DNA of 64,000 bases, from the NCBI RefSeq assembly GCF_000973105.1, contig NC_015844.1, forward strand, positions 992,001 to 1,056,000, read 5' to 3'. Source of the DNA: Zobellia galactanivorans (GTDB lineage: Bacteria; Bacteroidota; Bacteroidia; Flavobacteriales; Flavobacteriaceae). Below are positions 1 through 64,000 of the stretch, piece by piece (the first letter of the stretch is position 1; the number at the start of each line of letters is the position of its first letter). The position numbers and the translations under genes were made by a program. The notes below the pieces were generated by a model that was given only the letters and a program-made list of their open reading frames with translations, did not search any database and was not told where the DNA came from.

Positions 1-405
1 CTTCGTGACCGAGGTATAGGTAGGATAGCCCGGATTGGGTATCAAGGCAACATCGCCCTCGTTCAAAAAGGCCATGCTAATGTGCATAATACCTTCCTTT
101 GAACCCATTAAGGGTAAAATCTCGGTCAATGGATCTACCGTAACATCGAATTTTTCACTATAAAAATCCGCTACACCCTGACGCAGTTCGGGCAAACCCT
201 GATAACTCTGATACTGGTGTGCACCTTCTTCCAAGACCGCATCTTGAATACTCTTTATGATCGCTTCTGAGGGAGCCAGATCCGGACTTCCGATACCCAT
301 ATTGATCACGGGCCTTCCTTCGGCGATCAAACCTCTTACCTCTCGCAACTTTTTCGAGAAGTAATATTCTTCAACTGTATGTAAACGATTTGCCGTTCGT
401 ATCAT
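1..405 (-). CDS. PLP-dependent aminotransferase, class I/II (N-terminal part)
   Basis: Only the first 135 codons lie in the window; the gene continues past base 1. The translation starts MIRTANRLHTVEEYY and contains INMGIGSPDLAPS, YQSYQGLPELR and IPNPGYPTY, the N-terminal signature of fold-type I class I/II aminotransferases (aspartate / LL-diaminopimelate aminotransferase-like). The PLP lysine lies outside the window. Its ATG (405-403) overlaps the pheA stop as ATGA, so it is translationally coupled to pheA. In flavobacteria this position is commonly held by an aminotransferase of the phenylalanine/tyrosine operon, followed by prephenate dehydrogenase and DAHP synthase. Transamination of phenylpyruvate or hydroxyphenylpyruvate is therefore the inferred role; specificity cannot be read from this fragment. 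Confidence 0.9.
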   Translation of the reverse strand, partial: MIRTANRLHTVEEYYFSKKLREVRGLIAEGRPVINMGIGSPDLAPSEAIIKSIQDAVLEEGAHQYQSYQGLPELRQGVADFYSEKFDVTVDPLTEILPLMGSKEGIMHISMAFLNEGDVALIPNPGYPTYTSVTK

Positions 406-1229
406 ATTCTCGCATTTTTATATTCACCCAACACCTTAAAGTCTTCCGACATGATGTTCAACAGTGATTTTGCCTTGTCGAAACAATCATAACCATCAAA
501 AGTCACGTCAACAAAAAAGGCGTATTTCCATGGTGTCTCAATTATGGGCAGCGACTGTATTTTGGTCAAGTTCAAATTGCAATCGCTCATAACATTAAGC
601 ACAGCCGCAAGACTTCCGCGTTTATGGTCGGTAACAAAACGTACCGAGGCCTTGTTGATCTCTTCCTTCGGAAGCACTTTATTTTTTGTCTTTACAATAA
701 TAAAGCGGGTTGCATTGTTTTGAATGGTCTGTATGTCCCGTGCTACGATGTTCAAATCGTATAAATCGGCGGCAACTTCCGGAGCTATGGCCGCAATATG
801 CCTTAACTGTTGCTCTTGAATCCGTTTTGCCGTTTCGGCCGTATCAACATCTTCCACCATTTTAATGTGTGGATAATCGCCAAAAAATTCCTTGCACTGC
901 AACAGGGCCATAGGGTGCGACCTCACTTCTTCAATATCGGCTATTTCCTGTCCCTTTAAGGCCATTAAATGGTGATGGATATTAAGGTAGTGCTCCCCAA
1001 TAATATGCAAATCCTTATGGTAAACCAGGGCATAGTTCGGTATGATCGAGCCAGCAATTGAATTCTCAATGGCCATTACACCTATATCAGCGGTCTTTTG
1101 CAGCAATTGATCTACCAAGAAATCAAACGACATACATTCTACCAAATCTACATTATCATCAAAATACTCTCGGGCTACTTGGTGGTGGTTAGACCCCTTA
1201 ATTCCCTGAATGGCTATTTTTAGCTTCAT
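402..1229 (-). CDS. pheA: Prephenate dehydratase
   Basis: Converts prephenate to phenylpyruvate, the committed step to phenylalanine, in the cytoplasm. The 275-residue protein has the periplasmic-binding-like catalytic domain at about 1-180, with the substrate-site motif NNATRFIIV. A C-terminal ACT domain (about 190-270) is the expected phenylalanine sensor. There is no chorismate mutase domain, so it is the monofunctional form. The ACT ligand motifs differ from the enterobacterial ones: GSLA stands where GALV is usual, and IQSLPI where ESRP is usual, so allosteric behaviour may differ. It is the first gene of the operon and overlaps the aminotransferase start by four bases. A leader peptide and a terminator hairpin lie 66-185 bases upstream of its ATG. 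Confidence 0.95.
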   Translation of the reverse strand: MKLKIAIQGIKGSNHHQVAREYFDDNVDLVECMSFDFLVDQLLQKTADIGVMAIENSIAGSIIPNYALVYHKDLHIIGEHYLNIHHHLMALKGQEIADIEEVRSHPMALLQCKEFFGDYPHIKMVEDVDTAETAKRIQEQQLRHIAAIAPEVAADLYDLNIVARDIQTIQNNATRFIIVKTKNKVLPKEEINKASVRFVTDHKRGSLAAVLNVMSDCNLNLTKIQSLPIIETPWKYAFFVDVTFDGYDCFDKAKSLLNIMSEDFKVLGEYKNARI

Positions 1230-1294
1230 AACTGGCTTTCTGCCTTATGGGAAACACTTTTAAACGATAATTCCCAATAGGTATTGAACAAAAA

Positions 1295-1317
1295 AAGTCC
1301 CGTTTTTCACGGGACTT
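1295..1317 (-). terminator. Attenuator terminator hairpin upstream of pheA
   Basis: On the minus strand AAGTCCCGT (1317-1309), loop GAAAA, ACGGGACTT (1303-1295) form a perfect 9-bp stem followed by a run of T, an intrinsic terminator placed before pheA rather than after a gene. The 5' arm AGTCCCGT (1316-1309) is also fully complementary to ACGGGACT (1357-1350) at the end of the upstream leader peptide gene. That gives an alternative antiterminator stem which excludes the terminator. This is the classical layout of transcription attenuation. Confidence 0.85.
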
Positions 1318-1342
1318 CAATTGGTTTATATCATGCAATATT

Positions 1343-1414
1343 TTACAACAGTCCCGTACCTCTCTCAAAAAAGAAGTAAAAATAAAAACCGTTGAAAAAG
1401 AATCGCTTTGTCAT
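1343..1414 (-). CDS. pheL: Phe-rich leader peptide of the pheA operon
   Basis: This 23-codon ORF starts MTKRFFFNGFYFYFFFERG and ends at TAA (1345-1343). Eight of 23 residues are Phe and two are Tyr, clustered at residues 5-16. The antiterminator strand ACGGGACT (1357-1350) covers the last sense codons. A ribosome stalled at the Phe/Tyr codons would leave that strand free to pair with the terminator arm and let transcription continue. A ribosome reaching the stop codon would cover it and let the terminator form. The composition, position and complementarity are seen directly; the mechanism is inferred by analogy with proteobacterial pheL. I found no clear promoter matching TAnnTTTG upstream. 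Together with the attenuator it accounts for most of the 439-base gap between pheA and gldA; the rest is AT-rich sequence plus the gldA promoter. Confidence 0.85.
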   Translation of the reverse strand: MTKRFFFNGFYFYFFFERGTGLL

Positions 1415-1577
1415 AACACACTTAAACTTCGGCTAAAGTAACAATTAAATTTAAAAATAAACGGGTAGAACCGATTTTTTTCCAATTTATATGTATCTCG
1501 CACTCAGGCATTGGTCTATTTTTATATTTCATAGTTCGCAGACACCTTTTTAAAAAATACGATATTACTTAATTGTT

Positions 1578-1585
1578 TATTTTTG
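1578..1585 (+). promoter_or_regulatory. Candidate -7 promoter element for gldA
   Basis: TATTTTTG matches the Bacteroidota consensus TAnnTTTG, 83 bases before the gldA ATG. No convincing TTG -33 element is at the usual spacing, so the call is weak. Confidence 0.35.
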
Positions 1586-1668
1586 ATGGATGAACCGAAA
1601 GTACCCTTAAAAAGTACATCGTTAAAATCTACATTCAGAACAACTATCTAACTTTCATTTGTCCCAAT

Positions 1669-2565
1669 ATGTCTATAAGCGTCTACAAAATCAGCAAAAC
1701 TTTCGGAAGCCAAAAAGCTTTGAAGAACATCAGCTTTAAACTTCAAAAAGGGGAAATCGTTGGTTTTTTAGGGCCGAACGGCGCCGGAAAGTCAACCATG
1801 ATGAAGATACTGACCACCTATTATACGGCCGATAAAGGTGAGGCTTCGGTCAACTCCTTCGATGTTCTGACGGAAAAGAAAAAAGTTCAAGAGAGTATCG
1901 GCTACCTGCCCGAGCACAACCCCCTATATCTAGACATGTATGTAAAGGAATACCTTGCCTTTAACGCAGATGTCTACAAAACGGACAAAGCCAGGATACC
2001 CGAGGTCATTGATCAAACCGGACTATCACCTGAAGCCCATAAAAAAATCGGGCAACTGTCTAAGGGCTACCGCCAACGTGTCGGACTTGCCGCCGCCTTA
2101 TTGCACGATCCCGAAGTACTGATCTTAGACGAACCCACCACCGGACTCGACCCCAACCAACTATTGGAAATCAGAAAACTCATCAAAGAGATCGGAAAGG
2201 AAAAGACCATACTGCTCTCGACCCACATCATGAAAGAGGTAGAGGCCGTTTGCGACCGCGTTCTGATCATCAACAAAGGTGTACTTGTAGCCGACAAGAA
2301 ACTTAGCGAACTACGCGATGCCGAAGAACAAATCATTGAGGTGGAGTTCGATTACCGGGTAGAAGAGGCCTTCTTGAACAAGTTGCCCAACGTAAGCCAT
2401 GTAAAAAACACAGGTGGTTTTGTCTATGAAATCACGTTCAGCACCTCCAAAGACATGCGCCCGGCCGTTTTCGATTTTGCGCACGACAACCAACTGAAGA
2501 CCTTGCAACTGAGCCGCAAGAACAAAAACCTCGAAAGCCTGTTCACCGAACTTACTTCCGACTAA
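1669..2565 (+). CDS. gldA: ABC transporter ATP-binding protein, gliding motility GldA type
   Basis: A 298-residue single-domain ABC ATPase. It has Walker A GPNGAGKST (residues 35-43), signature LSKGYRQ (130-136), Walker B VLILDEP (150-156) and the switch histidine in LLSTH. A C-terminal extension of about 80 residues follows. Length, N-terminus (MSISVYKISKTFGSQKAL) and the C-terminal region fit GldA. In flavobacteria GldA works with the membrane proteins GldF and GldG in gliding motility; those partners are not in this window. The gene is transcribed alone, divergent from pheA and convergent with the next gene. A generic DrrA-type exporter ATPase is the alternative, less likely given the lineage. 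Confidence 0.8.
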   Translation: MSISVYKISKTFGSQKALKNISFKLQKGEIVGFLGPNGAGKSTMMKILTTYYTADKGEASVNSFDVLTEKKKVQESIGYLPEHNPLYLDMYVKEYLAFNADVYKTDKARIPEVIDQTGLSPEAHKKIGQLSKGYRQRVGLAAALLHDPEVLILDEPTTGLDPNQLLEIRKLIKEIGKEKTILLSTHIMKEVEAVCDRVLIINKGVLVADKKLSELRDAEEQIIEVEFDYRVEEAFLNKLPNVSHVKNTGGFVYEITFSTSKDMRPAVFDFAHDNQLKTLQLSRKNKNLESLFTELTSD

Positions 2566-2570
2566 AAACA

Positions 2571-2603
2571 AAAAATCCGGAAGCCCTATGTGGAATTCCG
2601 GAT
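2571..2603 (-). terminator. Intrinsic terminator between gldA and the 2623-3090 gene
   Basis: ATCCGGAA (2575-2582) pairs with TTCCGGAT (2596-2603). On the minus strand the stem is followed by TTTTTGTTTTT, so it ends the transcript of the minus-strand hypothetical gene. On the plus strand there is no T-run after it. Confidence 0.65.
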
Positions 2604-2622
2604 AGGCTTACAATAGTCCGAA

Positions 2623-3090
2623 TCAAAACTTCAGGGCCAAGCCGACTCCGTTTTCATTAACGGCGGGCACCATACGGAACGACGTTCCGTTACCCAAACT
2701 ATCGTTATAATTGAGTATGGCCTCCTTTTTGTTTTTCATGGCGTGGTGAAAGAAAATAGAGCCAATGATCCCGGTTCCTGCAAAAGCGATGGCAGGTGCC
2801 GTAACACTCTTGTCATCGTTCTCGTTCACCAAAAACCAAATGGCCGTACCAAAATTGGCGGCCCCGGCAATCATACCTCCCATCATTTGTTTTTTCGATT
2901 TTTCCCAGTTCATTTGGGCCACTTGACTTTCCGACATGATCTTATCGATTTCCTTCCACGTCAACTTTTGTCGATCTTGATAAAATTCAGGTCCCCACAT
3001 GCCCGAAAAAGAGGTTATCTCTTGGGCACTTAAGGTGAACGCAAAGAGCCCGCATCCGAGGGTCAAAATAATTGATTTTAGATTTTTCAT
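2623..3090 (-). CDS. Exported hypothetical protein with two hydrophobic segments
   Basis: I do not recognise this 155-residue protein. It begins with a Sec-type signal peptide (MKNLKSIILTLGCGLFAFTLSAQ). Two glycine/alanine-rich hydrophobic segments follow, at about 68-88 (MMGGMIAGAANFGTAIWFLV) and 95-113 (VTAPAIAFAGTGIIGSIFF). The segment after the signal peptide (KLTWKEIDKIMSESQVAQMNWEKSKKQ) is charged and probably helical. Small membrane-associated proteins of this pattern are common and mostly uncharacterised in Bacteroidota. It is monocistronic, with its own terminator. Confidence 0.6.
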   Translation of the reverse strand: MKNLKSIILTLGCGLFAFTLSAQEITSFSGMWGPEFYQDRQKLTWKEIDKIMSESQVAQMNWEKSKKQMMGGMIAGAANFGTAIWFLVNENDDKSVTAPAIAFAGTGIIGSIFFHHAMKNKKEAILNYNDSLGNGTSFRMVPAVNENGVGLALKF

Positions 3091-3191
3091 AGCTTTTTAT
3101 CTAAAGCTAAACGATTTCAAGGCAAGTAACAAGCTTACACCCCTTCAAAAAGCTTATGCATTAACTATTTCAGCATTTAAGTCAAAACCCG

Positions 3192-4280
3192 CTACAATGG
3201 GCCGGACTGCCCTTCCTTAGACCGTATCAGGCTATCGATAACCACATCCAGTTCCGGTTGCACCTTGGGATCGGTACAATTGATCAATATGGAAAATACC
3301 ATTTCCTCTTCAGGGTAGACCAAGAAATTGGAGTATCCGCCCACGCCATTGCCCACATGGCCATAGTAAGGCCTTCCTTGGGCATCTTGGCTTACCTGCC
3401 ATCCCAGACCGTAATAAATAGAGCTACCATCGACCTTTTGAGCACTGAGAAACTCGTTCCGAAGCCCAGGTGTCAATACCTGGCCCTCAAGATAGGCCTG
3501 CCCGAACTTGGCTATATCGGGCGTTGTAGAAAGAAAGCCCCCGCCCGCCATTTTATAATAGTTGTTCACGGGAATGGCCTTACGAAAGCCCCTTTTGTTT
3601 TTAGAGTAGAAACATGGTTCCGCTTGGGTATGCCCTAAATCGGGCCATGAAGTACGGTCCATCCCCAAGGGCACCAAAACCTTCTCTTGCACATAGGTCT
3701 CGAACGGTATTCCACTGACCTCTTCCATGGCCAAGGATATCAACACCCAATCAAAACTATTATAAAGATAGTCCGTTCCGGGCTTAAAGAGCAATTCATC
3801 GTCTTTAAAGATTTCAATACTCTCCTTGATGGTATAAGGCTTGTTCAGGCCGTACTCAATACCCCTATACCCTCTTATACCAGCGGTATGACTCGCCAAT
3901 TGACGAATGGTAAAATCGTATTTTTTCTTCGGGTAATAAGGTACATAAGTGTAAAAGGAAGCATCTAGATCGATCAAGTTATCGCCCACCATATAGGCCA
4001 AGGCGGTAGCCGCAATAGGCTTTGAAACACTGGCAATGCGAAACACGGAACTTTGAGGGTCTACCGGAAGCTTCCTTTCCAGATCGGCAAGGCCGTATCC
4101 CTTTTGAAAAAAGGGCTCCCCCTGCTTGAGTACCGTAATGGCCAGACCGGGGACTTTCTCTTCCGACACCAGATCTAACAACAGGCGATCGGCCTCCACC
4201 AATCCGTTCAACAATGGATCATTGCCCAACACACGCTTCTTAGCGAACAGGTTTTCTATATACTTGAGTATCGGATTCAT
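3192..4280 (-). CDS. Serine hydrolase of the beta-lactamase / penicillin-binding protein family
   Basis: A 362-residue protein of the class C beta-lactamase-like family (Pfam Beta-lactamase), which includes esterases, D-aminopeptidases and true lactamases. The nucleophile motif SxxK is S84-V-S-K87, the tyrosine motif is Y173-N-S, and the third motif H308-V-G stands in the KTG position. The second motif is YNS rather than the more common YSN/YAN. I chose the start MNPILKYIENLF at 4280; an in-frame ATG 12 codons upstream adds an unlikely hydrophilic leader. There is no obvious signal peptide, which is unusual for a cell-wall hydrolase. Substrate is unknown. The gene stands beside envelope-related genes. 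Confidence 0.85.
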   Translation of the reverse strand: MNPILKYIENLFAKKRVLGNDPLLNGLVEADRLLLDLVSEEKVPGLAITVLKQGEPFFQKGYGLADLERKLPVDPQSSVFRIASVSKPIAATALAYMVGDNLIDLDASFYTYVPYYPKKKYDFTIRQLASHTAGIRGYRGIEYGLNKPYTIKESIEIFKDDELLFKPGTDYLYNSFDWVLISLAMEEVSGIPFETYVQEKVLVPLGMDRTSWPDLGHTQAEPCFYSKNKRGFRKAIPVNNYYKMAGGGFLSTTPDIAKFGQAYLEGQVLTPGLRNEFLSAQKVDGSSIYYGLGWQVSQDAQGRPYYGHVGNGVGGYSNFLVYPEEEMVFSILINCTDPKVQPELDVVIDSLIRSKEGQSGPL

Positions 4281-4366
4281 ATCGGGTTTCGGTCGGCACA
4301 AAGTTACAGATTGCATTTGTGCCCGTACCGATCTTATGGGCAGAAGTTGAACCTTAACCCGGGAAA

Positions 4367-5185
4367 CTACTCAAAAATGAGGCGCCCTTTGTATAATTCT
4401 TCCACATCTACCTCTGTCGGCCGGTTTGAACTAAAGACGTCACCAACCCCGCGAATTACCCCTTTAATGGACTCTTGCGGATTCACGTACATATCGTTCG
4501 ACCCCCTATGGTTCAAGGTCACGCTTTGGGCGACCAGGTCCGCGGCCTCTATGCGCGAATCGCCCGCAGCAATGGTCAAACTTAAATTATCGACCGTACC
4601 TTTCAACTTAAAATAAGCGATTCCGTTCACTATCACGTTCAGGTCGGTAGCCGCCACCTCCAAATCAAACTCACCATCGGTGGTTTGTGCTTCGGGGTCG
4701 GCAAAACTTTCAGACAATAGGTTCAATCTCGAATACGCCAAAACGCCATCGCTTGAAATAGGCCAGCCGGTGCTGCTTCGTATCTCGGTAATATCGGGGG
4801 CGGTCACGTAAATTTTTGTAACGCCATAATCCCTAAAATAATTACAATCATTGGTATCGCGTAAAATCAGCCGCCCATCTACCACCTCGGCCGTAACCTC
4901 GTTCCGCAATACACTTCCCGTTTCAATCTCTACCTTTTGAACGGCACCTTGCTTTACGACCAAGCTTACATTCTCGTAAACGGTAATCTGGGTAAAATTA
5001 TCAACCACTACCTCTTCACGAACGATATCACCGGTATTCTGAAAACAGTCGGAAGCATTTTCACCATTACAGGAAACAAGCACAACGGTACAACAAAGCA
5101 TCGCAAAAAAACGAGACCAGCGCACCACTCTACCACTGCCCAAAGGCACGGTTTCACTATCCCTATCTTTTAATCCTATTGCCAT
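4367..5185 (-). CDS. Lipoprotein with putative head GIN (DUF2807) adhesin-like domain
   Basis: The 272-residue protein has a lipobox, LVSC, at about residues 35-38. A region rich in short beta strands follows ([26 protein letters not shown] and the repeated xIxAxxxxI pattern further on). This fits the DUF2807 'head GIN' fold, a beta-helix-like domain frequent in Bacteroidota secreted proteins whose function is not known. The long polar N-terminus before the signal sequence suggests the true start could be an internal Met near residue 29 ([11 protein letters not shown]), which gives a better lipoprotein signal. It probably shares a transcript with the neighbouring PagL-like gene, 17 bases upstream. 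Confidence 0.7.
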
Positions 5186-5202
5186 ATTTTATACCTCTTT
5201 CA

Positions 5203-6306
5203 TTATAATCGTATCCCTACACCGAATTCCACCGCTTCGGCTGCGGCGGCATGTGATTTCAGGCTTACCACCCCAAATACCTTATCACCAAAATAACGTT
5301 TGAGACTAAGGCGGTTATACACCTTTCCCTCAAAATCAAAGGGGTAATACACATAATACCCGAGCTGTGTTTCAATGGAAAGCTTATTGATAAAAAGTTC
5401 ATGTCCCACAAATACTCCCACCCGTTTAAAATCGGTATCGGGATCTATGTCATTTTCAGGAAATGAAATCGATTGATACCTTATCAATTCCTTCAAAAAA
5501 TTGCTAAAAAACACATCCGTTCCCAATTGAACGGCACTTTTTCGCCCTAGGCGTTTATCGGCATAAGCCGAAAAAATATAGAACGGATATTGTCCGTGGC
5601 CAATATTGTCGCTCTCGTTGACACCTCCCCTAAAGACCAAATTGTATTTGACAGGCTCGGTAAGCCTTACCTTTTCCCGTCGAATATATTCCGTGTCCTT
5701 ACCTTCCAAGGTATACGTTAGCCCCAAATTAAAGGCGAAGGTATTGGTAGAGGTATTGGGTGCCTTTACATTGGCATTGGAGAAATGCATGATAGAAATA
5801 CCCGCCTTAAAGCCCAAGCCCTTATAAATATTCTCCTTATGGTAATTTATCATGGCATAGTTAGAGCTCAACAATCGCGTACCGTAGGCATTGTTCCTAA
5901 AATTGGTCTCCCGATCGTAGGGGTTGGTCATATAGGCCAGCCCCTGGGCCACCCGAAACTGAAGGTTGCGCTTTAAAAAGTAAAAGTTGAAATGGGCGTA
6001 CACAGCATAGGCCTCACCGAGAACCGAACTGTTCGTGTTGTGATAGATAAACGAGCCCCCCAAATCAGGATAGTTGTACCACTCCTCCCATTCCTTTAAA
6101 CCAAAAGTCTTTCGATTGTACGCCAGAACAACACCCGCAGGGTGATCTGTTATCAAATGCGAAATATCAGGATTGTGAAGTATAATGGAACCGTAAAACT
6201 GGTTCGCTTCAAACGTATAAGTATGGGCTTTTTCGGACTCTTGTGAAAAACAATATCCGGCACACATCAGAAAAAATAAAAACACCCTTGGGCTCATGGA
6301 GCGCAA
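5203..6306 (-). CDS. Acyloxyacyl hydrolase / lipid A 3-O-deacylase (PagL-like) outer-membrane protein
   Basis: The 367-residue protein starts with a signal peptide (SPRVFLFFLMCAGYCFSQ) and is rich in alternating aromatic/polar strands typical of an outer-membrane barrel. The segment GISIMHFSNANVKAPNT matches the PagL active-site region, where an H-x-S pair performs ester hydrolysis of lipid A. PagL enzymes are about 150-190 residues; flavobacterial members like this one are longer, with extra strands at the C-terminus. The inferred role is removal of a 3-O-linked acyl chain from lipid A in the outer membrane. An in-frame ATG at 6297 is an alternative start. Catalytic competence of this longer form is unproven. 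Confidence 0.75.
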   Translation of the reverse strand: MRSMSPRVFLFFLMCAGYCFSQESEKAHTYTFEANQFYGSIILHNPDISHLITDHPAGVVLAYNRKTFGLKEWEEWYNYPDLGGSFIYHNTNSSVLGEAYAVYAHFNFYFLKRNLQFRVAQGLAYMTNPYDRETNFRNNAYGTRLLSSNYAMINYHKENIYKGLGFKAGISIMHFSNANVKAPNTSTNTFAFNLGLTYTLEGKDTEYIRREKVRLTEPVKYNLVFRGGVNESDNIGHGQYPFYIFSAYADKRLGRKSAVQLGTDVFFSNFLKELIRYQSISFPENDIDPDTDFKRVGVFVGHELFINKLSIETQLGYYVYYPFDFEGKVYNRLSLKRYFGDKVFGVVSLKSHAAAAEAVEFGVGIRL

Positions 6307-6369
6307 AAATAATATTATTCGTTATTTTAAGCCCAAGGTTCGCCTTTATTTTCTTACAAAGCCCTTTAT

Positions 6370-7323
6370 TTAAAAAATCTCCTCGGCAATGGCCTTGATA
6401 TTATCCGATTTACCCATGGAGTAATAGTGCAGTACGGGAACCCCGGCCGCTTTCAACTCCTTTGATTGCTGAATGGCCCACTCAATACCCACTTGACGCA
6501 CCTCTTTGTTCGAGGCACAATCGTCAACGGCATCGATCAGGTCTTGCGGCAAATCTATCCGAAATACCTGTGGCAGCAGCTGCAAGTGTCTTTTGACCGC
6601 AATAGGTTTGATTCCCGGAATGATCGGAATGTTTATGCCCATTTTTTTGGCTTCCTCTACAAACTGAAAGTATTTTTTATTATCAAAAAACATCTGGGTC
6701 ACCACATAATCGGCACCGGCATCTACCTTTTCCTTCAATCGTTTTAAGTCCGATTTCAAAGAAGGCGCCTCCAGGTGTTTTTCAGGATATCCGGCCACAC
6801 CAATACAGAAATCGGCACAATTATCGGTCTCTACCGTATCGTGCAAATAATTACCACAATTCAGTTCGTGTACCTGCTTCACCAAATCAACGGCATAGGC
6901 ATGCCCTCCCTTGGTCGGCTGAAAATATTTTTCGTCTTTCATGGCATCGCCACGAAGGGCCATAATATTGTCGATGCCCAAATAATGGCAATCTACCAAC
7001 AGATACTCGGTCTCTTCCCGTGTAAACCCACCACAAAGCACATGGGGAACGGTATCTACATTGTACTTGTGCTTTATAGACGCACAAATACCAACGGTAC
7101 CGGGACGCATACGGGTCAACTTCTTATCCAACAGACCGTCACGATCAATATACACATACTCCTCCCGCGACGTGGTCACATCAATGAACGGAGGCTTGAA
7201 ATCCATCAAGGGATCGATATTATCGTAAAGTTGTTGAATCTGATGTCCTTTTACAGGCGGTATAATTTCAAAGGAAAATAAAGTTTTGCCCTTTGCATTC
7301 TTTATATGGTCCGTTATTTTCAT
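6370..7323 (-). CDS. metF: Methylenetetrahydrofolate reductase
   Basis: A 317-residue flavoprotein that reduces 5,10-methylene-THF to 5-methyl-THF, the methyl donor for methionine synthase. Family marks include FSFEIIPP near the N-terminus (the E of the catalytic FEFxPP motif), VTTSREEYVYIDRDGLLDKK, and GADYVVTQMFFDN in the FAD/folate site. It lies downstream of the two metH genes in the same orientation, 192 bases from metH2. It is therefore probably the last gene of the SAM-I riboswitch-controlled methionine unit. A repeat-like inverted element sits in the gap and may separate or modulate it. Confidence 0.95.
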   Translation of the reverse strand: MKITDHIKNAKGKTLFSFEIIPPVKGHQIQQLYDNIDPLMDFKPPFIDVTTSREEYVYIDRDGLLDKKLTRMRPGTVGICASIKHKYNVDTVPHVLCGGFTREETEYLLVDCHYLGIDNIMALRGDAMKDEKYFQPTKGGHAYAVDLVKQVHELNCGNYLHDTVETDNCADFCIGVAGYPEKHLEAPSLKSDLKRLKEKVDAGADYVVTQMFFDNKKYFQFVEEAKKMGINIPIIPGIKPIAVKRHLQLLPQVFRIDLPQDLIDAVDDCASNKEVRQVGIEWAIQQSKELKAAGVPVLHYYSMGKSDNIKAIAEEIF

Positions 7324-7370
7324 GTATGCTGCCCCTTGACCGGGAAATTTAATGTTTATGCTCTTTTATG

Positions 7371-7446
7371 GCGTTCGGGCGGGCTATCCGCTAAATTTTT
7401 TAAAGCCTGTCGGACTTTAAAAAGATACCGCTCCTATCCCTAACGC
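7371..7446. repeat. Intergenic inverted element with central hairpin between metH and metF
   Basis: The 76-bp segment has GCGTT and AACGC ends. Its centre is an inverted repeat, TTTTTAAAG (7397-7405) and CTTTAAAAA (7415-7423), around a 9-base loop. Flanking modules such as CTATCCGCT and ACCGCTCCTATCCCT are present. From general recollection, elements of this type (GCGTTAGGGAT...hairpin...AACGCC) recur between genes in flavobacterial genomes. No second copy is visible in this window, so repeat status is inference. Confidence 0.45.
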
Positions 7447-7515
7447 ATTATTCTGTTTTCTCAATCGACTACACCGCTAAAAGCATCCGCTTTACCTCGG
7501 CATATGTGTTCTATT

Positions 7516-10254
7516 TCAATCGTCCGCTATATTCGGTGCCAACCACTTGGTCGCCTCTTCTAGGGAAATGCCCTTCCGTTCGGCAAAATCGGCCACTTGG
7601 TCTTCCTTTATTTTTCCCAACCCGAAATACCGGGCTTCGGAATTCCCAAAATAATAGCCCGAAACCGATGAAGCCGGCCACATGGCCAGACTGTCGGTAA
7701 GTTTCACACCGATCCGCTCCTCTACCTTGAGCATATCCCAAAGGGTCAGCTTTTCAAGGTGGTCGGGACAGGCCGGATATCCTGGTGCGGGACGGATACC
7801 CTTATATTTCTCATCGATCAACTCGTCGTTTTTCAAATGCTCATCGGCGGCATAGCCCCAATGCTCCCTTCGCACCTCTAGATGCAAGTATTCGGCAAAA
7901 GCTTCGGCCAAACGGTCGCTCAGCGCCTTTACCAAAATGGAGTTGTAATCGTCTAGGTTCTTACGGTAGGCATCCGCCAGTTCGTCGGTTCCAAAACCTG
8001 TAGTCACACAAAAGCACCCTACATAATCTTGCTTACCCGATTCTTTTGGCGCCACAAAATCGGCCAGTGCGTAATCTGGCACGCCCTCGCGACGTTTCAA
8101 TTGCTGGCGCAAGGTTCTAAAGACATATGTTTTATCCTCTTGGCCGTCGTTGACCTCTACTTCAATATCGTCATGGTTCTCCAAGGTATTGGCCGGAAAG
8201 AGTCCGAAAATCCCTTTACCCGTCAATTTTTTATCCTTTAAGATAGATTGCAGCATTTTTTGTGCATCGGCAAAAAGCTCGGTGGCCTGTTCGCCTACAA
8301 TCTCGTCGGTTAGAATATCAGGGTATTTTCCATGCAGTTCCCAACTTCTAAAAAAGGGAGTCCAGTCTATAAAGGGCACCAGTTTTTCAAGATCCACATC
8401 TTCGATTACCTGAATACCAAGCTGACGGGGCTTTACGATCGAACTGGCTTCCCAGTCGATCTTAAATCGGTTTTCCCTAGCGGCTGCAAGGCTTTTGTAT
8501 TCCTTCTTTTTGGTACGGCTCAAGAACTTTTCCCTGAACACGTCATAGTCTTCCTTGATCGTCTTCTTATATTTCTCCGAGGTATCTTTCTGCAACAGGT
8601 CGCCCACTACGGTAACGGCCCTTGACGCATCGTTTACGTGCACCACGGCCTCACTGTATTGTGGATCTATTTTTACGGCCGTATGGGCCTTACTCGTCGT
8701 TGCCCCTCCTATGAGCAAGGGCACCTTAAAGTTCTTGCGTTCCATTTCCTTGGCCAAGTGCACCATCTCGTCAAGCGAAGGCGTAATGAGTCCGCTCAAC
8801 CCGATAACGTCAACATTGTGGGCTATGGCCTCGGCAATTATCTTTTCGGGCGGAACCATGACCCCCAAATCGACGATCTCGTAATTGTTACAGGCTAAGA
8901 CTACACTTACAATGTTTTTTCCAATGTCATGCACATCGCCCTTAACGGTGGCCATTAAGATTTTTCCATTGCCCTTATCGTCCCCTACTTGCGGATTCTT
9001 CAATTTTTCCTCTTCGATATAGGGCAACAAATACGCCACGGCCTTTTTCATGACACGGGCCGACTTCACCACTTGGGGCAGAAACATTTTTCCACTACCG
9101 AACAGGTCACCCACCACGTTCATACCTATCATAAGGTGGCCTTCGATTACCTCAATAGGCTTATCGGCGGCCATACGGGCCTCCTCTACATCTTCTACTA
9201 TATATTGATCTATTCCCTTGACCAGGGCCCTCGTGATCCTGTCCTGCAAGGGTTCTTCACGCCACGAAAGGTCTATTTTACTTTCCTTGGCCTTACCTAC
9301 TACCGATTCGGCAAAATCCAATAACCGTTCGGTCGCGTCTTCCCTACGGTTGAGAATAACATCTTCTACGTGCTCTAATAAATCTTTGGGAATGTCGTCA
9401 TAAATCTCCAACATGGTCGGGTTTACGATCCCCATGTTCATACCCGCTTTGATGGCATGGTACAGAAAAACCGAATGCATGGCCTCACGCACGGGGTTGT
9501 TCCCCCTAAACGAAAAGGAAACATTGCTCACCCCTCCGCTCACACTGGCATAGGGCAGATTCTCACGCACCCATTTGGTGGCCTTTATAAAATCTAGGGC
9601 ATTGAGCTTGTGCTCGTCCATACCCGTGGCAACGGGGAAAATATTAAGGTCGAAAATGATATCTTCCGGCGGAAAACCTACTTGGTTCACCAAAATATCA
9701 TAGGATCTTTTTGAAATTTCTACGCGCCTATCATAATTGTCGGCCTGACCAACCTCGTCAAAGGCCATTACGATAACGGCCGCGCCATATCTTTTTATTA
9801 ATTTGGCGTGATTGATAAACTCTTCCTCACCTTCTTTCAGACTGATGGAGTTCACCACACACTTCCCCTGAACGACCTGCAAGCCTGCCTCGATAATATC
9901 CCATTTAGAGCTATCGATCATTATAGGCACCTTGGCAATATCAGGTTCGGCAATAACCAGGTTCAAGAATTTGACCATGGCCTCTTTTCCATCGATCAGG
10001 CCGTCATCCATATTAATATCGATGATCTGGGCCCCACCTTCAACCTGATCTCTTGCAACGTCTAGCGCCTCTTCGAACTTACGCTCCTTGATCAGACGTA
10101 AAAAACGTTTAGACCCGGCCACATTGGTACGTTCGCCCACGTTTACGAAATTACTTTCGGGGGTGATCACCAAGGGCTCCAAACCCGATAGTTTTAGGTA
10201 GCGGGCGGCCGAGGGCCGGGTATCGGTTATCGGTATGTTCGAGTCGTTACTCAT
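7516..10254 (-). CDS. metH: Cobalamin-dependent methionine synthase, folate/B12/activation part
   Basis: A 912-residue protein carrying the last three modules of MetH. These are the pterin-binding domain (about 20-290), the cobalamin cap and Rossmann domains (about 320-550), and the AdoMet-binding reactivation domain (about 580-905). The B12 motif D440-x-H442-x-x-G is intact, with SGL and GGATTSK downstream; H442 should be the lower axial ligand. The activation domain shows R821[11 protein letters not shown]. The homocysteine/zinc domain is missing and is encoded by the separate gene 44 bases upstream, an arrangement usual in Bacteroidota. It transfers a methyl group from methyl-THF via cobalamin to homocysteine together with that partner. 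Confidence 0.95.
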
Positions 10255-10298
10255 AATATCTCCATCATTTTTTTATACTTGACGAATCTGCATTCCCT

Positions 10299-11300
10299 TC
10301 AAGATTCTACGGCAATCTTCCGTGGGTCGTATTTTCTCACTAGATCCGCAATGGCCGTAATGTGCTCAGGCGTTGTACCACAGCACCCGCCAACGATATT
10401 GACCAGGCCTTTTTCCACATATTCCTTTATCTGCTCGGCCATTTGCTCGGGGGTTTCATCATATTCCCCAAAGGCATTGGGCAAGCCCGCGTTCGGGTGG
10501 GCCGAAACGGCATGCTCCGTTCTGGTAGACAAAACCTCCAAGTGTGGCACCAACTGATTGGCCCCAAGGGCACAGTTGAACCCTACCGACAGGATTGGAA
10601 TGTGTGAAATGGAAATCAAAAATGCCTCTGCCGTTTGTCCTGACAAGGTTCTTCCCGAGGCATCGGTAATGGTACCGCTCACCATAATGGGCACCTCTAT
10701 ATTCCGTTCCTCCTTTACCTCTTCAATGGCAAAAAGGGCGGCTTTGGCATTAAGCGTATCAAAAATGGTCTCTACCAAAAGAATGTCGGCCCCACCATCT
10801 AACAAGGCTTCCACCTGTTGTTTGTAGGCAATTCGCAATTCGTCGAAAGAAACGGCCCTATAGCCCGGATCGTTTACATCGGGAGACATGCTGGCCGTTT
10901 TGTTCGTCGGCCCTATACTCCCCGCTACAAACCTTGGTTTATTGGGCTCTTTGGCGGTAAACTCATCGGCCACCTCCTTGGCAATACGTGCGGACTCATA
11001 ATTGAGTTCGTACACCAAATCTTCCATATGGTAATCGGCCATGGCGATAGTAGTACCCGAAAAAGTATTGGTTTCGACAATATCGGCGCCTGCGGCAAAG
11101 TATTTACGATGCACATCGGCTATGGCCTCGGGTTGGGTCAGCGACAATAGATCGTTGTTCCCCTGCAAGGGGTGTTCCCAATCTTTAAAACGCTCACCGC
11201 GGAAATCTTCCTCGGTAAATTTATAGCGTTGGAGCATGGTACCCATGGCACCGTCCAATACTAAAATGCGTTCCTTTAATATCTCTTGAATTTTTTTCAT
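10299..11300 (-). CDS. metH: Methionine synthase, homocysteine S-methyltransferase part
   Basis: A 333-residue TIM-barrel protein equivalent to the N-terminal domain of MetH. It binds and activates homocysteine through zinc; the three zinc ligands are visible as C243 in GFNCALG and C306-C307 in [10 protein letters not shown]. The N-terminus has the family motif DGAMGTMLQ. It is the first gene of the metH1-metH2-metF unit and lies directly behind a SAM-I riboswitch, with the ATG about 110 bases after the aptamer. It cannot act alone as a methionine synthase on methyl-THF, so it presumably docks with the 912-residue partner. Confidence 0.93.
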
Positions 11301-11410
11301 TTCCTTATTTCCTTCTTATGTCGCACGTTCATGCACAAAGGCCCCTCTTAGACCAATCTACAAACAACTATCAAGCAAAGGAATAAGGACAGACAATCTT
11401 GCCTCTCTTT

Positions 11411-11513
11411 GTTATCTGTCCCACAAATACTAGGATAGAATGTAGCACCTTCTTTATAAGAAAAGGGTTGCCAAGGTTTCACTGGGTCTATTCCCTCCAC
11501 CTTTCTTGATAAC
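11411..11513 (-). ncRNA. SAM-I (S-box) riboswitch upstream of metH
   Basis: On the minus strand the sequence runs GTTATC, AAGAAAGGTGGAGGGA, then GAAACC, TTGGCAACC, GGTGCTACATTC and GATAAC, the conserved S-box core in order. P1 is GTTATC (11513-11508) with GATAAC (11416-11411). The 3' side of the aptamer, GGACAGA (11421-11415), is complementary to TCTGTCC (11393-11387) downstream, an alternative stem that would break P1. I see no strong T-run, so transcriptional versus translational control is open. SAM binding is expected to lower metH and metF expression. This element and the terminator at 11606-11643 account for most of the 368-base gap. Confidence 0.93.
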
Positions 11514-11605
11514 AGTCTTGTTATTTTTATGAACGATTTGCAAAGTAACGCCACATATGGTTCAAAACCAAAGAAACCTTCCGGTTTTTGGCGGCTTGCA
11601 TTTAA

Positions 11606-11643
11606 TAAAAGCCTTCTGTTCAAATACTACAACAGAAGGCCTT
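11606..11643 (-). terminator. Terminator after the sulfate-assimilation operon
   Basis: GCCTTCTGTT (11611-11620) pairs with AACAGAAGGC (11631-11640) around a 10-base loop; the minus strand continues TTTTATT. It lies just past the stop of the reductase gene at 11669 and so ends the minus-strand sulfate operon before the metH riboswitch. Confidence 0.75.
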
Positions 11644-11668
11644 TATCGATATATACACTAATAGCTAA

Positions 11669-12730
11669 TTAAGCAATACTTTGAACGACCTCTTTTTTGG
11701 CCTCTTTTTTACTTCCGTCAAAACCTTCTACCCCACCTACAGTGGTGTATTTCATAACGTATCTTTTACCTGGGTTTATCAATTGATAAGCGAACTGACA
11801 CATTACGGCCGCCTCATGGAAGCCCGATAAAATCAATTTCAATTTACCTTCATAGGTATTTACATCGCCGATCGCAAAAACACCAGGTATGTTGGTCTGA
11901 TAATCTTTAGCGTTGTTTACCTTAATGGCATTTCGTTCTATTTCAAGACCCCAATCACCGATCGGACCCAATTTTGGGGAAAGACCGAACAAGGGAATAA
12001 AGTTATCAACCTCAACATAGGTCTCCCCTTTTTCGGGATCGTTATGCTTTACGACCACTGCTTCCAAATGATCATCACCGTACAGTTTTTTCACTTCGGC
12101 TTCGGTAAACAGTTTTATTTTTCCTGCCTTTGCCAATTCCGCTGCTTTTTCTACGGAATCCAAGGCGCCCCTGAACTCGTTTCTACGGTGCACCAAGGAT
12201 ACTTCCGAAGCCACGTCGGCCAAGAAAATTGCCCAGTCCAAAGCAGAATCGCCACCACCGGCTATCACCACTTTTTTGTCGCGGTATACTTCGGGATCTT
12301 TAATCATATAGGCCACCCCTTTATCTTCAAAGTCGGTAATATTCCCAATAGGCGGTTTTCTAGGCTCAAATGACCCAAGTCCACCTGCAATAACCACTAC
12401 CGGGGCATGGTGTTTTGTACCCTTATTGGTCGTTACTATAAAAGAGCCGTCTTCTTGCCTATCTAATGTTTCGGCACGCTCACCCAAGGTAAAACCTGCT
12501 TCAAAAGGCTTAATTTGCTCCATTAGGTTGGTCACCAAATCTCCCGCAAGAATTTCTGGAAAAGCGGGAATATCATAGATCGGTTTCTTTGGATAAATTT
12601 CCGAACACTGACCACCTGGTTGTGGCAAAGCATCTATCAAATGGCATTTTAACTTCAACAAACCTGCTTCAAATACCGTAAAAAGACCTGTTGGGCCTGC
12701 GCCAATGATGAGAATATCTGTTTTTATCAT
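11669..12730 (-). CDS. Ferredoxin/flavodoxin-NADP reductase, thioredoxin-reductase-like type
   Basis: A 353-residue two-dinucleotide-domain flavoprotein. It has an FAD GxGxxG at IIGAGPTGLFTVFEAG, an NAD(P) site at VIAGGGDSALDWA, and a C-terminal FAD motif around GVFAIGDVNTYEGK. It lacks the CxxC redox pair of thioredoxin reductase; CSEIYPKKPIYDIPA replaces that part, as in YumC-type ferredoxin-NADP reductases. It is the last gene of the sulfate operon, two bases from cobA. Together with the absence of a CysJ-like flavoprotein, this suggests it feeds electrons through ferredoxin to the siroheme sulfite reductase. The electron carrier is inferred. Confidence 0.85.
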   Translation of the reverse strand: MIKTDILIIGAGPTGLFTVFEAGLLKLKCHLIDALPQPGGQCSEIYPKKPIYDIPAFPEILAGDLVTNLMEQIKPFEAGFTLGERAETLDRQEDGSFIVTTNKGTKHHAPVVVIAGGLGSFEPRKPPIGNITDFEDKGVAYMIKDPEVYRDKKVVIAGGGDSALDWAIFLADVASEVSLVHRRNEFRGALDSVEKAAELAKAGKIKLFTEAEVKKLYGDDHLEAVVVKHNDPEKGETYVEVDNFIPLFGLSPKLGPIGDWGLEIERNAIKVNNAKDYQTNIPGVFAIGDVNTYEGKLKLILSGFHEAAVMCQFAYQLINPGKRYVMKYTTVGGVEGFDGSKKEAKKEVVQSIA

Positions 12731-12732
12731 AA

Positions 12733-13530
12733 CTATTTACTTAACTGTAATTCTTGATTTTGGGCAATGGATAGAATGCTCGCCCTGTGTTTTACTACTT
12801 CACCTATTATAATTATTGCCGGATTGGCCAACTCTTGTATTTCTACTTCCCCTTCTATGGAAGCAATAGTGCCTATGGCAACTTTTTCATCCGTTCTCGT
12901 CCCGTTTTGCACAATGGCCACCGGGGTTTCAGATTTGCCCTCTGCCTTGAACAGTTCCACTATTTGCGATAGTTTCGACATTCCCATCAAAATAACCACC
13001 GTAGCATTGCTCTTTGCGGCCAAAGCCACATCACTTGACAGCTTGTGGGCCTTTGTTGTTCCGGTAATCACCCAAAAACTCTCGGTAGCGCCCCTTTTGG
13101 TCACTGGAATGTTCTGGGAAGCCGGCACCGACAAACAAGACGATATACCCGGCACCATAGCCACTTTCACCCCGTGAGACGCGGCGTACTCCATTTCTTC
13201 GGCACCACGGCCAAATACAAAGGGATCCCCGCCTTTTAAACGTACCACATGGGCATTGGCCTTGGCCCGGTTTACGATCAATTCATTGATCTGTTCCTGC
13301 TGATAGGCATAACAACCTTTTCGCTTACCCACAAAAATATGTTCGGCCTTGGGCGCATAGTCTAACAATTCAACCGACACCAACGCGTCGTACAACACCA
13401 CATCGGCGTCGGCAAGTGCCTTTATGGCCTTGAGGGTGATGAGCTCCACATCACCGGGACCGGCACCTACAACCGTAAGTCGACCACCCGAATAAGGTAA
13501 ATTGTTAGATATTTCGTTGGAGTGTTTCAT
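12733..13530 (-). CDS. cobA: Uroporphyrinogen-III C-methyltransferase
   Basis: A 265-residue SUMT that adds two methyl groups from SAM to uroporphyrinogen III, giving precorrin-2, the first step to siroheme. Family motifs are VGAGPGDVELITLKA near the N-terminus, LKGGDPFVFGRG, and VPGISSC. It is the single-domain form, lacking the CysG dehydrogenase/ferrochelatase half. Placed two bases after the sulfite reductase stop, it clearly supplies the siroheme cofactor of that enzyme. The steps precorrin-2 to sirohydrochlorin and iron insertion must be encoded outside this window. Confidence 0.93.
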   Translation of the reverse strand: MKHSNEISNNLPYSGGRLTVVGAGPGDVELITLKAIKALADADVVLYDALVSVELLDYAPKAEHIFVGKRKGCYAYQQEQINELIVNRAKANAHVVRLKGGDPFVFGRGAEEMEYAASHGVKVAMVPGISSCLSVPASQNIPVTKRGATESFWVITGTTKAHKLSSDVALAAKSNATVVILMGMSKLSQIVELFKAEGKSETPVAIVQNGTRTDEKVAIGTIASIEGEVEIQELANPAIIIIGEVVKHRASILSIAQNQELQLSK

Positions 13531-13532
13531 GG

Positions 13533-15623
13533 TTAAACCTCTGCCAATTCTTGTTTTCTAAATGTTTCCACCGCTTTCAAAAATGCCGTGGCATCTTCCA
13601 AATAACTTTTTGCAAAAGCTTCCGTTGGCTCGTTTTTGTTCAATTGTAGCACCAATTCTTCAAACCCCCTTCCGAGCTCGATCCTGCCCGAGGCTATGAA
13701 TTTTTGATCAAAATCCTTGATAATGGTAGCATGGGTGTTCACTTTCGCTTTTTCCGAGGTCAATAAGGCCTTGGCCGAATTCACCATGGAAGAATAGGAA
13801 TGATAGATACTGGCCGCCCATTTCTTTTCATCGAATGACTCTTGTGCATTCTGTATTTTTTCTTCGCTTTCAAACAGCAAGGTGGCAATAAGGTCTATCA
13901 CTACACCTGCACATTCACCGACACCAATGGCCTTCTCATAGCGCTCCGTATTTCCCCAGTCGATAAAGTCGTCCGGCGTAAGGTTTTCAATATCGGATAA
14001 AGGAGTTAGAAAATCGTAGAAATACATTTGCCCCTTTTCCTCGTAATAATCGGCATACGACTTTCCGTTGCCATTTTTATCGTAATCGTCCAAAATCAAC
14101 CGTAAGGCCTGAGGACCTCTTTTAGAAGGAACCTTCACCACTTTATCGGCAAATCTTCCGTTTCCATCACCATCGGTACCACCGCCCAACAAAACTTGAA
14201 GCGCCGGCGCCACCAATTTATCCTTGGTTCTGATACTCATCCCCTGAAAACCGATATTCGCCATGTTGTGCTGACCACAGGCATTCATACACCCACTGAT
14301 CTTAATGGCCACATCCGGGTTGCTGATGTACTGCGGGTACTCGGTTTTTATTATACGTTCCAATTCTTCGGCAATACCGGTACTACTCGCAATACCCAAG
14401 TTACAGGTATCCGTACCCGGACAAGCCGTAATATCAACCGCCCTGTTATAACCGGCCTCTACAAAGCCTAATCTTTTCAGTTCCGTATAAAAGAAGGGAA
14501 TCAGTTCATTGGCCACATAAGGAATCAAAATATTCTGACGAAGGCTCAACCTTAGTTCACCCGCAGCGTATTGATCCACCAAATCAGCCAACAACCTAGC
14601 CTTATCCGTATAGAAATCCCCTAGCAGTACTTTAATACCGATAGCGGTATAGCCCTCCTGCTTTTGAGGTATAAGGTTCGTAGATTTCCAGATTTCAAAA
14701 GCTTCGGTATCCTCTATTTCTACTTGCGGCGCCTCAGCTTTGGCTACCTCAACCTTAGGATAGGCCTCGGCATCGATAGGATAGGTTTGGTAAGGAACGG
14801 CCTTTTGCTCTTCGGCCAACAAGGCTTTGAATCCGTCAAGCCCCAAGTCCTTCAACAAGAATTTCATTCTGGCCTTGGCCCTACTCTTTCTTTCCCCGTA
14901 ACGGTCAAAGACACGAACTACACCATCCATCAAAGGAATGATCTTATCTGCGGCAAGAAAATCAAAAAGCAAATCGGCGTGACGTGGTTGAGACCCCAGA
15001 CCACCGCCCAACATCACTTTAAACCCTCTTACCCCATCTTGTATCTTGGCTATAAAACCAAGGTCGTGCATATATGAAAGACCGGTATCGGCATCACTGG
15101 CAGAAAAAGAAACCTTGAACTTACGCCCCATTTCCTGACTGATAGGGTTACGCAAAAAATACTGAAAAAGTGCGTGCGCATAGGGCGAAACATCAAATGG
15201 TTCATCTACATCAATCCCGGCGGTTTCACTAGCGGTTACGTTACGGACCGTATTACCACAAGCCTCACGAATGGTAACATCATCTTTTTCGAGTTCCGAC
15301 CAAAGTTCGGGCGTACGGTCTATATCCACATAGTGGATCTGGATGTCTTGACGCGTAGTAATATGCAATCTACCTCTAGAATATTCATCGGAAACGTCGC
15401 TAATGCGCCTAAGTTGCCGTGAGGTAACTTTTCCGTAGGGCAATTTAATACGGATCATCTGCACGCCAGGTTGACGTTGACCGTAAATACCCCTGGCCAG
15501 ACGCAAACTACGAAACTTTTCCTCGTCTAAATTACCTTCCTTGAACTGGCGTATTTTAGCCTCTAGGGCCAAAATATCCTTCTCAACTACGGGGTTTTCT
15601 ATTTCTGTTCTGAAACTTTGCAT
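13533..15623 (-). CDS. Siroheme sulfite reductase with C-terminal HEPN-like extension
   Basis: The 696-residue protein has two ferredoxin-like half domains and two siroheme/4Fe-4S halves of the nitrite/sulfite reductase family. The cluster ligands are C401 and C407 (CPGTDTC) and C445 and C449 (CMNAC). It reduces sulfite to sulfide with six electrons. Residues about 580-690 form an extra alpha-helical region (SYSSMVNSAKALL, NTHATIIKDFDQKFI) that resembles a HEPN domain; it is absent from CysI and from plant-type sulfite reductases. The neighbours, cysNDH and cobA, make sulfite rather than nitrite the likely substrate. A candidate Rrf2 operator lies about 60 bases upstream of its ATG. Confidence 0.9.
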   Translation of the reverse strand: MQSFRTEIENPVVEKDILALEAKIRQFKEGNLDEEKFRSLRLARGIYGQRQPGVQMIRIKLPYGKVTSRQLRRISDVSDEYSRGRLHITTRQDIQIHYVDIDRTPELWSELEKDDVTIREACGNTVRNVTASETAGIDVDEPFDVSPYAHALFQYFLRNPISQEMGRKFKVSFSASDADTGLSYMHDLGFIAKIQDGVRGFKVMLGGGLGSQPRHADLLFDFLAADKIIPLMDGVVRVFDRYGERKSRAKARMKFLLKDLGLDGFKALLAEEQKAVPYQTYPIDAEAYPKVEVAKAEAPQVEIEDTEAFEIWKSTNLIPQKQEGYTAIGIKVLLGDFYTDKARLLADLVDQYAAGELRLSLRQNILIPYVANELIPFFYTELKRLGFVEAGYNRAVDITACPGTDTCNLGIASSTGIAEELERIIKTEYPQYISNPDVAIKISGCMNACGQHNMANIGFQGMSIRTKDKLVAPALQVLLGGGTDGDGNGRFADKVVKVPSKRGPQALRLILDDYDKNGNGKSYADYYEEKGQMYFYDFLTPLSDIENLTPDDFIDWGNTERYEKAIGVGECAGVVIDLIATLLFESEEKIQNAQESFDEKKWAASIYHSYSSMVNSAKALLTSEKAKVNTHATIIKDFDQKFIASGRIELGRGFEELVLQLNKNEPTEAFAKSYLEDATAFLKAVETFRKQELAEV

Positions 15624-15681
15624 GCTATCTCTATTCTAGTTTCTCACCGTTTTGACGGCAGATTGTTAATTATATATTTTT

Positions 15682-15699
15682 CCTATAGGTTTTATAGGG
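15682..15699. promoter_or_regulatory. Candidate Rrf2 operator upstream of the sulfite reductase gene
   Basis: On the minus strand CCCTAT, 7 bases, ATAGG form an inverted repeat that matches the half-sites and the 7-base spacing of the two sites at 18933-18957 and 19013-19037. It lies in the 122-base cysN-sir gap. Confidence 0.55.
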
Positions 15700-15745
15700 A
15701 TAATTGAATCAAAACCCTGACCCTTGTTCTTTTTTTACGAACTTC

Positions 15746-16996
15746 TTAACTTATGAAACCCGCGCCGACCGTATTATTGGTTTGTGTATCGATCAAGATA
15801 AACGAACCGTTGGTACGGTGATCTTTGAATTTATCGTAGAAAATAGGCTTGTTCAATTTGAAGGTTACCTGGGCGATATCGTTCATACCCAATCCCCCGT
15901 CAACGTTGGTATCGATTCCCGAATAATCGGGATTGATCTTGTGATGGATGTTATCGACCTTGGCCAACACTTTGTTCACCCCGTGTTGCACCACATATTT
16001 TTTACCGGCGGTCAGGTTATCGGAATCCATCCAAGAGATAGTAGCCGTAAACTGCTTATCGATCGTAGGCAAATCTTCGGCCTTGACCAACATATCGCCT
16101 CGACTCAAATTGATCTCATCTTCCAAAGTAATGGTTACCGAAGACCTTCTTGAAGCGGTATGGTATTTTTTATCGTAAAAATAGATATCCTTGATCTTAG
16201 ACCGTGTTTGCGATGGTAAGGCAACTACCTCATCACCTACGCTAAGCTCCCCACCGTAAACCTTACCGGCAAAGCCCCTAAAGTCATGGTGCTCCTCCGT
16301 TTTTGGACGGATTACGTACTGCACGGGAAAACGTGGTGTACCCACATTGAAAATATCCTTGCGATCTAGGGCTTCAAAATGCTCTAACAACGTAGGACCC
16401 GTATACCAAGGCGTCTTATCCGTTTTATTCACTACGTTATCACCCTTCAAGGCGCTAACGGGAATAAAGGTGATCTTCTGGTCTTGATAATCCCTTTTGG
16501 CCATCAATTCCTCGAAATCGGCCTTAATGGCATTATAAGTTTCCTCGGAATAATCTACCAAGTCCATTTTATTAATAGCCACTACCACATCTTTAATGCG
16601 CAAGAGGTTATTGATAAAAAAGTGACGGTTGGTCTGTTCGATAACCCCTTTTCTCGCATCGATCAAAATAATCGCCGCTTGAGACGTAGAAGCCCCCGTA
16701 ACCATGTTACGCGTGTACTCTACATGGCCGGGAGTATCGGCTATGATGTAACTTTTCTTTGCTGTTGAAAAATAGATATGTGCCACATCTATGGTGATAC
16801 CTTGCTCACGCTCGGCCACAAGACCATCTGTAGCCAATGAGAAATCGAGATAATCATACCCCTTGCTCTTACTGGTCTTTTCTATGGCTTCCAACTTATC
16901 GCTGGTCAATGATTTTGTATCGTACAGAATTCTACCGATCAAGGTACTTTTTCCGTCATCTACACTACCTGCTGTTGCTATCTTTAATACGTCCAT
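15746..16996 (-). CDS. cysN: Sulfate adenylyltransferase subunit 1 (GTPase)
   Basis: A 416-residue EF-Tu-like GTPase whose GTP hydrolysis drives the unfavourable ATP-plus-sulfate reaction catalysed by CysD. G motifs are GSVDDGKSTLIGR (P-loop), DTPGHVEYTRNM (G3) and NKMDLVD (G4). At 416 residues it is shorter than enterobacterial CysN and has no C-terminal CysC (APS kinase) domain. It follows cysD in the same operon, with a 57-base gap. The downstream gap to the sulfite reductase contains one of the three candidate Rrf2 sites. Confidence 0.95.
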   Translation of the reverse strand: MDVLKIATAGSVDDGKSTLIGRILYDTKSLTSDKLEAIEKTSKSKGYDYLDFSLATDGLVAEREQGITIDVAHIYFSTAKKSYIIADTPGHVEYTRNMVTGASTSQAAIILIDARKGVIEQTNRHFFINNLLRIKDVVVAINKMDLVDYSEETYNAIKADFEELMAKRDYQDQKITFIPVSALKGDNVVNKTDKTPWYTGPTLLEHFEALDRKDIFNVGTPRFPVQYVIRPKTEEHHDFRGFAGKVYGGELSVGDEVVALPSQTRSKIKDIYFYDKKYHTASRRSSVTITLEDEINLSRGDMLVKAEDLPTIDKQFTATISWMDSDNLTAGKKYVVQHGVNKVLAKVDNIHHKINPDYSGIDTNVDGGLGMNDIAQVTFKLNKPIFYDKFKDHRTNGSFILIDTQTNNTVGAGFIS

Positions 16997-17053
16997 CTTC
17001 TTTGGCTGTAATTTTTAATCAAATTTTTTAAACTAATTCCCTAAACGAGAATC

Positions 17054-17956
17054 CTAAAAGTATCCCTGTTGTTTTCTCTTCTCCATTGCCGCTTCAGACC
17101 TTTTATCGTCTATACGGGCCCCTCTTTCAGAAATACTGGAATCGCGAATCTCCTCAACAACGGACTCAATATCGGTCGCATTGGAAAAAACGGCCGCGGT
17201 ACAGCTCATATCGCCCACGGTACGGAAACGCACCATACGTTCTAAAACCTCTTCGTCTTCCTCTTGGTACACATAATCGGAATGTGACCAGATCAAGCCG
17301 TCACGCAAGAATACTTTACGCTTGTGTGCAAAGTAAATGGAAGGTATTTCAATTTCTTCCTCTTTGATATAAGACCAAACATCAAGTTCCGTCCAGTTTG
17401 AGATTGGAAAAACACGTACGTTTTGTCCCAATTCTATCTGACCGTTCAACATATCAAAAAGCTCTGGGCGTTGGTTACGCTCATCCCACTGGCCAAAATC
17501 GTCACGCACCGAAAAGATACGCTCCTTGGCCCTTGCCTTTTCCTCGTCCCTACGGGCACCCCCTATACAGGCGTCGAACTTGAATTCCTCAATAGCATCC
17601 AACAAAGTAGTGGTCTGCAAGGAGTTTCTACTCGAGTACCGACCCGACTCTTCCTTCACCTTACCCTGGTCGATAGAATCTTGAACATTTCTAACGATAA
17701 GTTCCAGACCCAGCTCTTCGACCAACCTATCCCTAAACTCGATAGTTTCAGGAAAGTTATGCCCGGTATCGATATGCATTAAAGGAAAGGGAATCTTGGC
17801 AGGCCAAAATGCCTTTTGCGCCAAACGTACCAATGTAATGGAGTCTTTTCCTCCCGAAAACAAAAGTACGGGTCGCTCAAATTGCGCCGCTACTTCCCTA
17901 AGAATATAGATGGCCTCATTTTCTAAGGCGTTTATGTGTGATGTATCTTGGCTCAT
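17054..17956 (-). CDS. cysD: Sulfate adenylyltransferase subunit 2
   Basis: A 300-residue N-type ATP pyrophosphatase that forms adenosine 5'-phosphosulfate (APS) from ATP and sulfate together with CysN. The PP-loop SGGKDSITLVRLA is near residue 35, followed by LMHIDTGHNFPETIEFRD. The C-terminus shows the family ending RxxDxxxEAAMEKRKQQGYF. It lies between cysH and cysN on the minus strand, so the ATP sulfurylase subunits are made next to the reductase that uses their product or its phosphorylated form. Confidence 0.96.
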   Translation of the reverse strand: MSQDTSHINALENEAIYILREVAAQFERPVLLFSGGKDSITLVRLAQKAFWPAKIPFPLMHIDTGHNFPETIEFRDRLVEELGLELIVRNVQDSIDQGKVKEESGRYSSRNSLQTTTLLDAIEEFKFDACIGGARRDEEKARAKERIFSVRDDFGQWDERNQRPELFDMLNGQIELGQNVRVFPISNWTELDVWSYIKEEEIEIPSIYFAHKRKVFLRDGLIWSHSDYVYQEEDEEVLERMVRFRTVGDMSCTAAVFSNATDIESVVEEIRDSSISERGARIDDKRSEAAMEKRKQQGYF

Positions 17957-18022
17957 AATTTCTTGAATATATTTTTCGCTACTGTGCTTCGATTATTTTT
18001 TTCGCTTAAAGCGGAATGTCGT

Positions 18023-18646
18023 TTAGGTATGCAACCCACACTCACGGTTCTCAAGAACCTTGGTCGGATCAAAGTATTTATGTTCGTTAGGCAATTGCCT
18101 TTCTTCCAAATAGGCATCGAGTTGGGCATCGCTCCAATAATAGAACGGACTTACCTTAAGTACTCCGTCTTTGCTCAAACTGAGAATATCCAAGGAATCC
18201 CTTAGCGCGGTCTGCCCCTTTCTTAGGTTGGTAAACCAAACATCGGGCTTATGCGCCGCCATTGCCCTTTTAAAAGGCTCCAATTTCACCTGCTCGGTAA
18301 ACTCGGCATGCCTTGGGTCATCAATTTGCGGTATGCCCATTACACTATCGCGATGCGCACTGGTCTGCTTCGGCACGTACAGGTCGATGTTCAAATCCAA
18401 ACGCTTGATCAAGTCCTCTGCATGCTTATAGGTGTTAGGGGTATTGTACCCCGTATCGCACCATATTACAGGTATATCGCCTTTTACATTCGAAACCGCA
18501 TGCAAAATGGCCACTTCATAAGGCCTAAAATTCGTAGTGACTACGGCATTCTCGGCATTTTTGATGGCCCAGTCTATAATTACGGCCGGATCGGCATCCT
18601 TAAACTGCTCATTAAGCTTCTTTATCTGTTCTTCTGAAAAACCCAT
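18023..18646 (-). CDS. cysH: Phosphoadenylyl-sulfate (PAPS) reductase
   Basis: A 207-residue PP-loop-family reductase yielding sulfite. It has IWCDTGYNTPNTYKHAEDL, the family sulfate-nucleotide segment, and the C-terminal catalytic E-C203-GLH motif. The CC...CxxC 4Fe-4S ligands that define APS reductases are absent: the only cysteines are C63 and C203. By that rule the enzyme should use PAPS, yet no APS kinase gene is in this operon or window. The usual SGG PP-loop is replaced by TTNFRPYEVAIL. It is second in the operon, six bases after DUF2061. Confidence 0.9.
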   Translation of the reverse strand: MGFSEEQIKKLNEQFKDADPAVIIDWAIKNAENAVVTTNFRPYEVAILHAVSNVKGDIPVIWCDTGYNTPNTYKHAEDLIKRLDLNIDLYVPKQTSAHRDSVMGIPQIDDPRHAEFTEQVKLEPFKRAMAAHKPDVWFTNLRKGQTALRDSLDILSLSKDGVLKVSPFYYWSDAQLDAYLEERQLPNEHKYFDPTKVLENRECGLHT

Positions 18647-18652
18647 AGCTTA

Positions 18653-18916
18653 TTATTTACCCCAGTTAATTTTATTCCACAAACGCTCGTGAAAGAAGTA
18701 CAAGAACATCTTGGTCACAAAGTCAATGGATGCGATAGAGGCCGCAATGGCCACCTCACCAGTCAACAAATACGAAACCAATAAGGTATCTAAAGTACCG
18801 ATTACCCGCCAGCTTACCGCCTTGGCGATACTACGGATAGGTCTTTCAGATTTTTGATCTTCTGAAAACTTTTTCTTGGGAGCTGCTTTATCTAAAATCA
18901 ATTGATCTACAATCAT
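18653..18916 (-). CDS. DUF2061 membrane protein
   Basis: An 87-residue protein. The C-terminal two thirds match DUF2061: RSIAKAVSWRVIGTLDTLLV, a membrane segment with TGEVAIAASIASIDFVTKMFLYFFHERLW, and a final WNKINWG. Two transmembrane helices are predicted by eye. Function is unknown, but DUF2061 proteins often sit in sulfate-assimilation operons, as here. It is the first gene of the operon, 20 bases after the main candidate operator, and so is the best guess for a membrane step linked to sulfur supply. Transport has not been shown. Confidence 0.88.
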   Translation of the reverse strand: MIVDQLILDKAAPKKKFSEDQKSERPIRSIAKAVSWRVIGTLDTLLVSYLLTGEVAIAASIASIDFVTKMFLYFFHERLWNKINWGK

Positions 18917-18932
18917 TTTCTCGTTAATCTAA

Positions 18933-18957
18933 TTACCCTATCAATCTAATAGAGTAA
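18933..18957. promoter_or_regulatory. Primary candidate operator of the sulfate operon
   Basis: TTACCCTAT, 7 bases, ATAGAGTAA: an inverted repeat with 9-base arms and one mismatch. It overlaps the expected transcription start of the operon (about 18952), a repressor position. The adjacent Rrf2 gene is the obvious candidate regulator. Confidence 0.6.
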
Positions 18958-18958
18958 A

Positions 18959-18966
18959 CAAATGTA
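18959..18966 (-). promoter_or_regulatory. -7 promoter element of the sulfate operon
   Basis: On the minus strand TACATTTG is a perfect match to TAnnTTTG, 43 bases before the DUF2061 ATG. No TTG element is at the canonical distance upstream. Confidence 0.55.
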
Positions 18967-19012
18967 GTATATTTTTATTGTGTTAGACGCCACAAATTAA
19001 AAGAATTTACGT

Positions 19013-19037
19013 TTACCCTATAGATTTAGTAGATTTA
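19013..19037. promoter_or_regulatory. Second candidate Rrf2 operator
   Basis: TTACCCTAT, 7 bases, then GTAGATTTA. It repeats the left arm of the 18933 site exactly and the right arm imperfectly, 80 bases upstream of that site and between the Rrf2 stop and the operon promoter. Confidence 0.5.
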
Positions 19038-19095
19038 TAATAAACCGTAAATAAAATTGCAGAATTTTCAGCACTTCTTCCAGAAGATCGGGAAA

Positions 19096-19506
19096 TCAGG
19101 CTATTAAATCGGCCAAGGTATGGTTGCGGTACACCTCAAGATTGGCATCACGCACCATCAGCATCAACTTGTTTACCGAACAACTGGCCTCATCTGGGCA
19201 ATCGGTACACTTTTCATAAAAATTAAGGCTTACACAAGGTACCATGGCTATGGGACCTTCAAGAATACGCATTACATCGGTCATCAGCACCTCATGGGGG
19301 TCTTTGATTAGATAATAACCTCCCCCCTTACCCTTTTTCGAGCCCAAAAATCCACTTTTACGAAGAGACAACAGGATGCTCTCCAAGAATTTTTGCGAAA
19401 TATTCTCGGCCTGGGCAATTTCAGAGATCTGCACCGGCTGTTGGTCTTTCTGTGAAGCCAAGTAAGTCAGGGCCTTTAAGCCATATTTTGTCTTTTTTGA
19501 GAGCAT
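19096..19506 (-). CDS. Rrf2-family transcriptional regulator, probably controlling sulfate assimilation
   Basis: The 136-residue protein begins MLSKKTKYGLKALTYLA, the usual Rrf2 start; an ATG 14 codons upstream is rejected. A winged HTH occupies about 1-65 (ISEIAQAENISQKFLESILLSL; GFLGSKKGKGGG wing). Four cysteines cluster at C91, C100, C103 and C109, enough for a 4Fe-4S or other redox centre like that of IscR. Family members include IscR (Fe-S), NsrR (NO) and CymR (cysteine metabolism). The adjacent sulfate operon and three repeated palindromes make a CymR-like sulfur-control role likely, but the signal is unknown. Confidence 0.85.
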   Translation of the reverse strand: MLSKKTKYGLKALTYLASQKDQQPVQISEIAQAENISQKFLESILLSLRKSGFLGSKKGKGGGYYLIKDPHEVLMTDVMRILEGPIAMVPCVSLNFYEKCTDCPDEASCSVNKLMLMVRDANLEVYRNHTLADLIA

Positions 19507-19714
19507 GGGGTAAATATAACAAAAATTGGGACGAGTAAATAGTGCCATAGACCTGCCTGAAGATTATAAAAACATCCGATCCCCACCCCAAGAACACCCC
19601 CAACTAAAATGTTACTCTTTTCAATTCATCCCTCATAAACTACAGTTCGGCAATAGCTTCTTTTGAAAACCAAGGCATTACCCAACCTTTGCCCCCGTAA
19701 CCAATACAAATACC

Positions 19715-20371
19715 ATGGAACAAACCATCACTTTCTTCATTTACCTACACGCATTCTTAGGAGGGATAGGCCTAATTTCGGGAATAGGCAGTACCATTGC
19801 CAAAAAAGGAAGCCCTCTACACCAGAAATTGGGAAAACTATTCTCTATAGGCATGATCGGCAGTTCAACCATATCTATACCCATAGCCATGATGCCCAAC
19901 CACGAAAACCTGTTTTTACTACTGATCGGGCTATTTACCATCTACCTTGTACTGGTAGGCAATAGGGCATTGCAATTCAAAACAAGAAGCAATGCCGATA
20001 TAGTAGACAAAGCAATATCGGGAAGTATGCTTTTATTTTCGGTAATCATGCTGGGTATCGGAATGTACAGTCTTATGAATACCGTCACTACTGGTGTATT
20101 ATATATATTCTTTGGAGGGTTTGGACTGCTCTTAACCTTGAAGGATTTTCAGTTTTACAAAAATCCCCAGAAGACCAAAAATGGATGGCTCCTGTCCCAT
20201 ATCGGAAAAATGATCGGAGCTTTGATCGCTTCCATTACGGCATTTATTATTGCGGGTCTCAGTATAGGAAACCTCATGGCATGGACGCTTCCTACCGTAC
20301 TTGGCACTATTTACATTATGTATTGGAAAAGGAAGGTCAACCCCAAAACTGTAGCCTCCAAAAAAATATAA
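19715..20371 (+). CDS. Multi-pass membrane protein of unknown function (DUF2306-like)
   Basis: A 218-residue hydrophobic protein with about seven predicted transmembrane segments, from FFIYLHAFLGGIGLISGIGS to LPTVLGTIYIMYWKR. The second segment is followed by the polar stretch KKGSPLHQKLGKLF. The pattern of His and Lys after the first helix (SPLHQKLGK) resembles DUF2306 membrane proteins, but I cannot confirm family membership. It is divergent from the Rrf2 gene and upstream of the Crp/Fnr gene. No link to sulfur metabolism is visible. Confidence 0.55.
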   Translation: MEQTITFFIYLHAFLGGIGLISGIGSTIAKKGSPLHQKLGKLFSIGMIGSSTISIPIAMMPNHENLFLLLIGLFTIYLVLVGNRALQFKTRSNADIVDKAISGSMLLFSVIMLGIGMYSLMNTVTTGVLYIFFGGFGLLLTLKDFQFYKNPQKTKNGWLLSHIGKMIGALIASITAFIIAGLSIGNLMAWTLPTVLGTIYIMYWKRKVNPKTVASKKI

Positions 20372-20446
20372 TCACCTACATAAAGAACACATTAGCCCCT
20401 CCCTTTATATATTTCTTTTCAAGAAATCGGGTTTAATCCTTATGTT

Positions 20447-20454
20447 TATCTTTG
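20447..20454 (+). promoter_or_regulatory. -7 promoter element for the Crp/Fnr gene
   Basis: TATCTTTG matches TAnnTTTG, 53 bases before the ATG at 20508. The -33 element is not clear. Confidence 0.4.
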
Positions 20455-20507
20455 ACAGGACTTTCCCCGTAAAAGATATGGGGCCACACGTATAGTTAGA
20501 ACTAAAA

Positions 20508-21089
20508 ATGTCGATAGAGCGCTTACAACAAAACGTTTTAAAAAATGCGGCACTGAACAAAGAGGAGCTCCATACTTTTTGCGAAGCCTTTTACCCTAAG
20601 TCCATTGCAAAAAAACAATACCTACTACGGCAGGGTGACATCTGCAAGTTCGAAGGTTATGTAACAAAGGGCTGTTTTCGGGTTTTCACCCTAGATGAGC
20701 AAGGTAAAGAACACGTACTTTATTTTGCCATTAAAGACTGGTGGATAACCGACATTGACAGTTTCACCAACCAAAAGCCTTCTTTTTTAACCATACAGGC
20801 CTTAGAAGACAGTGAGGTACTTCTCGTAGACCACCAAGACAAAGCGCGCCTTTATACCGAAATACCCCAGATAGAACAACTGTTCAGGGTGATGACCCAA
20901 AAGACCTTGGTCGCCTTGCAAAGAAGAATGATCAGCAACCTGAGCCAGACCGCAGATGCCCGCTATCTCAATTTTATTGAAAAATACCCCCAAATCGCCC
21001 AAAAGCTCACCAATCTCCAACTGGCTTCCTACCTAGGGATCTCCCACGAATTTTTAAGTAAGATCAGAAGCAAGACCGCTTCAAAATAA
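20508..21089 (+). CDS. Crp/Fnr-family transcriptional regulator
   Basis: A 193-residue protein with a cyclic-nucleotide-binding-like domain (about 25-115: YLLRQGDICKFEGYVTKGCFRVF, LYFAIKDWWITDIDSF). A short C-terminal HTH follows (LTNLQLASYLGISHEFLSKIRSK). There is no N-terminal cysteine cluster, so it is not an oxygen-sensing FNR. The arginine expected for cAMP binding is not evident, so the effector may be absent or different, as in many Bacteroidota Crp homologues. A TTGA-N6-TCAA palindrome lies immediately downstream, before the MBL gene, and is its most likely target. Confidence 0.85.
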   Translation: MSIERLQQNVLKNAALNKEELHTFCEAFYPKSIAKKQYLLRQGDICKFEGYVTKGCFRVFTLDEQGKEHVLYFAIKDWWITDIDSFTNQKPSFLTIQALEDSEVLLVDHQDKARLYTEIPQIEQLFRVMTQKTLVALQRRMISNLSQTADARYLNFIEKYPQIAQKLTNLQLASYLGISHEFLSKIRSKTASK

Positions 21090-21105
21090 TCCTTGTACTT
21101 CATTT

Positions 21106-21121
21106 ATTGAACTAGTTCAAT
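21106..21121. promoter_or_regulatory. Crp/Fnr-type box upstream of the MBL gene
   Basis: ATTGAACTAGTTCAAT is a perfect 16-base palindrome containing TTGA-N6-TCAA, the half-site pattern bound by many Crp/Fnr proteins. It lies 17 bases after the regulator gene and 54 bases before the MBL ATG. Confidence 0.55.
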
Positions 21122-21174
21122 GTTTTGAGTGGCCTTGGTATGCACCTTTGTTCCCTCTAATTAAAACAAGTAAA

Positions 21175-22065
21175 ATGAAAACCATTTTTTCCACACTAGT
21201 ATTAACAACAATAATTTTATTTCATATGGAAGTACAAGCCCAGAACCCAAGAACCATCAAAACCGGCAATTTTGACTTACAGGTCTATAACGCCTCCGAA
21301 AACAGCTTTGGCGTGGCCTCGATTTTGGTCTCGGGAAAGCAAGATGCCATTCTGATCGATGCCCAATTCACCTTGGCAGATGCCGAAGCAGTGGCACAGG
21401 AAATCAAAGCATCAGGTAAAAATCTAAAAACCATTTATGTATCGCATGGTGACCCCGATTTTTACTTCGGATTGCAAGTTTTTAAAACCTATTTTCCAGA
21501 AGTTACCGTATATGCCGCTCCGGCAACCGTAGAACACATCAAGGCCACTGCCCAAAAGAAACTAGAGGTTTGGGGGTCGCGATTAGGGAACATCATTACC
21601 ACCAATATTATTTTACCACAGGTACTTCAGGAAAATGCATTGGAACTAGAAGGGGAAAAGCTTGAAATTATAGGTTTGGAGGACTTCCCTAAAAGAACTT
21701 TCATCTATATCCCTTCAAGCGAGACCGTCGTCGGTGGCATTAATATTTTCTCGGATAATTTTCATGTATGGATGGCCGATGCCCAAACCAAGGCAACTAG
21801 AAAAGAATGGGTTTCCATTCTAGACAAAATTGAAAGCTTAAACCCGAAAGTGGTTATTCCCGCTCACGGAAATAAAGATACCCAACTGAATTTGACCTCT
21901 GTGGCCCACACTAAAAACTACATCGCCTTCTATGAAGAGGCCTTAAAAACCAACACTACTTCAGAGGACTTGATCCATACAATGAAAAAGCAATACCCCA
22001 ACGCCACTTTTGAAACTGCTCTTCAAATCGGCGCCAAGGTGAACACAGGCGAAATGAAATGGTAA
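21175..22065 (+). CDS. Exported metallo-beta-lactamase-fold protein with altered metal motif
   Basis: The 297-residue protein starts MKTIFSTLVLTTIILFHMEVQAQ, a Sec signal peptide; the in-frame ATG nine codons upstream lacks one and is rejected. The MBL fold is visible from GVASILVSGKQDAILIDAQF, and the conserved turn IPAHG is near residue 235. The hallmark HxHxDH reads S-H-G-D-P-D-F-Y-F-G, so two of the three first-site histidines are replaced. Some MBL subfamilies carry this variant, so it may bind one metal or none, and the reaction is unknown. It overlaps the SnoaL-like gene by seven bases and is probably under the Crp/Fnr box. Confidence 0.8.
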   Translation: MKTIFSTLVLTTIILFHMEVQAQNPRTIKTGNFDLQVYNASENSFGVASILVSGKQDAILIDAQFTLADAEAVAQEIKASGKNLKTIYVSHGDPDFYFGLQVFKTYFPEVTVYAAPATVEHIKATAQKKLEVWGSRLGNIITTNIILPQVLQENALELEGEKLEIIGLEDFPKRTFIYIPSSETVVGGINIFSDNFHVWMADAQTKATRKEWVSILDKIESLNPKVVIPAHGNKDTQLNLTSVAHTKNYIAFYEEALKTNTTSEDLIHTMKKQYPNATFETALQIGAKVNTGEMKW

Positions 22066-22526
22066 AATCAGTAAGAATGGGTTACTTGACGATCCTTATG
22101 GCATTGTCAAGTTGCCCATTTAACAAAAATAACATGACGAATCTAGACATAGTTAAAAATACCTACGAGGGCAAAACCTCTGAAGAAAACGGAAAGAACC
22201 TGGCCAAGTATGTAGCAGAAGACATTCAATGGACGGAAGCCAAAGGCTTTCCCTATGCAGGCACCTATATAGGCTTGGAAGAGATCACCAAAAATGTATT
22301 CTCTAGATTAGGTTCTGAATGGATTCACTACCAGTTTAGCCCAAAACAATATGTTGCCGAGGGAAATACGGTCATCGCCATTGGAAACTATACCGGGGTT
22401 TATAAAAAAACAGGCAAAGGCTTTGAAGCACGAGTGGCACACGTATGGACTTTAAAGGATAGTAAAATCATTAGGTTCGAACAGATTGTCGACAGTAAAA
22501 CCGTTACCGACGCCATGACCAAATAG
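22059..22526 (+). CDS. SnoaL/NTF2-like protein, possibly lipoprotein
   Basis: A 155-residue protein. Residues about 28-150 match the SnoaL/NTF2-like cone fold: IVKNTYEGKTSEENGKNLAKY, YIGLEEITKNVFSRL, VAHVWTLKDSKIIRFEQIVDS. With the start used here the N-terminus reads MVKSVRMGYLTILMALSSC, a plausible lipoprotein signal with lipobox LSSC. An internal ATG at 22134 (MTNLDIVKN) would give a cytoplasmic protein. Overlap with the MBL stop indicates translational coupling. Members act as polyketide cyclases, isomerases or simple binding proteins; no activity can be assigned. Confidence 0.75.
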   Translation: MVKSVRMGYLTILMALSSCPFNKNNMTNLDIVKNTYEGKTSEENGKNLAKYVAEDIQWTEAKGFPYAGTYIGLEEITKNVFSRLGSEWIHYQFSPKQYVAEGNTVIAIGNYTGVYKKTGKGFEARVAHVWTLKDSKIIRFEQIVDSKTVTDAMTK

Positions 22527-22546
22527 AAAATTATAGCTGACTCAAA

Positions 22547-22580
22547 ACAAAAATGCTTCCTAACGGGAAGCATTTTTGTT
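22547..22580 (+). terminator. Terminator after the MBL/SnoaL unit
   Basis: ACAAAAATGCTTCC (22547-22560) and GGAAGCATTTTTGT (22566-22579) form a 14-bp stem with loop TAACG; the T-rich arm serves as the U-tract. It ends the plus-strand unit. The following bases up to 22751 hold nothing I recognise. Confidence 0.8.
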
Positions 22581-22751
22581 TACACACAATAGCTCTTCCC
22601 ATAAGCCTCCCCACCTTCAACAAACCATGATTTTCAAGATTTTGGCTCCAAAAAACTAAAAATCCCAGCAATGCCAACTGATCAAAAACTTGACAAATAA
22701 GCTACCGCCTTCATAAAAAATCATTTGTTGTATCGTTTTGATCATTTACTA

Positions 22752-22782
22752 TTTGAAGCAACCCCCCTTTCATTTAGATTTG
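22752..22782 (+). promoter_or_regulatory. Promoter of the secreted beta-helix gene
   Basis: TTTG (22752-22755), 19 bases, TAGATTTG (22775-22782): both Bacteroidota promoter elements at canonical spacing. The expected start is near 22790, 34 bases before the ATG at 22824. Confidence 0.6.
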
Positions 22783-22823
22783 GTAACACACCCATGGGTT
22801 GAACCTACCTAAATCTATTACAT

Positions 22824-25571
22824 ATGTCCATAAAACAGAATTATCGTTTCTCCTTTTTATTCTTATTCCTAATAGGTATAAGCTCTTTTGCCAGAGACAT
22901 CTACGTAGCCAAAAACGGCGACGACACCAACCCGGGCACTTTGGAGAGCCCGTACTTGACCATTTCAAAAGCAGCGAGCGAAGCGGTTGCAGGCGACATC
23001 GTATATATCAGGGCCGGCACCTACGAGGAGACATTGACCCCTGCGAATTCCGGAAGCCCTGGTCAGCCCATTGTCTTTCAATCGTATCCCGGGGAAAAAG
23101 TCATTATTTCGGCCATGGATGCCTTATCCGGTTGGACGCAAGACAGTGGCCCTATTTACAAAACCACCATTTCCTTCCCTTCCCTAGGCCAAGAAAATTT
23201 TATCATGAACGATGCTACCGCATTGGACCTGGCCCGATGGCCAAATAAAACGGACGACGACCCCTTTGCCTTGGGAACTATCCGAAATACCGGAGGAAGC
23301 AGTGGCGATGTCATCAATGGGGCCTATTTGACAGAATCCACAATTCCGGGTATTGACTGGACCGGTGGCGCACTTTGGTTCTGTGGTGATAAGGGCGGTA
23401 GCGGTTGGCTCGCCTGGAAAAGAAAAATTACGGGCAGCTCTGCCGGTAGGGTCAATTTTAATCACACCACCACGAACAACGAGACTTGGGTGCGAACCTT
23501 TCATGCCCCGGCTGATTTGGGCGATTTTTATCTAGAAGGAGTCAAAGACGCCCTAGACTATCAAAATGAATGGTACTTCGATGAAAGTACAAGCACCCTA
23601 TACGTTCAGCTTCCCGGAGGCAAAGCCCCGGTCGATGGCAAGGTGAAGATGAGACGCCGTCTGGAAACCATCAACCTAAAAGACAAAAAATACATCGAAA
23701 TACGGAATTTGGCCGTATTTGGCGGCAGCATCAATATGGAGGACAGCTCCACTTGGTGGGCCTCCAATGCCAATAGCAAAACCACGAACAACCTCCTCTA
23801 CGGCGTAACTTCCCTTTACGGCAACCATACCCAAGGGATTACCGATAGCTCACGTACCAACAATGCCAATGTACATGTACAAGGCTCGAACAATAGAGTT
23901 GAAAAATGCGAAATCGCATTTAACGCAGGGGCCGGATTGGTGGTAAGGGGAAACAACCAACAAATTATAGACAACTATATACATGACTGTAACTTTCTAG
24001 GTTCCTACGATGGCCCATTGGTAATCAGGGGCATAAAGAACAGTTTAGTAAAGAACAATACGGTATTCAGGGGAGGACGGGACGCCGTACAGTACAATGG
24101 CTCCGACAACGAGTTTTCCTATAACGATATCTCCCGAAGCAACTTGATCGCCGATGATTGCGCCCTTTTCTATACGGTAGGAGCACAATACACAACGGAA
24201 ATCCACCATAACTGGTTTCACGATACCGCTTCCGGCGGCACAAAATACAAAGCTGCCGGAATTTACCTAGACAACAATGCAGCGGGCTTTGTCGTCCACC
24301 ATAATGTAGTCTGGAATACCGAATGGACCAGCGTACAGATCAATTGGAACGGAACGGATATCGATATTTTCAACAATACCCTTTGGAACGGTTCCGCAGT
24401 AATGGGAGCATGGCATAAAGATGGAACGGCCTTCTCTAACGTTCGGGTTTGGAACAATCTAGGAAGCGATACCAATTGGGAGCCGCAGTCGGACAAACAG
24501 AATAATTTAACCGTCACTTCCGAAGTGTTCGTAAACGCCGCCAATGGCGATTTCAAACTAAAGAGCGGAGCTTCACCCATTGACCAAGGGAAGGGTATTC
24601 CGGGTATAACCGACGGCTTTACGGGCGACCACCCCGATGTCGGGGCCTACGAAAACGGAGGTGAGCAATGGATCGCAGGTATTACCTGGCAGCCGCTATA
24701 TGGGGCTGCAGGCCTAGGCTGTTACGGATTGCCCGGGGAAGACTGTATCGCCTTCGACCCTAATGATGACGACAATGACGGCGTAGCCAATGCCGATGAC
24801 GAATGCCCCGAAACTCCCTTAGGAAGTACCGTAAACACCAAGGGCTGTAAAATATTCAGTCTTGCCGCCGATAATTTTAAGGTGAAGGGAACCGATGAAT
24901 CATGCAGCAGCAGTAATGATGGAACGATTTCCATACATTCAAAAGATAGCTCACTTCAGTTTAAGGGAAAAATAAAGGAGACCGGAGCAGAAAAGGATTT
25001 TACTTCAGATGCCTTGTTCGGGCAGTTGGGCGCCGGTGACTACACCCTGTGCATTACCACGCCCTCCGATGCCAACTTCGAGCAATGCTTTGTTATATCG
25101 ATAGACGAGCCCGAAGACCTATCCGTAACATCAAAGGTCGACAATAGCACAAATCAACTTACCTTAAGCTTGAAAGGGGCCACCAACTATAGCATTGACC
25201 TAAACGGGGTGGTTACCCATACTACCGAAGATGAAATTACACTTGACCTATCGAAAGGCCAGAACAAACTTTCCGTTAAGGCAGATAAGCTTTGCCAGGG
25301 CGAGTATAGTGAAATCATCAGCGTTTTTGACGGCGTCACCGTGTTTCCGAACAAGGTAAAAGACCAACTGAACGTTGCCTTCTCCCACAAGCTTGATTCC
25401 TTGGTCACCCTTGAACTGATTTCGGCAACGGGCAAGGTCATTCTAAGCAAAACCGAATCGGTCGTGAACCAGATTACGACCCTAGACACCTCCAATCTAA
25501 GTTCGGGCGTTTATTTCCTGAACATCACAGCTACAAATATCAAATCCCAAGCCAAAATTGTCAAACAATGA
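22824..25571 (+). CDS. T9SS-secreted right-handed beta-helix protein, possible polysaccharide lyase/hydrolase
   Basis: A 915-residue secreted protein. In order: signal peptide (FSFLFLFLIGISSFA); DUF1565-like start (DIYVAKNGDDTNPGTLESPY); a parallel beta-helix to about residue 600 with repeats such as NNRVEKCEIAFNAGAGLVVRG and HNWFHDTASGG; a thrombospondin type 3-like calcium segment near 644 (DPNDDDNDGVANADDECPE); an Ig-like region; and a type IX sorting domain from about 840, ending in the SSGVYFL pattern. It is therefore exported to the surface or medium by T9SS. Beta-helix enzymes of this kind in marine flavobacteria include alginate, pectate and carrageenan-acting families, but no catalytic signature identifies the substrate here. 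No SusC/SusD pair is in the window. Confidence 0.85.
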   Translation: MSIKQNYRFSFLFLFLIGISSFARDIYVAKNGDDTNPGTLESPYLTISKAASEAVAGDIVYIRAGTYEETLTPANSGSPGQPIVFQSYPGEKVIISAMDALSGWTQDSGPIYKTTISFPSLGQENFIMNDATALDLARWPNKTDDDPFALGTIRNTGGSSGDVINGAYLTESTIPGIDWTGGALWFCGDKGGSGWLAWKRKITGSSAGRVNFNHTTTNNETWVRTFHAPADLGDFYLEGVKDALDYQNEWYFDESTSTLYVQLPGGKAPVDGKVKMRRRLETINLKDKKYIEIRNLAVFGGSINMEDSSTWWASNANSKTTNNLLYGVTSLYGNHTQGITDSSRTNNANVHVQGSNNRVEKCEIAFNAGAGLVVRGNNQQIIDNYIHDCNFLGSYDGPLVIRGIKNSLVKNNTVFRGGRDAVQYNGSDNEFSYNDISRSNLIADDCALFYTVGAQYTTEIHHNWFHDTASGGTKYKAAGIYLDNNAAGFVVHHNVVWNTEWTSVQINWNGTDIDIFNNTLWNGSAVMGAWHKDGTAFSNVRVWNNLGSDTNWEPQSDKQNNLTVTSEVFVNAANGDFKLKSGASPIDQGKGIPGITDGFTGDHPDVGAYENGGEQWIAGITWQPLYGAAGLGCYGLPGEDCIAFDPNDDDNDGVANADDECPETPLGSTVNTKGCKIFSLAADNFKVKGTDESCSSSNDGTISIHSKDSSLQFKGKIKETGAEKDFTSDALFGQLGAGDYTLCITTPSDANFEQCFVISIDEPEDLSVTSKVDNSTNQLTLSLKGATNYSIDLNGVVTHTTEDEITLDLSKGQNKLSVKADKLCQGEYSEIISVFDGVTVFPNKVKDQLNVAFSHKLDSLVTLELISATGKVILSKTESVVNQITTLDTSNLSSGVYFLNITATNIKSQAKIVKQ

Positions 25572-26278
25572 GACCCAATACCTATATTCGATCAAGCCTA
25601 TTCCTTCTTCTTATCGCCTTTTGCAGTTGTAGCAGTAGCGATGACGGAGCTAAAGACCCTACGCCCCAAGAAAGCCTACCGCCCGAAGCCTCGGTTTTGG
25701 TTTTTCCGAAGAAAGATGAAGAATGTAACCAAGGCGACATCATCTCCGCCACCCAAAGCAAAGTAACTTTTAAATGGAAGGCTTCGGACCATACGGACAG
25801 TTATACCTTGGTGCTAAAAAACCTAGAAACCAACGAAACGAGCGAAAACGATACTTCGACCAATTCGCTTGCCCTGACCATTTTGAGAAATACGCCCTAT
25901 TCTTGGAACATTATTTCAAAATCTGACGAAACGGCCACGACCGCAACTAGCGAAACCTGGAAGTTTTACAATGCCGGCGAAGGAAATGAAAATTATGCCC
26001 CCTTTCCAGCGGAGGCCGTAGCCCCGACCATGGGGGCCAGTGTGAGCCAACCCCTAACCCTAAGTTGGAAAGGGAGTGATGTTGACAACGATATCGCTTC
26101 CTACGATATATACCTAGGTACCGACAATCCACCGACCACCTTACATGCAAGCACCTCGGATTCAGAAATAGATGACATTGCGCTCAATCCTGCCACCGTT
26201 TACTATTGGAGGGTAGTCACTACCGACGAAAATGGTTCCTGTTCCCAATCGCCGGTCTTTGAGTTCAAAACCAAATAA
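25568..26278 (+). CDS. Surface lipoprotein with fibronectin type III-like domains
   Basis: A 236-residue lipoprotein. The signal sequence YIRSSLFLLLIAFCSC ends in a lipobox, and the mature N-terminus reads CSSSDDGAKD. The acidic pair soon after the lipidated Cys resembles the lipoprotein export signal that sends Bacteroidota lipoproteins to the cell surface. Two beta-sandwich domains follow, each with W/Y strands typical of FN3 (SYTLVLKNLETNE...PYSWNII; ASYDIYLGTDNPPTT...VYYWRVVTTDENG). Its ATG overlaps the beta-helix gene stop (ATGA), so the two are co-expressed. A carbohydrate-binding or anchoring partner role is inferred. Confidence 0.75.
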   Translation: MRPNTYIRSSLFLLLIAFCSCSSSDDGAKDPTPQESLPPEASVLVFPKKDEECNQGDIISATQSKVTFKWKASDHTDSYTLVLKNLETNETSENDTSTNSLALTILRNTPYSWNIISKSDETATTATSETWKFYNAGEGNENYAPFPAEAVAPTMGASVSQPLTLSWKGSDVDNDIASYDIYLGTDNPPTTLHASTSDSEIDDIALNPATVYYWRVVTTDENGSCSQSPVFEFKTK

Positions 26279-26295
26279 ACCCAATTCCAAGGCAT

Positions 26296-26328
26296 AAAAA
26301 AACCAAAGTCAAAAGCTTTGGTTTTTTT
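26296..26328. terminator. Bidirectional terminator between the lipoprotein gene and the met operon
   Basis: AAAAAAACCAAAG (26296-26308) and CTTTGGTTTTTTT (26316-26328) make a 13-bp stem with T-tracts in both directions, between convergent genes. Confidence 0.85.
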
Positions 26329-26351
26329 ATTTACAGAAATCTTATTCGTCC

Positions 26352-27521
26352 TTAGGCCAGTGCCTGCGAAATATCGGCGATAATGTCGTCTATATGCTCA
26401 AGCCCCACCGATACGCGTACCATTCCGTCCGTAACGCCCGTTTCTGCACGCTCTTCTACCGAGAGTTTGCTATGAGTTGTTGACGCCGGATGTGTTACAA
26501 TACTACGTGCATCGCCCAAATTGGCCGAAAGCGATAGCATTTTTATAGAGTCGAAAAACTTCTGGCCGGCTTCCAATCCGCCTTTTACCTCAAAAGCTAC
26601 GACACAGCCACCGGCTTTCATCTGCTTCTTGGCTATTTCATATTTGGGATGCGACTTTAAAAACGGATATTTTACCCAATTGACCTTTTCGTTGCCTTCT
26701 AAAAACTCGGCTAATTTCAGTGCATTTTCACAATGGCGATCCACCCTTACGGCCAAGGTTTCCAAACTTTTGGAAAGTACCCAGGCATTGAAGGGAGATA
26801 GGGCCGGACCTGTAATTCTTGAAAAGCGGTAGACCTTATCGATCAATTCCTTCTTTCCTACGGTAACGCCGGCCAATACACGACCTTGTCCGTCCATTAA
26901 TTTCGTTCCGGAGTGGATGACCAAATCGGCCCCGAACTTGATCGGTTGTTGTAAATAGGGCGAAGCAAAACAATTGTCGATCACCAAAATCAGATTATGC
27001 TTTTTGGCAATCTTTCCTAAAGCTTCCAAGTCGAGGATGTCTACCCCAGGATTGGTCGGTGATTCCGCATAGATAATTTTGGTCTTTGGCGTAATCAAAG
27101 CCTCTATCCCATCTAAATCATCAATCTTAAAATAGCTGTGATCAATATTCCATTTAGGAAAAAAATTCGTGAACAACGAATGCGTCGACCCAAAAATACT
27201 CCGCGCCGACAATACATGGTCACCACTATCCAAAAGGGCCGCCAAAGTAGAGAATACCGCTGCCATACCCGAAGCAAAAGCAAATCCGTTTTCAGCTCCT
27301 TCCATCTGACATACCTTCTCTATAAACTCAGAGGTATTCGGATTGGAATAGCGCGAATAAACATTACGTTCTTTCTCTTCGGCAAACGAAGCGCGCATAT
27401 CTTCCGCATCTTCAAATACAAAACTCGAAGTCATGTACATCGGCACCGAATGCTCCAAATTTTTAGTGCGTTCCAATTGCGTTCTGATAGCGTTCGTTTC
27501 AAATTTATTTTCCATATGCAT
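26352..27521 (-). CDS. metZ: Trans-sulfuration PLP enzyme, O-succinyl/acetylhomoserine sulfhydrylase (MetZ-like)
   Basis: A 389-residue Cys/Met-metabolism PLP enzyme. The PLP lysine is in LVIHSGTKLMDGQGRVLAG, close to the MetZ form HSATKYxDGQGR rather than the MetB form. Other family marks are VYSRYSNPNTSEFIEKV, FASGMAAVFST and THPASTTHSKLS. The predicted reaction is sulfide plus an activated homoserine giving homocysteine. Because the operon encodes an acetyltransferase, O-acetylhomoserine is the likely substrate. Translation may start at the third codon (MENKF). It is the last gene of the riboswitch-controlled operon, 28 bases after the fused metX-thrA. Cystathionine gamma-synthase or lyase activity is an alternative. 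Confidence 0.85.
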   Translation of the reverse strand: MHMENKFETNAIRTQLERTKNLEHSVPMYMTSSFVFEDAEDMRASFAEEKERNVYSRYSNPNTSEFIEKVCQMEGAENGFAFASGMAAVFSTLAALLDSGDHVLSARSIFGSTHSLFTNFFPKWNIDHSYFKIDDLDGIEALITPKTKIIYAESPTNPGVDILDLEALGKIAKKHNLILVIDNCFASPYLQQPIKFGADLVIHSGTKLMDGQGRVLAGVTVGKKELIDKVYRFSRITGPALSPFNAWVLSKSLETLAVRVDRHCENALKLAEFLEGNEKVNWVKYPFLKSHPKYEIAKKQMKAGGCVVAFEVKGGLEAGQKFFDSIKMLSLSANLGDARSIVTHPASTTHSKLSVEERAETGVTDGMVRVSVGLEHIDDIIADISQALA

Positions 27522-27549
27522 ATAATTTGCTGAAAGCGGACTTTCTCTA

Positions 27550-30500
27550 TTATTTATATCCTTTTTCTGCTATTCGTAAAATATCGCCAAAAACACCCCT
27601 TGCCGTAACGGCTGCACCTGCACCCGCCCCTTGAATCACTAATGGATTTTCGCCATATGACTCGGTATAGATCTCTATAATGGAATCGGATCCTTTTACC
27701 TGTCCCAAGGCACTTTCTTTGGGCACCGATATGAGTTTGACGTCCAAAATACCCTTCTCTTCCTGAAGATTACCGTGCAAATCGCCCACATACCGCAGTA
27801 CATGGCCGGGCTTTTGGTTCTTTTTAATTTCGTTGAACTTGGCATCTACCAAATCGAGATGGTCCAAGAAATGCTGTACATCGCCATCCCTCAACTCTTC
27901 GGGAATCAAGTTTTCAATGTTTACATCGGAAAACTCGTTGCGTAGATCGAGTTCCCTGGCAAGGATCAACAATTTTCGGCCCACATCGTTACCCGATAGG
28001 TCTTCGCGGGGATCCGGCTCGGTAAAGCCACTTTTCATTGCCGTCCTTAAAATATTGGAAAAGGGTTCCTCGCTCTCTGAAAAGGTATTGAAGATATAAC
28101 TCAAGGAACCTGAGAACACCCCTTTGATACCGGTAATGTTTTCACCCGAAAGGTGTAACAAACGTATGGTATCGATCAAAGGAAGGCCTGCCCCCACATT
28201 GGTTTCGTACAAATATTGTTTCTGGTGCTTATCCAACTCATCGCGCAACAACTGGTAGTAATCGAAACCGAGCGTATTGGCTATTTTATTGGACGACACA
28301 ATATCGAAACCATTCTCTACAAACTCAAAGTAATGGGCTACAAAATCGCTATTAGCCGTATTATCGACCAAAATGAGGTTCTCTAGATGGTTTTCCTTGG
28401 CATATGCGATAACATCGCCTACCTTATATGGAGTACCCTTTTCTTCTATGGCCGTTTTCCAATTTTTAGGAATACCCTTTTTATCCAATAGGATTTTCCT
28501 CGAATTGGCCACAGCAAAAACGTTGAGGTCTATCCCCTTTCGCTTTTGAATGGTCTTGGTAGATTTCAAAATTTGGTCAATAAGCGTTCCGCCCACATTT
28601 CCATGTCCGAAAATCACCAAATTGACTTTTTTACTGATTCCGAAAATCTGTCCGTGCATTACGTTCAAGGCCTTGTTCAGGTCCGATTTTCTAAGTACCA
28701 AACTTACATTCCTGCCCGATACCGTATTATTAAATAGCAATGGGGCAATCTGGTTCTTTATCAAGGCATTGTACGGTCTATGGAAGGTACTCAAATCTTG
28801 ACCTACGATAGAAATGACCGAGACCTCATCGAGTACGGTAATCATATTAATGTCCTTCGACTGGTAATCGCTTTCGAATTCCCTGTCCAAAGCCCTCTTG
28901 GCCTCTAGGGCCCGGTCGGCATTTACGACCAGGCCAATGCCTCGCTCCGAAGAGCCTTGGGAGATGATACTTACACTAATATTACTTTTCTGAAGCGCAC
29001 TGAAAATACGTGCATCGACCCCAACTTTCCCTAGGAGTCCCCTACCCTCTACATTGATCAAGGATACGTTTTCAATAACCGACAAGGACTTAATACCCCC
29101 CTCTTTGGTCTTGGCACTGATCAAGGTTCCCTCATTGTCGTTATTGAAGGTATTTAAAATACGAAGGGGTATATTTTTTTCTATTAACGGAATAATGGTC
29201 TTGGCATGCAAAATGGTCGCCCCGAAATTTGCCAGTTCGTTCGCCTCTCCATAGGAAAGGTGCGAAATGCGCTTGGCATCGGATACCAAATCGGGATTAG
29301 CCGTATATATTCCGTCTACATGCGTAAAGTTTTGAAGCTCCTCCGCATTCAGGAAATTAGCGAATAGGGCCGCCGAATAATTACTGCCATTACGACCCAA
29401 AGTGGTAGTTTCCCCATTTTCATCAGAAGCGATAAAACCTGTAATAATCGGTACCGCATCGGCATCTAACTTGGCAAAACGGCGTAAAACGTTTTCTTTT
29501 GAAAGCGTTTCGTTGACCGTGGCATCCCCAAAATTAGAATCGGTTTTTATCAATTCCCTAGAATCGAGCATTACCGCATTTATCCCTTTTCCTATAAGCA
29601 GTTTGGTCACCAATTTTGCAGAAATAAGCTCCCCGAAGGCCAATAACTGGTCTTTTATCTTTAAGCTGTAATCGCCCAAAAGCGAAACCCCTTCGAGTAA
29701 TTTTGCCAAATCTTTAAACTCGGCCGAAAGGTTGACATTCTTAAAGACACTCTTTTGGTACTTTTCAAAAGCCTCAAAATCTTCATAGTAATTTTCGCCC
29801 CTTGCGGCCTTTTCCAATATAGCTTCCAGTTGGTCGGTGGCCTTTTCACGGGCAGAAAGTACCACGGCAATATTTTCACCTTCTTCTACTTTTTTCGAAA
29901 CAATACCCAAAACACGTTCCAATCCCTCGCCATTGGCCAGTGATTTTCCTCCAAATTTCAAAACCTTGATATGTTTTGACTTTCCATTTCTACTGAAAAC
30001 CGGCTCCAGCAATTGTTCCATCTGCTCAAATTCTATCAAAAAGGCATCGTGACCGTGGAGGGAGTGCACCTCACCGTAAGTAACGTTACCATTGGCCTGT
30101 GCCAAGCGTTTAAAGGTCTCCTTGTTTTCCTTGGCCGTAAAGAACAAATCGGAATCAACCCCGATGATATGGATATTCACATCGCTGTTCTGAAGGTCGA
30201 TAAAATTCTGCTCCCCGTTCCTCATGACATCTATGGTCTTGAGCAACTGGTTCATGAGCTTATAGGCCGAAAGTTGAAATCGTTCCTGTAACTTTTCCCC
30301 GTGATGCATCAACCAACTTTCCACGTTAAAAACCTGAAGTTCCTCATTGGTACTCCGCTTAAAACGCTCTTTGAAAGACTCGGGTGTACGATAACACAAC
30401 ATGGCGTGCATACGCGCATCGTGAACGGGCTTTTTGCTATTGACCAAAAACTGTTCTTGTATCTGGCAATTACCGATCAACCAATCCGTAGATTTCCAGT

Positions 30501-30942
30501 CCGATGCAACAGGAATCACATGCTCCATGATCTTCGGGTTAAGCGCTGCCATTTCCCAGGCTATACCTCCTCCCAAAGAGCCGCCGATAAGGGCGAACAA
30601 TTTGTTGATCTCAAGTTTTTGGAGGCCCAACAAGAAGATTCTTGCGATATCGCCTGCCACGAAATCCTTATAATTATCGATAACGAATTTATCGTATCCG
30701 TTCCCAGGAATATTAAAGGACAGAATGGTGTACTTATTGGTATCGATACACTTGCCTTCGCCAATAAGGGCGGACCACCAGCCATCATCACCCGTAACAT
30801 TGGAGTTACCGGTCAAGGCATGGTTGACCTGCACTATGGGCGCAGTGTGCAATTCTTTCCCGAACAACTGATAGGAAAGCTCAATATCTTGAGTTACCCC
30901 ACTGATCGTAGTATAGTTCGATAATTTCAAATGGTGAAGCAT
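27550..30942 (-). CDS. Homoserine O-acetyltransferase / aspartate kinase / homoserine dehydrogenase fusion
   Basis: A 1130-residue three-enzyme fusion. Residues about 1-320 are a MetX-type alpha/beta hydrolase with NHALTGNSNV, nucleophile S122 (GGSLGGG), D265 and H298 (HGHDAFL). Residues about 328-775 are an aspartate kinase (VLKFGGKSL, TTLGRNGSN) with ACT-like regulatory repeats. Residues about 775-1130 are a homoserine dehydrogenase with the NAD(P) motif FGHGNVGGT and the segment TNVGAGLPLIDTI. It thus joins aspartate to aspartyl-phosphate, semialdehyde to homoserine, and homoserine to O-acetylhomoserine; only aspartate-semialdehyde dehydrogenase is missing. The start MLHHLKLSNYTT was preferred over an ATG seven codons upstream. 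It lies between metY and metZ behind the SAM-I riboswitch. Confidence 0.93.
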   Translation of the reverse strand: MLHHLKLSNYTTISGVTQDIELSYQLFGKELHTAPIVQVNHALTGNSNVTGDDGWWSALIGEGKCIDTNKYTILSFNIPGNGYDKFVIDNYKDFVAGDIARIFLLGLQKLEINKLFALIGGSLGGGIAWEMAALNPKIMEHVIPVASDWKSTDWLIGNCQIQEQFLVNSKKPVHDARMHAMLCYRTPESFKERFKRSTNEELQVFNVESWLMHHGEKLQERFQLSAYKLMNQLLKTIDVMRNGEQNFIDLQNSDVNIHIIGVDSDLFFTAKENKETFKRLAQANGNVTYGEVHSLHGHDAFLIEFEQMEQLLEPVFSRNGKSKHIKVLKFGGKSLANGEGLERVLGIVSKKVEEGENIAVVLSAREKATDQLEAILEKAARGENYYEDFEAFEKYQKSVFKNVNLSAEFKDLAKLLEGVSLLGDYSLKIKDQLLAFGELISAKLVTKLLIGKGINAVMLDSRELIKTDSNFGDATVNETLSKENVLRRFAKLDADAVPIITGFIASDENGETTTLGRNGSNYSAALFANFLNAEELQNFTHVDGIYTANPDLVSDAKRISHLSYGEANELANFGATILHAKTIIPLIEKNIPLRILNTFNNDNEGTLISAKTKEGGIKSLSVIENVSLINVEGRGLLGKVGVDARIFSALQKSNISVSIISQGSSERGIGLVVNADRALEAKRALDREFESDYQSKDINMITVLDEVSVISIVGQDLSTFHRPYNALIKNQIAPLLFNNTVSGRNVSLVLRKSDLNKALNVMHGQIFGISKKVNLVIFGHGNVGGTLIDQILKSTKTIQKRKGIDLNVFAVANSRKILLDKKGIPKNWKTAIEEKGTPYKVGDVIAYAKENHLENLILVDNTANSDFVAHYFEFVENGFDIVSSNKIANTLGFDYYQLLRDELDKHQKQYLYETNVGAGLPLIDTIRLLHLSGENITGIKGVFSGSLSYIFNTFSESEEPFSNILRTAMKSGFTEPDPREDLSGNDVGRKLLILARELDLRNEFSDVNIENLIPEELRDGDVQHFLDHLDLVDAKFNEIKKNQKPGHVLRYVGDLHGNLQEEKGILDVKLISVPKESALGQVKGSDSIIEIYTESYGENPLVIQGAGAGAAVTARGVFGDILRIAEKGYK

Positions 30943-31010
30943 ACGGCATATATTAGACCTCACCGGCGTTGTGCCGGCCAGGTCTTATTAATTTCTAAAA
31001 ATAGTATCGG

Positions 31011-32285
31011 TTAAAGCGCTGCGAATGCGTTTGCCAAATCGGCTTTCAAATCTTCAATATCCTCTAGCCCCACTGACAAACGAATCAAATCTTGACCCAC
31101 ACCGGCGGCTTCCTGCTGCTCGGCGTTCAACTGCTGGTGCGTTGTACTGGCAGGGTGGATGATCAATGATTTTGTATCGCCAATATTGGCCAATAGGGAG
31201 AAAATCTTGGTAGCATCGGTCACTTTTTTAGCGGCCTCAAAACCACCTTTTATTCCGAAAGTCACCAAACCACTTTGTCCTTTAGGCAAATATTCTTGGG
31301 CAAGATCGTAGTATTTACTACTCTTAAGACCTGGGTAATTTACCCATGCCACTTCGTCCCTTCCTTCCAACCAGGTCGCCAATTCCAAAGCATTGGCACT
31401 GTGCTGTTTGATACGCACGTTCAAAGTCTCCAAGCCTTGTATGATCTGGAATGCGTTAAACGGACTCAAAGCCCCTCCAAAATCGCGCAATCCTTCCAAA
31501 ATCAATTTAAAGGTAAAGGCCGCCGCACCTAGGGCTTCGCTATACACTAAACCATGGTAGCCCGCAGAAGGCTCGGTAAACTCAGGAAATTTTCCGTTGG
31601 TCCAATCAAACGTTCCCGCATCGATTATAGCCCCTCCTAATGAAGTACCTTGACCACCGATATATTTAGTTAAGGAATGAATCACCAAGTTGGCCCCATG
31701 CTCAATAGGGTTCAAAAGGGCCGGTGAAGCTACTGTATTATCTACTATAAAAGGAACCTGAGCCGCCTTGGCCTGTTTTGAGATTGCTTTTAAGTCAAGC
31801 ACGTCTAGTTTAGGGTTGCCCAAAGATTCTACAAAGAAAGCCCTTGTATTGTCTTGCACCGCCTTACCAAAATTTTCAGGATCGGAGGCATCTACGAAAG
31901 TAGTAGTGATTCCCATCCTTGGCAAGGTAACGTTCAACAAATTGAAAGTTCCCCCATACAGACTACTAGAAGCTACAATATGATCTCCTGCCTTTAAAAG
32001 CGTCATTAATCCGGTAGAAATCGCGGAAGCCCCTGAAGCAAAAACTACAGCGCCAATACCGCCTTCAACGGCCGCCAATCGCTCTTGTAAAATTTGATTG
32101 GTAGGGTTGTTCAGACGAGTATAGATAAAACCGAGTTCGGCCAAAGAAAAAAGATTGGCAGCATGGTCGGTATCGTTAAAAACGTAGGATGACGTCTGGT
32201 AGATAGGGACTGCACGTGTTCCAGCGGTTTGCGCCGGATCGTGCCCAGCATGTAGTGCATTGGTTGCAAGTTTAAGATCACTCAT
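31011..32285 (-). CDS. metY: O-acetylhomoserine sulfhydrylase
   Basis: A 424-residue PLP enzyme that makes homocysteine from O-acetylhomoserine and sulfide. The PLP lysine is in LVIHSLTKYIGGQGTSLGG, the MetY form, and the 424-residue length with an insertion after the lysine segment (YHGLVYSEALGAAAFTFKLILEGLRDFGG) separates it from the shorter MetB/MetZ proteins. It is first in the operon, with the ATG about 125 bases after the SAM-I aptamer. Sulfide from the sulfate operon upstream in the window is the natural substrate. It is partly redundant with the MetZ-like gene in the same operon. Confidence 0.93.
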   Translation of the reverse strand: MSDLKLATNALHAGHDPAQTAGTRAVPIYQTSSYVFNDTDHAANLFSLAELGFIYTRLNNPTNQILQERLAAVEGGIGAVVFASGASAISTGLMTLLKAGDHIVASSSLYGGTFNLLNVTLPRMGITTTFVDASDPENFGKAVQDNTRAFFVESLGNPKLDVLDLKAISKQAKAAQVPFIVDNTVASPALLNPIEHGANLVIHSLTKYIGGQGTSLGGAIIDAGTFDWTNGKFPEFTEPSAGYHGLVYSEALGAAAFTFKLILEGLRDFGGALSPFNAFQIIQGLETLNVRIKQHSANALELATWLEGRDEVAWVNYPGLKSSKYYDLAQEYLPKGQSGLVTFGIKGGFEAAKKVTDATKIFSLLANIGDTKSLIIHPASTTHQQLNAEQQEAAGVGQDLIRLSVGLEDIEDLKADLANAFAAL

Positions 32286-32410
32286 AATTCTAGATTTTTA
32301 ATTGTTATTTAAAATAATTAAAAGCCCAACCATAGACTACGGCCTTGTAGTTAGGTATAATATCAAAAAAGTTATAAGAAAGTAAAAGATTAGGATGAGT
32401 AATCTATTTC

Positions 32411-32521
32411 GTTATCTGTCCTAATAATTATTTCAGGATAGAATGTAGCACCTTCTCTGTATAAGAAACAAAGGGTTGCTAAGGTTTCAAAGGGTCTATT
32501 CCCTCCACCTTTCTTGATAAC
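32411..32521 (-). ncRNA. SAM-I (S-box) riboswitch upstream of metY
   Basis: The same core as the metH element: GTTATC (32521-32516), AAGAAAGGTGGAGGGA, GAAACC, TAGCAACCC, GGTGCTACATTC and GATAAC (32416-32411). The 3' strand of the last hairpin, ATTAGGA (32425-32419), is complementary to TCCTAAT (32395-32389) downstream, again offering an alternative stem. With the promoter at 32553-32585 it accounts for most of the 314-base gap; bases 32286-32388 hold AT-rich leader with no clear terminator. Confidence 0.93.
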
Positions 32522-32552
32522 TGATCAATACGTGTTTGAACTTTTGGAAATA

Positions 32553-32585
32553 CAAATATATGGTCGGTGAATTTAAATTCACCAA
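32553..32585 (-). promoter_or_regulatory. Promoter of the metY operon with an embedded palindrome
   Basis: On the minus strand TTG (32585-32583), 22 bases, TATATTTG (32560-32553). The expected start is about 25 bases before the riboswitch. An 18-base perfect palindrome, GGTGAATTTAAATTCACC (32566-32583), lies between the two boxes, where a bound repressor would block RNA polymerase. Confidence 0.6.
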
Positions 32586-32599
32586 CATTTTTGAAAAAT

Positions 32600-33856
32600 T
32601 TATAAATTAAACGCCTTTTTTACCTCATCTACCCGGTCTAATTTCTCCCAGGTAAACAATTCGACTTCTTTTTCGATACGACCGTTGTAGGGCGATTCAA
32701 AAACCTTTTTGATCGTTTTAGGCGTTTTGCCCATATGTCCGTAAGCTGCCGTTTCCAAATAAATGGGGTTACGCAACTTTAGTCGTTCTTCAATGGCAAA
32801 CGGACGCATGTCGAACAAGTCTTTTGTCTTGTTGGCAATCTCACCATCGCTAAGGTCAACATTAGACGTTCCGTATGTATCGATATAAATGGAAGTAGGC
32901 TCAACTACACCAATGGCATAACTCACCTGCACCAAAATTTCATCGGCCACTCCGGCCGCCACTAAATTCTTGGCGATATGGCGTGCGGCATACGCGGCAC
33001 TTCGGTCTACCTTACTTGGGTCTTTTCCACTAAAAGCCCCTCCACCGTGGGCACCTTTACCCCCATAGGTATCAACAATTATTTTCCTTCCCGTAAGTCC
33101 CGTATCACCATGTGGCCCACCGATAACGAATTTGCCGGTAGGGTTGATATGGTATTTGATCTTATCGTCGAACAAATTCTGAATCGCTTCGGGCAATTGC
33201 TCTATAACCCTAGGTATCAAAATCTCCACAAGGTCTTTTTTGATCTTGTCCAACATTTTGGCATCGTCGATATCAAAAGCGTCGTGCTGCGTAGATATTA
33301 CAATGGTATCGATTCGCTGGGGCACATTGTCGTCGGAATATTCTATGGTTACCTGCGACTTGGCATCTGGTCTAAGATAATCTATGATCTTACCTTCCCT
33401 ACGCAACTCCGCCAAGTTTTGGAGGATCTTATGCGATATATCCAAGGCCAATGGCATGTAATTTTCGGTTTCTTTAGTCGCATAGCCGAACATCATACCT
33501 TGGTCTCCCGCTCCTTGTTGCTCTTTTTGACCACGGTCTACCCCCTGACTAATGTCTTGCGATTGCTCATGGATCAATGAAATGACCCCACAAGAATCTC
33601 CACTAAACTGGTATTCGCCCTTGGTGTAACCGATGGAATTGATCACATCCCTAGCAATGGTCTGCACGTCTAGATATGTATCGCTCTTAACCTCTCCAGC
33701 CAATACGACCTGACCTGTGGTAACCAAAGTTTCACAAGCTACCTTGCTCTCTGGGTCAAAGGCCAAAAAGTGATCTAACAAGGCATCGCTTATTTGATCG
33801 GCAACTTTATCAGGGTGTCCTTCACTAACGGATTCGGAAGTAAATAAATACGGCAT
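32600..33856 (-). CDS. metK: S-adenosylmethionine synthetase
   Basis: A 418-residue enzyme forming SAM from methionine and ATP. Signatures are [21 protein letters not shown] at the N-terminus, the ATP-binding motif GAGDQG (in [14 protein letters not shown]), and the P-loop-like [22 protein letters not shown]. It is transcribed separately from the metY operon, upstream of it on the same strand, behind its own probable SAM-II riboswitch and a good -7 element. It is the point where the sulfur pathway of this window ends in SAM, the ligand of the three riboswitches. Confidence 0.97.
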
Positions 33857-33930
33857 AACAAACTTTTATTTTTTCGTAAAAGGATCTGAAAGGAATGCCG
33901 AAAGAAGATGATGTGAATCGAATCTACATC

Positions 33931-34008
33931 AACTGCTTTAGCATTTTTTTGTTTTTATCACCCTACTCAGGTTTAAAACAGAGGTTGCAATCAGTCAAAT
34001 CCCTCCTC
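33931..34008 (-). ncRNA. Probable SAM-II riboswitch upstream of metK
   Basis: On the minus strand GAGG (34008-34005) is followed by AGGGATTTGACTGATTGCAA and then CCTC (33984-33981). After a spacer of about 37 bases comes GCTAAA (33942-33937) and then CAGTT (33935-33931). This follows the SAM-II order: P1 stem, loop with TTGCAA, then GCTAAA. GACTG in the loop can pair with CAGTT as the pseudoknot. The spacer is longer than in the shortest SAM-II RNAs. It lies about 75 bases before the metK ATG, and SAM as ligand fits feedback on metK. Class assignment is by recollection of the consensus. Confidence 0.65.
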
Positions 34009-34026
34009 TTTAATTTAATTAGGACG

Positions 34027-34034
34027 CAAAAGTA
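34027..34034 (-). promoter_or_regulatory. -7 promoter element of metK
   Basis: On the minus strand TACTTTTG matches TAnnTTTG. The expected start is near 34020, about 12 bases before the first base of the SAM-II aptamer, which supports both calls. TTTG lies 16 bases upstream, slightly close for a -33 box. Confidence 0.6.
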
Positions 34035-34124
34035 TAAAAAATGTTCAGTTCAAAATATTATTATCGGGTTAATTATTTCCCTAAGTTGCATATTGGGGTT
34101 TTCACGACATGCTATTCGAGCAAA

Positions 34125-36809
34125 TTACAGATCGTATTTTATGGAGAAAAGCAAGTAACGCGGTTGCACGAAATAGGCCTGTGTCGTAAAGAACAGGTCA
34201 TTGGTACTGTCTCTGTTGAGCGTAGTGGTATTTAATAGGTTGGTACCTTTAATACCATATTCCCATCGGCTATCCCTTTTCTGATAAGTCAAGTTGGCCT
34301 CTAAAAAACTATATTGGTTTTCGATGGTATTTTCCTTATCCGTGTAATTGTAGTAATCATAGTCTACGTTAAAGATAAAGTTCTTTAAAAAAGTGGCATC
34401 GAAACGGGCATAGGGCCTGCTCGTAAAATAAGTAGTCTCCAAATCACCGTTTTCATAATTGTTTACGGTATACCTGTACCCTACTTCCAAATTGGGGGCA
34501 TTCTTAAAATTGGTAGATAAGGCTCCCCTATAGTTCTGGGTAAAAGCATTCGACATGCGTTGCTCATTGCTCACCAAGTTATAGGTAGTCGACCACGCCA
34601 CATTACCCCTTACCGAAGCTTTTATCTTCCCGAAGGTACGCTCATAATTGCCGCTGGCGGACAATGACTCGTCTTCAAAATTGGAATTGATCGTAGTACT
34701 CACCCTGTTTATCCCGATAATATCGGCACTACTCTTTAGGGCGTCTATTCGCTTTGTATAGGCTATGTTCGCGAAAATATTGGTGAAATTGAACATATTG
34801 AAGCTAAAGAAATTTAGCGAAAGGTTATGGTTAAGGGCACTCTCCAAATCCCTATTACCACTGTAAAGCGAGTTGTAGTTATTGAGCACATAGCCTTGTG
34901 CAAATTTGCTCACATCGGTAAAGGATCGGGTAACGCGGTAGTTAAACCGGATATTTTCCGACTTCTTCAACTGTGCATTGATATACACATCGGGCAATAA
35001 TGAAGTAAGATTGTCTTCCACCACGGTGTTCAATTGCTCATTTTTCACATTGAACTGATGCAAGGTCACCCCTGGATTAAAGGTGAAAATTCCCGAAATA
35101 ACCTTATAATGAAATCCTAAATACAGATCGGAAACATTAAAGGTAACATCGTTCCCAAACGCCTCTCCGCTCATATCGAAGCTTTCCCCATTATCTAAAA
35201 TCTGAAAGATTCCCGAGTTAAAATTCTGGTGGCTTTGCGTGGTTCCCAAGGTTAAATTCAGATTGCTTTTGGTGCCGAGTACATAGTAATAATCAACCTT
35301 GGCATCTACTTTATTCGTCACCACATTTTTGGCCTGATTTATATTGTACCCCTCTTGCCCTTCATCTACCGGGAATATATCAACGTAGGCAAATTCATTT
35401 CGGATAGCCTCGTAAAAGGGGTCCTCGTCTTGGTACATATGTTGTGCCTCTACGGCAAAAATATTCTTTTCGTTCAGCGTATAATAGAGATTGAGGTTTT
35501 GGTTTACGGCTAAAGGCTTTTGTTTTTTTACCTCTGAAATTTCATCGGTTATATCGGATACCGAAAGCACATCTACCTTTTCATTATCGTCCGATTGTTT
35601 CAAAAGGGCATCGTAATCGAACTGAAAATCGGCATTGGGTTTATATCGGGCACTGAATTTTGCCAAACCTAGATGTACGGTCTGATCTGTATTGGTGGTC
35701 GCATTTTCTACATCGTTACTGGCTATATAGGCCGTATTTCGTTGTGACTTCATCAAGGTCCCCGTATACGAGTAAATTCCGAAACCGCTCAAATCTAAAC
35801 TCTCCGTTGGGGAATAGCTAAAATTGGCTGCGGCAAACTTGGTATCTATATCGTTGGCCCTATTGTTTTGGGCCGTAGAAAGACCGAGCCCATCGGCACC
35901 TGTGGCAATTGAACTGCCTCCCCTTGCATTTATGTTCCTAAAGCCCCCGGTAAAATTCCTATAGTCGTTTCGTGTAAACGGAACTTCCCCCAAGTTATTC
36001 AGGTCGGTAATAATATTGATGCTGTATTTAGGACTATAATAGAACAACTTCGGGTGGGCCAAATACCTATCATCAGGCCCGTAGCCTGCGGTTAGTTCGC
36101 CAAACCAAAAGTTCTTTTTACCCTCTTTCAACCTTATGTTCAAGGCCACGTTATCATCGTCATTGGTAAGTCCCTTCATTTGCGACACCTCGTTAAAATT
36201 CCGCAGTACCTCAACCTTACTAAGGGCATTTGCCGGAATATTCTCAACGGCCAATTTAGAGTCTCCATCAAAAAAATCCTTCCCTTCTACCATCACCTTG
36301 CTTACGGTCTTCCCCTCTACCTCTATCTGCCCATCATCGTTGATCTCGATCCCAGGAAGGTTTTCAAGCACATCTTTTAGCTTCTTCTCGGTTCCCGAAA
36401 CAAAGGAGTCGGTATCATATACAATAGTATCGCCTTTGACCGATACGGGCATTTCATAGGTTACCTCAACCTCATCCAATTGATTGGCCTGTTCGTGCAT
36501 GACGATGTCTTTTACCGCATCAACATCACTGGCAGTAAACGTAAACGACTCCGTTTTAAACCCAAGATAACTAACTTTTACGGTATATTGATGACCCGAT
36601 TTCAGCTTCAACTTATACAGTCCCGCATGATTGGTAATACCGTAAGACTCCAAGCCCTTGGTCTCGGTATTAATAGCGATAACATTGGCCATATCGACAC
36701 CGGTACCCAAACTATCCTTAACCATACCGGTAAGCGCAATTTCTTGGGCCCAGCTAGCGGCTGCCACGCTAAGGAATACGACAAACAACAATATATTCTT
36801 CATTATCAA
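34125..36809 (-). CDS. Outer-membrane beta-barrel protein with carboxypeptidase-like and plug domains
   Basis: An 894-residue protein with a signal peptide (KNILLFVVFLSVAAASWAQ; translation may start at codon 3). A carboxypeptidase-D regulatory-like domain (about 22-105) follows, then a TonB-receptor plug (DTDSFVSGTEKKLKDVLENLPGI...VENIPANALSKVEVLRNF). A large barrel region ends in an aromatic C-terminal strand. It fits the TonB-dependent-like 'outer membrane beta-barrel' family of Bacteroidota but has no partner SusD. The following gene, 48 bases on, is a GLPGLI protein; that pairing is frequent and of unknown purpose. The ligand is unknown. Confidence 0.8.
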   Translation of the reverse strand: MIMKNILLFVVFLSVAAASWAQEIALTGMVKDSLGTGVDMANVIAINTETKGLESYGITNHAGLYKLKLKSGHQYTVKVSYLGFKTESFTFTASDVDAVKDIVMHEQANQLDEVEVTYEMPVSVKGDTIVYDTDSFVSGTEKKLKDVLENLPGIEINDDGQIEVEGKTVSKVMVEGKDFFDGDSKLAVENIPANALSKVEVLRNFNEVSQMKGLTNDDDNVALNIRLKEGKKNFWFGELTAGYGPDDRYLAHPKLFYYSPKYSINIITDLNNLGEVPFTRNDYRNFTGGFRNINARGGSSIATGADGLGLSTAQNNRANDIDTKFAAANFSYSPTESLDLSGFGIYSYTGTLMKSQRNTAYIASNDVENATTNTDQTVHLGLAKFSARYKPNADFQFDYDALLKQSDDNEKVDVLSVSDITDEISEVKKQKPLAVNQNLNLYYTLNEKNIFAVEAQHMYQDEDPFYEAIRNEFAYVDIFPVDEGQEGYNINQAKNVVTNKVDAKVDYYYVLGTKSNLNLTLGTTQSHQNFNSGIFQILDNGESFDMSGEAFGNDVTFNVSDLYLGFHYKVISGIFTFNPGVTLHQFNVKNEQLNTVVEDNLTSLLPDVYINAQLKKSENIRFNYRVTRSFTDVSKFAQGYVLNNYNSLYSGNRDLESALNHNLSLNFFSFNMFNFTNIFANIAYTKRIDALKSSADIIGINRVSTTINSNFEDESLSASGNYERTFGKIKASVRGNVAWSTTYNLVSNEQRMSNAFTQNYRGALSTNFKNAPNLEVGYRYTVNNYENGDLETTYFTSRPYARFDATFLKNFIFNVDYDYYNYTDKENTIENQYSFLEANLTYQKRDSRWEYGIKGTNLLNTTTLNRDSTNDLFFTTQAYFVQPRYLLFSIKYDL

Positions 36810-36857
36810 TGAATTAGATGCAACAAGTATTTCTAAAATAAAAAAGGGAGACGACCA

Positions 36858-37721
36858 TTACGATCGGCCGTTTCGTCCTCCACCCCTTCTGTTTCTGAAG
36901 TTTTCACGCATCTCTTTCATTTTCTTCTTCGAGATTTCGTCGTATTCCTCTTGGGTTACTTTTTTGCCTTTGGTCGGGGCCTTTATAGTGACTTTCTCCG
37001 ATGGATTCAGGGTAATCTGCGAACAAACTATAGTCGTAATGTCATCGCTTACGGCCAAGATAAGCCCTGGAAGGCCCCAATAGGATGAAGGACCTTGATT
37101 GACCGGTATTTCAGGGGTATACCAAGCTACGATTTCGACTTCCTTTTCTACGAATTCCTCATTCTTTTCGCCCTCGTCTTTTTTGTCTCCTTCCTTACCA
37201 TCGTTCGGACGGCGGAAAATAGCCCGCATATTGGGGCGTTTTATGGTTTTTAAAGCTGTTGCCTTAAATGCCGTATAGTTTCCTATTTGCTTGGTTTCGC
37301 TTCCCAATTTCCAATCGAGTTTCTCGAGTGTATCGTCGATCAAGAATATCTTTCCGAACAAATCGTTTTTTACCAGATACCGTTCTTCCTTTATATTCTT
37401 GTACAGGTCACCACCAGAATTGGAAAAAGCTCCAAAACGTGGACCCCTTCCGCCTTCCCTGCCTCCAGGTTGCTCCAACTGCTCTTCTTCCTTATAAATA
37501 GATTCGATCTGATTGAAATTGAGCTCGTATGTTTTTTCATTGGCTCTTTTCATCCGTTCCAAGATTTCCTTCTTACGGTCTTCCGGTATTTTTCGGTTGC
37601 CGAAATCCATATTCACTTGGGTTTTACTCAAATATGTTGCTTTCCCCTGAAAATCCTGTGCGTATGAACTTGTGCAGAAAAAGACAAGAACCATTGCTAT
37701 TGACCATGTATATTTCATCAT
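36858..37721 (-). CDS. GLPGLI family protein
   Basis: A 287-residue secreted protein named for its motif, seen here as SSYWGLPGLILAV at about residue 215. It has a signal peptide (MVLVFFCTSSYAQ) and highly charged, Lys/Glu-rich segments near 160-180. The C-terminus is very basic (NFRNRRGGGRNGRS). GLPGLI proteins are confined to Bacteroidota and have no known activity. It stands immediately upstream of the barrel protein on the same strand, as is usual for the family, so the two probably act together at the outer membrane. Confidence 0.85.
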   Translation of the reverse strand: MMKYTWSIAMVLVFFCTSSYAQDFQGKATYLSKTQVNMDFGNRKIPEDRKKEILERMKRANEKTYELNFNQIESIYKEEEQLEQPGGREGGRGPRFGAFSNSGGDLYKNIKEERYLVKNDLFGKIFLIDDTLEKLDWKLGSETKQIGNYTAFKATALKTIKRPNMRAIFRRPNDGKEGDKKDEGEKNEEFVEKEVEIVAWYTPEIPVNQGPSSYWGLPGLILAVSDDITTIVCSQITLNPSEKVTIKAPTKGKKVTQEEYDEISKKKMKEMRENFRNRRGGGRNGRS

Positions 37722-37916
37722 AATAACGTGTTAGAATACTTTTAAGACTATGATTGACGCATATGGTTTAATCTGAATTTCAAAAGAAAAGGGATTTCTT
37801 ATACAACTTTTTTCCACTGTACTTAAAATATGTTTTTACTTCATATACTTATCTTGTATCTTGTACCTTCTAATTTTAGTAAAAACGACAACACAACCAT
37901 TAATTCATTTATCTCT

Positions 37917-38531
37917 ATGCACATAGCAGTTGCCGGAAACATCGGTGCAGGAAAAACGACACTAACTAGGTTACTTGCAAAACATTACAACTGGGAAGCC
38001 AATTTTGAAGATGTTGTAGACAACCCGTATCTAGACGATTTTTACAATCAAATGGAGCGTTGGAGTTTCAACCTTCAGATTTATTTTTTGAACACGAGGT
38101 ATCGTCAAATTCTTCAAATTAGGGAAAGTGGCAAAGAAATCATTCAAGATCGGACCATTTACGAGGATGCCTATATTTTTGCCCCTAACTTGCACGCTAT
38201 GGGCCTTATGACCAATAGGGATTTTGAAAATTACCAAAGTCTCTTTGAATTGATGGAAAGCTTGGTTCAGCCTCCAGACCTCCTTATCTATTTGAGAAGC
38301 TCTATTCCTAATTTGGTAAAACAGATCCACAAAAGAGGGCGTGAATACGAGAACAGTATTTCCATAGACTACCTAAGCCGCCTCAACGAACGGTACGAAG
38401 CCTGGATCCATGGTTACAAAAAGGGCAACCTATTAATTGTAGACGTAGATAATTTAGATTTCGTAGACCAACCGGAAGATTTAGGCACGATCCTGAATAT
38501 GATCGACGCAGAGATCAACGGCTTGTTTTAG
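37917..38531 (+). CDS. Deoxynucleoside kinase
   Basis: A 204-residue P-loop kinase of the dCK/dGK family, phosphorylating deoxynucleosides for salvage. Walker A is GNIGAGKTT (7-15). The DRT-type motif is QDRTIYEDAYIFA, and the LID region is IHKRGREYENSISIDYLSRL. The start MHIAVAGNIG was chosen; a longer frame adds 29 hydrophobic residues that do not belong to the family. It is a single gene between convergent neighbours. Substrate range (dA, dG or dC) cannot be read from the sequence. Confidence 0.9.
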   Translation: MHIAVAGNIGAGKTTLTRLLAKHYNWEANFEDVVDNPYLDDFYNQMERWSFNLQIYFLNTRYRQILQIRESGKEIIQDRTIYEDAYIFAPNLHAMGLMTNRDFENYQSLFELMESLVQPPDLLIYLRSSIPNLVKQIHKRGREYENSISIDYLSRLNERYEAWIHGYKKGNLLIVDVDNLDFVDQPEDLGTILNMIDAEINGLF

Positions 38532-38538
38532 GGCAATA

Positions 38539-39609
38539 TCACTTTATAAAACCGTTTTCCTTGGCATGGGCAATGGCGCTTTCACTGTTTTCGACCAATA
38601 ATACGGGAGTGGTCTCGTAGGCTTTGAACAGCCCCCGCACCCTTTCCATTTTCCCCTTATGGGCTACACTCCTTAAGTAGATTGCGCTTATCTGTTCAGG
38701 ATATAGCTCCGCAATTTCCTTATAGATATCGGCATCGTGCTCACCGCTATCGCCGATCAGGATAAACTTGAGTTTGGGATAAGTCTTAAGGATATTGAGG
38801 ATTTCCTTTTGTTTTTGAGGTTTTTCGCCCACTGACCGAAGGCTTTCCAGCTTTGGAAAATTTCGCAAAAGAATCGGCCCCTTGGGAAAATTGTTCTTTT
38901 GAAGAAAAAGCTCAAGATAGCGATACAGGTTCCATGGGCTATGGCTCACGTAAAAAATAGGATTGGCCGCCGTGCCCGAGCCTCCCCTATGCAAAAGGTT
39001 ATACAATTCTGAAGCCCCTTTGAGGGGTGTACGCTTACCCGGGCGTTTAAAAAGGGTATTGACCACTACTTTCCACTTTAATGAAGACACCACTCCCGTA
39101 TGTAAAATGGTATCGTCGATATCACTGATTACCCCAAACTCAGCTGTGGCCGAAGGAATCAATAATTCACCGGGAAAGCGGTTTTGGTGAAGGATCTCCC
39201 TTCGAAGGGCATGGTCATCATACGAAACCTCATACTGCAACCATCCTTCCCCATTGGTAAGTGGGCGTAAATTTTCAATGGACTCGTCAAAGAGGTAATA
39301 GCCCCTTGCATCGGTTTTTCCAACAAGCACCCTACCGTCTGAAAGCTTCACCCTCACTGGGGTGTTTCTGATTTCATCGGTTTCAAACCGCTTATAACTG
39401 TTCCAAATCAAATTGAAGAAACCCTTTTTCGACAAATCTATTTCTTCATCCTCCAAGGCCCGACCACGCGCATAAAAATGCGAATCGGCACCATAACCCT
39501 GAAAAGCGATGATCTGTAACTTGTCTTTCTTCCCGAATAAACCCATAGGGTCAAATATACTTAAATATAGCATTTCAATTGCCCTCCGAACAAATCGCCC
39601 CACACCCAA
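38539..39609 (-). CDS. App1-like phosphatidate phosphatase family protein (DUF2183)
   Basis: The 356-residue protein has a beta-rich N-terminal region (about 30-140) and a HAD-type catalytic core. The Dx-D-x-T signature is ISDIDDTILHTG, the downstream motif is FYVSHSPWNLYRYLELF, and the Asp pair is ILIGDSGEHDADIY. These are marks of the DUF2183 family, named for yeast App1, a phosphatidate phosphatase. Its physiological substrate in bacteria is unknown. The start may be 12 codons later (MLYLSIFD). No signal peptide is evident, so it is probably cytoplasmic or membrane-peripheral. Confidence 0.8.
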   Translation of the reverse strand: MGVGRFVRRAIEMLYLSIFDPMGLFGKKDKLQIIAFQGYGADSHFYARGRALEDEEIDLSKKGFFNLIWNSYKRFETDEIRNTPVRVKLSDGRVLVGKTDARGYYLFDESIENLRPLTNGEGWLQYEVSYDDHALRREILHQNRFPGELLIPSATAEFGVISDIDDTILHTGVVSSLKWKVVVNTLFKRPGKRTPLKGASELYNLLHRGGSGTAANPIFYVSHSPWNLYRYLELFLQKNNFPKGPILLRNFPKLESLRSVGEKPQKQKEILNILKTYPKLKFILIGDSGEHDADIYKEIAELYPEQISAIYLRSVAHKGKMERVRGLFKAYETTPVLLVENSESAIAHAKENGFIK

Positions 39610-39731
39610 AAGTAGCGTTCACGCATTGGAAAGGATACTTCACTCATTTTCGGTTTTTACTATAGGTATCGCGATGTAGGTTTGGGTATGTTTAACCTGT
39701 CCTTCGTTGAAAGACATAAAATCCATACCCT

Positions 39732-40436
39732 ATGAAACCCAAGAAAAACCCACAAAAGGACCTTAACGGAAAACGGCCTATTTACTTTTTATTCGGACTA
39801 CTGTTCGCACTTATGTTGACCCTAGCCGCATTTGAATGGAAGACCTACGACCGTACCTACGACTACGACACTTCGATGAATATTGAGGACGAACTCACAG
39901 AAGAACTGCCAATTTTGGTCGAGTTTAAAACGCCGCCCCCTCCCAAGCAAATTCAAGCCCCCCCGATTATCGAGATAATCGATGATGACGAGGAGGACAT
40001 AGAAGACGTAATCGAATCTACCGAAACGGACCAAGAAGAAAAGATATTGGATGTATCGGATATAGAGGTAATGGAGACGGATGAGCCCGAGGAATTTTCA
40101 TTTATGGTCATTGAAGACGTTCCCGTTTTTCCCGGATGCGAAAAAGCAAAAGACAAACGTGCCTGCTTTCAAACCATGATGAACAAGCATATCGCCAAGA
40201 ATTTCAGGTATCCGGAGTCCGCTCAAGAAATGGGCATACAAGGCAGGGTAAACATTATGTTCGTCATTCAAAAAGACGGCAGCATCGACAACATACAGTT
40301 GCGGGGACCGGACAAAAGCCTTGAAAAGGAAGCGAAAAGAATTATTGACAAACTACCCCGTATGGAGCCCGGAAAACAACGAGGCACACCGGTCAGGGTA
40401 CCCTTCAGTATTCCAATCGTTTTCAAACTACAATAA
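39732..40436 (+). CDS. TonB-family energy transducer
   Basis: A 234-residue protein with one N-terminal transmembrane helix (YFLFGLLFALMLTLAAF, about 19-35). A proline-rich and then very acidic linker follows (FKTPPPPKQIQAPPIIEIIDDDEED). The C-terminal TonB domain (about 160-234) has the family pattern FRYPESAQEMGIQGRVNIMFVIQKDGSI...VPFSIPIVFKL. The segment VFPGCEKAKDKRACFQTMM with paired cysteines is common in Bacteroidota TonB proteins. It should link a proton-motive ExbB/ExbD complex, not in this window, to outer-membrane receptors. Confidence 0.9.
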   Translation: MKPKKNPQKDLNGKRPIYFLFGLLFALMLTLAAFEWKTYDRTYDYDTSMNIEDELTEELPILVEFKTPPPPKQIQAPPIIEIIDDDEEDIEDVIESTETDQEEKILDVSDIEVMETDEPEEFSFMVIEDVPVFPGCEKAKDKRACFQTMMNKHIAKNFRYPESAQEMGIQGRVNIMFVIQKDGSIDNIQLRGPDKSLEKEAKRIIDKLPRMEPGKQRGTPVRVPFSIPIVFKLQ

Positions 40437-40446
40437 AAAAATCAAA

Positions 40447-40477
40447 AAAAAGGGACCCCATAAAAAGGTCCCTTTTT
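40447..40477. terminator. Bidirectional terminator between tonB-like and hppA
   Basis: AAAAAGGGACC (40447-40457) and GGTCCCTTTTT (40467-40477) form an 11-bp stem with A/T tracts on both sides, between convergent genes. Confidence 0.85.
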
Positions 40478-40494
40478 CATTCAAATGGGTTTGG

Positions 40495-42870
40495 TTACTT
40501 TCGGATATCGACCTTTTCTATGGTGATTTCCTTTTCTTTTCCTTTGCTCGATTCCACCTTCTTTTCAAAAGCGATCAATTGATTTTTAACAGCGGATTCA
40601 GTACCCGTAAAAACTTCCTCTTGCAAGAACTTTTCACCGTTTACCACCGTTGTATAAGCTATTGTTGCTTCGGCCGTATCCATATCAAGGGCACTCATCT
40701 CGATCTTGATTTCCTTTTCTTGATCAAGCACGGCCACTCCCGTAGAACTTATAGCAATACTCGGAGCGATAACCAAGGCCACCACCGACATTAACTTTAA
40801 GAGAATGTTCAACGAGGGTCCCGAAGTATCTTTAAACGGATCACCGACAGTATCCCCTACAACCGCTGCTTTATGTGCATCGGTACCTTTGCGACCTTCC
40901 GATTCTATCATTTTCTTGGCATTGTCCCATGCACCACCGGCATTCGACTGAAAGATTGCCATAAGCACCCCACAGGTAGTTACACCAGCCAAAAGCCCTC
41001 CTAGCATTTCCGCCCCACCAATAAAACCAACGGCTACAGGAACCGCAATGGCCAACAAGCCAGGCAATACCATTTCCTTTATCGATGCCTTAGTAGAAAT
41101 ATCCACACATTTATCATATTCCGCATAACCATCTGCAGCATCAAATATGGCCCTTTGTTCCGGGGTTGCCTTTGACATATCGGAATCGACCTCCCTCATG
41201 ACCTGTAAGGCCGCCTTCAACTGTGGAATATCCCTAAACTGACGTCTTACCTCTTCAATCATGGCCATGGCCGCACGACCCACCGCGTTCATCGACAAGG
41301 CCGAAAAAACGAAGGGCAGCATACCTCCGACCAATAGACCGGCCATAACGGTCGGTTTTGAAACGTCGATAGCGGATACATTGGCCACCTTCATAAAGGC
41401 CGAAAACAAAGCCAAGGCCGTCAAGGCCGCGGAAGCAATGGCAAAACCCTTACCTATGGCCGCAGTAGTGTTACCAACGGCATCTAATTTATCGGTACGC
41501 TCACGAACTTCCGAAGGCAATTCGGCCATTTCCGCAATACCACCGGCATTATCGGAAATAGGTCCGTAAGCATCGACCGCCAACTGAATACCCGTATTGG
41601 CCAACATACCTACTGCCGCAATGGCAATACCGTATAATCCCGCAAAATGGAAAGACACTATAATAGCTATGGCAATCAATAAAATAGGAATCATGGTAGA
41701 CATCATTCCGACGCCAAGACCTGCAATAATGTTCGTTGCCGCCCCGGTCTCCGACTGTCTAACGATGGAATTCACCGGTTTTGTACCGGTTCCCGTATAG
41801 TATTCCGTGATTTTCCCAACACCTAGACCAGCAACCAGACCGGCCAAAGTGGCCCAGAAAATTCCCATGGCCCCACTTGGAAGTCCCTCTACACTCTCAG
41901 GAATCAAAGCGTTTATAATAAAATATGAGGCCACCACCATAAGACCGGCAGAACCAAATTCACCGATATTCAAGGCTGTCTGTGGGTTTCCACCATCTTT
42001 TACCCTTACAAAAAAGGTTCCGATAATAGACATAATAATACCGACAGCCGCAAGAACCAATGGCAGGTAAACGGCACCCAAGCCCTCAAAATCGGGCGTA
42101 ATTATAAAGGCACCCAAAACCATGGTTCCGATAATGGACCCAACATAAGATTCAAATAAATCGGCACCCATACCGGCAACGTCACCAACATTGTCACCAA
42201 CATTATCCGCAATGGTTGCAGGATTCAACGGGTGATCCTCAGGAATACCTGCCTCTACCTTACCTACCAAATCGGCCCCAACATCTGCAGCCTTGGTATA
42301 AATACCTCCGCCCACACGGGCAAAAAGGGCAATGGAAGAAGCCCCTAGGGAAAATCCGGAGAGCACGTTCAGGACCAAGCCCAAATTATCGGCCCCGGGC
42401 CAAATGCTTTGATATATCATAAAAAGACCACTGAGCCCCAAGACGCCAAGACCCACAACGCCAAGACCCATTACGGCCCCTCCTGCAAAGGCTACCTCTA
42501 GCGCCTTACCTAACGATGTACGTGCGGCCTGTGTAGTTCTTACATTGGCCTTAGTAGCGACCTTCATACCTATAAAGCCAGCCAAGGCCGAACAAATGGC
42601 CCCAACAATAAACGATACGGCCACCATACCATTCGAACCTTCTTCGTTACTCCCTTTAAAATAGAGGAGTACTGCTACGGCCAATACAAAAATTGCTAGA
42701 ATCTTGTATTCTGCCTTCAAGAAAGACATGGCTCCGTCAGCAATATTCTTCGCGATGCGCGCCATCTTGGCGTCACCTACGTCTTGTTTGCCTACCCATA
42801 AGTTCTTGACAAAAACGAACACTAGCGCCAGTATTCCAAATACAGGCAAAAATTTCACTACTAAATCCAT
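40495..42870 (-). CDS. hppA: Membrane-bound ion-translocating pyrophosphatase, K+-dependent type
   Basis: A 791-residue integral membrane protein with about 16 transmembrane helices that couples PPi hydrolysis to Na+ or H+ export. Catalytic motifs are [35 protein letters not shown] (long PPi-binding stretch; only its ends quoted matter: DVGADLVGK and DNVGDNVGD), and DNAGGIAEM. The [10 protein letters not shown] segment carries Ala at the position that marks K+-dependent enzymes, most of which pump Na+. After the last helix there is an extra acidic C-terminal tail of about 75 residues ([20 protein letters not shown] onward), not present in the best-known enzymes. It is followed upstream by soluble ppa on the same strand. 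Confidence 0.93.
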
Positions 42871-42928
42871 TCGAGAAGTTATTTAAAATTCCTAATGTCT
42901 ACTAAAGTAATGAAATTGATCTTATAAA

Positions 42929-42962
42929 AAAAAGCCTTTTTTATTGCTAAAAAAGGCTTTTT
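42929..42962 (-). terminator. Terminator after ppa
   Basis: AAAAAGCCTTTTTTA (42929-42943) and TAAAAAAGGCTTTTT (42948-42962) form a 15-bp stem with loop TTGC; the minus strand carries a T-rich tail. It separates ppa from hppA. Confidence 0.8.
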
Positions 42963-42978
42963 AAATCGTGATAATTAT

Positions 42979-43506
42979 TTATATCGTAAAAGTGCGTTTC
43001 TTCTTTAAATCGCTCTCATCATAACGTTGTACACATTCATGGTAGATTTTGACGGCCTCTTCGGCATCGCCCCATCCACCGGTATCGACTTTCTTCTTTT
43101 CCAAATCTTTATACACCTTAAAGAAATGCTCGATTTCCTTTAAACGGTGTGGATTCAAATCACTGATATCATGATTATTACTCCATATCGGGTCAGAAAC
43201 AGGTACACAGATAATTTTTTCATCCGGGCCCTTTTCATCGGTCATATGAAAAACACCGATCGGCCTTACCTCCATAACCACCATAGGATAGGTAGGTTCG
43301 GCGCCCATGACCAAAACATCTAGTGGATCTTTGTCCAATGCTAAAGTCTCTGGGATGAAACCATAATCTCCAGGATACATCATGGATGAGAAAAGCATAC
43401 GGTCAAAACGTATCTTATGCAATGCAAAATCGTACTCGTATTTGTTTCTACTTCCTTTTGGAATCTCTATTAAAACATCAAAAGTTATATCAGCTTTTTT
43501 TCCCAT
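42979..43506 (-). CDS. ppa: Inorganic pyrophosphatase, soluble
   Basis: A 175-residue family I pyrophosphatase that hydrolyses PPi to two phosphates in the cytoplasm. Family marks are IPKGSRNKYEYD at the N-terminus, YPGDYGFIPETL, and the metal-binding DKDPLDVLVM, with three aspartates in the usual order. It lies upstream of the membrane pyrophosphatase on the same strand, with its own terminator, so the two are separately transcribed. Having both in one place suggests PPi can be either wasted as heat or used for ion pumping. Confidence 0.95.
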   Translation of the reverse strand: MGKKADITFDVLIEIPKGSRNKYEYDFALHKIRFDRMLFSSMMYPGDYGFIPETLALDKDPLDVLVMGAEPTYPMVVMEVRPIGVFHMTDEKGPDEKIICVPVSDPIWSNNHDISDLNPHRLKEIEHFFKVYKDLEKKKVDTGGWGDAEEAVKIYHECVQRYDESDLKKKRTFTI

Positions 43507-43713
43507 TTTTTTGGTTTATTTTACAGCTGCGAAGGTACAAAAATGCTCACGTGCCACCCTTGAAATATTGAAAAAACATCGGGTTTTCCTATAAATATTA
43601 GAATATTTGAATTCTAGCCTGCTTCCTTTCCCGAATACGAATCAACGGACACCAAACCCTAAGCAATTCGAAATGAACAAACTACAAAAAATCGACAGTA
43701 TTTGGAGCTTTAT

Positions 43714-46215
43714 TTAGAAATCAAAGCCAAAGGTTCCTGTGATACTAAAAGGACGGGCATCGGGCGCATCTAGGTAATTGCCCCTAAAATTAAAATCTAT
43801 CCTTAGGATTTTGAATATGTTTCCGATCCCAAAAGAATACTCATAATAGATTTTCTCCGACGGAGCCCGTAGCGGGGTATTTATCGTTGCCGGCATACTC
43901 AAGGCGATATTCTCATCTGACAAATCGCCCCAAACACCCCTAAGACCGATAATTTCACGCAAATTCAATTTTCTCAATAACGGCACCCTTGAAAAGAGGC
44001 GCCCGTTAAAATTGTGCTGCAGGTGCAAGGCCACATAGGTATCGGTTACGAACTCGTAAAAATCGAGGTTAGGAAAGGTTCCGTAGTTCGAGAAAAAAGT
44101 CTGGTTCCCCGGCACCACATTGAGCAGCCCCAAAGGCACCGTATTGAATGTCTTACCCATTTCCAAGGTCGAGAACAAGCGGCCAAAGCCTCCAATTTGC
44201 CAAGGCTGGCTATAAGAGAACTGTAATTTGCTATAGCTAAAATCACTATCAAAAACGACATCTACACCCTTGGTATAGCTCAACAGCAAAGTACTGTAAT
44301 CATCGTTCATACCTTTCCGTTCCACCCCATATCCAATAGTTCTTTTACCGGGCGTATAGATCATCAATGCATTAAAATCGAACTGTCGTATCTCTGAGGA
44401 AACCCCGGTCGGCGAGTCGGGATCTATGTAGTCTAGACTAAAATCATCGGGCAGGGCCGAACTTAGGGTGCGAAACGTTCCCCCTATCCCAAACCTTACG
44501 TTGGTAATAGGCTCCATCTCTATATTGAACTTACTCAAATTAATGTTGGTCAAGCGGTTATTGGCCCCTACGGTCACCAATGACGACGAGGCAATACTAC
44601 GCCCGAGCACATCGTTCGTAGCGGTCAGGCTCACCCCTAGCTGCTCTATGTCACGCCGATTACCGCCCGAGACAATAAGCCTGTTCTTTCTGTCGAGCAA
44701 TATTTTTCCCGAAACACCGTGTTTAAACTTTTGGTCGGTAAAACCATAGGCCGTATAACCCTCTACCCTCCAAAGGTCGTTCTCCCCAAAATAAGAACGG
44801 GCACCGATACGCAAACGGGGGCCTTCGGCCTGGTTGTATCCAAAAACATCGTAGACCGAGCCTATATCCATATTCCATTTATCGATCTCTACATAGCCAC
44901 TGCCCAAAATACTGACCAAATTATAATACGACTTAAACTTAGGTACGGTCTTGAGGGTATCGAGCAATTGATATATCCCTTTTTCATCTTTGTTCAAGGT
45001 CTCCAAGCGGTTGTTCTGCCAAAAGGTAGAATCGCGATTCAAGACCACGGGATCGTACGGATTGCTTTCTTGCTTGTAAAATTCCTTCGGCTTTTCTTGA
45101 TCAAAGACGTAGTCGTCAAAGACCGTTGTACGTTTTCCGTACATGCCCCGCGATTCTTCCTTTTTCTGAAAACTGAAATCGCTCATCATATAATCGCGCT
45201 TCAAGAGAAAAACGGAATCGTTGACCACCTCGAAATCTTGCTCTATATATATTTCCTTTACCCAATTGATATTGGCACTTTTGGTAACCTCAAGATTGAT
45301 GTTTTTGATGGCATAGGTAGTATCGTTCACCCAAAAGTCCCCCTTAAAGGTAAGTTCGTTCTTGCGCCTTGGATAATACACGATATTATAACACCATTTG
45401 TTATCGATAAATGCACTATCCCGTAGGGCATAATTATACGTATCTACACCAGTTCTCGATAGTGGACTAGTAAAGCTCTTATCGAAAAATTTCAGGTAAT
45501 TATCGTAAATATCATATTCTTGATAGAGATCGGCCACAAAGGCTATTATCGCCTGGTTGTTATCAAATCCGGAATTTTTGTTTCCTAAAATATCTTCTTT
45601 TTCCTCATCTAGAAGATTATCGCCATAGACCTTACTAAAGGTCTCGTTCAAGAAAATAGGCAAATAGGTTTTACCCGTTATACGCGAAGTATCGAGGTCA
45701 TCAAACACAAATTCAAGTCCTTTGAAGATCTTTTTCTTCATCAAGGCACTGTCAATGGTATTGAGGTCGAACTCTACTTTCTCATATTTCTTAAAAGCGT
45801 ACTGTTTGAACTTTCGGAGTCCGTTCTCACGTTTCTTAGCCCATATTTTCTTGAGAATTTCTACCGCGGGATTGTTTTTCTTCGGCTGCTTTCCGCCAAC
45901 AAGTACGATTTCGTCCAATTGCTGGGCAGCTTCCTTCAGTTTGACCTTCATGTCATAAGTCACCTTCGCAGTCAAAGGGATTTCCACGTTTTCATAGCCA
46001 ATAAAGGAAACCACGAGGGTCTTATGGCTACCGTCCGATTCCATATAGAAATGGCCGTTATCATCGGTAATCGTTCCCTCGTAAGAATCTTTAAAGAGAA
46101 GATTGGCAAAGGCGACCGGTCGATCATCTTCATCTACAACAACGCCTCCTACCTTGGTCTGTGCACTGGCAACAGAAGTAACAAGCAACAGTATGGCTAA
46201 AAGAATGTTTTTCAT
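43714..46215 (-). CDS. DUF5686 outer-membrane protein with carboxypeptidase-like regulatory domain
   Basis: An 833-residue protein. It has a signal peptide (NILLAILLLVTSVASAQ) and a CarboxypepD_reg-like domain at about 20-95 (VGGVVVDEDDRPVAFANLLF, FYMESDGSHKTLVVSFIGYENVE). A long region characteristic of DUF5686 follows, ending in barrel-like strands and a final aromatic residue (FSITGTFGFDF). The segment NPAVEILKKIWAKKRENG is a family marker. DUF5686 proteins are Bacteroidota-specific outer-membrane proteins of unknown function. The gene is monocistronic. Confidence 0.8.
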   Translation of the reverse strand: MKNILLAILLLVTSVASAQTKVGGVVVDEDDRPVAFANLLFKDSYEGTITDDNGHFYMESDGSHKTLVVSFIGYENVEIPLTAKVTYDMKVKLKEAAQQLDEIVLVGGKQPKKNNPAVEILKKIWAKKRENGLRKFKQYAFKKYEKVEFDLNTIDSALMKKKIFKGLEFVFDDLDTSRITGKTYLPIFLNETFSKVYGDNLLDEEKEDILGNKNSGFDNNQAIIAFVADLYQEYDIYDNYLKFFDKSFTSPLSRTGVDTYNYALRDSAFIDNKWCYNIVYYPRRKNELTFKGDFWVNDTTYAIKNINLEVTKSANINWVKEIYIEQDFEVVNDSVFLLKRDYMMSDFSFQKKEESRGMYGKRTTVFDDYVFDQEKPKEFYKQESNPYDPVVLNRDSTFWQNNRLETLNKDEKGIYQLLDTLKTVPKFKSYYNLVSILGSGYVEIDKWNMDIGSVYDVFGYNQAEGPRLRIGARSYFGENDLWRVEGYTAYGFTDQKFKHGVSGKILLDRKNRLIVSGGNRRDIEQLGVSLTATNDVLGRSIASSSLVTVGANNRLTNINLSKFNIEMEPITNVRFGIGGTFRTLSSALPDDFSLDYIDPDSPTGVSSEIRQFDFNALMIYTPGKRTIGYGVERKGMNDDYSTLLLSYTKGVDVVFDSDFSYSKLQFSYSQPWQIGGFGRLFSTLEMGKTFNTVPLGLLNVVPGNQTFFSNYGTFPNLDFYEFVTDTYVALHLQHNFNGRLFSRVPLLRKLNLREIIGLRGVWGDLSDENIALSMPATINTPLRAPSEKIYYEYSFGIGNIFKILRIDFNFRGNYLDAPDARPFSITGTFGFDF

Positions 46216-46370
46216 TTATAATGTTGTTCTCGGCACTATATAGACAAATAACGTACCAGAAAAGAATATATTAGCAAAACCCAATAGTTTTACCCATTTT
46301 TTTCAGTGAAAAAGCTGACCTAGGGGGGACGATTGAACAACAAAGGGCATCTTCAACAAAACTCCTTAAA

Positions 46371-46401
46371 AAAAAACTTCGCCAACACAGTGTCGGCGAA
46401 G
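46371..46401 (-). terminator. Terminator after pdhB
   Basis: CTTCGCC (46377-46383) and GGCGAAG (46395-46401), with an inner ACAC/GTGT extension, form a strong hairpin followed on the minus strand by a run of T. Confidence 0.85.
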
Positions 46402-46429
46402 CAAAAGTACCCTTACTGAATTGTTATAC

Positions 46430-47407
46430 TTACTTGTATAACACTTTCTTAACAGAATTTACCACATCTTCATGGTTCGGAAGCCATTCGGCCAATAGTA
46501 CCGGTGAATATGGGGCTGGTGTATCTGCCGTATTTATTTTTTGAATAGGCGCATCCAAATAATCGAATGCATTGGCCTGAATATGATAGGTAAGCTCGGT
46601 AGCTACGTTACCGAAAGGCCAAGCTTCTTCTAAAATCACCAATCTATTGGTTTTTTTCACCGATTTTAAGACCGCATCGTAGTCTAAAGGCTTAACGGTA
46701 CGCAAATCTATGATTTCACAGCTGATACCTTCCTTTTGAAGTTCATCGGCCGCTTTATCGGCTTCTTTTATAATCTTTCCAAAAGAAACAATGGTAACAT
46801 CGCTACCTTCCCTTCTGATGTCGGCAACACCCAAGGGAATGGTGTACTCACCTTCCGGCACCTCGCCTTTATCTCCGTACATCTGTTCCGACTCCATAAA
46901 AATTACGGGATCGTCATCGCGAATAGCCGATTTCAACAAACCTTTTGCATCAGCAGGGTTTGAAGGTACGACCACTTTTAGGCCAGGACAGTTGGCATAC
47001 CAGCTCTCAAAGGCCTGGGAGTGCGTTGCGGCCAATTGGCCCGCGGAAGCCGTTGGCCCCCTAAAAACGATCGGACAGGGAAACTGCCCCCCCGACATTT
47101 GACGGATCTTGGCAGCGTTATTGATAATCTGATCGATACCCACCAAGGCAAAATTAAAAGTCATAAACTCGATTATAGGTCGACAACCCGTCATGGTTGA
47201 ACCGACACCTATACCAGCAAAGCCTAACTCGGCTATCGGCGTATCTATCACGCGTTTGGGTCCGAATTCATCGAGCATTCCCTTTGATGCCTTGTAGGCG
47301 CCATTGTATTCAGCAACCTCTTCACCCATCAGGTAAACGGACTCATCTCTTCGCATTTCTTCCGACATCGCCTCGACAATGGCTTCCCTAAATTGTAATG
47401 TCTTCAT
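46430..47407 (-). CDS. pdhB: Pyruvate dehydrogenase E1 component, beta subunit
   Basis: A 325-residue thiamine-diphosphate-dependent E1 beta subunit. Family marks are FREAIVEAMSEEMRRDESVYLMGEEV, GPKRVIDTPIAELGFAGIGVG, GGQFPCPIVFRGPTASAG, THSQAFESWY and PYSPVLLAEWLPN. It oxidatively decarboxylates pyruvate with an alpha subunit that is not adjacent here; in many flavobacteria pdhA and the E2 gene are together elsewhere. A branched-chain 2-oxoacid dehydrogenase beta subunit is the alternative, but the sequence and lineage favour pyruvate. It is divergent from etfBA and shares with it an intergenic region holding a large palindrome. Confidence 0.9.
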   Translation of the reverse strand: MKTLQFREAIVEAMSEEMRRDESVYLMGEEVAEYNGAYKASKGMLDEFGPKRVIDTPIAELGFAGIGVGSTMTGCRPIIEFMTFNFALVGIDQIINNAAKIRQMSGGQFPCPIVFRGPTASAGQLAATHSQAFESWYANCPGLKVVVPSNPADAKGLLKSAIRDDDPVIFMESEQMYGDKGEVPEGEYTIPLGVADIRREGSDVTIVSFGKIIKEADKAADELQKEGISCEIIDLRTVKPLDYDAVLKSVKKTNRLVILEEAWPFGNVATELTYHIQANAFDYLDAPIQKINTADTPAPYSPVLLAEWLPNHEDVVNSVKKVLYK

Positions 47408-47450
47408 ATTATATGGAGTATCTTTTTGTTATGAACGTTAAAAACGCAAG

Positions 47451-47458
47451 CAAAAATA
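47451..47458 (-). promoter_or_regulatory. -7 promoter element of pdhB
   Basis: On the minus strand TATTTTTG matches TAnnTTTG, 44 bases before the ATG. The nearest TTTG is only 13 bases upstream, too close, so the promoter call is moderate. Confidence 0.4.
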
Positions 47459-47507
47459 GGAAATTATATATCAAAACATAGGCTCTCAGAATCAAAAAAA
47501 GTTACAA

Positions 47508-47533
47508 AAAATACTATGCATGCATAGTATTTT
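47508..47533. promoter_or_regulatory. Perfect 26-base palindrome in the pdhB-etfB intergenic region
   Basis: AAATACTATGCA followed directly by its reverse complement, centred on ATGCAT-GCAT at 47520/47521. It lies just upstream of the etfB -7 element, covering the -33 region, the place for a repressor or activator such as a TetR-type fatty-acid regulator. There is no T-run, so it is not a terminator. Confidence 0.6.
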
Positions 47534-47547
47534 CGAAAAAGATTACA

Positions 47548-47555
47548 TATCTTCG
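47548..47555 (+). promoter_or_regulatory. Candidate -7 element of etfB
   Basis: TATCTTCG is one base from TAnnTTTG, 27 bases before the etfB ATG and 15 bases past the palindrome. Confidence 0.35.
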
Positions 47556-47581
47556 TGTAGATTAAAAACAGCTTTATAGAC

Positions 47582-48322
47582 ATGAAAATATTAGTTTGCA
47601 TAAGTAATGTTCCTGACACGACGTCTAAAATCAACTTCACCGAAGGCGATACCAAATTCGACACTAACGGTGTTCAGTTCGTAATAAACCCTAATGACGA
47701 ATTCGGTTTGACCCGTGCCATGTGGTTCAAAGAGAAGCAAGGTGCCACCGTACATATAGCCACGGTTGGCGAAGCATCGGTAGAGCCGACCATGCGAAAG
47801 GCCCTGGCCATAGGTGCCGACGAGGCCATTCGCGTCAACGCCGTACCTGCCGACGGTTTTTTCGTAGCCGAACAATTGGCCCATATTATTAAGGATGGAG
47901 CCTACGACCTTGTTATTGCAGGCAGGGAATCTATCGACTACAATGGCGGTATGGTACCTGGAATTTTAGCCTCTTTATTAGGAATGAACTTCGTAAACTC
48001 ATGTATCAACCTAGAAGTTGACGGAAACACAGCTACCGCAGTGCGTGAAATCGATGGTGGAAAGGAAACCCTTCAAACCACATTGCCCCTAATTATTGGT
48101 GGACAAAAAGGACTTGTTGAGGAAAGCGACCTTAAAATACCGAATATGCGCGGTATCATGATGGCCCGGAAAAAGACACTTACAGTGGTGGAGCCCATTG
48201 AGGCTACCAAAGCCACCAACGATGCGAAATTCGACAAACCCGCGGCAAAAGGCGCCGTAAAACTGGTCGACTCGGTAGACGAACTTGTAAACTTACTACA
48301 CAACGAAGCCAAAGTAATCTAA
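47582..48322 (+). CDS. etfB: Electron transfer flavoprotein, beta subunit
   Basis: A 246-residue ETF beta subunit that passes electrons from acyl-CoA dehydrogenases to the quinone pool with EtfA. Family marks are MKILVCISNVPDTTSKINF, NPNDEFGLTRAMWFKE, and IVIAGRESIDYNGGMVPG-type AMP-binding sequence (here VIAGRESIDYNGG). The N-terminus lacks any signal. It is first of the etfBA pair, with the etfA ATG 88 bases downstream. The perfect palindrome in its promoter region suggests regulated expression, perhaps by a fatty-acid-responsive TetR protein. Confidence 0.95.
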   Translation: MKILVCISNVPDTTSKINFTEGDTKFDTNGVQFVINPNDEFGLTRAMWFKEKQGATVHIATVGEASVEPTMRKALAIGADEAIRVNAVPADGFFVAEQLAHIIKDGAYDLVIAGRESIDYNGGMVPGILASLLGMNFVNSCINLEVDGNTATAVREIDGGKETLQTTLPLIIGGQKGLVEESDLKIPNMRGIMMARKKTLTVVEPIEATKATNDAKFDKPAAKGAVKLVDSVDELVNLLHNEAKVI

Positions 48323-48409
48323 GCCATTCCTTTGGTTTTTGAGACCTACACCGGTTTGAAGGGGTAGCCACTCAAATATTTGTTTCTAAAAAATTAAAAA
48401 ATATACACC

Positions 48410-49378
48410 ATGTCAGTATTAGTATATACAGAATCCGAAAACGGAAAATTTAAAAAAAGTGCCTTTGAAGTCGCGTCTTACGCCAAGGCCGTGGCCGACC
48501 AATTAGGCTCCTCGGTAACGGCAATTTCATTCAACGCCGAAGACAATGAAAGTCTTGGCGCATTTGGTGTTTCAAAAGTATTGAACGTATCGGACGACAA
48601 GCTGGCCACCTTTAACGCGCAGGCCTACGCCAATAGCATTGCTCAGGCCGCGAGCAAAGAGGGCGCCAAGGTAATTGTATTGAGCTCAAGTACCAACAGT
48701 AAATTTTTGGCCCCAATCCTTACGGCCAAACTCAGGGCCGGGTATGTTCCCAACGTAGTGGCCGCCCCAGACAGCACAGCTCCCTTTACCGTTAAACGTA
48801 CCGTTTTCAGCAACAAAGGTTTTGCCCATACCGAAATCGCCACCGATGTAAAAATCGTCGGGGTATCGAACAACTCATTCGGTATAAAGGAAAACCAGAC
48901 CACTGCAGCGGTCGAAGCCTTTAATGCCGATCTTGGCGATGGCGACTTCGCCGTGAAATCGACAGAAATCGATAAGGTTGCCGGTCAAGTTACTATTGCA
49001 GATGCAGATATCGTAGTTTCTGGAGGAAGGGGCCTAAAAGGTCCTGAAAATTGGGGAATGATTGAAGAACTTGCCGGAGTACTCGGCGCTGCCACCGCAT
49101 GTTCGAAACCTGTTTCGGATATGGGATGGAGGCCCCATGGCGAGCATGTGGGCCAAACCGGTAAACCCGTAGCCTCAAACCTATACATCGCCATAGGCAT
49201 CTCTGGTGCCATTCAACACTTGGCGGGAGTGAGTGCTTCTAAAACCAAAGTAGTCATCAACTCAGACCCTGAGGCCCCATTTTTCAAAGCCGCAGATTAC
49301 GGAATCGTAGGCGATGCCTTTGAAGTGGTACCGAAACTGATTGAAAAATTAAAGGAATTTAAGGCGCAAAACGCTTAA
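48410..49378 (+). CDS. etfA: Electron transfer flavoprotein, alpha subunit
   Basis: A 322-residue ETF alpha subunit carrying FAD. The C-terminal FAD domain (about 195-318) shows VSGGRGLKGPENWGMIEELA, then GWRPHGEHVGQTGKPVASNLYIAIGISGAIQH (quoted in part: GQTGKPVASNLYIAIGISG) and VVINSDPEAPFFKAADYGIVGD, all diagnostic. It forms the heterodimer with EtfB and serves fatty acid and possibly branched-chain amino acid oxidation. It ends at a clear plus-strand terminator. The 87-base gap after etfB contains no promoter I can identify, so the two probably share a transcript. Confidence 0.95.
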   Translation: MSVLVYTESENGKFKKSAFEVASYAKAVADQLGSSVTAISFNAEDNESLGAFGVSKVLNVSDDKLATFNAQAYANSIAQAASKEGAKVIVLSSSTNSKFLAPILTAKLRAGYVPNVVAAPDSTAPFTVKRTVFSNKGFAHTEIATDVKIVGVSNNSFGIKENQTTAAVEAFNADLGDGDFAVKSTEIDKVAGQVTIADADIVVSGGRGLKGPENWGMIEELAGVLGAATACSKPVSDMGWRPHGEHVGQTGKPVASNLYIAIGISGAIQHLAGVSASKTKVVINSDPEAPFFKAADYGIVGDAFEVVPKLIEKLKEFKAQNA

Positions 49379-49405
49379 TTTTTGTTAATTTGCGCTCATT
49401 AAAGG

Positions 49406-49447
49406 GCTGTTTAAATGCATGGTACGCCCATCTTTAAACAGCTTTTT
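49406..49447 (+). terminator. Terminator after etfA
   Basis: GCTGTTTAAA (49406-49415) and TTTAAACAGC (49433-49442) pair perfectly, followed by TTTTT. It lies before the nuclease ATG at 49463 and rules out the in-frame ATG at 49415 as its start. Confidence 0.8.
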
Positions 49448-49462
49448 CTATTTAATGAATAT

Positions 49463-50092
49463 ATGAGCTTAGTCAGGTTAAAAATAAAAGGTATTTCTTA
49501 TAGCCAAACACAAAATGGGGCCTATGCCCTAATTTTGAACGAAGTGGAAGGTGACAGAAAACTCCCCATCGTTATTGGTGCTTTTGAAGCGCAGTCCATA
49601 GCCATTGCCCTTGAAAAAGAGATTAAACCACCTCGACCACTGACGCACGATCTGTTTAAAAATTTCGCAGACCGTTTCGATATCATCGTAAAACAGGTCA
49701 TTATTCACAAATTGGTAGACGGTGTTTTCTATTCGAGTATTATTTGTGAACGCGATAAGATCGAAGAAATTATTGATGCAAGAACCAGTGATGCCATTGC
49801 CTTGGCCCTACGGTTCAACGCCCCGATATTTACGTACAAAACGATTTTGGACAAGGCGGGCATCTTTTTAAAGTTTTCGTCAAAAGACAAGGCAAAGGAA
49901 GAAACCGACGACAGTATAGTCGTCGATGAAATCCTTCAAGAAGGTGAGACCGTTGAAATAGAATCAGGAGCCTCCGATGGTTATACCGAACTTTCCATCG
50001 AAGAACTTCATAAAGAACTCGATCAAGCAGTGGCCAATGAAGATTACGAAAAAGCTGCCAAACTACGTGATGAGATTTCTAAAAGAAATTGA
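49463..50092 (+). CDS. Bifunctional nuclease family protein with C-terminal UVR motif
   Basis: A 209-residue protein. The bifunctional nuclease (DUF151) domain covers about 1-130: LNEVEGDRKLPIVIGAFEAQSIAIALE, PRPLTHDLFKNF and ARTSDAIALALRFNAPIF. A UvrB/UvrC-type coiled motif is at the C-terminus (IEELHKELDQAVANEDYEKAAKLRDEI). The plant founder has RNase and DNase activity; bacterial members are little studied. The start MSLVRLKIKG was chosen because an earlier ATG falls in the etfA terminator. It is 17 bases upstream of nupC and likely co-transcribed with it. Confidence 0.88.
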   Translation: MSLVRLKIKGISYSQTQNGAYALILNEVEGDRKLPIVIGAFEAQSIAIALEKEIKPPRPLTHDLFKNFADRFDIIVKQVIIHKLVDGVFYSSIICERDKIEEIIDARTSDAIALALRFNAPIFTYKTILDKAGIFLKFSSKDKAKEETDDSIVVDEILQEGETVEIESGASDGYTELSIEELHKELDQAVANEDYEKAAKLRDEISKRN

Positions 50093-50109
50093 TAATTAGC
50101 AAGTACCTT

Positions 50110-51558
50110 ATGAAAATCAACCCGTGGATCGTTCTGCTTGCCCTTTGTATCTTCTCCCCATCACTAGCACAAGAAAGCACATCGATACCCGCGGTCGAAA
50201 CCACTGCTATCAATGATGTCATTGCCCAAAACACCCCTAGCATTATCCCAAACGAAGGGTTTAGCCTAAATAGCCTCTCCCGTGGAATATTAGGGATGGC
50301 CGTTTTATTGCTCATTTCATATCTGTTCAGCGCCAATCGAAAAGCAATCAATTGGAGAACCGTAGGAATCGGACTCGCACTACAACTACTGATAGCCATT
50401 GGCGTACTGAAAGTGCCCTTTATCCAAAAAGTATTTGAGTCGGTCGGCGAGGTCTTTATCAGTATTTTGGGCTTTACCCGGGCAGGGAGCAAGTTTCTGT
50501 TCGAAGGATTGGTCGTTGACACCAATACCTTCGGCTATATCTTTGCCTTTCAGGTGTTGCCTACCATTATTTTCTTTTCCGCACTTACGTCTTTGTTATT
50601 CTATTTGGGCATAATACAAAAAGTCGTTAAGGCCTTGGCGTGGATGCTTTCCAAATCTTTGGGAATCTCCGGTGCCGAAAGTCTTTCCGTTGCGGGAAAC
50701 ATCTTTTTAGGACAGACCGAAGCACCATTATTGATTAAAGCTTACTTGGAGAAAATGACCAAGTCAGAGATTCTTCTAGTTATGATAGGGGGAATGGCTA
50801 CCGTTGCCGGTGCTGTTTTGGCCGCCTATATCGGGTTCTTAGGAGGGGAAGACAAGGTATTGCAATTGGTATTCGCCAAACATCTTTTAGCGGCATCGGT
50901 CATGGCTGCACCAGGTGCCATTGTCATTTCAAAAATACTATATCCACAAACAGAGGCCGTAAATACAGAGGTGGCCGTATCTTCCGAGAAGATCGGCTCT
51001 AACGTCTTGGATGCTATCGCCAATGGCACAACCGAAGGCCTAAAATTGGCGGTCAACGTGGGTGCCATGCTCTTGGTTTTTGTGGCCATGATCGCCATGT
51101 TAAACGGAATTTTAGATTGGATCGGCGATATGACGACCCTAAACCAATGGGTCGCCCACAACACCTCGTACGAGAAGTTTTCATTAGAGGCCATTCTTGG
51201 GACTATCTTTGCCCCATTGATGTGGCTTATTGGCGTTGCCAATGAAGATATTATGCTCATGGGGCAACTCTTGGGAATTAAGCTTGTTGCCAGTGAATTT
51301 GTCGGTTATATTCAATTGGCGGAATTAAAAGACATGGCGACAGGCGCAAGTTTCACCTATAATAAATCGGTGATTATGGCCACTTATATGCTTTGTGGCT
51401 TTGCCAATTTTGCGTCTATAGGGATACAGATCGGCGGAATTGGCTCATTAGCACCCGGACAACGTAAAACGCTTTCCGAATTTGGCCTTAAGGCCGTTCT
51501 TGGCGGTTCTATCGCTTCATTGCTATCTGCCACTATCGCAGGGATGATTTTAGGCTAA
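50110..51558 (+). CDS. nupC: Concentrative nucleoside transporter (CNT family)
   Basis: A 482-residue membrane protein importing nucleosides by ion symport. It starts MKINPWIVLLALCIFSPSLAQ, a signal-like helix, and a periplasmic stretch precedes the core. The CNT motifs are present: GLALQLLIAIGVLKVPF, GQTEAPLLIKAYLEKMTKSEI and the GFANFASIGIQIGGIGSLAP stretch near the end. The N-terminal extension with an apparent cleavage site is typical of Bacteroidota members. It sits between a nuclease and thyA, which supports a nucleoside-salvage role. The start codon was taken as the ATG at 50110; a TTG earlier overlaps the previous gene's stop. Confidence 0.92.
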   Translation: MKINPWIVLLALCIFSPSLAQESTSIPAVETTAINDVIAQNTPSIIPNEGFSLNSLSRGILGMAVLLLISYLFSANRKAINWRTVGIGLALQLLIAIGVLKVPFIQKVFESVGEVFISILGFTRAGSKFLFEGLVVDTNTFGYIFAFQVLPTIIFFSALTSLLFYLGIIQKVVKALAWMLSKSLGISGAESLSVAGNIFLGQTEAPLLIKAYLEKMTKSEILLVMIGGMATVAGAVLAAYIGFLGGEDKVLQLVFAKHLLAASVMAAPGAIVISKILYPQTEAVNTEVAVSSEKIGSNVLDAIANGTTEGLKLAVNVGAMLLVFVAMIAMLNGILDWIGDMTTLNQWVAHNTSYEKFSLEAILGTIFAPLMWLIGVANEDIMLMGQLLGIKLVASEFVGYIQLAELKDMATGASFTYNKSVIMATYMLCGFANFASIGIQIGGIGSLAPGQRKTLSEFGLKAVLGGSIASLLSATIAGMILG

Positions 51559-51665
51559 AACAACACCCTTTACTTCAACGGATACTATTTTGGTTAATAA
51601 ATCTCTGATAACTACCACAAGTAGTCTTTGAGCTTTAACCTACAAAATTCTATTTTTACCCCACT

Positions 51666-52490
51666 ATGAAGCAATACCACGACTTACTAAAGCACGTACT
51701 CGATAACGGCAATCAAAAAGGAGACCGAACAGGAACAGGAACCCTTAGCGTTTTCGGATATCAAATGCGTTTTGACCTCAGCGAAGGCTTCCCTATGGTA
51801 ACTACTAAAAAGTTACACTTGAAGTCTATTGTTTATGAATTGCTTTGGTTTTTGAAAGGTGATACGAACATTAAATACCTTCAAGAAAATGGTGTGCGTA
51901 TCTGGAACGAATGGGCCGATGAAAATGGCGATTTAGGTCCTGTTTATGGCCACCAATGGCGTAACTGGAACAATAATGAAATTGACCAGATCAAAGATGT
52001 TATTGAATCATTAAAAAACAACCCTAACAGTAGACGTATGTTGGTTTCCGCATGGAACCCGAGCGTACTTCCCGATACATCAAAATCATTCTCTGAAAAC
52101 GTAGCCAACGGTAAAGCTGCGCTTCCACCATGTCACGCTTTTTTCCAATTTTACGTGGCCGACGGCAAGCTTTCATGCCAGTTATACCAACGCAGTGCGG
52201 ATATCTTCCTAGGGGTACCTTTCAATATAGCCTCTTATGCCTTATTCACTATGATGATGGCACAGGTATGCGGCTATGAAGCGGGAGAATTTATCCACAC
52301 TTTTGGTGATGCCCATATTTACAACAACCATATGGAACAGGTAGAATTGCAATTGAGTCGTGAAACCCGTCCCCTACCCAAAATGCTCATCAATCCTGAA
52401 GTAAAGGATATTTTTGACTTCAATTTTGAAGATTTTACCTTAGAGGATTACAACCCGCATCCACATATTAAAGGGGCCGTAGCGGTTTAA
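51666..52490 (+). CDS. thyA: Thymidylate synthase
   Basis: A 274-residue ThyA that methylates dUMP to dTMP with methylene-THF, producing dihydrofolate. The catalytic Cys156 is in [10 protein letters not shown]. Other marks are [45 protein letters not shown] and [12 protein letters not shown] at the end. The dihydrofolate it makes is recycled by the folA gene 4.7 kb downstream. In related genomes thyA and folA lie close together; here four to six unrelated genes lie between them. Confidence 0.97.
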
Positions 52491-52560
52491 CGTTCGTCAA
52501 AAATCCTTTTGGGTCATTCCTGCCCTTTCTATATTCCTTATATTTATAGGATATTATAGA

Positions 52561-53733
52561 ATGGATATGACCCTGACCGATTCCCTTTTGGATTTCTTTT
52601 TAGAGACACGCGAACACACCGAGACGATTTGTTCCCCCTTAGAAATTGAAGATTACGTAGTACAGCCCATTGTTGACGTATCGCCACCAAAATGGCACTT
52701 GGGCCATACCACTTGGTTCTTTGAAGAATTCATATTAAAAAACCACGCCAAGGGATACCAAGTCTTTAACGACGATTTCTCATTTGTATTCAACAGTTAT
52801 TACGAAACCGTAGGCAAACGGGTAGTCCGATCCGACCGCGGCAATCTATCACGCCCATCGGTAGAAGGGGTATACGCCTACCGCACACACGTAACCCAAG
52901 CCATTAAAGAACTATTCTCATCGCCTCAGGCCAACGAATTATACCTTCTTTTGGAAATTGGCATACACCACGAGAAACAGCATCAAGAATTACTCTTGAC
53001 CGACATCAAGTACATATTGGGCAACAACCCCTTACTTCCTTCCTATTCCGATAGTTTTGAAGAGCATCCTATCACCCCCGAATCCCAAGAATGGATTCCC
53101 ATGGATGAAGGTATCTATGAAATCGGCCATGCTTCGGACAGCTTCTGCTACGATAATGAATTGGGAAGGCACAAAGTATACCTTCATCCTTTTGAAATAT
53201 CGAGTAAACTGATCAGCAACCGTGAATTTATCGCTTTTATTGAAGCAGGAGGGTATCAAAGATTCGATTTATGGCATGCCGAAGGATGGGATTGGGTAAA
53301 CCAAAACCAAATTTCCGCTCCTTTATACTGGCACTTAATCGATGGGCTTTGGCACAATTACACGCTAAACGGACTCCAAAAAGTTACACCCGAAGCTCCG
53401 GTGACCCACATATCGTATTTTGAAGCCTTTGCCTTTGCCCAATGGAAAGGATGTCGCCTGGCTACTGAATTTGAGTGGGAAGCCGCCCAATCGGCATTTA
53501 ATTGGGGCCAACGATGGGAGTGGACGGAAAGCGCCTACCTTCCCTACCCTAATTACAAAAAAGCCGACGGCGCCCTAGGCGAGTACAACGGCAAGTTTAT
53601 GGTCAACCAAAAGGTATTGCGCGGAGGCTCCGTAGCGACCCCCATACGACATACGCGCCCTACCTATCGCAATTTTTTCCAGACCCACCTGAGATGGCAA
53701 TACACCGGATTACGGTTGGCCAGAAATATTTAA
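52561..53733 (+). CDS. egtB: EgtB-type non-haem iron sulfoxide synthase (ergothioneine biosynthesis)
   Basis: A 390-residue protein with an N-terminal DinB-like domain and a C-terminal formylglycine-generating-enzyme-like domain. Likely iron ligands are H49 (WHLGHTTW) and H137/H141 in HHEKQHQE (HxxxHxE with E143). C-terminal family marks are RLATEFEWEAAQ and RGGSVATPxxHxRPTYRNFF. EgtB joins hercynine (trimethylhistidine) oxidatively to a thiol. Whether this one uses cysteine directly or gamma-glutamylcysteine is not clear, but no EgtA or EgtC homologue is in the window. The next gene is egtD. The N-terminus may begin at the second Met (MTLTDSL). Confidence 0.88.
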   Translation: MDMTLTDSLLDFFLETREHTETICSPLEIEDYVVQPIVDVSPPKWHLGHTTWFFEEFILKNHAKGYQVFNDDFSFVFNSYYETVGKRVVRSDRGNLSRPSVEGVYAYRTHVTQAIKELFSSPQANELYLLLEIGIHHEKQHQELLLTDIKYILGNNPLLPSYSDSFEEHPITPESQEWIPMDEGIYEIGHASDSFCYDNELGRHKVYLHPFEISSKLISNREFIAFIEAGGYQRFDLWHAEGWDWVNQNQISAPLYWHLIDGLWHNYTLNGLQKVTPEAPVTHISYFEAFAFAQWKGCRLATEFEWEAAQSAFNWGQRWEWTESAYLPYPNYKKADGALGEYNGKFMVNQKVLRGGSVATPIRHTRPTYRNFFQTHLRWQYTGLRLARNI

Positions 53734-53776
53734 CCCCCTTCCGTATAGTTTTCAGAACCTTTTCGACTTAAACAAT

Positions 53777-54748
53777 ATGCAAAAATCCACCCAAGTACTT
53801 TTTAAGACTCAATTTGAGGAAGATGTCTACAAAGGCCTAAGCGACTTTCCGAAGCATTTGTCCTCTAAATATTTTTATGATCAAAAAGGGGATAAACTGT
53901 TTCAAGACATCATGCACATGCCCGAATATTATCTTACCCGAAAAGAGTACGATATATTAAAACAGCATACGGCAGAAATAGCTGAGAAGTTCGCCATGGG
54001 CAACCCCAAGTTCAAGCTGATCGAATTGGGCGCAGGTGACGGAAAAAAGACCAAGATCCTTCTAAAATACCTTTCAGAAAATAATTTTGACGTCAAATAC
54101 CAACCCATAGACATCAGTCAAAGCGTACTTGACGGTCTTGAAAAATCACTTCACAAAGAATTGCCCGACTTGCAGGTAGAACCTCAGCACGGCACCTATT
54201 TTGAAGCCTTAGAAAAAATAAATTTAGAAAACGGCACTAAGAAAGTTATTCTATTTTTAGGTTCCAACATTGGCAATTTGCTTCACGAACACGCCATTGC
54301 CTTTTTAAAAAGTGTTCAAGAGCTCATGCAAGAAGACGACCTTTTGTTTATCGGTTTCGACATGAAGAAAAATCCGCAGACCATACTAGACGCCTATAAT
54401 GACCCTTCGGGGATTACCGAGGCGTTCAACAAAAATGTGCTGGCCCGCATCAATACCGAACTCGATGGCAATTTCGACCTCGATAAATTTCTTCACTGGG
54501 AAGTCTATGACCCCGAAACAGGTACGGCAAAAAGTTATTTGGTAGCCAAAGAAGCCCAAACTGTAAGTATTGACAAGTTAGGCCTACTAATAGATTTTGC
54601 CCCATGGGAAACCATACATACTGAAATCTCACAAAAATACGACGACAAGGTAGTAGCATGGTTGGCCGACAATGCCGGCCTAAAAATAGAGACCGAGTTT
54701 TCCGATCCTGAAAAGGAGTACAAAAATTTCGTTTTCAAAAAGTGCTAA
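53777..54748 (+). CDS. egtD: L-histidine N-alpha-methyltransferase
   Basis: A 323-residue SAM-dependent methyltransferase that trimethylates histidine to hercynine. The SAM site is ELGAGDG (83-89). The EgtD signature KYFYDQKGDKLFQDIMHMPEYYLTRKEY is at the N-terminus (in part: FQDIMHMPEYYLTRKEYDI), and FLGSNIGNL and IGFDMKKNP follow. It is 43 bases after egtB, a clear functional pair. Three SAM are used per histidine, linking it to metK. The neighbouring DUF427 gene is in the same direction. Confidence 0.93.
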   Translation: MQKSTQVLFKTQFEEDVYKGLSDFPKHLSSKYFYDQKGDKLFQDIMHMPEYYLTRKEYDILKQHTAEIAEKFAMGNPKFKLIELGAGDGKKTKILLKYLSENNFDVKYQPIDISQSVLDGLEKSLHKELPDLQVEPQHGTYFEALEKINLENGTKKVILFLGSNIGNLLHEHAIAFLKSVQELMQEDDLLFIGFDMKKNPQTILDAYNDPSGITEAFNKNVLARINTELDGNFDLDKFLHWEVYDPETGTAKSYLVAKEAQTVSIDKLGLLIDFAPWETIHTEISQKYDDKVVAWLADNAGLKIETEFSDPEKEYKNFVFKKC

Positions 54749-54815
54749 CCCCTTTGTTTCGTCCAAAATCCATTTTAAACTACCTTGTTCGCACGAGGTC
54801 AATACCCATATTCAT

Positions 54816-55097
54816 ATGAAAGCAATTTGGAACGGTACCGTAATCGCCGAGAGCGACGACACCCTGGTAGTCGAAAACAACCACTATTTTCCAGCGGAAA
54901 GTATAAAAAAGGAATATTTTAAAGCCAGCAACACACATACCACCTGCCCATGGAAAGGCCAAGCCCATTACTACACCCTATCGGTAGACGGGAAAGAAAA
55001 CCCCGATGCGGCATGGTTCTATCCCGAAGTCAGTGAACTGGCCAAGGGAATAAAGGGCCGCGTGGCATTTTGGCGTGGAGTGACCGTAGAAAAATAG
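54816..55097 (+). CDS. DUF427 family protein
   Basis: A 93-residue protein covering the whole DUF427 domain: WNGTVIAESDDTLVVENNHYFP, the conserved TCPWKGQAHYYTLSVDG, and AAWFYPEVSELAKGIKGRVAFW. DUF427 proteins have no established activity; the conserved TCPWKG and FYP motifs suggest a small-molecule binding pocket. It follows egtD by 67 bases and may be co-transcribed. A terminator follows it. Confidence 0.9.
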   Translation: MKAIWNGTVIAESDDTLVVENNHYFPAESIKKEYFKASNTHTTCPWKGQAHYYTLSVDGKENPDAAWFYPEVSELAKGIKGRVAFWRGVTVEK

Positions 55098-55137
55098 AAC
55101 CCCCCTTGCCATAAAGCCCAAGCCTTAGACATGAAAC

Positions 55138-55173
55138 AAAAAGCCAGACCGTAAAATCACGATCTGGCTTTTT
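55138..55173. terminator. Bidirectional terminator between DUF427 and CBM48 genes
   Basis: AAAAAGCCAGA (55138-55148) and TCTGGCTTTTT (55163-55173) form an 11-bp stem flanked by A and T tracts, between convergent genes. Confidence 0.85.
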
Positions 55174-55194
55174 AAATTTTAAAATACCGATCGC

Positions 55195-55494
55195 CTATAG
55201 GTCTAGAACCGCGTTCTCCCCACCTGCGTAATCATTCCACTGGTAACGATCCGCTTCGGTTTCATTAACGTAATTACCGTCAACGATGTACTTAAATTCA
55301 AACGAACCTTCTTTAGGAAGTTCTATAGTACCTTTGAAATTTCCATTTTTCAATTTTTTCAACGAACTGGCCTTGTCAGCCTTCCAGTTGTTAAAATCAC
55401 CAACAACGGCCACTTTTTTCGCATCTTCTGCGGGCACGGTAAAGGTTACTTTACAAACGGGTTTTGTTTTGAGATACTGTTTTGAGATTGCCAT
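55195..55494 (-). CDS. Stand-alone CBM48 / isoamylase N-terminal-like protein
   Basis: A 99-residue protein made of one early-set immunoglobulin-like domain, the CBM48 type found in AMPK beta and glycogen-branching enzymes. Marks are VAVVGDFNNWKADK, KNGNFKGTIELPKEGSFEFKYIVDG and ADRYQWNDYAGGENAVLDL. The tryptophan of GDFNNW and the C-terminal WNDY match glycogen-binding domains. There is no catalytic domain, so it is probably an adaptor that binds alpha-glucan or a protein. It has a good promoter and stands alone. Confidence 0.88.
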   Translation of the reverse strand: MAISKQYLKTKPVCKVTFTVPAEDAKKVAVVGDFNNWKADKASSLKKLKNGNFKGTIELPKEGSFEFKYIVDGNYVNETEADRYQWNDYAGGENAVLDL

Positions 55495-55537
55495 TATATA
55501 TAATTTTTAAATTGATTTTCAGTGCTATATCAAAGAG

Positions 55538-55569
55538 CAAAACTACCATATTAAAGCGCTCATATACAA
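55538..55569 (-). promoter_or_regulatory. Promoter of the CBM48 gene
   Basis: On the minus strand TTG (55569-55567), 21 bases, TAGTTTTG (55545-55538). Both Bacteroidota elements are present at usual spacing, with the start expected about 37 bases before the ATG. Confidence 0.55.
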
Positions 55570-55661
55570 TGATTAACGCATTTTTATCATTTTCGCAATA
55601 TTCACATAACAAATAGTCGTTTGACGTAAAAAAAGCTCATGGTATTGGCCACATCACTATG

Positions 55662-56750
55662 TTATAATGCTGTTTTTAAGATTCTTAGAACTTCATCGAT
55701 ATCCCCTTCATTGTTATAAAAATGAAAACTCAACCGAATACCCTTCCCCCGTTGCGAACAGATAACCCCGTACTCTGTCAACTCTTGAAACAGCGCATCA
55801 TTTCCTTGTATATTAAATATGGTACTATGTTCTTTCCTTTTTACAATGTCATCGGACAAAAGTCCTAATCCCCCAAAACCTTCCATCGCATAGCGCGAAA
55901 GGGTTTGAAGCCGCTCTTCAATGGCCCCCTTGCCCAATTTAGTCAGGTAGTCCAATGAAAATTTCATGCTTCCGAAAGTCAAGGTATCAAGGTGCCCAGG
56001 TTCAAAATGACGGGCAAAAGACAGCTTATCGCGTGCGCCAAGGTCGTGACCGGATCCATTAAAACCAATCGTTTTCACGCTAAACATATCTTGTACGCCA
56101 TCCTTAAACAACATAAATCCGTTACCATAACCCGACAACAACCACTTATAGGCACTGGCGCCAAGCACGTCTATAGGTGACCTTTCAAAATCAAAATCGC
56201 ATGTTCCACAATATTGCGTTCCATCTGCAATGATCTTCAAGTTAGGAAATTCTTCTTTAATTTTTGAAAGAAATTTCATGTTAATTTTAAATCCATTGGT
56301 CCATTGCACCAAACTCAAGGCCAATACCGATATATCTTCACTTTTAAGCTTATGGAGGATATTGGCTTCGAGATTCTCGCTCAAGGCAACATACGACAGG
56401 GGAAAACCACGGTATTCAAACGGCCAGTTTACCGACGGATAGTCATCTTTAACCAGTAAAACACGCTCCTTTTTATCCAAACCCTCCAATAACATGTTCA
56501 AGCCGAGTGTAAAATTCTGTACCAGCGCGGTATTTTCTTTTTTGGCCCCAAAGAAGCCCGCTACGGTCTCACGGGTCTCGCCGATCAATTTTTCGGCCAC
56601 CTTGTTTCTAAAATTGCTACCTCCGATCAGATAATCCATATCATGCTCTTGTCTCCATTCCATCAAATCGTCGTTTAGCAATCCTGCAGAAGCGGTATTG
56701 GCGTATACATATTGACTTAAAACCGGAAAGTGTTTACGGGTATTTACCAT
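55662..56750 (-). CDS. Aminotransferase class V-fold PLP enzyme
   Basis: A 362-residue fold-type I PLP enzyme of the class V / isopenicillin N epimerase-like group. The PLP lysine is K202 in LGASAYKWLLSGYGNGF, with the cofactor Asp in IIADGTQYCGT. The N-terminal YANTASAGLLND resembles the NxAGxxP start of cysteine desulfurase relatives, but no desulfurase active-site Cys loop is seen. The same superfamily includes EgtE, the C-S lyase finishing ergothioneine synthesis. That makes a link with egtBD 1-2 kb away possible, though it is on the opposite strand. Function is unproven. Confidence 0.8.
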   Translation of the reverse strand: MVNTRKHFPVLSQYVYANTASAGLLNDDLMEWRQEHDMDYLIGGSNFRNKVAEKLIGETRETVAGFFGAKKENTALVQNFTLGLNMLLEGLDKKERVLLVKDDYPSVNWPFEYRGFPLSYVALSENLEANILHKLKSEDISVLALSLVQWTNGFKINMKFLSKIKEEFPNLKIIADGTQYCGTCDFDFERSPIDVLGASAYKWLLSGYGNGFMLFKDGVQDMFSVKTIGFNGSGHDLGARDKLSFARHFEPGHLDTLTFGSMKFSLDYLTKLGKGAIEERLQTLSRYAMEGFGGLGLLSDDIVKRKEHSTIFNIQGNDALFQELTEYGVICSQRGKGIRLSFHFYNNEGDIDEVLRILKTAL

Positions 56751-56778
56751 AGCTTATTCTCTGTATCGGCAATTGCCT

Positions 56779-56786
56779 TATCTTTG
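56779..56786 (+). promoter_or_regulatory. -7 promoter element of the 2TM-folA unit
   Basis: TATCTTTG matches TAnnTTTG. The expected start is near 56793, 16 bases before the ATG at 56809, which also supports that start codon. Confidence 0.55.
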
Positions 56787-56808
56787 TTCTATAAAGGTAC
56801 TAATTCGT

Positions 56809-57198
56809 ATGTTCTCTAAAAACAAAAACCATTCAGAAGTAGGCCTTGAGCAACATGAAATGCTCGAGAATGCCCAAAACCGCATCAAACAAAAAAAACG
56901 CCTGTACGTTCATTTTGTCATCTTTCTTATTGGCAGTGTATTTCTCATTCTGGTCAACAAGATATTAAAGTATGGCGCCACCTATGATTGGTTTATATGG
57001 GGCATTACGTTCTGGGCCTTTTTATTCGTCCTTCATGCCTTCAATGTTTTTGTGACCCAAAAATTCATGGGTAAGGACTGGGAACGCACCCAACGTGAGA
57101 AACTGGTGGCCAAGCAAAAAAAACGCATAGCCGAAATACAAAAAGAGATCGAAACCGATTTTCCCCTCTCCCAAATAAATAAAAAAAAGGACATATGA
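56809..57198 (+). CDS. 2TM domain-containing protein
   Basis: A 129-residue protein with two transmembrane helices (LYVHFVIFLIGSVFLILVNKIL and FIWGITFWAFLFVLHAFNVFV) bounded by charged helices, matching the Bacteroidota '2TM' domain. The C-terminus is a basic coiled helix (KQKKRIAEIQKEIETDF). An upstream ATG is rejected because it precedes the promoter's expected start. The stop overlaps the folA ATG (ATGA), so it is coupled to folA. Related 2TM domains are also found in sensor histidine kinases. Function unknown. Confidence 0.85.
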   Translation: MFSKNKNHSEVGLEQHEMLENAQNRIKQKKRLYVHFVIFLIGSVFLILVNKILKYGATYDWFIWGITFWAFLFVLHAFNVFVTQKFMGKDWERTQREKLVAKQKKRIAEIQKEIETDFPLSQINKKKDI

Positions 57199-57692
57199 AC
57201 ATCATAGCCTTGATAGCGGCAGCGGCCGACAACAATGCCCTAGGAAAGGACAACGACCTACTATGGCATTTACCGGATGATTTTAAGAGATTTAAAAGCC
57301 TTACTTCCGGGCACACCATTGTCATGGGCAGAAAAACATACGAGAGCTTTCCGAAACCCCTGCCCAATCGCAAGCACGTGATCATTACCCGCGACAAAAA
57401 TTACACTGTAGACTACGATGTATGTGTTGTGGTACATTCCTTAGAGGAAGCTTTGGAACTGGTAAAGGACGAAGACTTATCCTTTATAATCGGAGGCGGC
57501 GAAATCTACAAACTGGCCATGGAGCACGCCAATAAAATTGAACTCACCCGCGTACACGGCATTTTTGAAGATGCCGACACCTTCTTTCCGGAAATACCCG
57601 AAAGCCAATGGGAACTTGCCAGCGAGCAATACCATCCCGCGGATGAAAAGCACAAATACGCCTTTACTTACCGCACCTATTTAAAAATCTAA
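57195..57692 (+). CDS. folA: Dihydrofolate reductase
   Basis: A 165-residue enzyme reducing dihydrofolate to tetrahydrofolate with NADPH. The N-terminus IIALIAAAADNNALGKDNDLLWHLPDDFKRFKSLT and the motif HTIVMGRKTYESFPKPLPNRKHVIITRD are diagnostic (quoted in part: GKDNDLLWHLPDDFKRF; VMGRKTYESF). FIIGGGEIYK contains the NADPH loop. It regenerates the folate oxidised by thyA in this window. Its last 12 bases overlap the end of murI on the other strand. Confidence 0.95.
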   Translation: MNIIALIAAAADNNALGKDNDLLWHLPDDFKRFKSLTSGHTIVMGRKTYESFPKPLPNRKHVIITRDKNYTVDYDVCVVVHSLEEALELVKDEDLSFIIGGGEIYKLAMEHANKIELTRVHGIFEDADTFFPEIPESQWELASEQYHPADEKHKYAFTYRTYLKI

Positions 57693-58469
57693 CTTTTCAA
57701 CCCGAATATCGGGGGCGACACCGCTAACGAAATTACGTAGTACCTTCGGATCAATATTGGTATAAAACCGATGCCCCTTATGGCTTGTGGCCGTATTGAG
57801 CATAGCGTTCTTTTCCAAAATGGCCTTTACTTGGCGCGCAACGGCCTCACCCGAATCGATAATTTTGACCCCCTCGGGCATTATCTTTTGCAGTACCGGC
57901 ACCAAATACGGATAATGGGTACACCCAAGAACCAAATGGTCCATACCTTGATCAAGCATGGGATCAATATACTTCCTCAAAAGCGTTTCCGTTTCTTTTG
58001 AATCTATATTCCCACTCTCTACCAAGGGAACCAGACCGGTGCCTTCTTGCTCAATTAATTTTATACCGTTTGCGTGGTTTTCCGTGGTACTATGAAAAAG
58101 ACTACTGGAAAGTGTTCCCTTGGTCGCTAGTACGCCTACGACCTTTGATATGGAATTCAGGGCCGCAGGTTTTATAGCAGGCTCTATTCCGATGAACGGC
58201 AGTCCATAATGCGTTCTCAGATATAAGATGGCGTTGGTAGTGGCCGTGTTGCAGGCCACAACGATAAGCTTACACCCCATTTCCATGAGCAACTCGGTAT
58301 TCTTGATACTCAGTTCAAGAATCTGTTGTTGTGACTTTTCCCCATAGGGTGCATTCTTGCTATCGGCCAAGTATATGGTTCGCTCCCGCGGTAACAGTTT
58401 GTGGATTTCCTTCCAGATAGAAGTACCTCCAACACCTGAATCAAAAACACCTATCGGGGCCTCGCTCAT
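57681..58469 (-). CDS. murI: Glutamate racemase
   Basis: A 262-residue enzyme making D-glutamate for peptidoglycan. The two catalytic cysteines are C73 (VVACNTATTNA) and C183 (LGCTHYP). The N-terminus IGVFDSGVGGTSI and the segment YLADSKNAPYG also match. The 3' end overlaps folA tail-to-tail by 12 bases. It is preceded by the PafA-like phosphatase gene on the same strand, 12 bases away, so the two may share a transcript. Confidence 0.95.
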   Translation of the reverse strand: MSEAPIGVFDSGVGGTSIWKEIHKLLPRERTIYLADSKNAPYGEKSQQQILELSIKNTELLMEMGCKLIVVACNTATTNAILYLRTHYGLPFIGIEPAIKPAALNSISKVVGVLATKGTLSSSLFHSTTENHANGIKLIEQEGTGLVPLVESGNIDSKETETLLRKYIDPMLDQGMDHLVLGCTHYPYLVPVLQKIMPEGVKIIDSGEAVARQVKAILEKNAMLNTATSHKGHRFYTNIDPKVLRNFVSGVAPDIRVEKLDF

Positions 58470-58481
58470 AATTCCTTAGGT

Positions 58482-60143
58482 TTATTTCAATACTTGGGTT
58501 ATAGGGCTACCCGTAGTTCCACTTGGAAAAGCGACCCCCAGTAGAGCGGCTATGGTGGGCGCAATATCATCTATTTCGGTTCGCTCTACCGTGCTCCCTT
58601 GTTTTATTCCCGCACCGTAAAAAAGTAGAGGCACATGTGTATCGTATATTTGTGGCGACCCGTGGGTCGAACCTGTTTTTTGATATGAAATGATTCCTGG
58701 GGCCAAAACGACCAATACATCACCGGAACGCTTTTGGTTGTAGCCGTTCTGCAAGATATAAGGTATACCATGCGTATAATCGTTCTGCCACATCTGATAG
58801 GCGGTATAGGTTCTATCGATACCCTCGTAGCTCAAAACTTCCTTGGCAATGGCTTCCTGAACCTCTTGAACGCTTAAATCAAGGTTGTTTATAATATCAT
58901 GATCAAGAAAATACTGATAATTGGAAAAATTCTTTACAATATCGGTAGTGCCGTAATTAAACTCCAAGAACTGGGCAAAATCATTTTTCATAGCATCCCA
59001 AGAAACATAATCGGCCGGTATCTTTTTATCCTTTAAATACGAAGGCACCTCTATTGCAGCGTGGTCGGCACTTAAAAATACGGTATACTCCCCTTTACCT
59101 ACTTTTCGGTCAAGTTCCTTAAACAGACGCTCCAAATCACGGTCTAATCTCAAATAGGTATCTTGAACCTCTTTGGAAGCTACCCCAAACTTGTGGCCGA
59201 CATAATCCGTACTTGAAAAACTAACGGCCAAAAAGTCGGTAATATCGTCCGACCCCAAAGCTTCGGCATCTAAGGCCGCCAAGGCAAAATCAGTGGTCAT
59301 ACTATTTCCAAAAGGTGTGGCCTTAAGCATTTCGTACTTTCCATTGTTGTCCCATAACGCAGGAAGATCGTGCGGAAAGACCGGGGACTCCTCTCCTTTG
59401 AACTTCCCTTCATAGGCATTGTAATCAGAAGCACTTTCTACGTATTCATTTATATTCTTTAGAGTCTTCCAAGGTTTTTTATACGCATCGACAGACTTCT
59501 CGGCATTAAATTTTTCGACCCACACGGGCAACTTATCCATATAGTATGAACTGGTAATCCATGAACCTTCACTAAACCAATAGGCAGCGTTCGCCGTATG
59601 GCCTCCCGGCAAAACCGCCCCCCTATCCTTTAGGGCTACGGCAATGGTTTTTCCCCGCATTTGCGTATGTAAACGCAATTCATCGGTAATAGTGGTTACC
59701 GTCATTCTATGGGGTGACATCTTTCCCGCATCCGACGTAGTTCCGACTGACTCGTAATCGGGATCTCCGGCACAATACACGCTTGTTTCAGTAGCTTTAT
59801 CGTACCAGTTATTTCCTATTATACCATGCACGGCCGGAGTGGTACCGGTATAGACCGAGGTATGTCCCGGGCCTGTGCTTGTAGGAGCGTAGTTATAGTG
59901 GTTGTTCTTACAATTGAAACCTTCGTTTACCAAGCGTTTAAAACCGCCTTCACCGTAGTGGTTCCAAAAACGGGTGATATAGTCGTATCGCATCTGATCA
60001 ACGATAATACCTACCACTAGCTTTGGCTCCGTTCTTAAGTCAGATACGGGCTGCTCTTTTGATTTTCGCTGAGCAAGACTATTGGAGGGTAAAAATGTTA
60101 AGGTAAAAACTGATAAAAAAACAATGAAATAATTCTTATGCAT
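58482..60143 (-). CDS. PafA-type alkaline phosphatase, exported
   Basis: A 553-residue protein of the PafA alkaline phosphatase / nucleotide pyrophosphatase-like superfamily. It has a signal peptide (YFIVFLSVFTLTFLPSNSLAQ), a metal ligand segment IIVDQMRYDYITRF, and the threonine-nucleophile region NYAPTSTGPGHTSVYTG (T88 or T90). Later metal sites are SADHAAIEVPSY and TGSTHGSP. PafA enzymes release phosphate from many monoesters and are used by Bacteroidota to obtain phosphate in the periplasm. The length fits. Substrate preference cannot be derived from the sequence. Confidence 0.9.
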   Translation of the reverse strand: MHKNYFIVFLSVFTLTFLPSNSLAQRKSKEQPVSDLRTEPKLVVGIIVDQMRYDYITRFWNHYGEGGFKRLVNEGFNCKNNHYNYAPTSTGPGHTSVYTGTTPAVHGIIGNNWYDKATETSVYCAGDPDYESVGTTSDAGKMSPHRMTVTTITDELRLHTQMRGKTIAVALKDRGAVLPGGHTANAAYWFSEGSWITSSYYMDKLPVWVEKFNAEKSVDAYKKPWKTLKNINEYVESASDYNAYEGKFKGEESPVFPHDLPALWDNNGKYEMLKATPFGNSMTTDFALAALDAEALGSDDITDFLAVSFSSTDYVGHKFGVASKEVQDTYLRLDRDLERLFKELDRKVGKGEYTVFLSADHAAIEVPSYLKDKKIPADYVSWDAMKNDFAQFLEFNYGTTDIVKNFSNYQYFLDHDIINNLDLSVQEVQEAIAKEVLSYEGIDRTYTAYQMWQNDYTHGIPYILQNGYNQKRSGDVLVVLAPGIISYQKTGSTHGSPQIYDTHVPLLFYGAGIKQGSTVERTEIDDIAPTIAALLGVAFPSGTTGSPITQVLK

Positions 60144-60224
60144 AACTGGATAGATTGTAATAACAAAAGTAAAGAAATTACCCTTTTAAAATTTAAATGA
60201 AGGTTAAATGAAATCGTTTATTGT

Positions 60225-60232
60225 TATTTTTG
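60225..60232 (+). promoter_or_regulatory. -7 promoter element of mlaEF
   Basis: TATTTTTG matches TAnnTTTG, 25 bases before the ATG at 60257. The upstream in-frame ATG at 60221 lies before the expected start point and is rejected. Confidence 0.45.
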
Positions 60233-60256
60233 TTAGGATATACCTATTTTCATCAC

Positions 60257-60994
60257 ATGAACTACTTAACATCTATTGGCAGGTATGCCATAATGATAAA
60301 AGACGTCTTTAAAAAACCTACGAAATGGCGTATCATGAAATCGTTGATTTTAAAGGAAGTCGACGAGCTGATCTTTGGTTCTCTAGGTATTTTAATTTTT
60401 ATCGCCTTTTTTATGGGAGCGGTTGTAGCTATTCAGACCGCACTCAACATCACCAGTGAACTTATTCCGAAAAACTTGGTCGGTTTTGCCACAAGGCAAT
60501 CGATTATATTGGAGTTCGCCCCAACTTTTTGTTCTATCATCATGGCAGGAAAAGTAGGCTCGTATATCACCTCAAGTATCGGCACCATGCGGGTCACCGA
60601 ACAGATAGACGCATTGGAGGTCATGGGGGTAAACGCCTTGAACTATTTGGTTTTCCCAAAGATCGTTGCCTTATGCCTCTACCCTTTTATTATTTCGATA
60701 GCCATGTACGTAGGTATCTTCGGAGGCTGGATGGCGGCCGTATTCGGCGGGTTCAGTACCAGCGCCGATTTTATAGAAGGGGTTCAATTGGACTTTATTC
60801 CATTTCACGTAACCTACGCTTTTCTCAAGACCTTGGTCTTTGCCTTTGTTTTGGCCACCGTGCCCTCATACCACGGTTTTTACATGACGGGAGGCGCCTT
60901 AGAAGTAGGTAAGGCGAGTACGACTTCATTTGTGTGGACAAGCGTTGTCATCATTGTAGCGAACTATATTCTAACCCAACTTTTATTAGGCTAA
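60257..60994 (+). CDS. mlaE: MlaE-family ABC transporter permease
   Basis: A 245-residue inner-membrane protein with about five transmembrane helices. The MlaE signatures are FMGAVVAIQTALNITSELIP, LEFAPTFCSIIMAGKVGSYITSSIGTMR (in part) and VTEQIDALEVMGVNALNYLV. MlaE and MlaF form the core of the phospholipid transporter that maintains lipid asymmetry of the outer membrane. The MCE-domain partner MlaD is not adjacent here. The stop overlaps the mlaF start by one base. Confidence 0.92.
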   Translation: MNYLTSIGRYAIMIKDVFKKPTKWRIMKSLILKEVDELIFGSLGILIFIAFFMGAVVAIQTALNITSELIPKNLVGFATRQSIILEFAPTFCSIIMAGKVGSYITSSIGTMRVTEQIDALEVMGVNALNYLVFPKIVALCLYPFIISIAMYVGIFGGWMAAVFGGFSTSADFIEGVQLDFIPFHVTYAFLKTLVFAFVLATVPSYHGFYMTGGALEVGKASTTSFVWTSVVIIVANYILTQLLLG

Positions 60995-61761
60995 TGATCG
61001 AAGTAAACGACATACACAAATCTTTTGGCGACACCCATATCTTAAAAGGTGTCACCACAAGTTTCAGCAAAGGAAAGACTAATCTTATCATTGGACAGAG
61101 TGGGTCGGGAAAAACGGTTTTCCTAAAGTGTCTTTTAGGTCTTTTTACCCCCGAACAGGGCTCGATCAGTTATGACGGAAAAATATACTCCGAAATGACC
61201 GACGAACAAAAACGTAACCTTCGGCAAGAAATAGGTATGGTTTTTCAGGGAAGTGCCCTATTCGACTCCATGACGGTCGAGGGCAATGTAAAATTCCCGC
61301 TTGAAATGTTTACAAAACAATCGCAATCGGAAATGCAAGACCGGGCCGACTTTGTGCTTAAACGGGTCAACTTGGTGGATGCCCACCATAAATATCCTTC
61401 CGAAATATCAGGAGGTATGCAAAAAAGGGTAGCGATAGCCCGGGCCATTGTTATGAACCCCAAATACCTATTTTGTGACGAGCCCAATTCCGGACTCGAC
61501 CCCAAAACCGCCATAGTTATCGATAACCTGATTCAAGAAATTACCGAAGAATACGATATCACCACGGTAATCAACACCCACGATATGAACTCCGTAATGG
61601 AAATCGGAAAAAAAATCCTCTTTCTAAAAGATGGGCTAAAAGCATGGGAAGGTACCAACAAAGAAATTTTCAAGACCGAAAACGAAACCGTTACCGATTT
61701 TGTCTATTCTTCGGATCTCTTTAAAAAGGTACGGCAAATGTATATTGAAGAACGTAACTAA
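60994..61761 (+). CDS. mlaF: MlaF-family ABC transporter ATP-binding protein
   Basis: A 255-residue ABC ATPase. Walker A is GQSGSGKT, the Q-loop GMVFQGSALFDSMTV is typical of MlaF, the signature is ISGGMQKRVAIARA, and Walker B is YLFCDEPNSGLD. The start MIEVNDIHKSFG was taken because a longer frame runs into the permease gene. The C-terminal segment KTENETVTDFVYSSDLFKKV may be the tail used for subunit contacts. It is translated together with mlaE. Confidence 0.93.
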   Translation: MIEVNDIHKSFGDTHILKGVTTSFSKGKTNLIIGQSGSGKTVFLKCLLGLFTPEQGSISYDGKIYSEMTDEQKRNLRQEIGMVFQGSALFDSMTVEGNVKFPLEMFTKQSQSEMQDRADFVLKRVNLVDAHHKYPSEISGGMQKRVAIARAIVMNPKYLFCDEPNSGLDPKTAIVIDNLIQEITEEYDITTVINTHDMNSVMEIGKKILFLKDGLKAWEGTNKEIFKTENETVTDFVYSSDLFKKVRQMYIEERN

Positions 61762-61797
61762 ACGCAACAACCTTTCATACGATTAAACTACAGCTGA

Positions 61798-63270
61798 TTA
61801 TCTGGCTCCGCGCAATTGTACCGTAGAGTCTTTCAAACGCACTTTCAACCAGTCTAGAATTTTCTTGTTTTCCGCTGCTGTCTTGGCAGAAGACATTCCC
61901 TTTTTCCATTTTACCTCAAAAATGGACAGCGTATCGATTTTCTTGAAATCATTGATTACCGCGTAGTCGAATTGTATCGACTCAATATCCTTATAATTCG
62001 CCTTGGCTTCGGCACTGATATCTAGAAACGGTATCTTTTTTTGCCGAGATGCATCACGCCGTAACCGGCTCACTTCAGCTTCGAGAAGGGCTATTTTTTC
62101 CGCCTTGCTCGACAATTGATTTTTTTGTGATTCATAGAGCTCGTTAACGTATTTCAATTGGTCTACTTGCTCGTTCTGGGCCCCTTGAATAACGTGAAGC
62201 TCCGTATTTCTTAGACGGTAGAAATCCTCATCCTCTTTCAAGATAGTATTCCACGAGGCAATGATATTTTCAGGTATGACCTCATTCCCCATACACACCA
62301 CTTCAATGACCGGCTTTTCACCTTCATTGTATTCAATGCTGGTAAAATTATCTAAAAACCTACCTCCTCCCATAAACTGGTATTTCCCGATAGTCTCGCT
62401 AACAAATTCCGTAGCTTGCTTTTTAAACATCGATTCTTGAAATACCTTATAGAAGGTCCATCCCGCAGGAATCATGACCAACAAGGCCACCACCGAGGCT
62501 ATACGCGCAATTCGTCTTCGCTTGGCCGAATTGGCATAACGTACCATGGGAAACTTCAACAATTTTATGGTCAAAAAAGTGGCCAAGGCAATGAAAATCG
62601 TATTTATAATAAACAAATACATGGCCCCAAAAGCATAGCTAGGATTACCTATGGCCAGTCCAAAACCCACCGTACACAATGGTGGCATTAAAGCGGTTGC
62701 AATGGCCACCCCGAAGATGACACTGGCAATGGTCCCTTTTTTGGCCCGGGCGATAACGAGGGCCAAACCTCCAAAAAAGGCAATGAGCACATCACGAATA
62801 TCGGGTGCGGTCCGTGCCAACAACTCCGATGATTCATCTTGAATAGGAAAAAATTCAAAGAACAGGTAGGCGGTTAAAACACTGAGCACTACCATTACCG
62901 TAAAGTTCTTAAGGGAACGCCTCAGCGTATCGATATCGTTAATGGCCAAAGACATACCCAGCCCCAAAATAGGACCCATTAGGGGAGATATCAACATCGC
63001 ACCGATAACGACCGCCGTAGAGTTTGCATTCAACCCTACGGAGGCTATGAATATAGAACAAACCAAGATCCATGAAGTATGGCCCTTAAAGGGAATATCC
63101 GCTATTATGGCCGCCTTCGTAGCTTCTTGATCGGTATTCTCACGAATATCGAGCAACTCACGTACAAACCTTCGAACACTTTCCCAAAGCCCTTTCGCAT
63201 CTTTTCGGATGGCTTCCTTGGTCTCTTCTTCGCTTGACGTAAGATTATCTTGGTTTAGTTTATCACTCAT
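61798..63270 (-). CDS. DUF389 membrane protein
   Basis: A 490-residue protein with about six to seven transmembrane helices in the middle (GHTSWILVCSIFIASVGLNANSTAVVIGAMLISPLMGPILG is the family core; key stretch GAMLISPLMGPILGLGMSLA) matching DUF389. A soluble C-terminal part (about 270-490) contains a coiled coil (ALLEAEVSRLRRDASRQ). DUF389 proteins are widespread, and their function is not known. It is convergent with mlaF and 9 bases after the guanylyltransferase gene on the same strand. Confidence 0.85.
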   Translation of the reverse strand: MSDKLNQDNLTSSEEETKEAIRKDAKGLWESVRRFVRELLDIRENTDQEATKAAIIADIPFKGHTSWILVCSIFIASVGLNANSTAVVIGAMLISPLMGPILGLGMSLAINDIDTLRRSLKNFTVMVVLSVLTAYLFFEFFPIQDESSELLARTAPDIRDVLIAFFGGLALVIARAKKGTIASVIFGVAIATALMPPLCTVGFGLAIGNPSYAFGAMYLFIINTIFIALATFLTIKLLKFPMVRYANSAKRRRIARIASVVALLVMIPAGWTFYKVFQESMFKKQATEFVSETIGKYQFMGGGRFLDNFTSIEYNEGEKPVIEVVCMGNEVIPENIIASWNTILKEDEDFYRLRNTELHVIQGAQNEQVDQLKYVNELYESQKNQLSSKAEKIALLEAEVSRLRRDASRQKKIPFLDISAEAKANYKDIESIQFDYAVINDFKKIDTLSIFEVKWKKGMSSAKTAAENKKILDWLKVRLKDSTVQLRGAR

Positions 63271-63279
63271 ATCATACTG

Positions 63280-64000
63280 TTAGGCATATGTATCTCCAAA
63301 TTTATCCTTAACCTCGCCCAAAACCTTTTTGATATCCTGTTCTTTGGATTTTGGATAAATTAAAAGTACTTCTTTTTTGTCTACGATAATATAGTCGTTA
63401 AGACCATCTACTACCACAATCTTGTCTTTTGGCGACCTTATCATATTTCCGGATGCATCGGTAGTAACGACCTTACTGTTCACCACGGCATTGTTGTCTT
63501 CGTCTTTATCCAATTTATCGTATAAAGAGCCCCAAGTACCCAAATCGTTCCAATCAAATGACGCCGGAAGCACAAAAATGGATTTAGAGTTTTCCAAAAT
63601 CGCATAATCGATGGAGATATTCTCCGCTTTCGGGTAGTTTTCTTTTATAAACTCCTTTTCTTCGCCAGTATTGTAACAAGACATTCCAGATTCAAAAAGG
63701 GAATACTGTTCAGGCTGATAATTTTTAAAGGCGTTTACAATGGTCTTTACGCTCCACATAAAGATTCCGGCATTCCACAGAAAATTCCCTTGGGCCAAAA
63801 ATTCCTTGGCCGTTTCATAATCGGGTTTTTCCCGAAATTGATTCACCTTCTTCAAGCCCTCGGCACTTTCCTTTTCAAATTCGATATAACCAAAACCGGT
63901 ATTCGGAAACGATGGTTTTATACCTAAGGTACAAAGCACCTCTTCTTTTTCGCATTTTTCAAAACAGGTGGTGACATCTGCGGCGAAAGCATCTTCATCT
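63280..64000 (-). CDS. Mannose-1-phosphate guanylyltransferase (C-terminal part)
   Basis: The gene continues beyond base 64000; the 240 C-terminal residues in the window begin ...DEDAFAADVTTCF. Family marks are LGIKPSFPNTGFGYIEF (IKPxxPxTGYGYIE), FLWNAGIFMWSVKTIV and DWNDLGTWGSLYDKL. The C-terminal part ends VDKKEVLLIYPKSKEQDIK. The enzyme makes GDP-mannose from GTP and mannose-1-phosphate for polysaccharides and glycosylation. A related sugar nucleotidyltransferase is a minor alternative. It ends 9 bases before DUF389. Confidence 0.9.
   Translation of the reverse strand, partial: DEDAFAADVTTCFEKCEKEEVLCTLGIKPSFPNTGFGYIEFEKESAEGLKKVNQFREKPDYETAKEFLAQGNFLWNAGIFMWSVKTIVNAFKNYQPEQYSLFESGMSCYNTGEEKEFIKENYPKAENISIDYAILENSKSIFVLPASFDWNDLGTWGSLYDKLDKDEDNNAVVNSKVVTTDASGNMIRSPKDKIVVVDGLNDYIIVDKKEVLLIYPKSKEQDIKKVLGEVKDKFGDTYA

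Follow-up and report, generated by a model that had tools for sequence, protein, structure and literature searches.

A putative ribosome-mediated attenuator with an aromatic leader peptide upstream of pheA in Zobellia galactanivorans and other Bacteroidia

In E. coli, pheA is preceded by the pheL leader, which consists of a phenylalanine-rich leader ORF, alternative RNA pairings and a terminator in front of the gene. Attenuators of the trpL and hisL type follow the same logic as the pheA leader, and Bacteroid-trp RNA is an attenuator of the trp operon. Attenuators in Bacteroidetes/Chlorobi are reportedly mentioned by Vitreschak et al. in 2004.

An older view has attenuators as mainly proteobacterial (PMC3766115, PMC2965389). 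Leader peptides have already been proposed in Bacteroidetes (PMC9723704, PMC7366714): in Bacteroides thetaiotaomicron, short ORFs within long 5' UTRs were described as reminiscent of attenuation leaders (PMC7366714), and Bacteroid-trp RNA (RF01692) was tabulated as a candidate cis-regulatory RNA of Bacteroidetes (PMC2864571). PMC9723704 (2021) reports that pheA of Flavobacterium psychrophilum and other Flavobacteriaceae is preceded by a structured 5' element, at the same gene and in the same bacterial family as the attenuator considered here. It also reports strong clues for leader-peptide attenuation at amino-acid operons of F. psychrophilum, and its pheA and hisG elements are present in other genera and have no Rfam hits. 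The existence of a pheA element in Flavobacteriaceae is already known. For this element we found no leader peptide, strands, aromatic codons or spread beyond the family given in PMC9723704, and nothing on it in PMC4833913, PMC8305728 and PMC1183508. In the open-access literature searched, we found no description of the leader, the three pairings, the mix of aromatic codons, the spacing that serves as a ruler or the class-wide spread.

We analysed a 64-kb stretch (the window) of the Z. galactanivorans genome, which is a single contig of 5,521,712 bases; coordinates below are those of the window. The gene at 402-1229 (−), which from family knowledge we take to be pheA, encodes a prephenate dehydratase of 275 amino acids and is the first gene of an operon. 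The second gene (1-405, −) encodes an aminotransferase of 381 amino acids and is truncated at the window edge. tyrA (prephenate dehydrogenase) and a DAHP synthase/chorismate mutase gene follow on the same strand outside the window; the names of these two and of the aminotransferase were read from translations. The gene order pheA, aminotransferase, tyrA, DAHP synthase/chorismate mutase was found at 79 of 80 named loci, and at the remaining one the last gene was absent from the DNA examined. Among the named loci of the scan, the closest PheA was that of Zobellia barbeyronii (92% identity).

A preliminary description of this DNA had proposed a Phe/Tyr-rich leader ORF in front of pheA, and re-reading the sequence confirmed it. 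The ORF MTKRFFFNGFYFYFFFERGTGLL (1414-1343, −) runs from ATG to TAA and encodes 23 residues, of which 8 are Phe and 2 are Tyr, with the aromatic codons within codons 5-16. Farther upstream, a weak, possible −7 promoter box TACTTTAG (1433-1440, −) was picked by eye; it is of the TAnnTTTG type, the −7 consensus of Bacteroidetes. The promoter scan was ambiguous in the Zobellia sequence, where the top-scoring site differs from TACTTTAG. Upstream of the leaders as a set, the type was enriched, with a score of at least 8 at 102 of 157 loci compared with 7 of 157 after shuffling.

The run of aromatic codons alone was rejected as evidence, with 28 genome-wide matches against 31 for the backwards pattern. 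Runs of seven F/Y codons occur at 12 distinct sites of the genome, and a terminator lies downstream at the pheA leader only. We defined the device by a rule: an ORF of 10-45 amino acids in which a stretch of 12 residues contains at least five F/Y/W, followed within 75 nt of its end by a hairpin with a T-run. Three other distinct ORFs on the two strands of the window satisfied the rule, each with 5 aromatic residues in 12, compared with 10 in the pheA leader.

Downstream of the ORF, the proposed terminator stem with its T-run was also borne out. It reads GAAGTCCCGT-GAAAA-ACGGGACTTT (1318-1294, −), forms nine Watson-Crick pairs and one G-U pair, and has a run of seven T (1290-1296, −); the spacer from the T-run to the pheA start is 60 nt. 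The 3' arm ACGGGACTTT (strand 4; 1294-1303, −) pairs with GAAGTCCCGT (strand 3; 1309-1318, −), which can instead pair with ACGGGACT (strand 2; 1350-1357, −), the antiterminator strand, which lies close to where the leader ORF ends. As described earlier, ACGGGACT (1357-1350) is exactly complementary over 8 bases to AGTCCCGT (1316-1309), and 4 bases separate the antiterminator strand from the stop codon (1345-1343) downstream of it. The further claim that a separate 1:2 pause hairpin is lacking, which would make this a two-state device, did not hold. Folding of the leader predicted a 1:2 hairpin inside the ORF together with the terminator, and the 1:2 helix covaries in relatives. Folds and pair counts place the 5' side of its outer helix (strand 1) at 1385-1394 (−) within the ORF and its 3' side at 1346-1355 (−), overlapping strand 2. 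The fold of the whole leader had a z-score of −3.75, and none of 200 shuffles was as stable. In 18 of 157 folds, upstream pairing did not extend over most of strand 2. Strand 2 can take part in either 1:2 or 2:3, and strand 3 in either 2:3 or 3:4; the switch design is the classical 1:2 / 2:3 / 3:4 rather than a simpler two-state one.

We consider it highly probable that the leader is a ribosome-mediated transcription attenuator responding to charged tRNA-Phe and tRNA-Tyr, and in many relatives to tRNA-Trp as well. RNA polymerase would transcribe the leader with a ribosome close behind. When an aromatic aminoacyl-tRNA is short, the ribosome would stall with an aromatic leader codon in its A site, covering strand 1 and with its front edge just short of strand 2. 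Strands 2 and 3 would then pair before strand 4 is made, which would block the terminator and let pheA, aminotransferase, tyrA and DAHP synthase/chorismate mutase be transcribed. When charged tRNAs are plentiful, the ribosome would reach the stop codon and cover strand 2, 3:4 would form and transcription would end. If the leader is not translated, 1:2 would form and 3:4 would again terminate. That the leader is translated, that ribosomes stall on it, that transcription terminates and in which direction the operon responds are predictions for the pheA attenuator.

The leader ORF was conserved in the regions upstream of pheA in relatives, and the device was found at 28 of 30 of their loci, own genome included (the best 30 of the 46 relatives with pheA). 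It preceded pheA at 79 of 79 named loci, mostly of Flavobacteriaceae; these include other Flavobacterium species, without F. psychrophilum, and one locus without upstream DNA (L065) was excluded before the tally. Class-wide, 64 of 90 pheA loci carried the device (63 of 89 plus that of the window's genome, G000), the 90 loci being every pheA match in a class sample of 296 genomes, and it occurred at least once in 19 of 28 families of Bacteroidia. The relatives, named and class sets overlap (e.g. L032, L034 and L058 come from genomes that the relatives set contains too), and identical sequences were removed before the counts of 157, 142, 63, 41 and 36 given in this text. Applied to the same upstream regions after reversal or shuffling, the rule yielded 0 of 198 in either case.

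By the same rule, the device was absent from 26 of the 90 class-wide loci; it was found in 0 of 8 loci of family f27 and 3 of 8 of family f30. The two relatives' loci without it were L017 and L025. At these loci the device may have been lost, or the leader may have moved to another first gene. Outside the class, 20 loci were chosen for family spread. Four of them (L267-L270) carried the device, and these were the four matches with a PheA E-value below 1e-90; the remaining 16, with weaker PheA matches, were without it. Every leader found there accompanies a Bacteroidia-like PheA gene, as though the leader and its operon had moved as a unit. A model search of the same genome revealed no convincing second copy (32.1 bits and E 0.155 for the runner-up, compared with 129.6 bits). 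Model matches were found in 109 of 149 genomes of the family at E 0.01, in some of them twice, and the weak ones may be due to chance.

At 44 of the 79 named loci, the end of the T-run and the pheA ATG are 0-5 nt apart. The T-run ends 0-2 nt before the pheA start at 17 of 79 (L049, L050, L052-L055, L057, L060-L064, L067, L076, L105, L107 and L110), and at this distance the stem may also hinder translation of pheA. Control could be mainly translational, the leader ribosome opening or closing the pheA start and termination being secondary, and the terminator 0-2 nt from the start codon at those 17 loci speaks for it. However, the pheA start lies 60 nt downstream of the T-run in the window's genome, and a T-run follows the stem at the counted loci (as the rule requires). 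We regard this explanation as very unlikely.

The three pairings on which transcription attenuation would depend were compared in an alignment of 36 sequences: the window's leader plus every distinct 23-residue leader from the named loci. For 2:3, 93.8% of cells were paired and both sides had changed at 5 of 8 pairs, which was matched by 0 of 500 shuffles. For 3:4, the values were 94.8% of cells and 6 of 9 pairs (0 of 500 row shuffles). With 91.7% of cells paired, changes on both sides at 5 of 19 pairs (22 of 500 shuffles) and 14 such cells (1 of 500), 1:2 is the weakest-supported of the three helices. When the partners were slid by 1-3 columns, pairing dropped to 18-61%, a comparison that favours the unslid version because the structures were taken from the window's own sequence. 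Comparative tests for conservation of the ORF and of the compensatory pairs in relatives were thus run, and both came out in favour of the preliminary description.

Partner swaps gave a similar picture. We used 63 distinct strand 3s, from the class sample and 14 hand-named loci of the family. Strand 2 scored 18.19 with its own strand 3 and 13.03 with those of other loci, its own being the better partner in 59 of 63 cases (p=7e-12); over all unique loci this was so in 134 of 142. On average, 17.7% of swapped strand 3s fitted as well as the locus's own, because many loci share GTCCCG. Examples of strand 2/strand 3 pairs are GCCGGGACT/AGTCCCGGC, CAGGGAC/GTCCCTG, GAGCGGGA/TCCCGCTC and GAGGCTTT/AAAGCCTC.

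The spacing of the stop codon had been stressed in the preliminary description. Across 157 distinct loci the position of this codon varies: strand 2 may end as much as 28 nt ahead of the end of the stop codon or up to 13 nt beyond it. What is conserved is the spacing between the last aromatic codon and the start of strand 2, which was 9-12 nt at 119 of the 157 loci and ranged from −4 to 15 nt overall; its standard deviation was 3.4 nt, compared with 10.2 nt when the stretch was shuffled once per locus. A ribosome reaches about ten nucleotides beyond its A-site codon, and a spacing of 9-12 nt is the expectation for the front edge of a stalled ribosome. We placed the ribosome edge at the A site + 10 and tried stalls at codons 5, 7, 10 and 12-16 of the Zobellia leader. 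With stalls at codons 5, 7, 10 and 12-15 all 8 bases of strand 2 would be free, and at codon 16 seven; 2:3 formed at each tried stall position before strand 4 exists. Equilibrium folding was rejected as proof of the switch, as the full leader gave 3:4 at every ribosome position tried. In minimum-energy folds 2:3 prevails only as long as strand 4 has yet to be made, and the model therefore requires kinetic timing.

For the ribosome at the stop codon, we assumed a footprint from −20 to +10 relative to the end of the stop. By this geometry it would mask strand 2 in the Zobellia window; it covered strand 2 wholly at 114 of 157 loci, partly at 34 and not at all at 9. Masking at the stop thus leaves the off state unexplained at the 43 of 157 loci with partial or no cover. 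At L119, L132, L140, L155, L168, L178, L179, L183 and L188 the stop lies too far past strand 2, and another explanation of the off state is needed for them.

The codons themselves bear on whether the ORF is read by ribosomes. Among 41 distinct 23-residue leaders, changes from the consensus in codons 5-16 numbered 28, 67 and 91 at codon positions 1, 2 and 3. The replacements comprised 46 aromatic-to-aromatic, 44 synonymous and 15 aromatic-to-other changes, and 19 at non-aromatic codons. This positional pattern and the exchange of one aromatic residue for another point to selection on aromatic codons and not on a U-rich tract, and we infer that the leader ORF is translated. In a translation-independent attenuator, by contrast, an RNA-binding protein or a small-molecule sensor would set the switch and the ORF would be incidental. 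Such a device would accord with hairpins that are stable by themselves and with PMC9723704 (2021), which lists the pheA element as structured and makes no translation claim in its main text. It would leave the codon-position bias and the aromatic-for-aromatic replacements without a cause, as well as the spacing between the last aromatic codon and strand 2, which is preserved though the strand sequences differ; moreover, no Rfam riboswitch or T-box was found at the gathering score at the leader. We give this explanation even less weight than translational control. Hardly more can be said for an ORF that encodes a functional small protein and has a terminator to itself, with pheA read from a separate promoter behind it: the pattern around N-x-FYFYFFF is well preserved among the 23-residue leaders and Zobellia has 60 nt between T-run and pheA, but class-wide it is chiefly aromaticity that is retained, with variable ends and lengths (16-40 amino acids, 10th-90th percentile 19-27), a T-run 0-5 nt from the ATG at 44 of 79 named loci leaves no room for a promoter, and strand 2 covaries with strand 3.

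Leader-peptide attenuation before pheA, as originally suggested, is supported by the conserved ORF, the terminator and the covarying pairings. The suggestion of a Phe-only sensor has to be revised. Phe and Tyr codons were present in all of 142 distinct leader peptides and Trp codons also in 69, and the operon includes tyrA and DAHP synthase. The last control codon was Phe in 108 of these leaders, Tyr in 30 and Trp in 4. To judge by its codons, the leader looks like an aromatic sensor rather than a Phe-only one: it encodes Phe and Tyr, often with Trp, in keeping with an operon that makes Phe and Tyr and includes the common entry step. Each of the three aromatic tRNAs may act on the switch.

Among the hallmarks of an attenuator, the pheA leader has a short upstream ORF enriched in codons for the amino acids that the operon produces, a 1:2 hairpin that overlaps the control codons but is weaker here than 2:3 and 3:4, a 2:3 antiterminator that excludes the terminator and is backed by covariation, a putative intrinsic terminator between leader and first gene (from sequence and fold), and a strand 2 that by geometry would be free with the ribosome stalled on control codons. 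The pheA leader is very probably a genuine leader-peptide attenuator with classical logic, and with broader sensing and a much wider spread than the first reading could show. A more far-reaching proposal is that a single attenuator family, ancestral to most Bacteroidia and travelling with this type of pheA, reads all three aromatic tRNAs at once and gates both the entry step (DAHP synthase) and the branches to Phe and Tyr; we consider its chances to be even. If it is true, tight transcription-translation coupling at 5' leaders would be old and general in Bacteroidota. The pheA attenuator would be a natural multi-tRNA sensor and could serve as an endogenous reporter for testing such coupling.

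Other loci of the window's genome carry similar arrangements. trpE (L230) is preceded by a leader ORF containing WWW and by a terminator, and hisG (L201) by the HHH leader MKNRNTHHHFYTGSQAR, located by eye in a three-frame translation, and a terminator; we consider these ORFs putative Trp and His leaders. The ilvD loci and a second PF04715 locus of this genome had no clear leader. The attenuator in 19 of 28 sampled families of Bacteroidia and the Trp and His leaders of one genome make a case for an established and probably old strategy in this group. The window also contains two SAM riboswitches (RF00162) and one SAM-II long-loop riboswitch (RF01726), at 11409-11515, 32409-32523 and 33928-34014, all on the (−) strand, and a homoserine dehydrogenase domain at about 27577-28182 (−). 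A Flavo-1 RNA (RF01705; 7373-7449, −), a Flavobacteriaceae motif without assigned function, barely exceeded its threshold (43.2 against 42 bits).

Rfam 15 yielded no match to the pheA attenuator at the gathering score, and no Rfam leader family reached that score in 20 chosen diverse loci. The best match of a permissive scan was RF01859 (Phe_leader), on the right strand and in the right place (31.8 bits, E 0.0013, 361 bases). It did not reach the gathering score of 55, and many pairs of the model were unmatched in the alignment. The Rfam scan found no match to Bacteroid-trp RNA (RF01692) in the window; that RNA differs from the Zobellia attenuator in both operon and amino acid. Attenuators of the trpL and hisL type serve one amino acid each, whereas the pheA leader encodes two or three aromatic ones. 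The E. coli pheA leader and the Zobellia leader share a Phe-rich ORF, the 1:2 / 2:3 / 3:4 alternatives and a terminator before pheA. Unlike pheL, leaders of the Zobellia type mix in Tyr and often Trp codons, and their operon also contains the aminotransferase, tyrA and DAHP synthase/chorismate mutase genes. Judging from their leaders, ribosome stalling is very probably the means by which these bacteria sense aromatic amino acids, as in E. coli.
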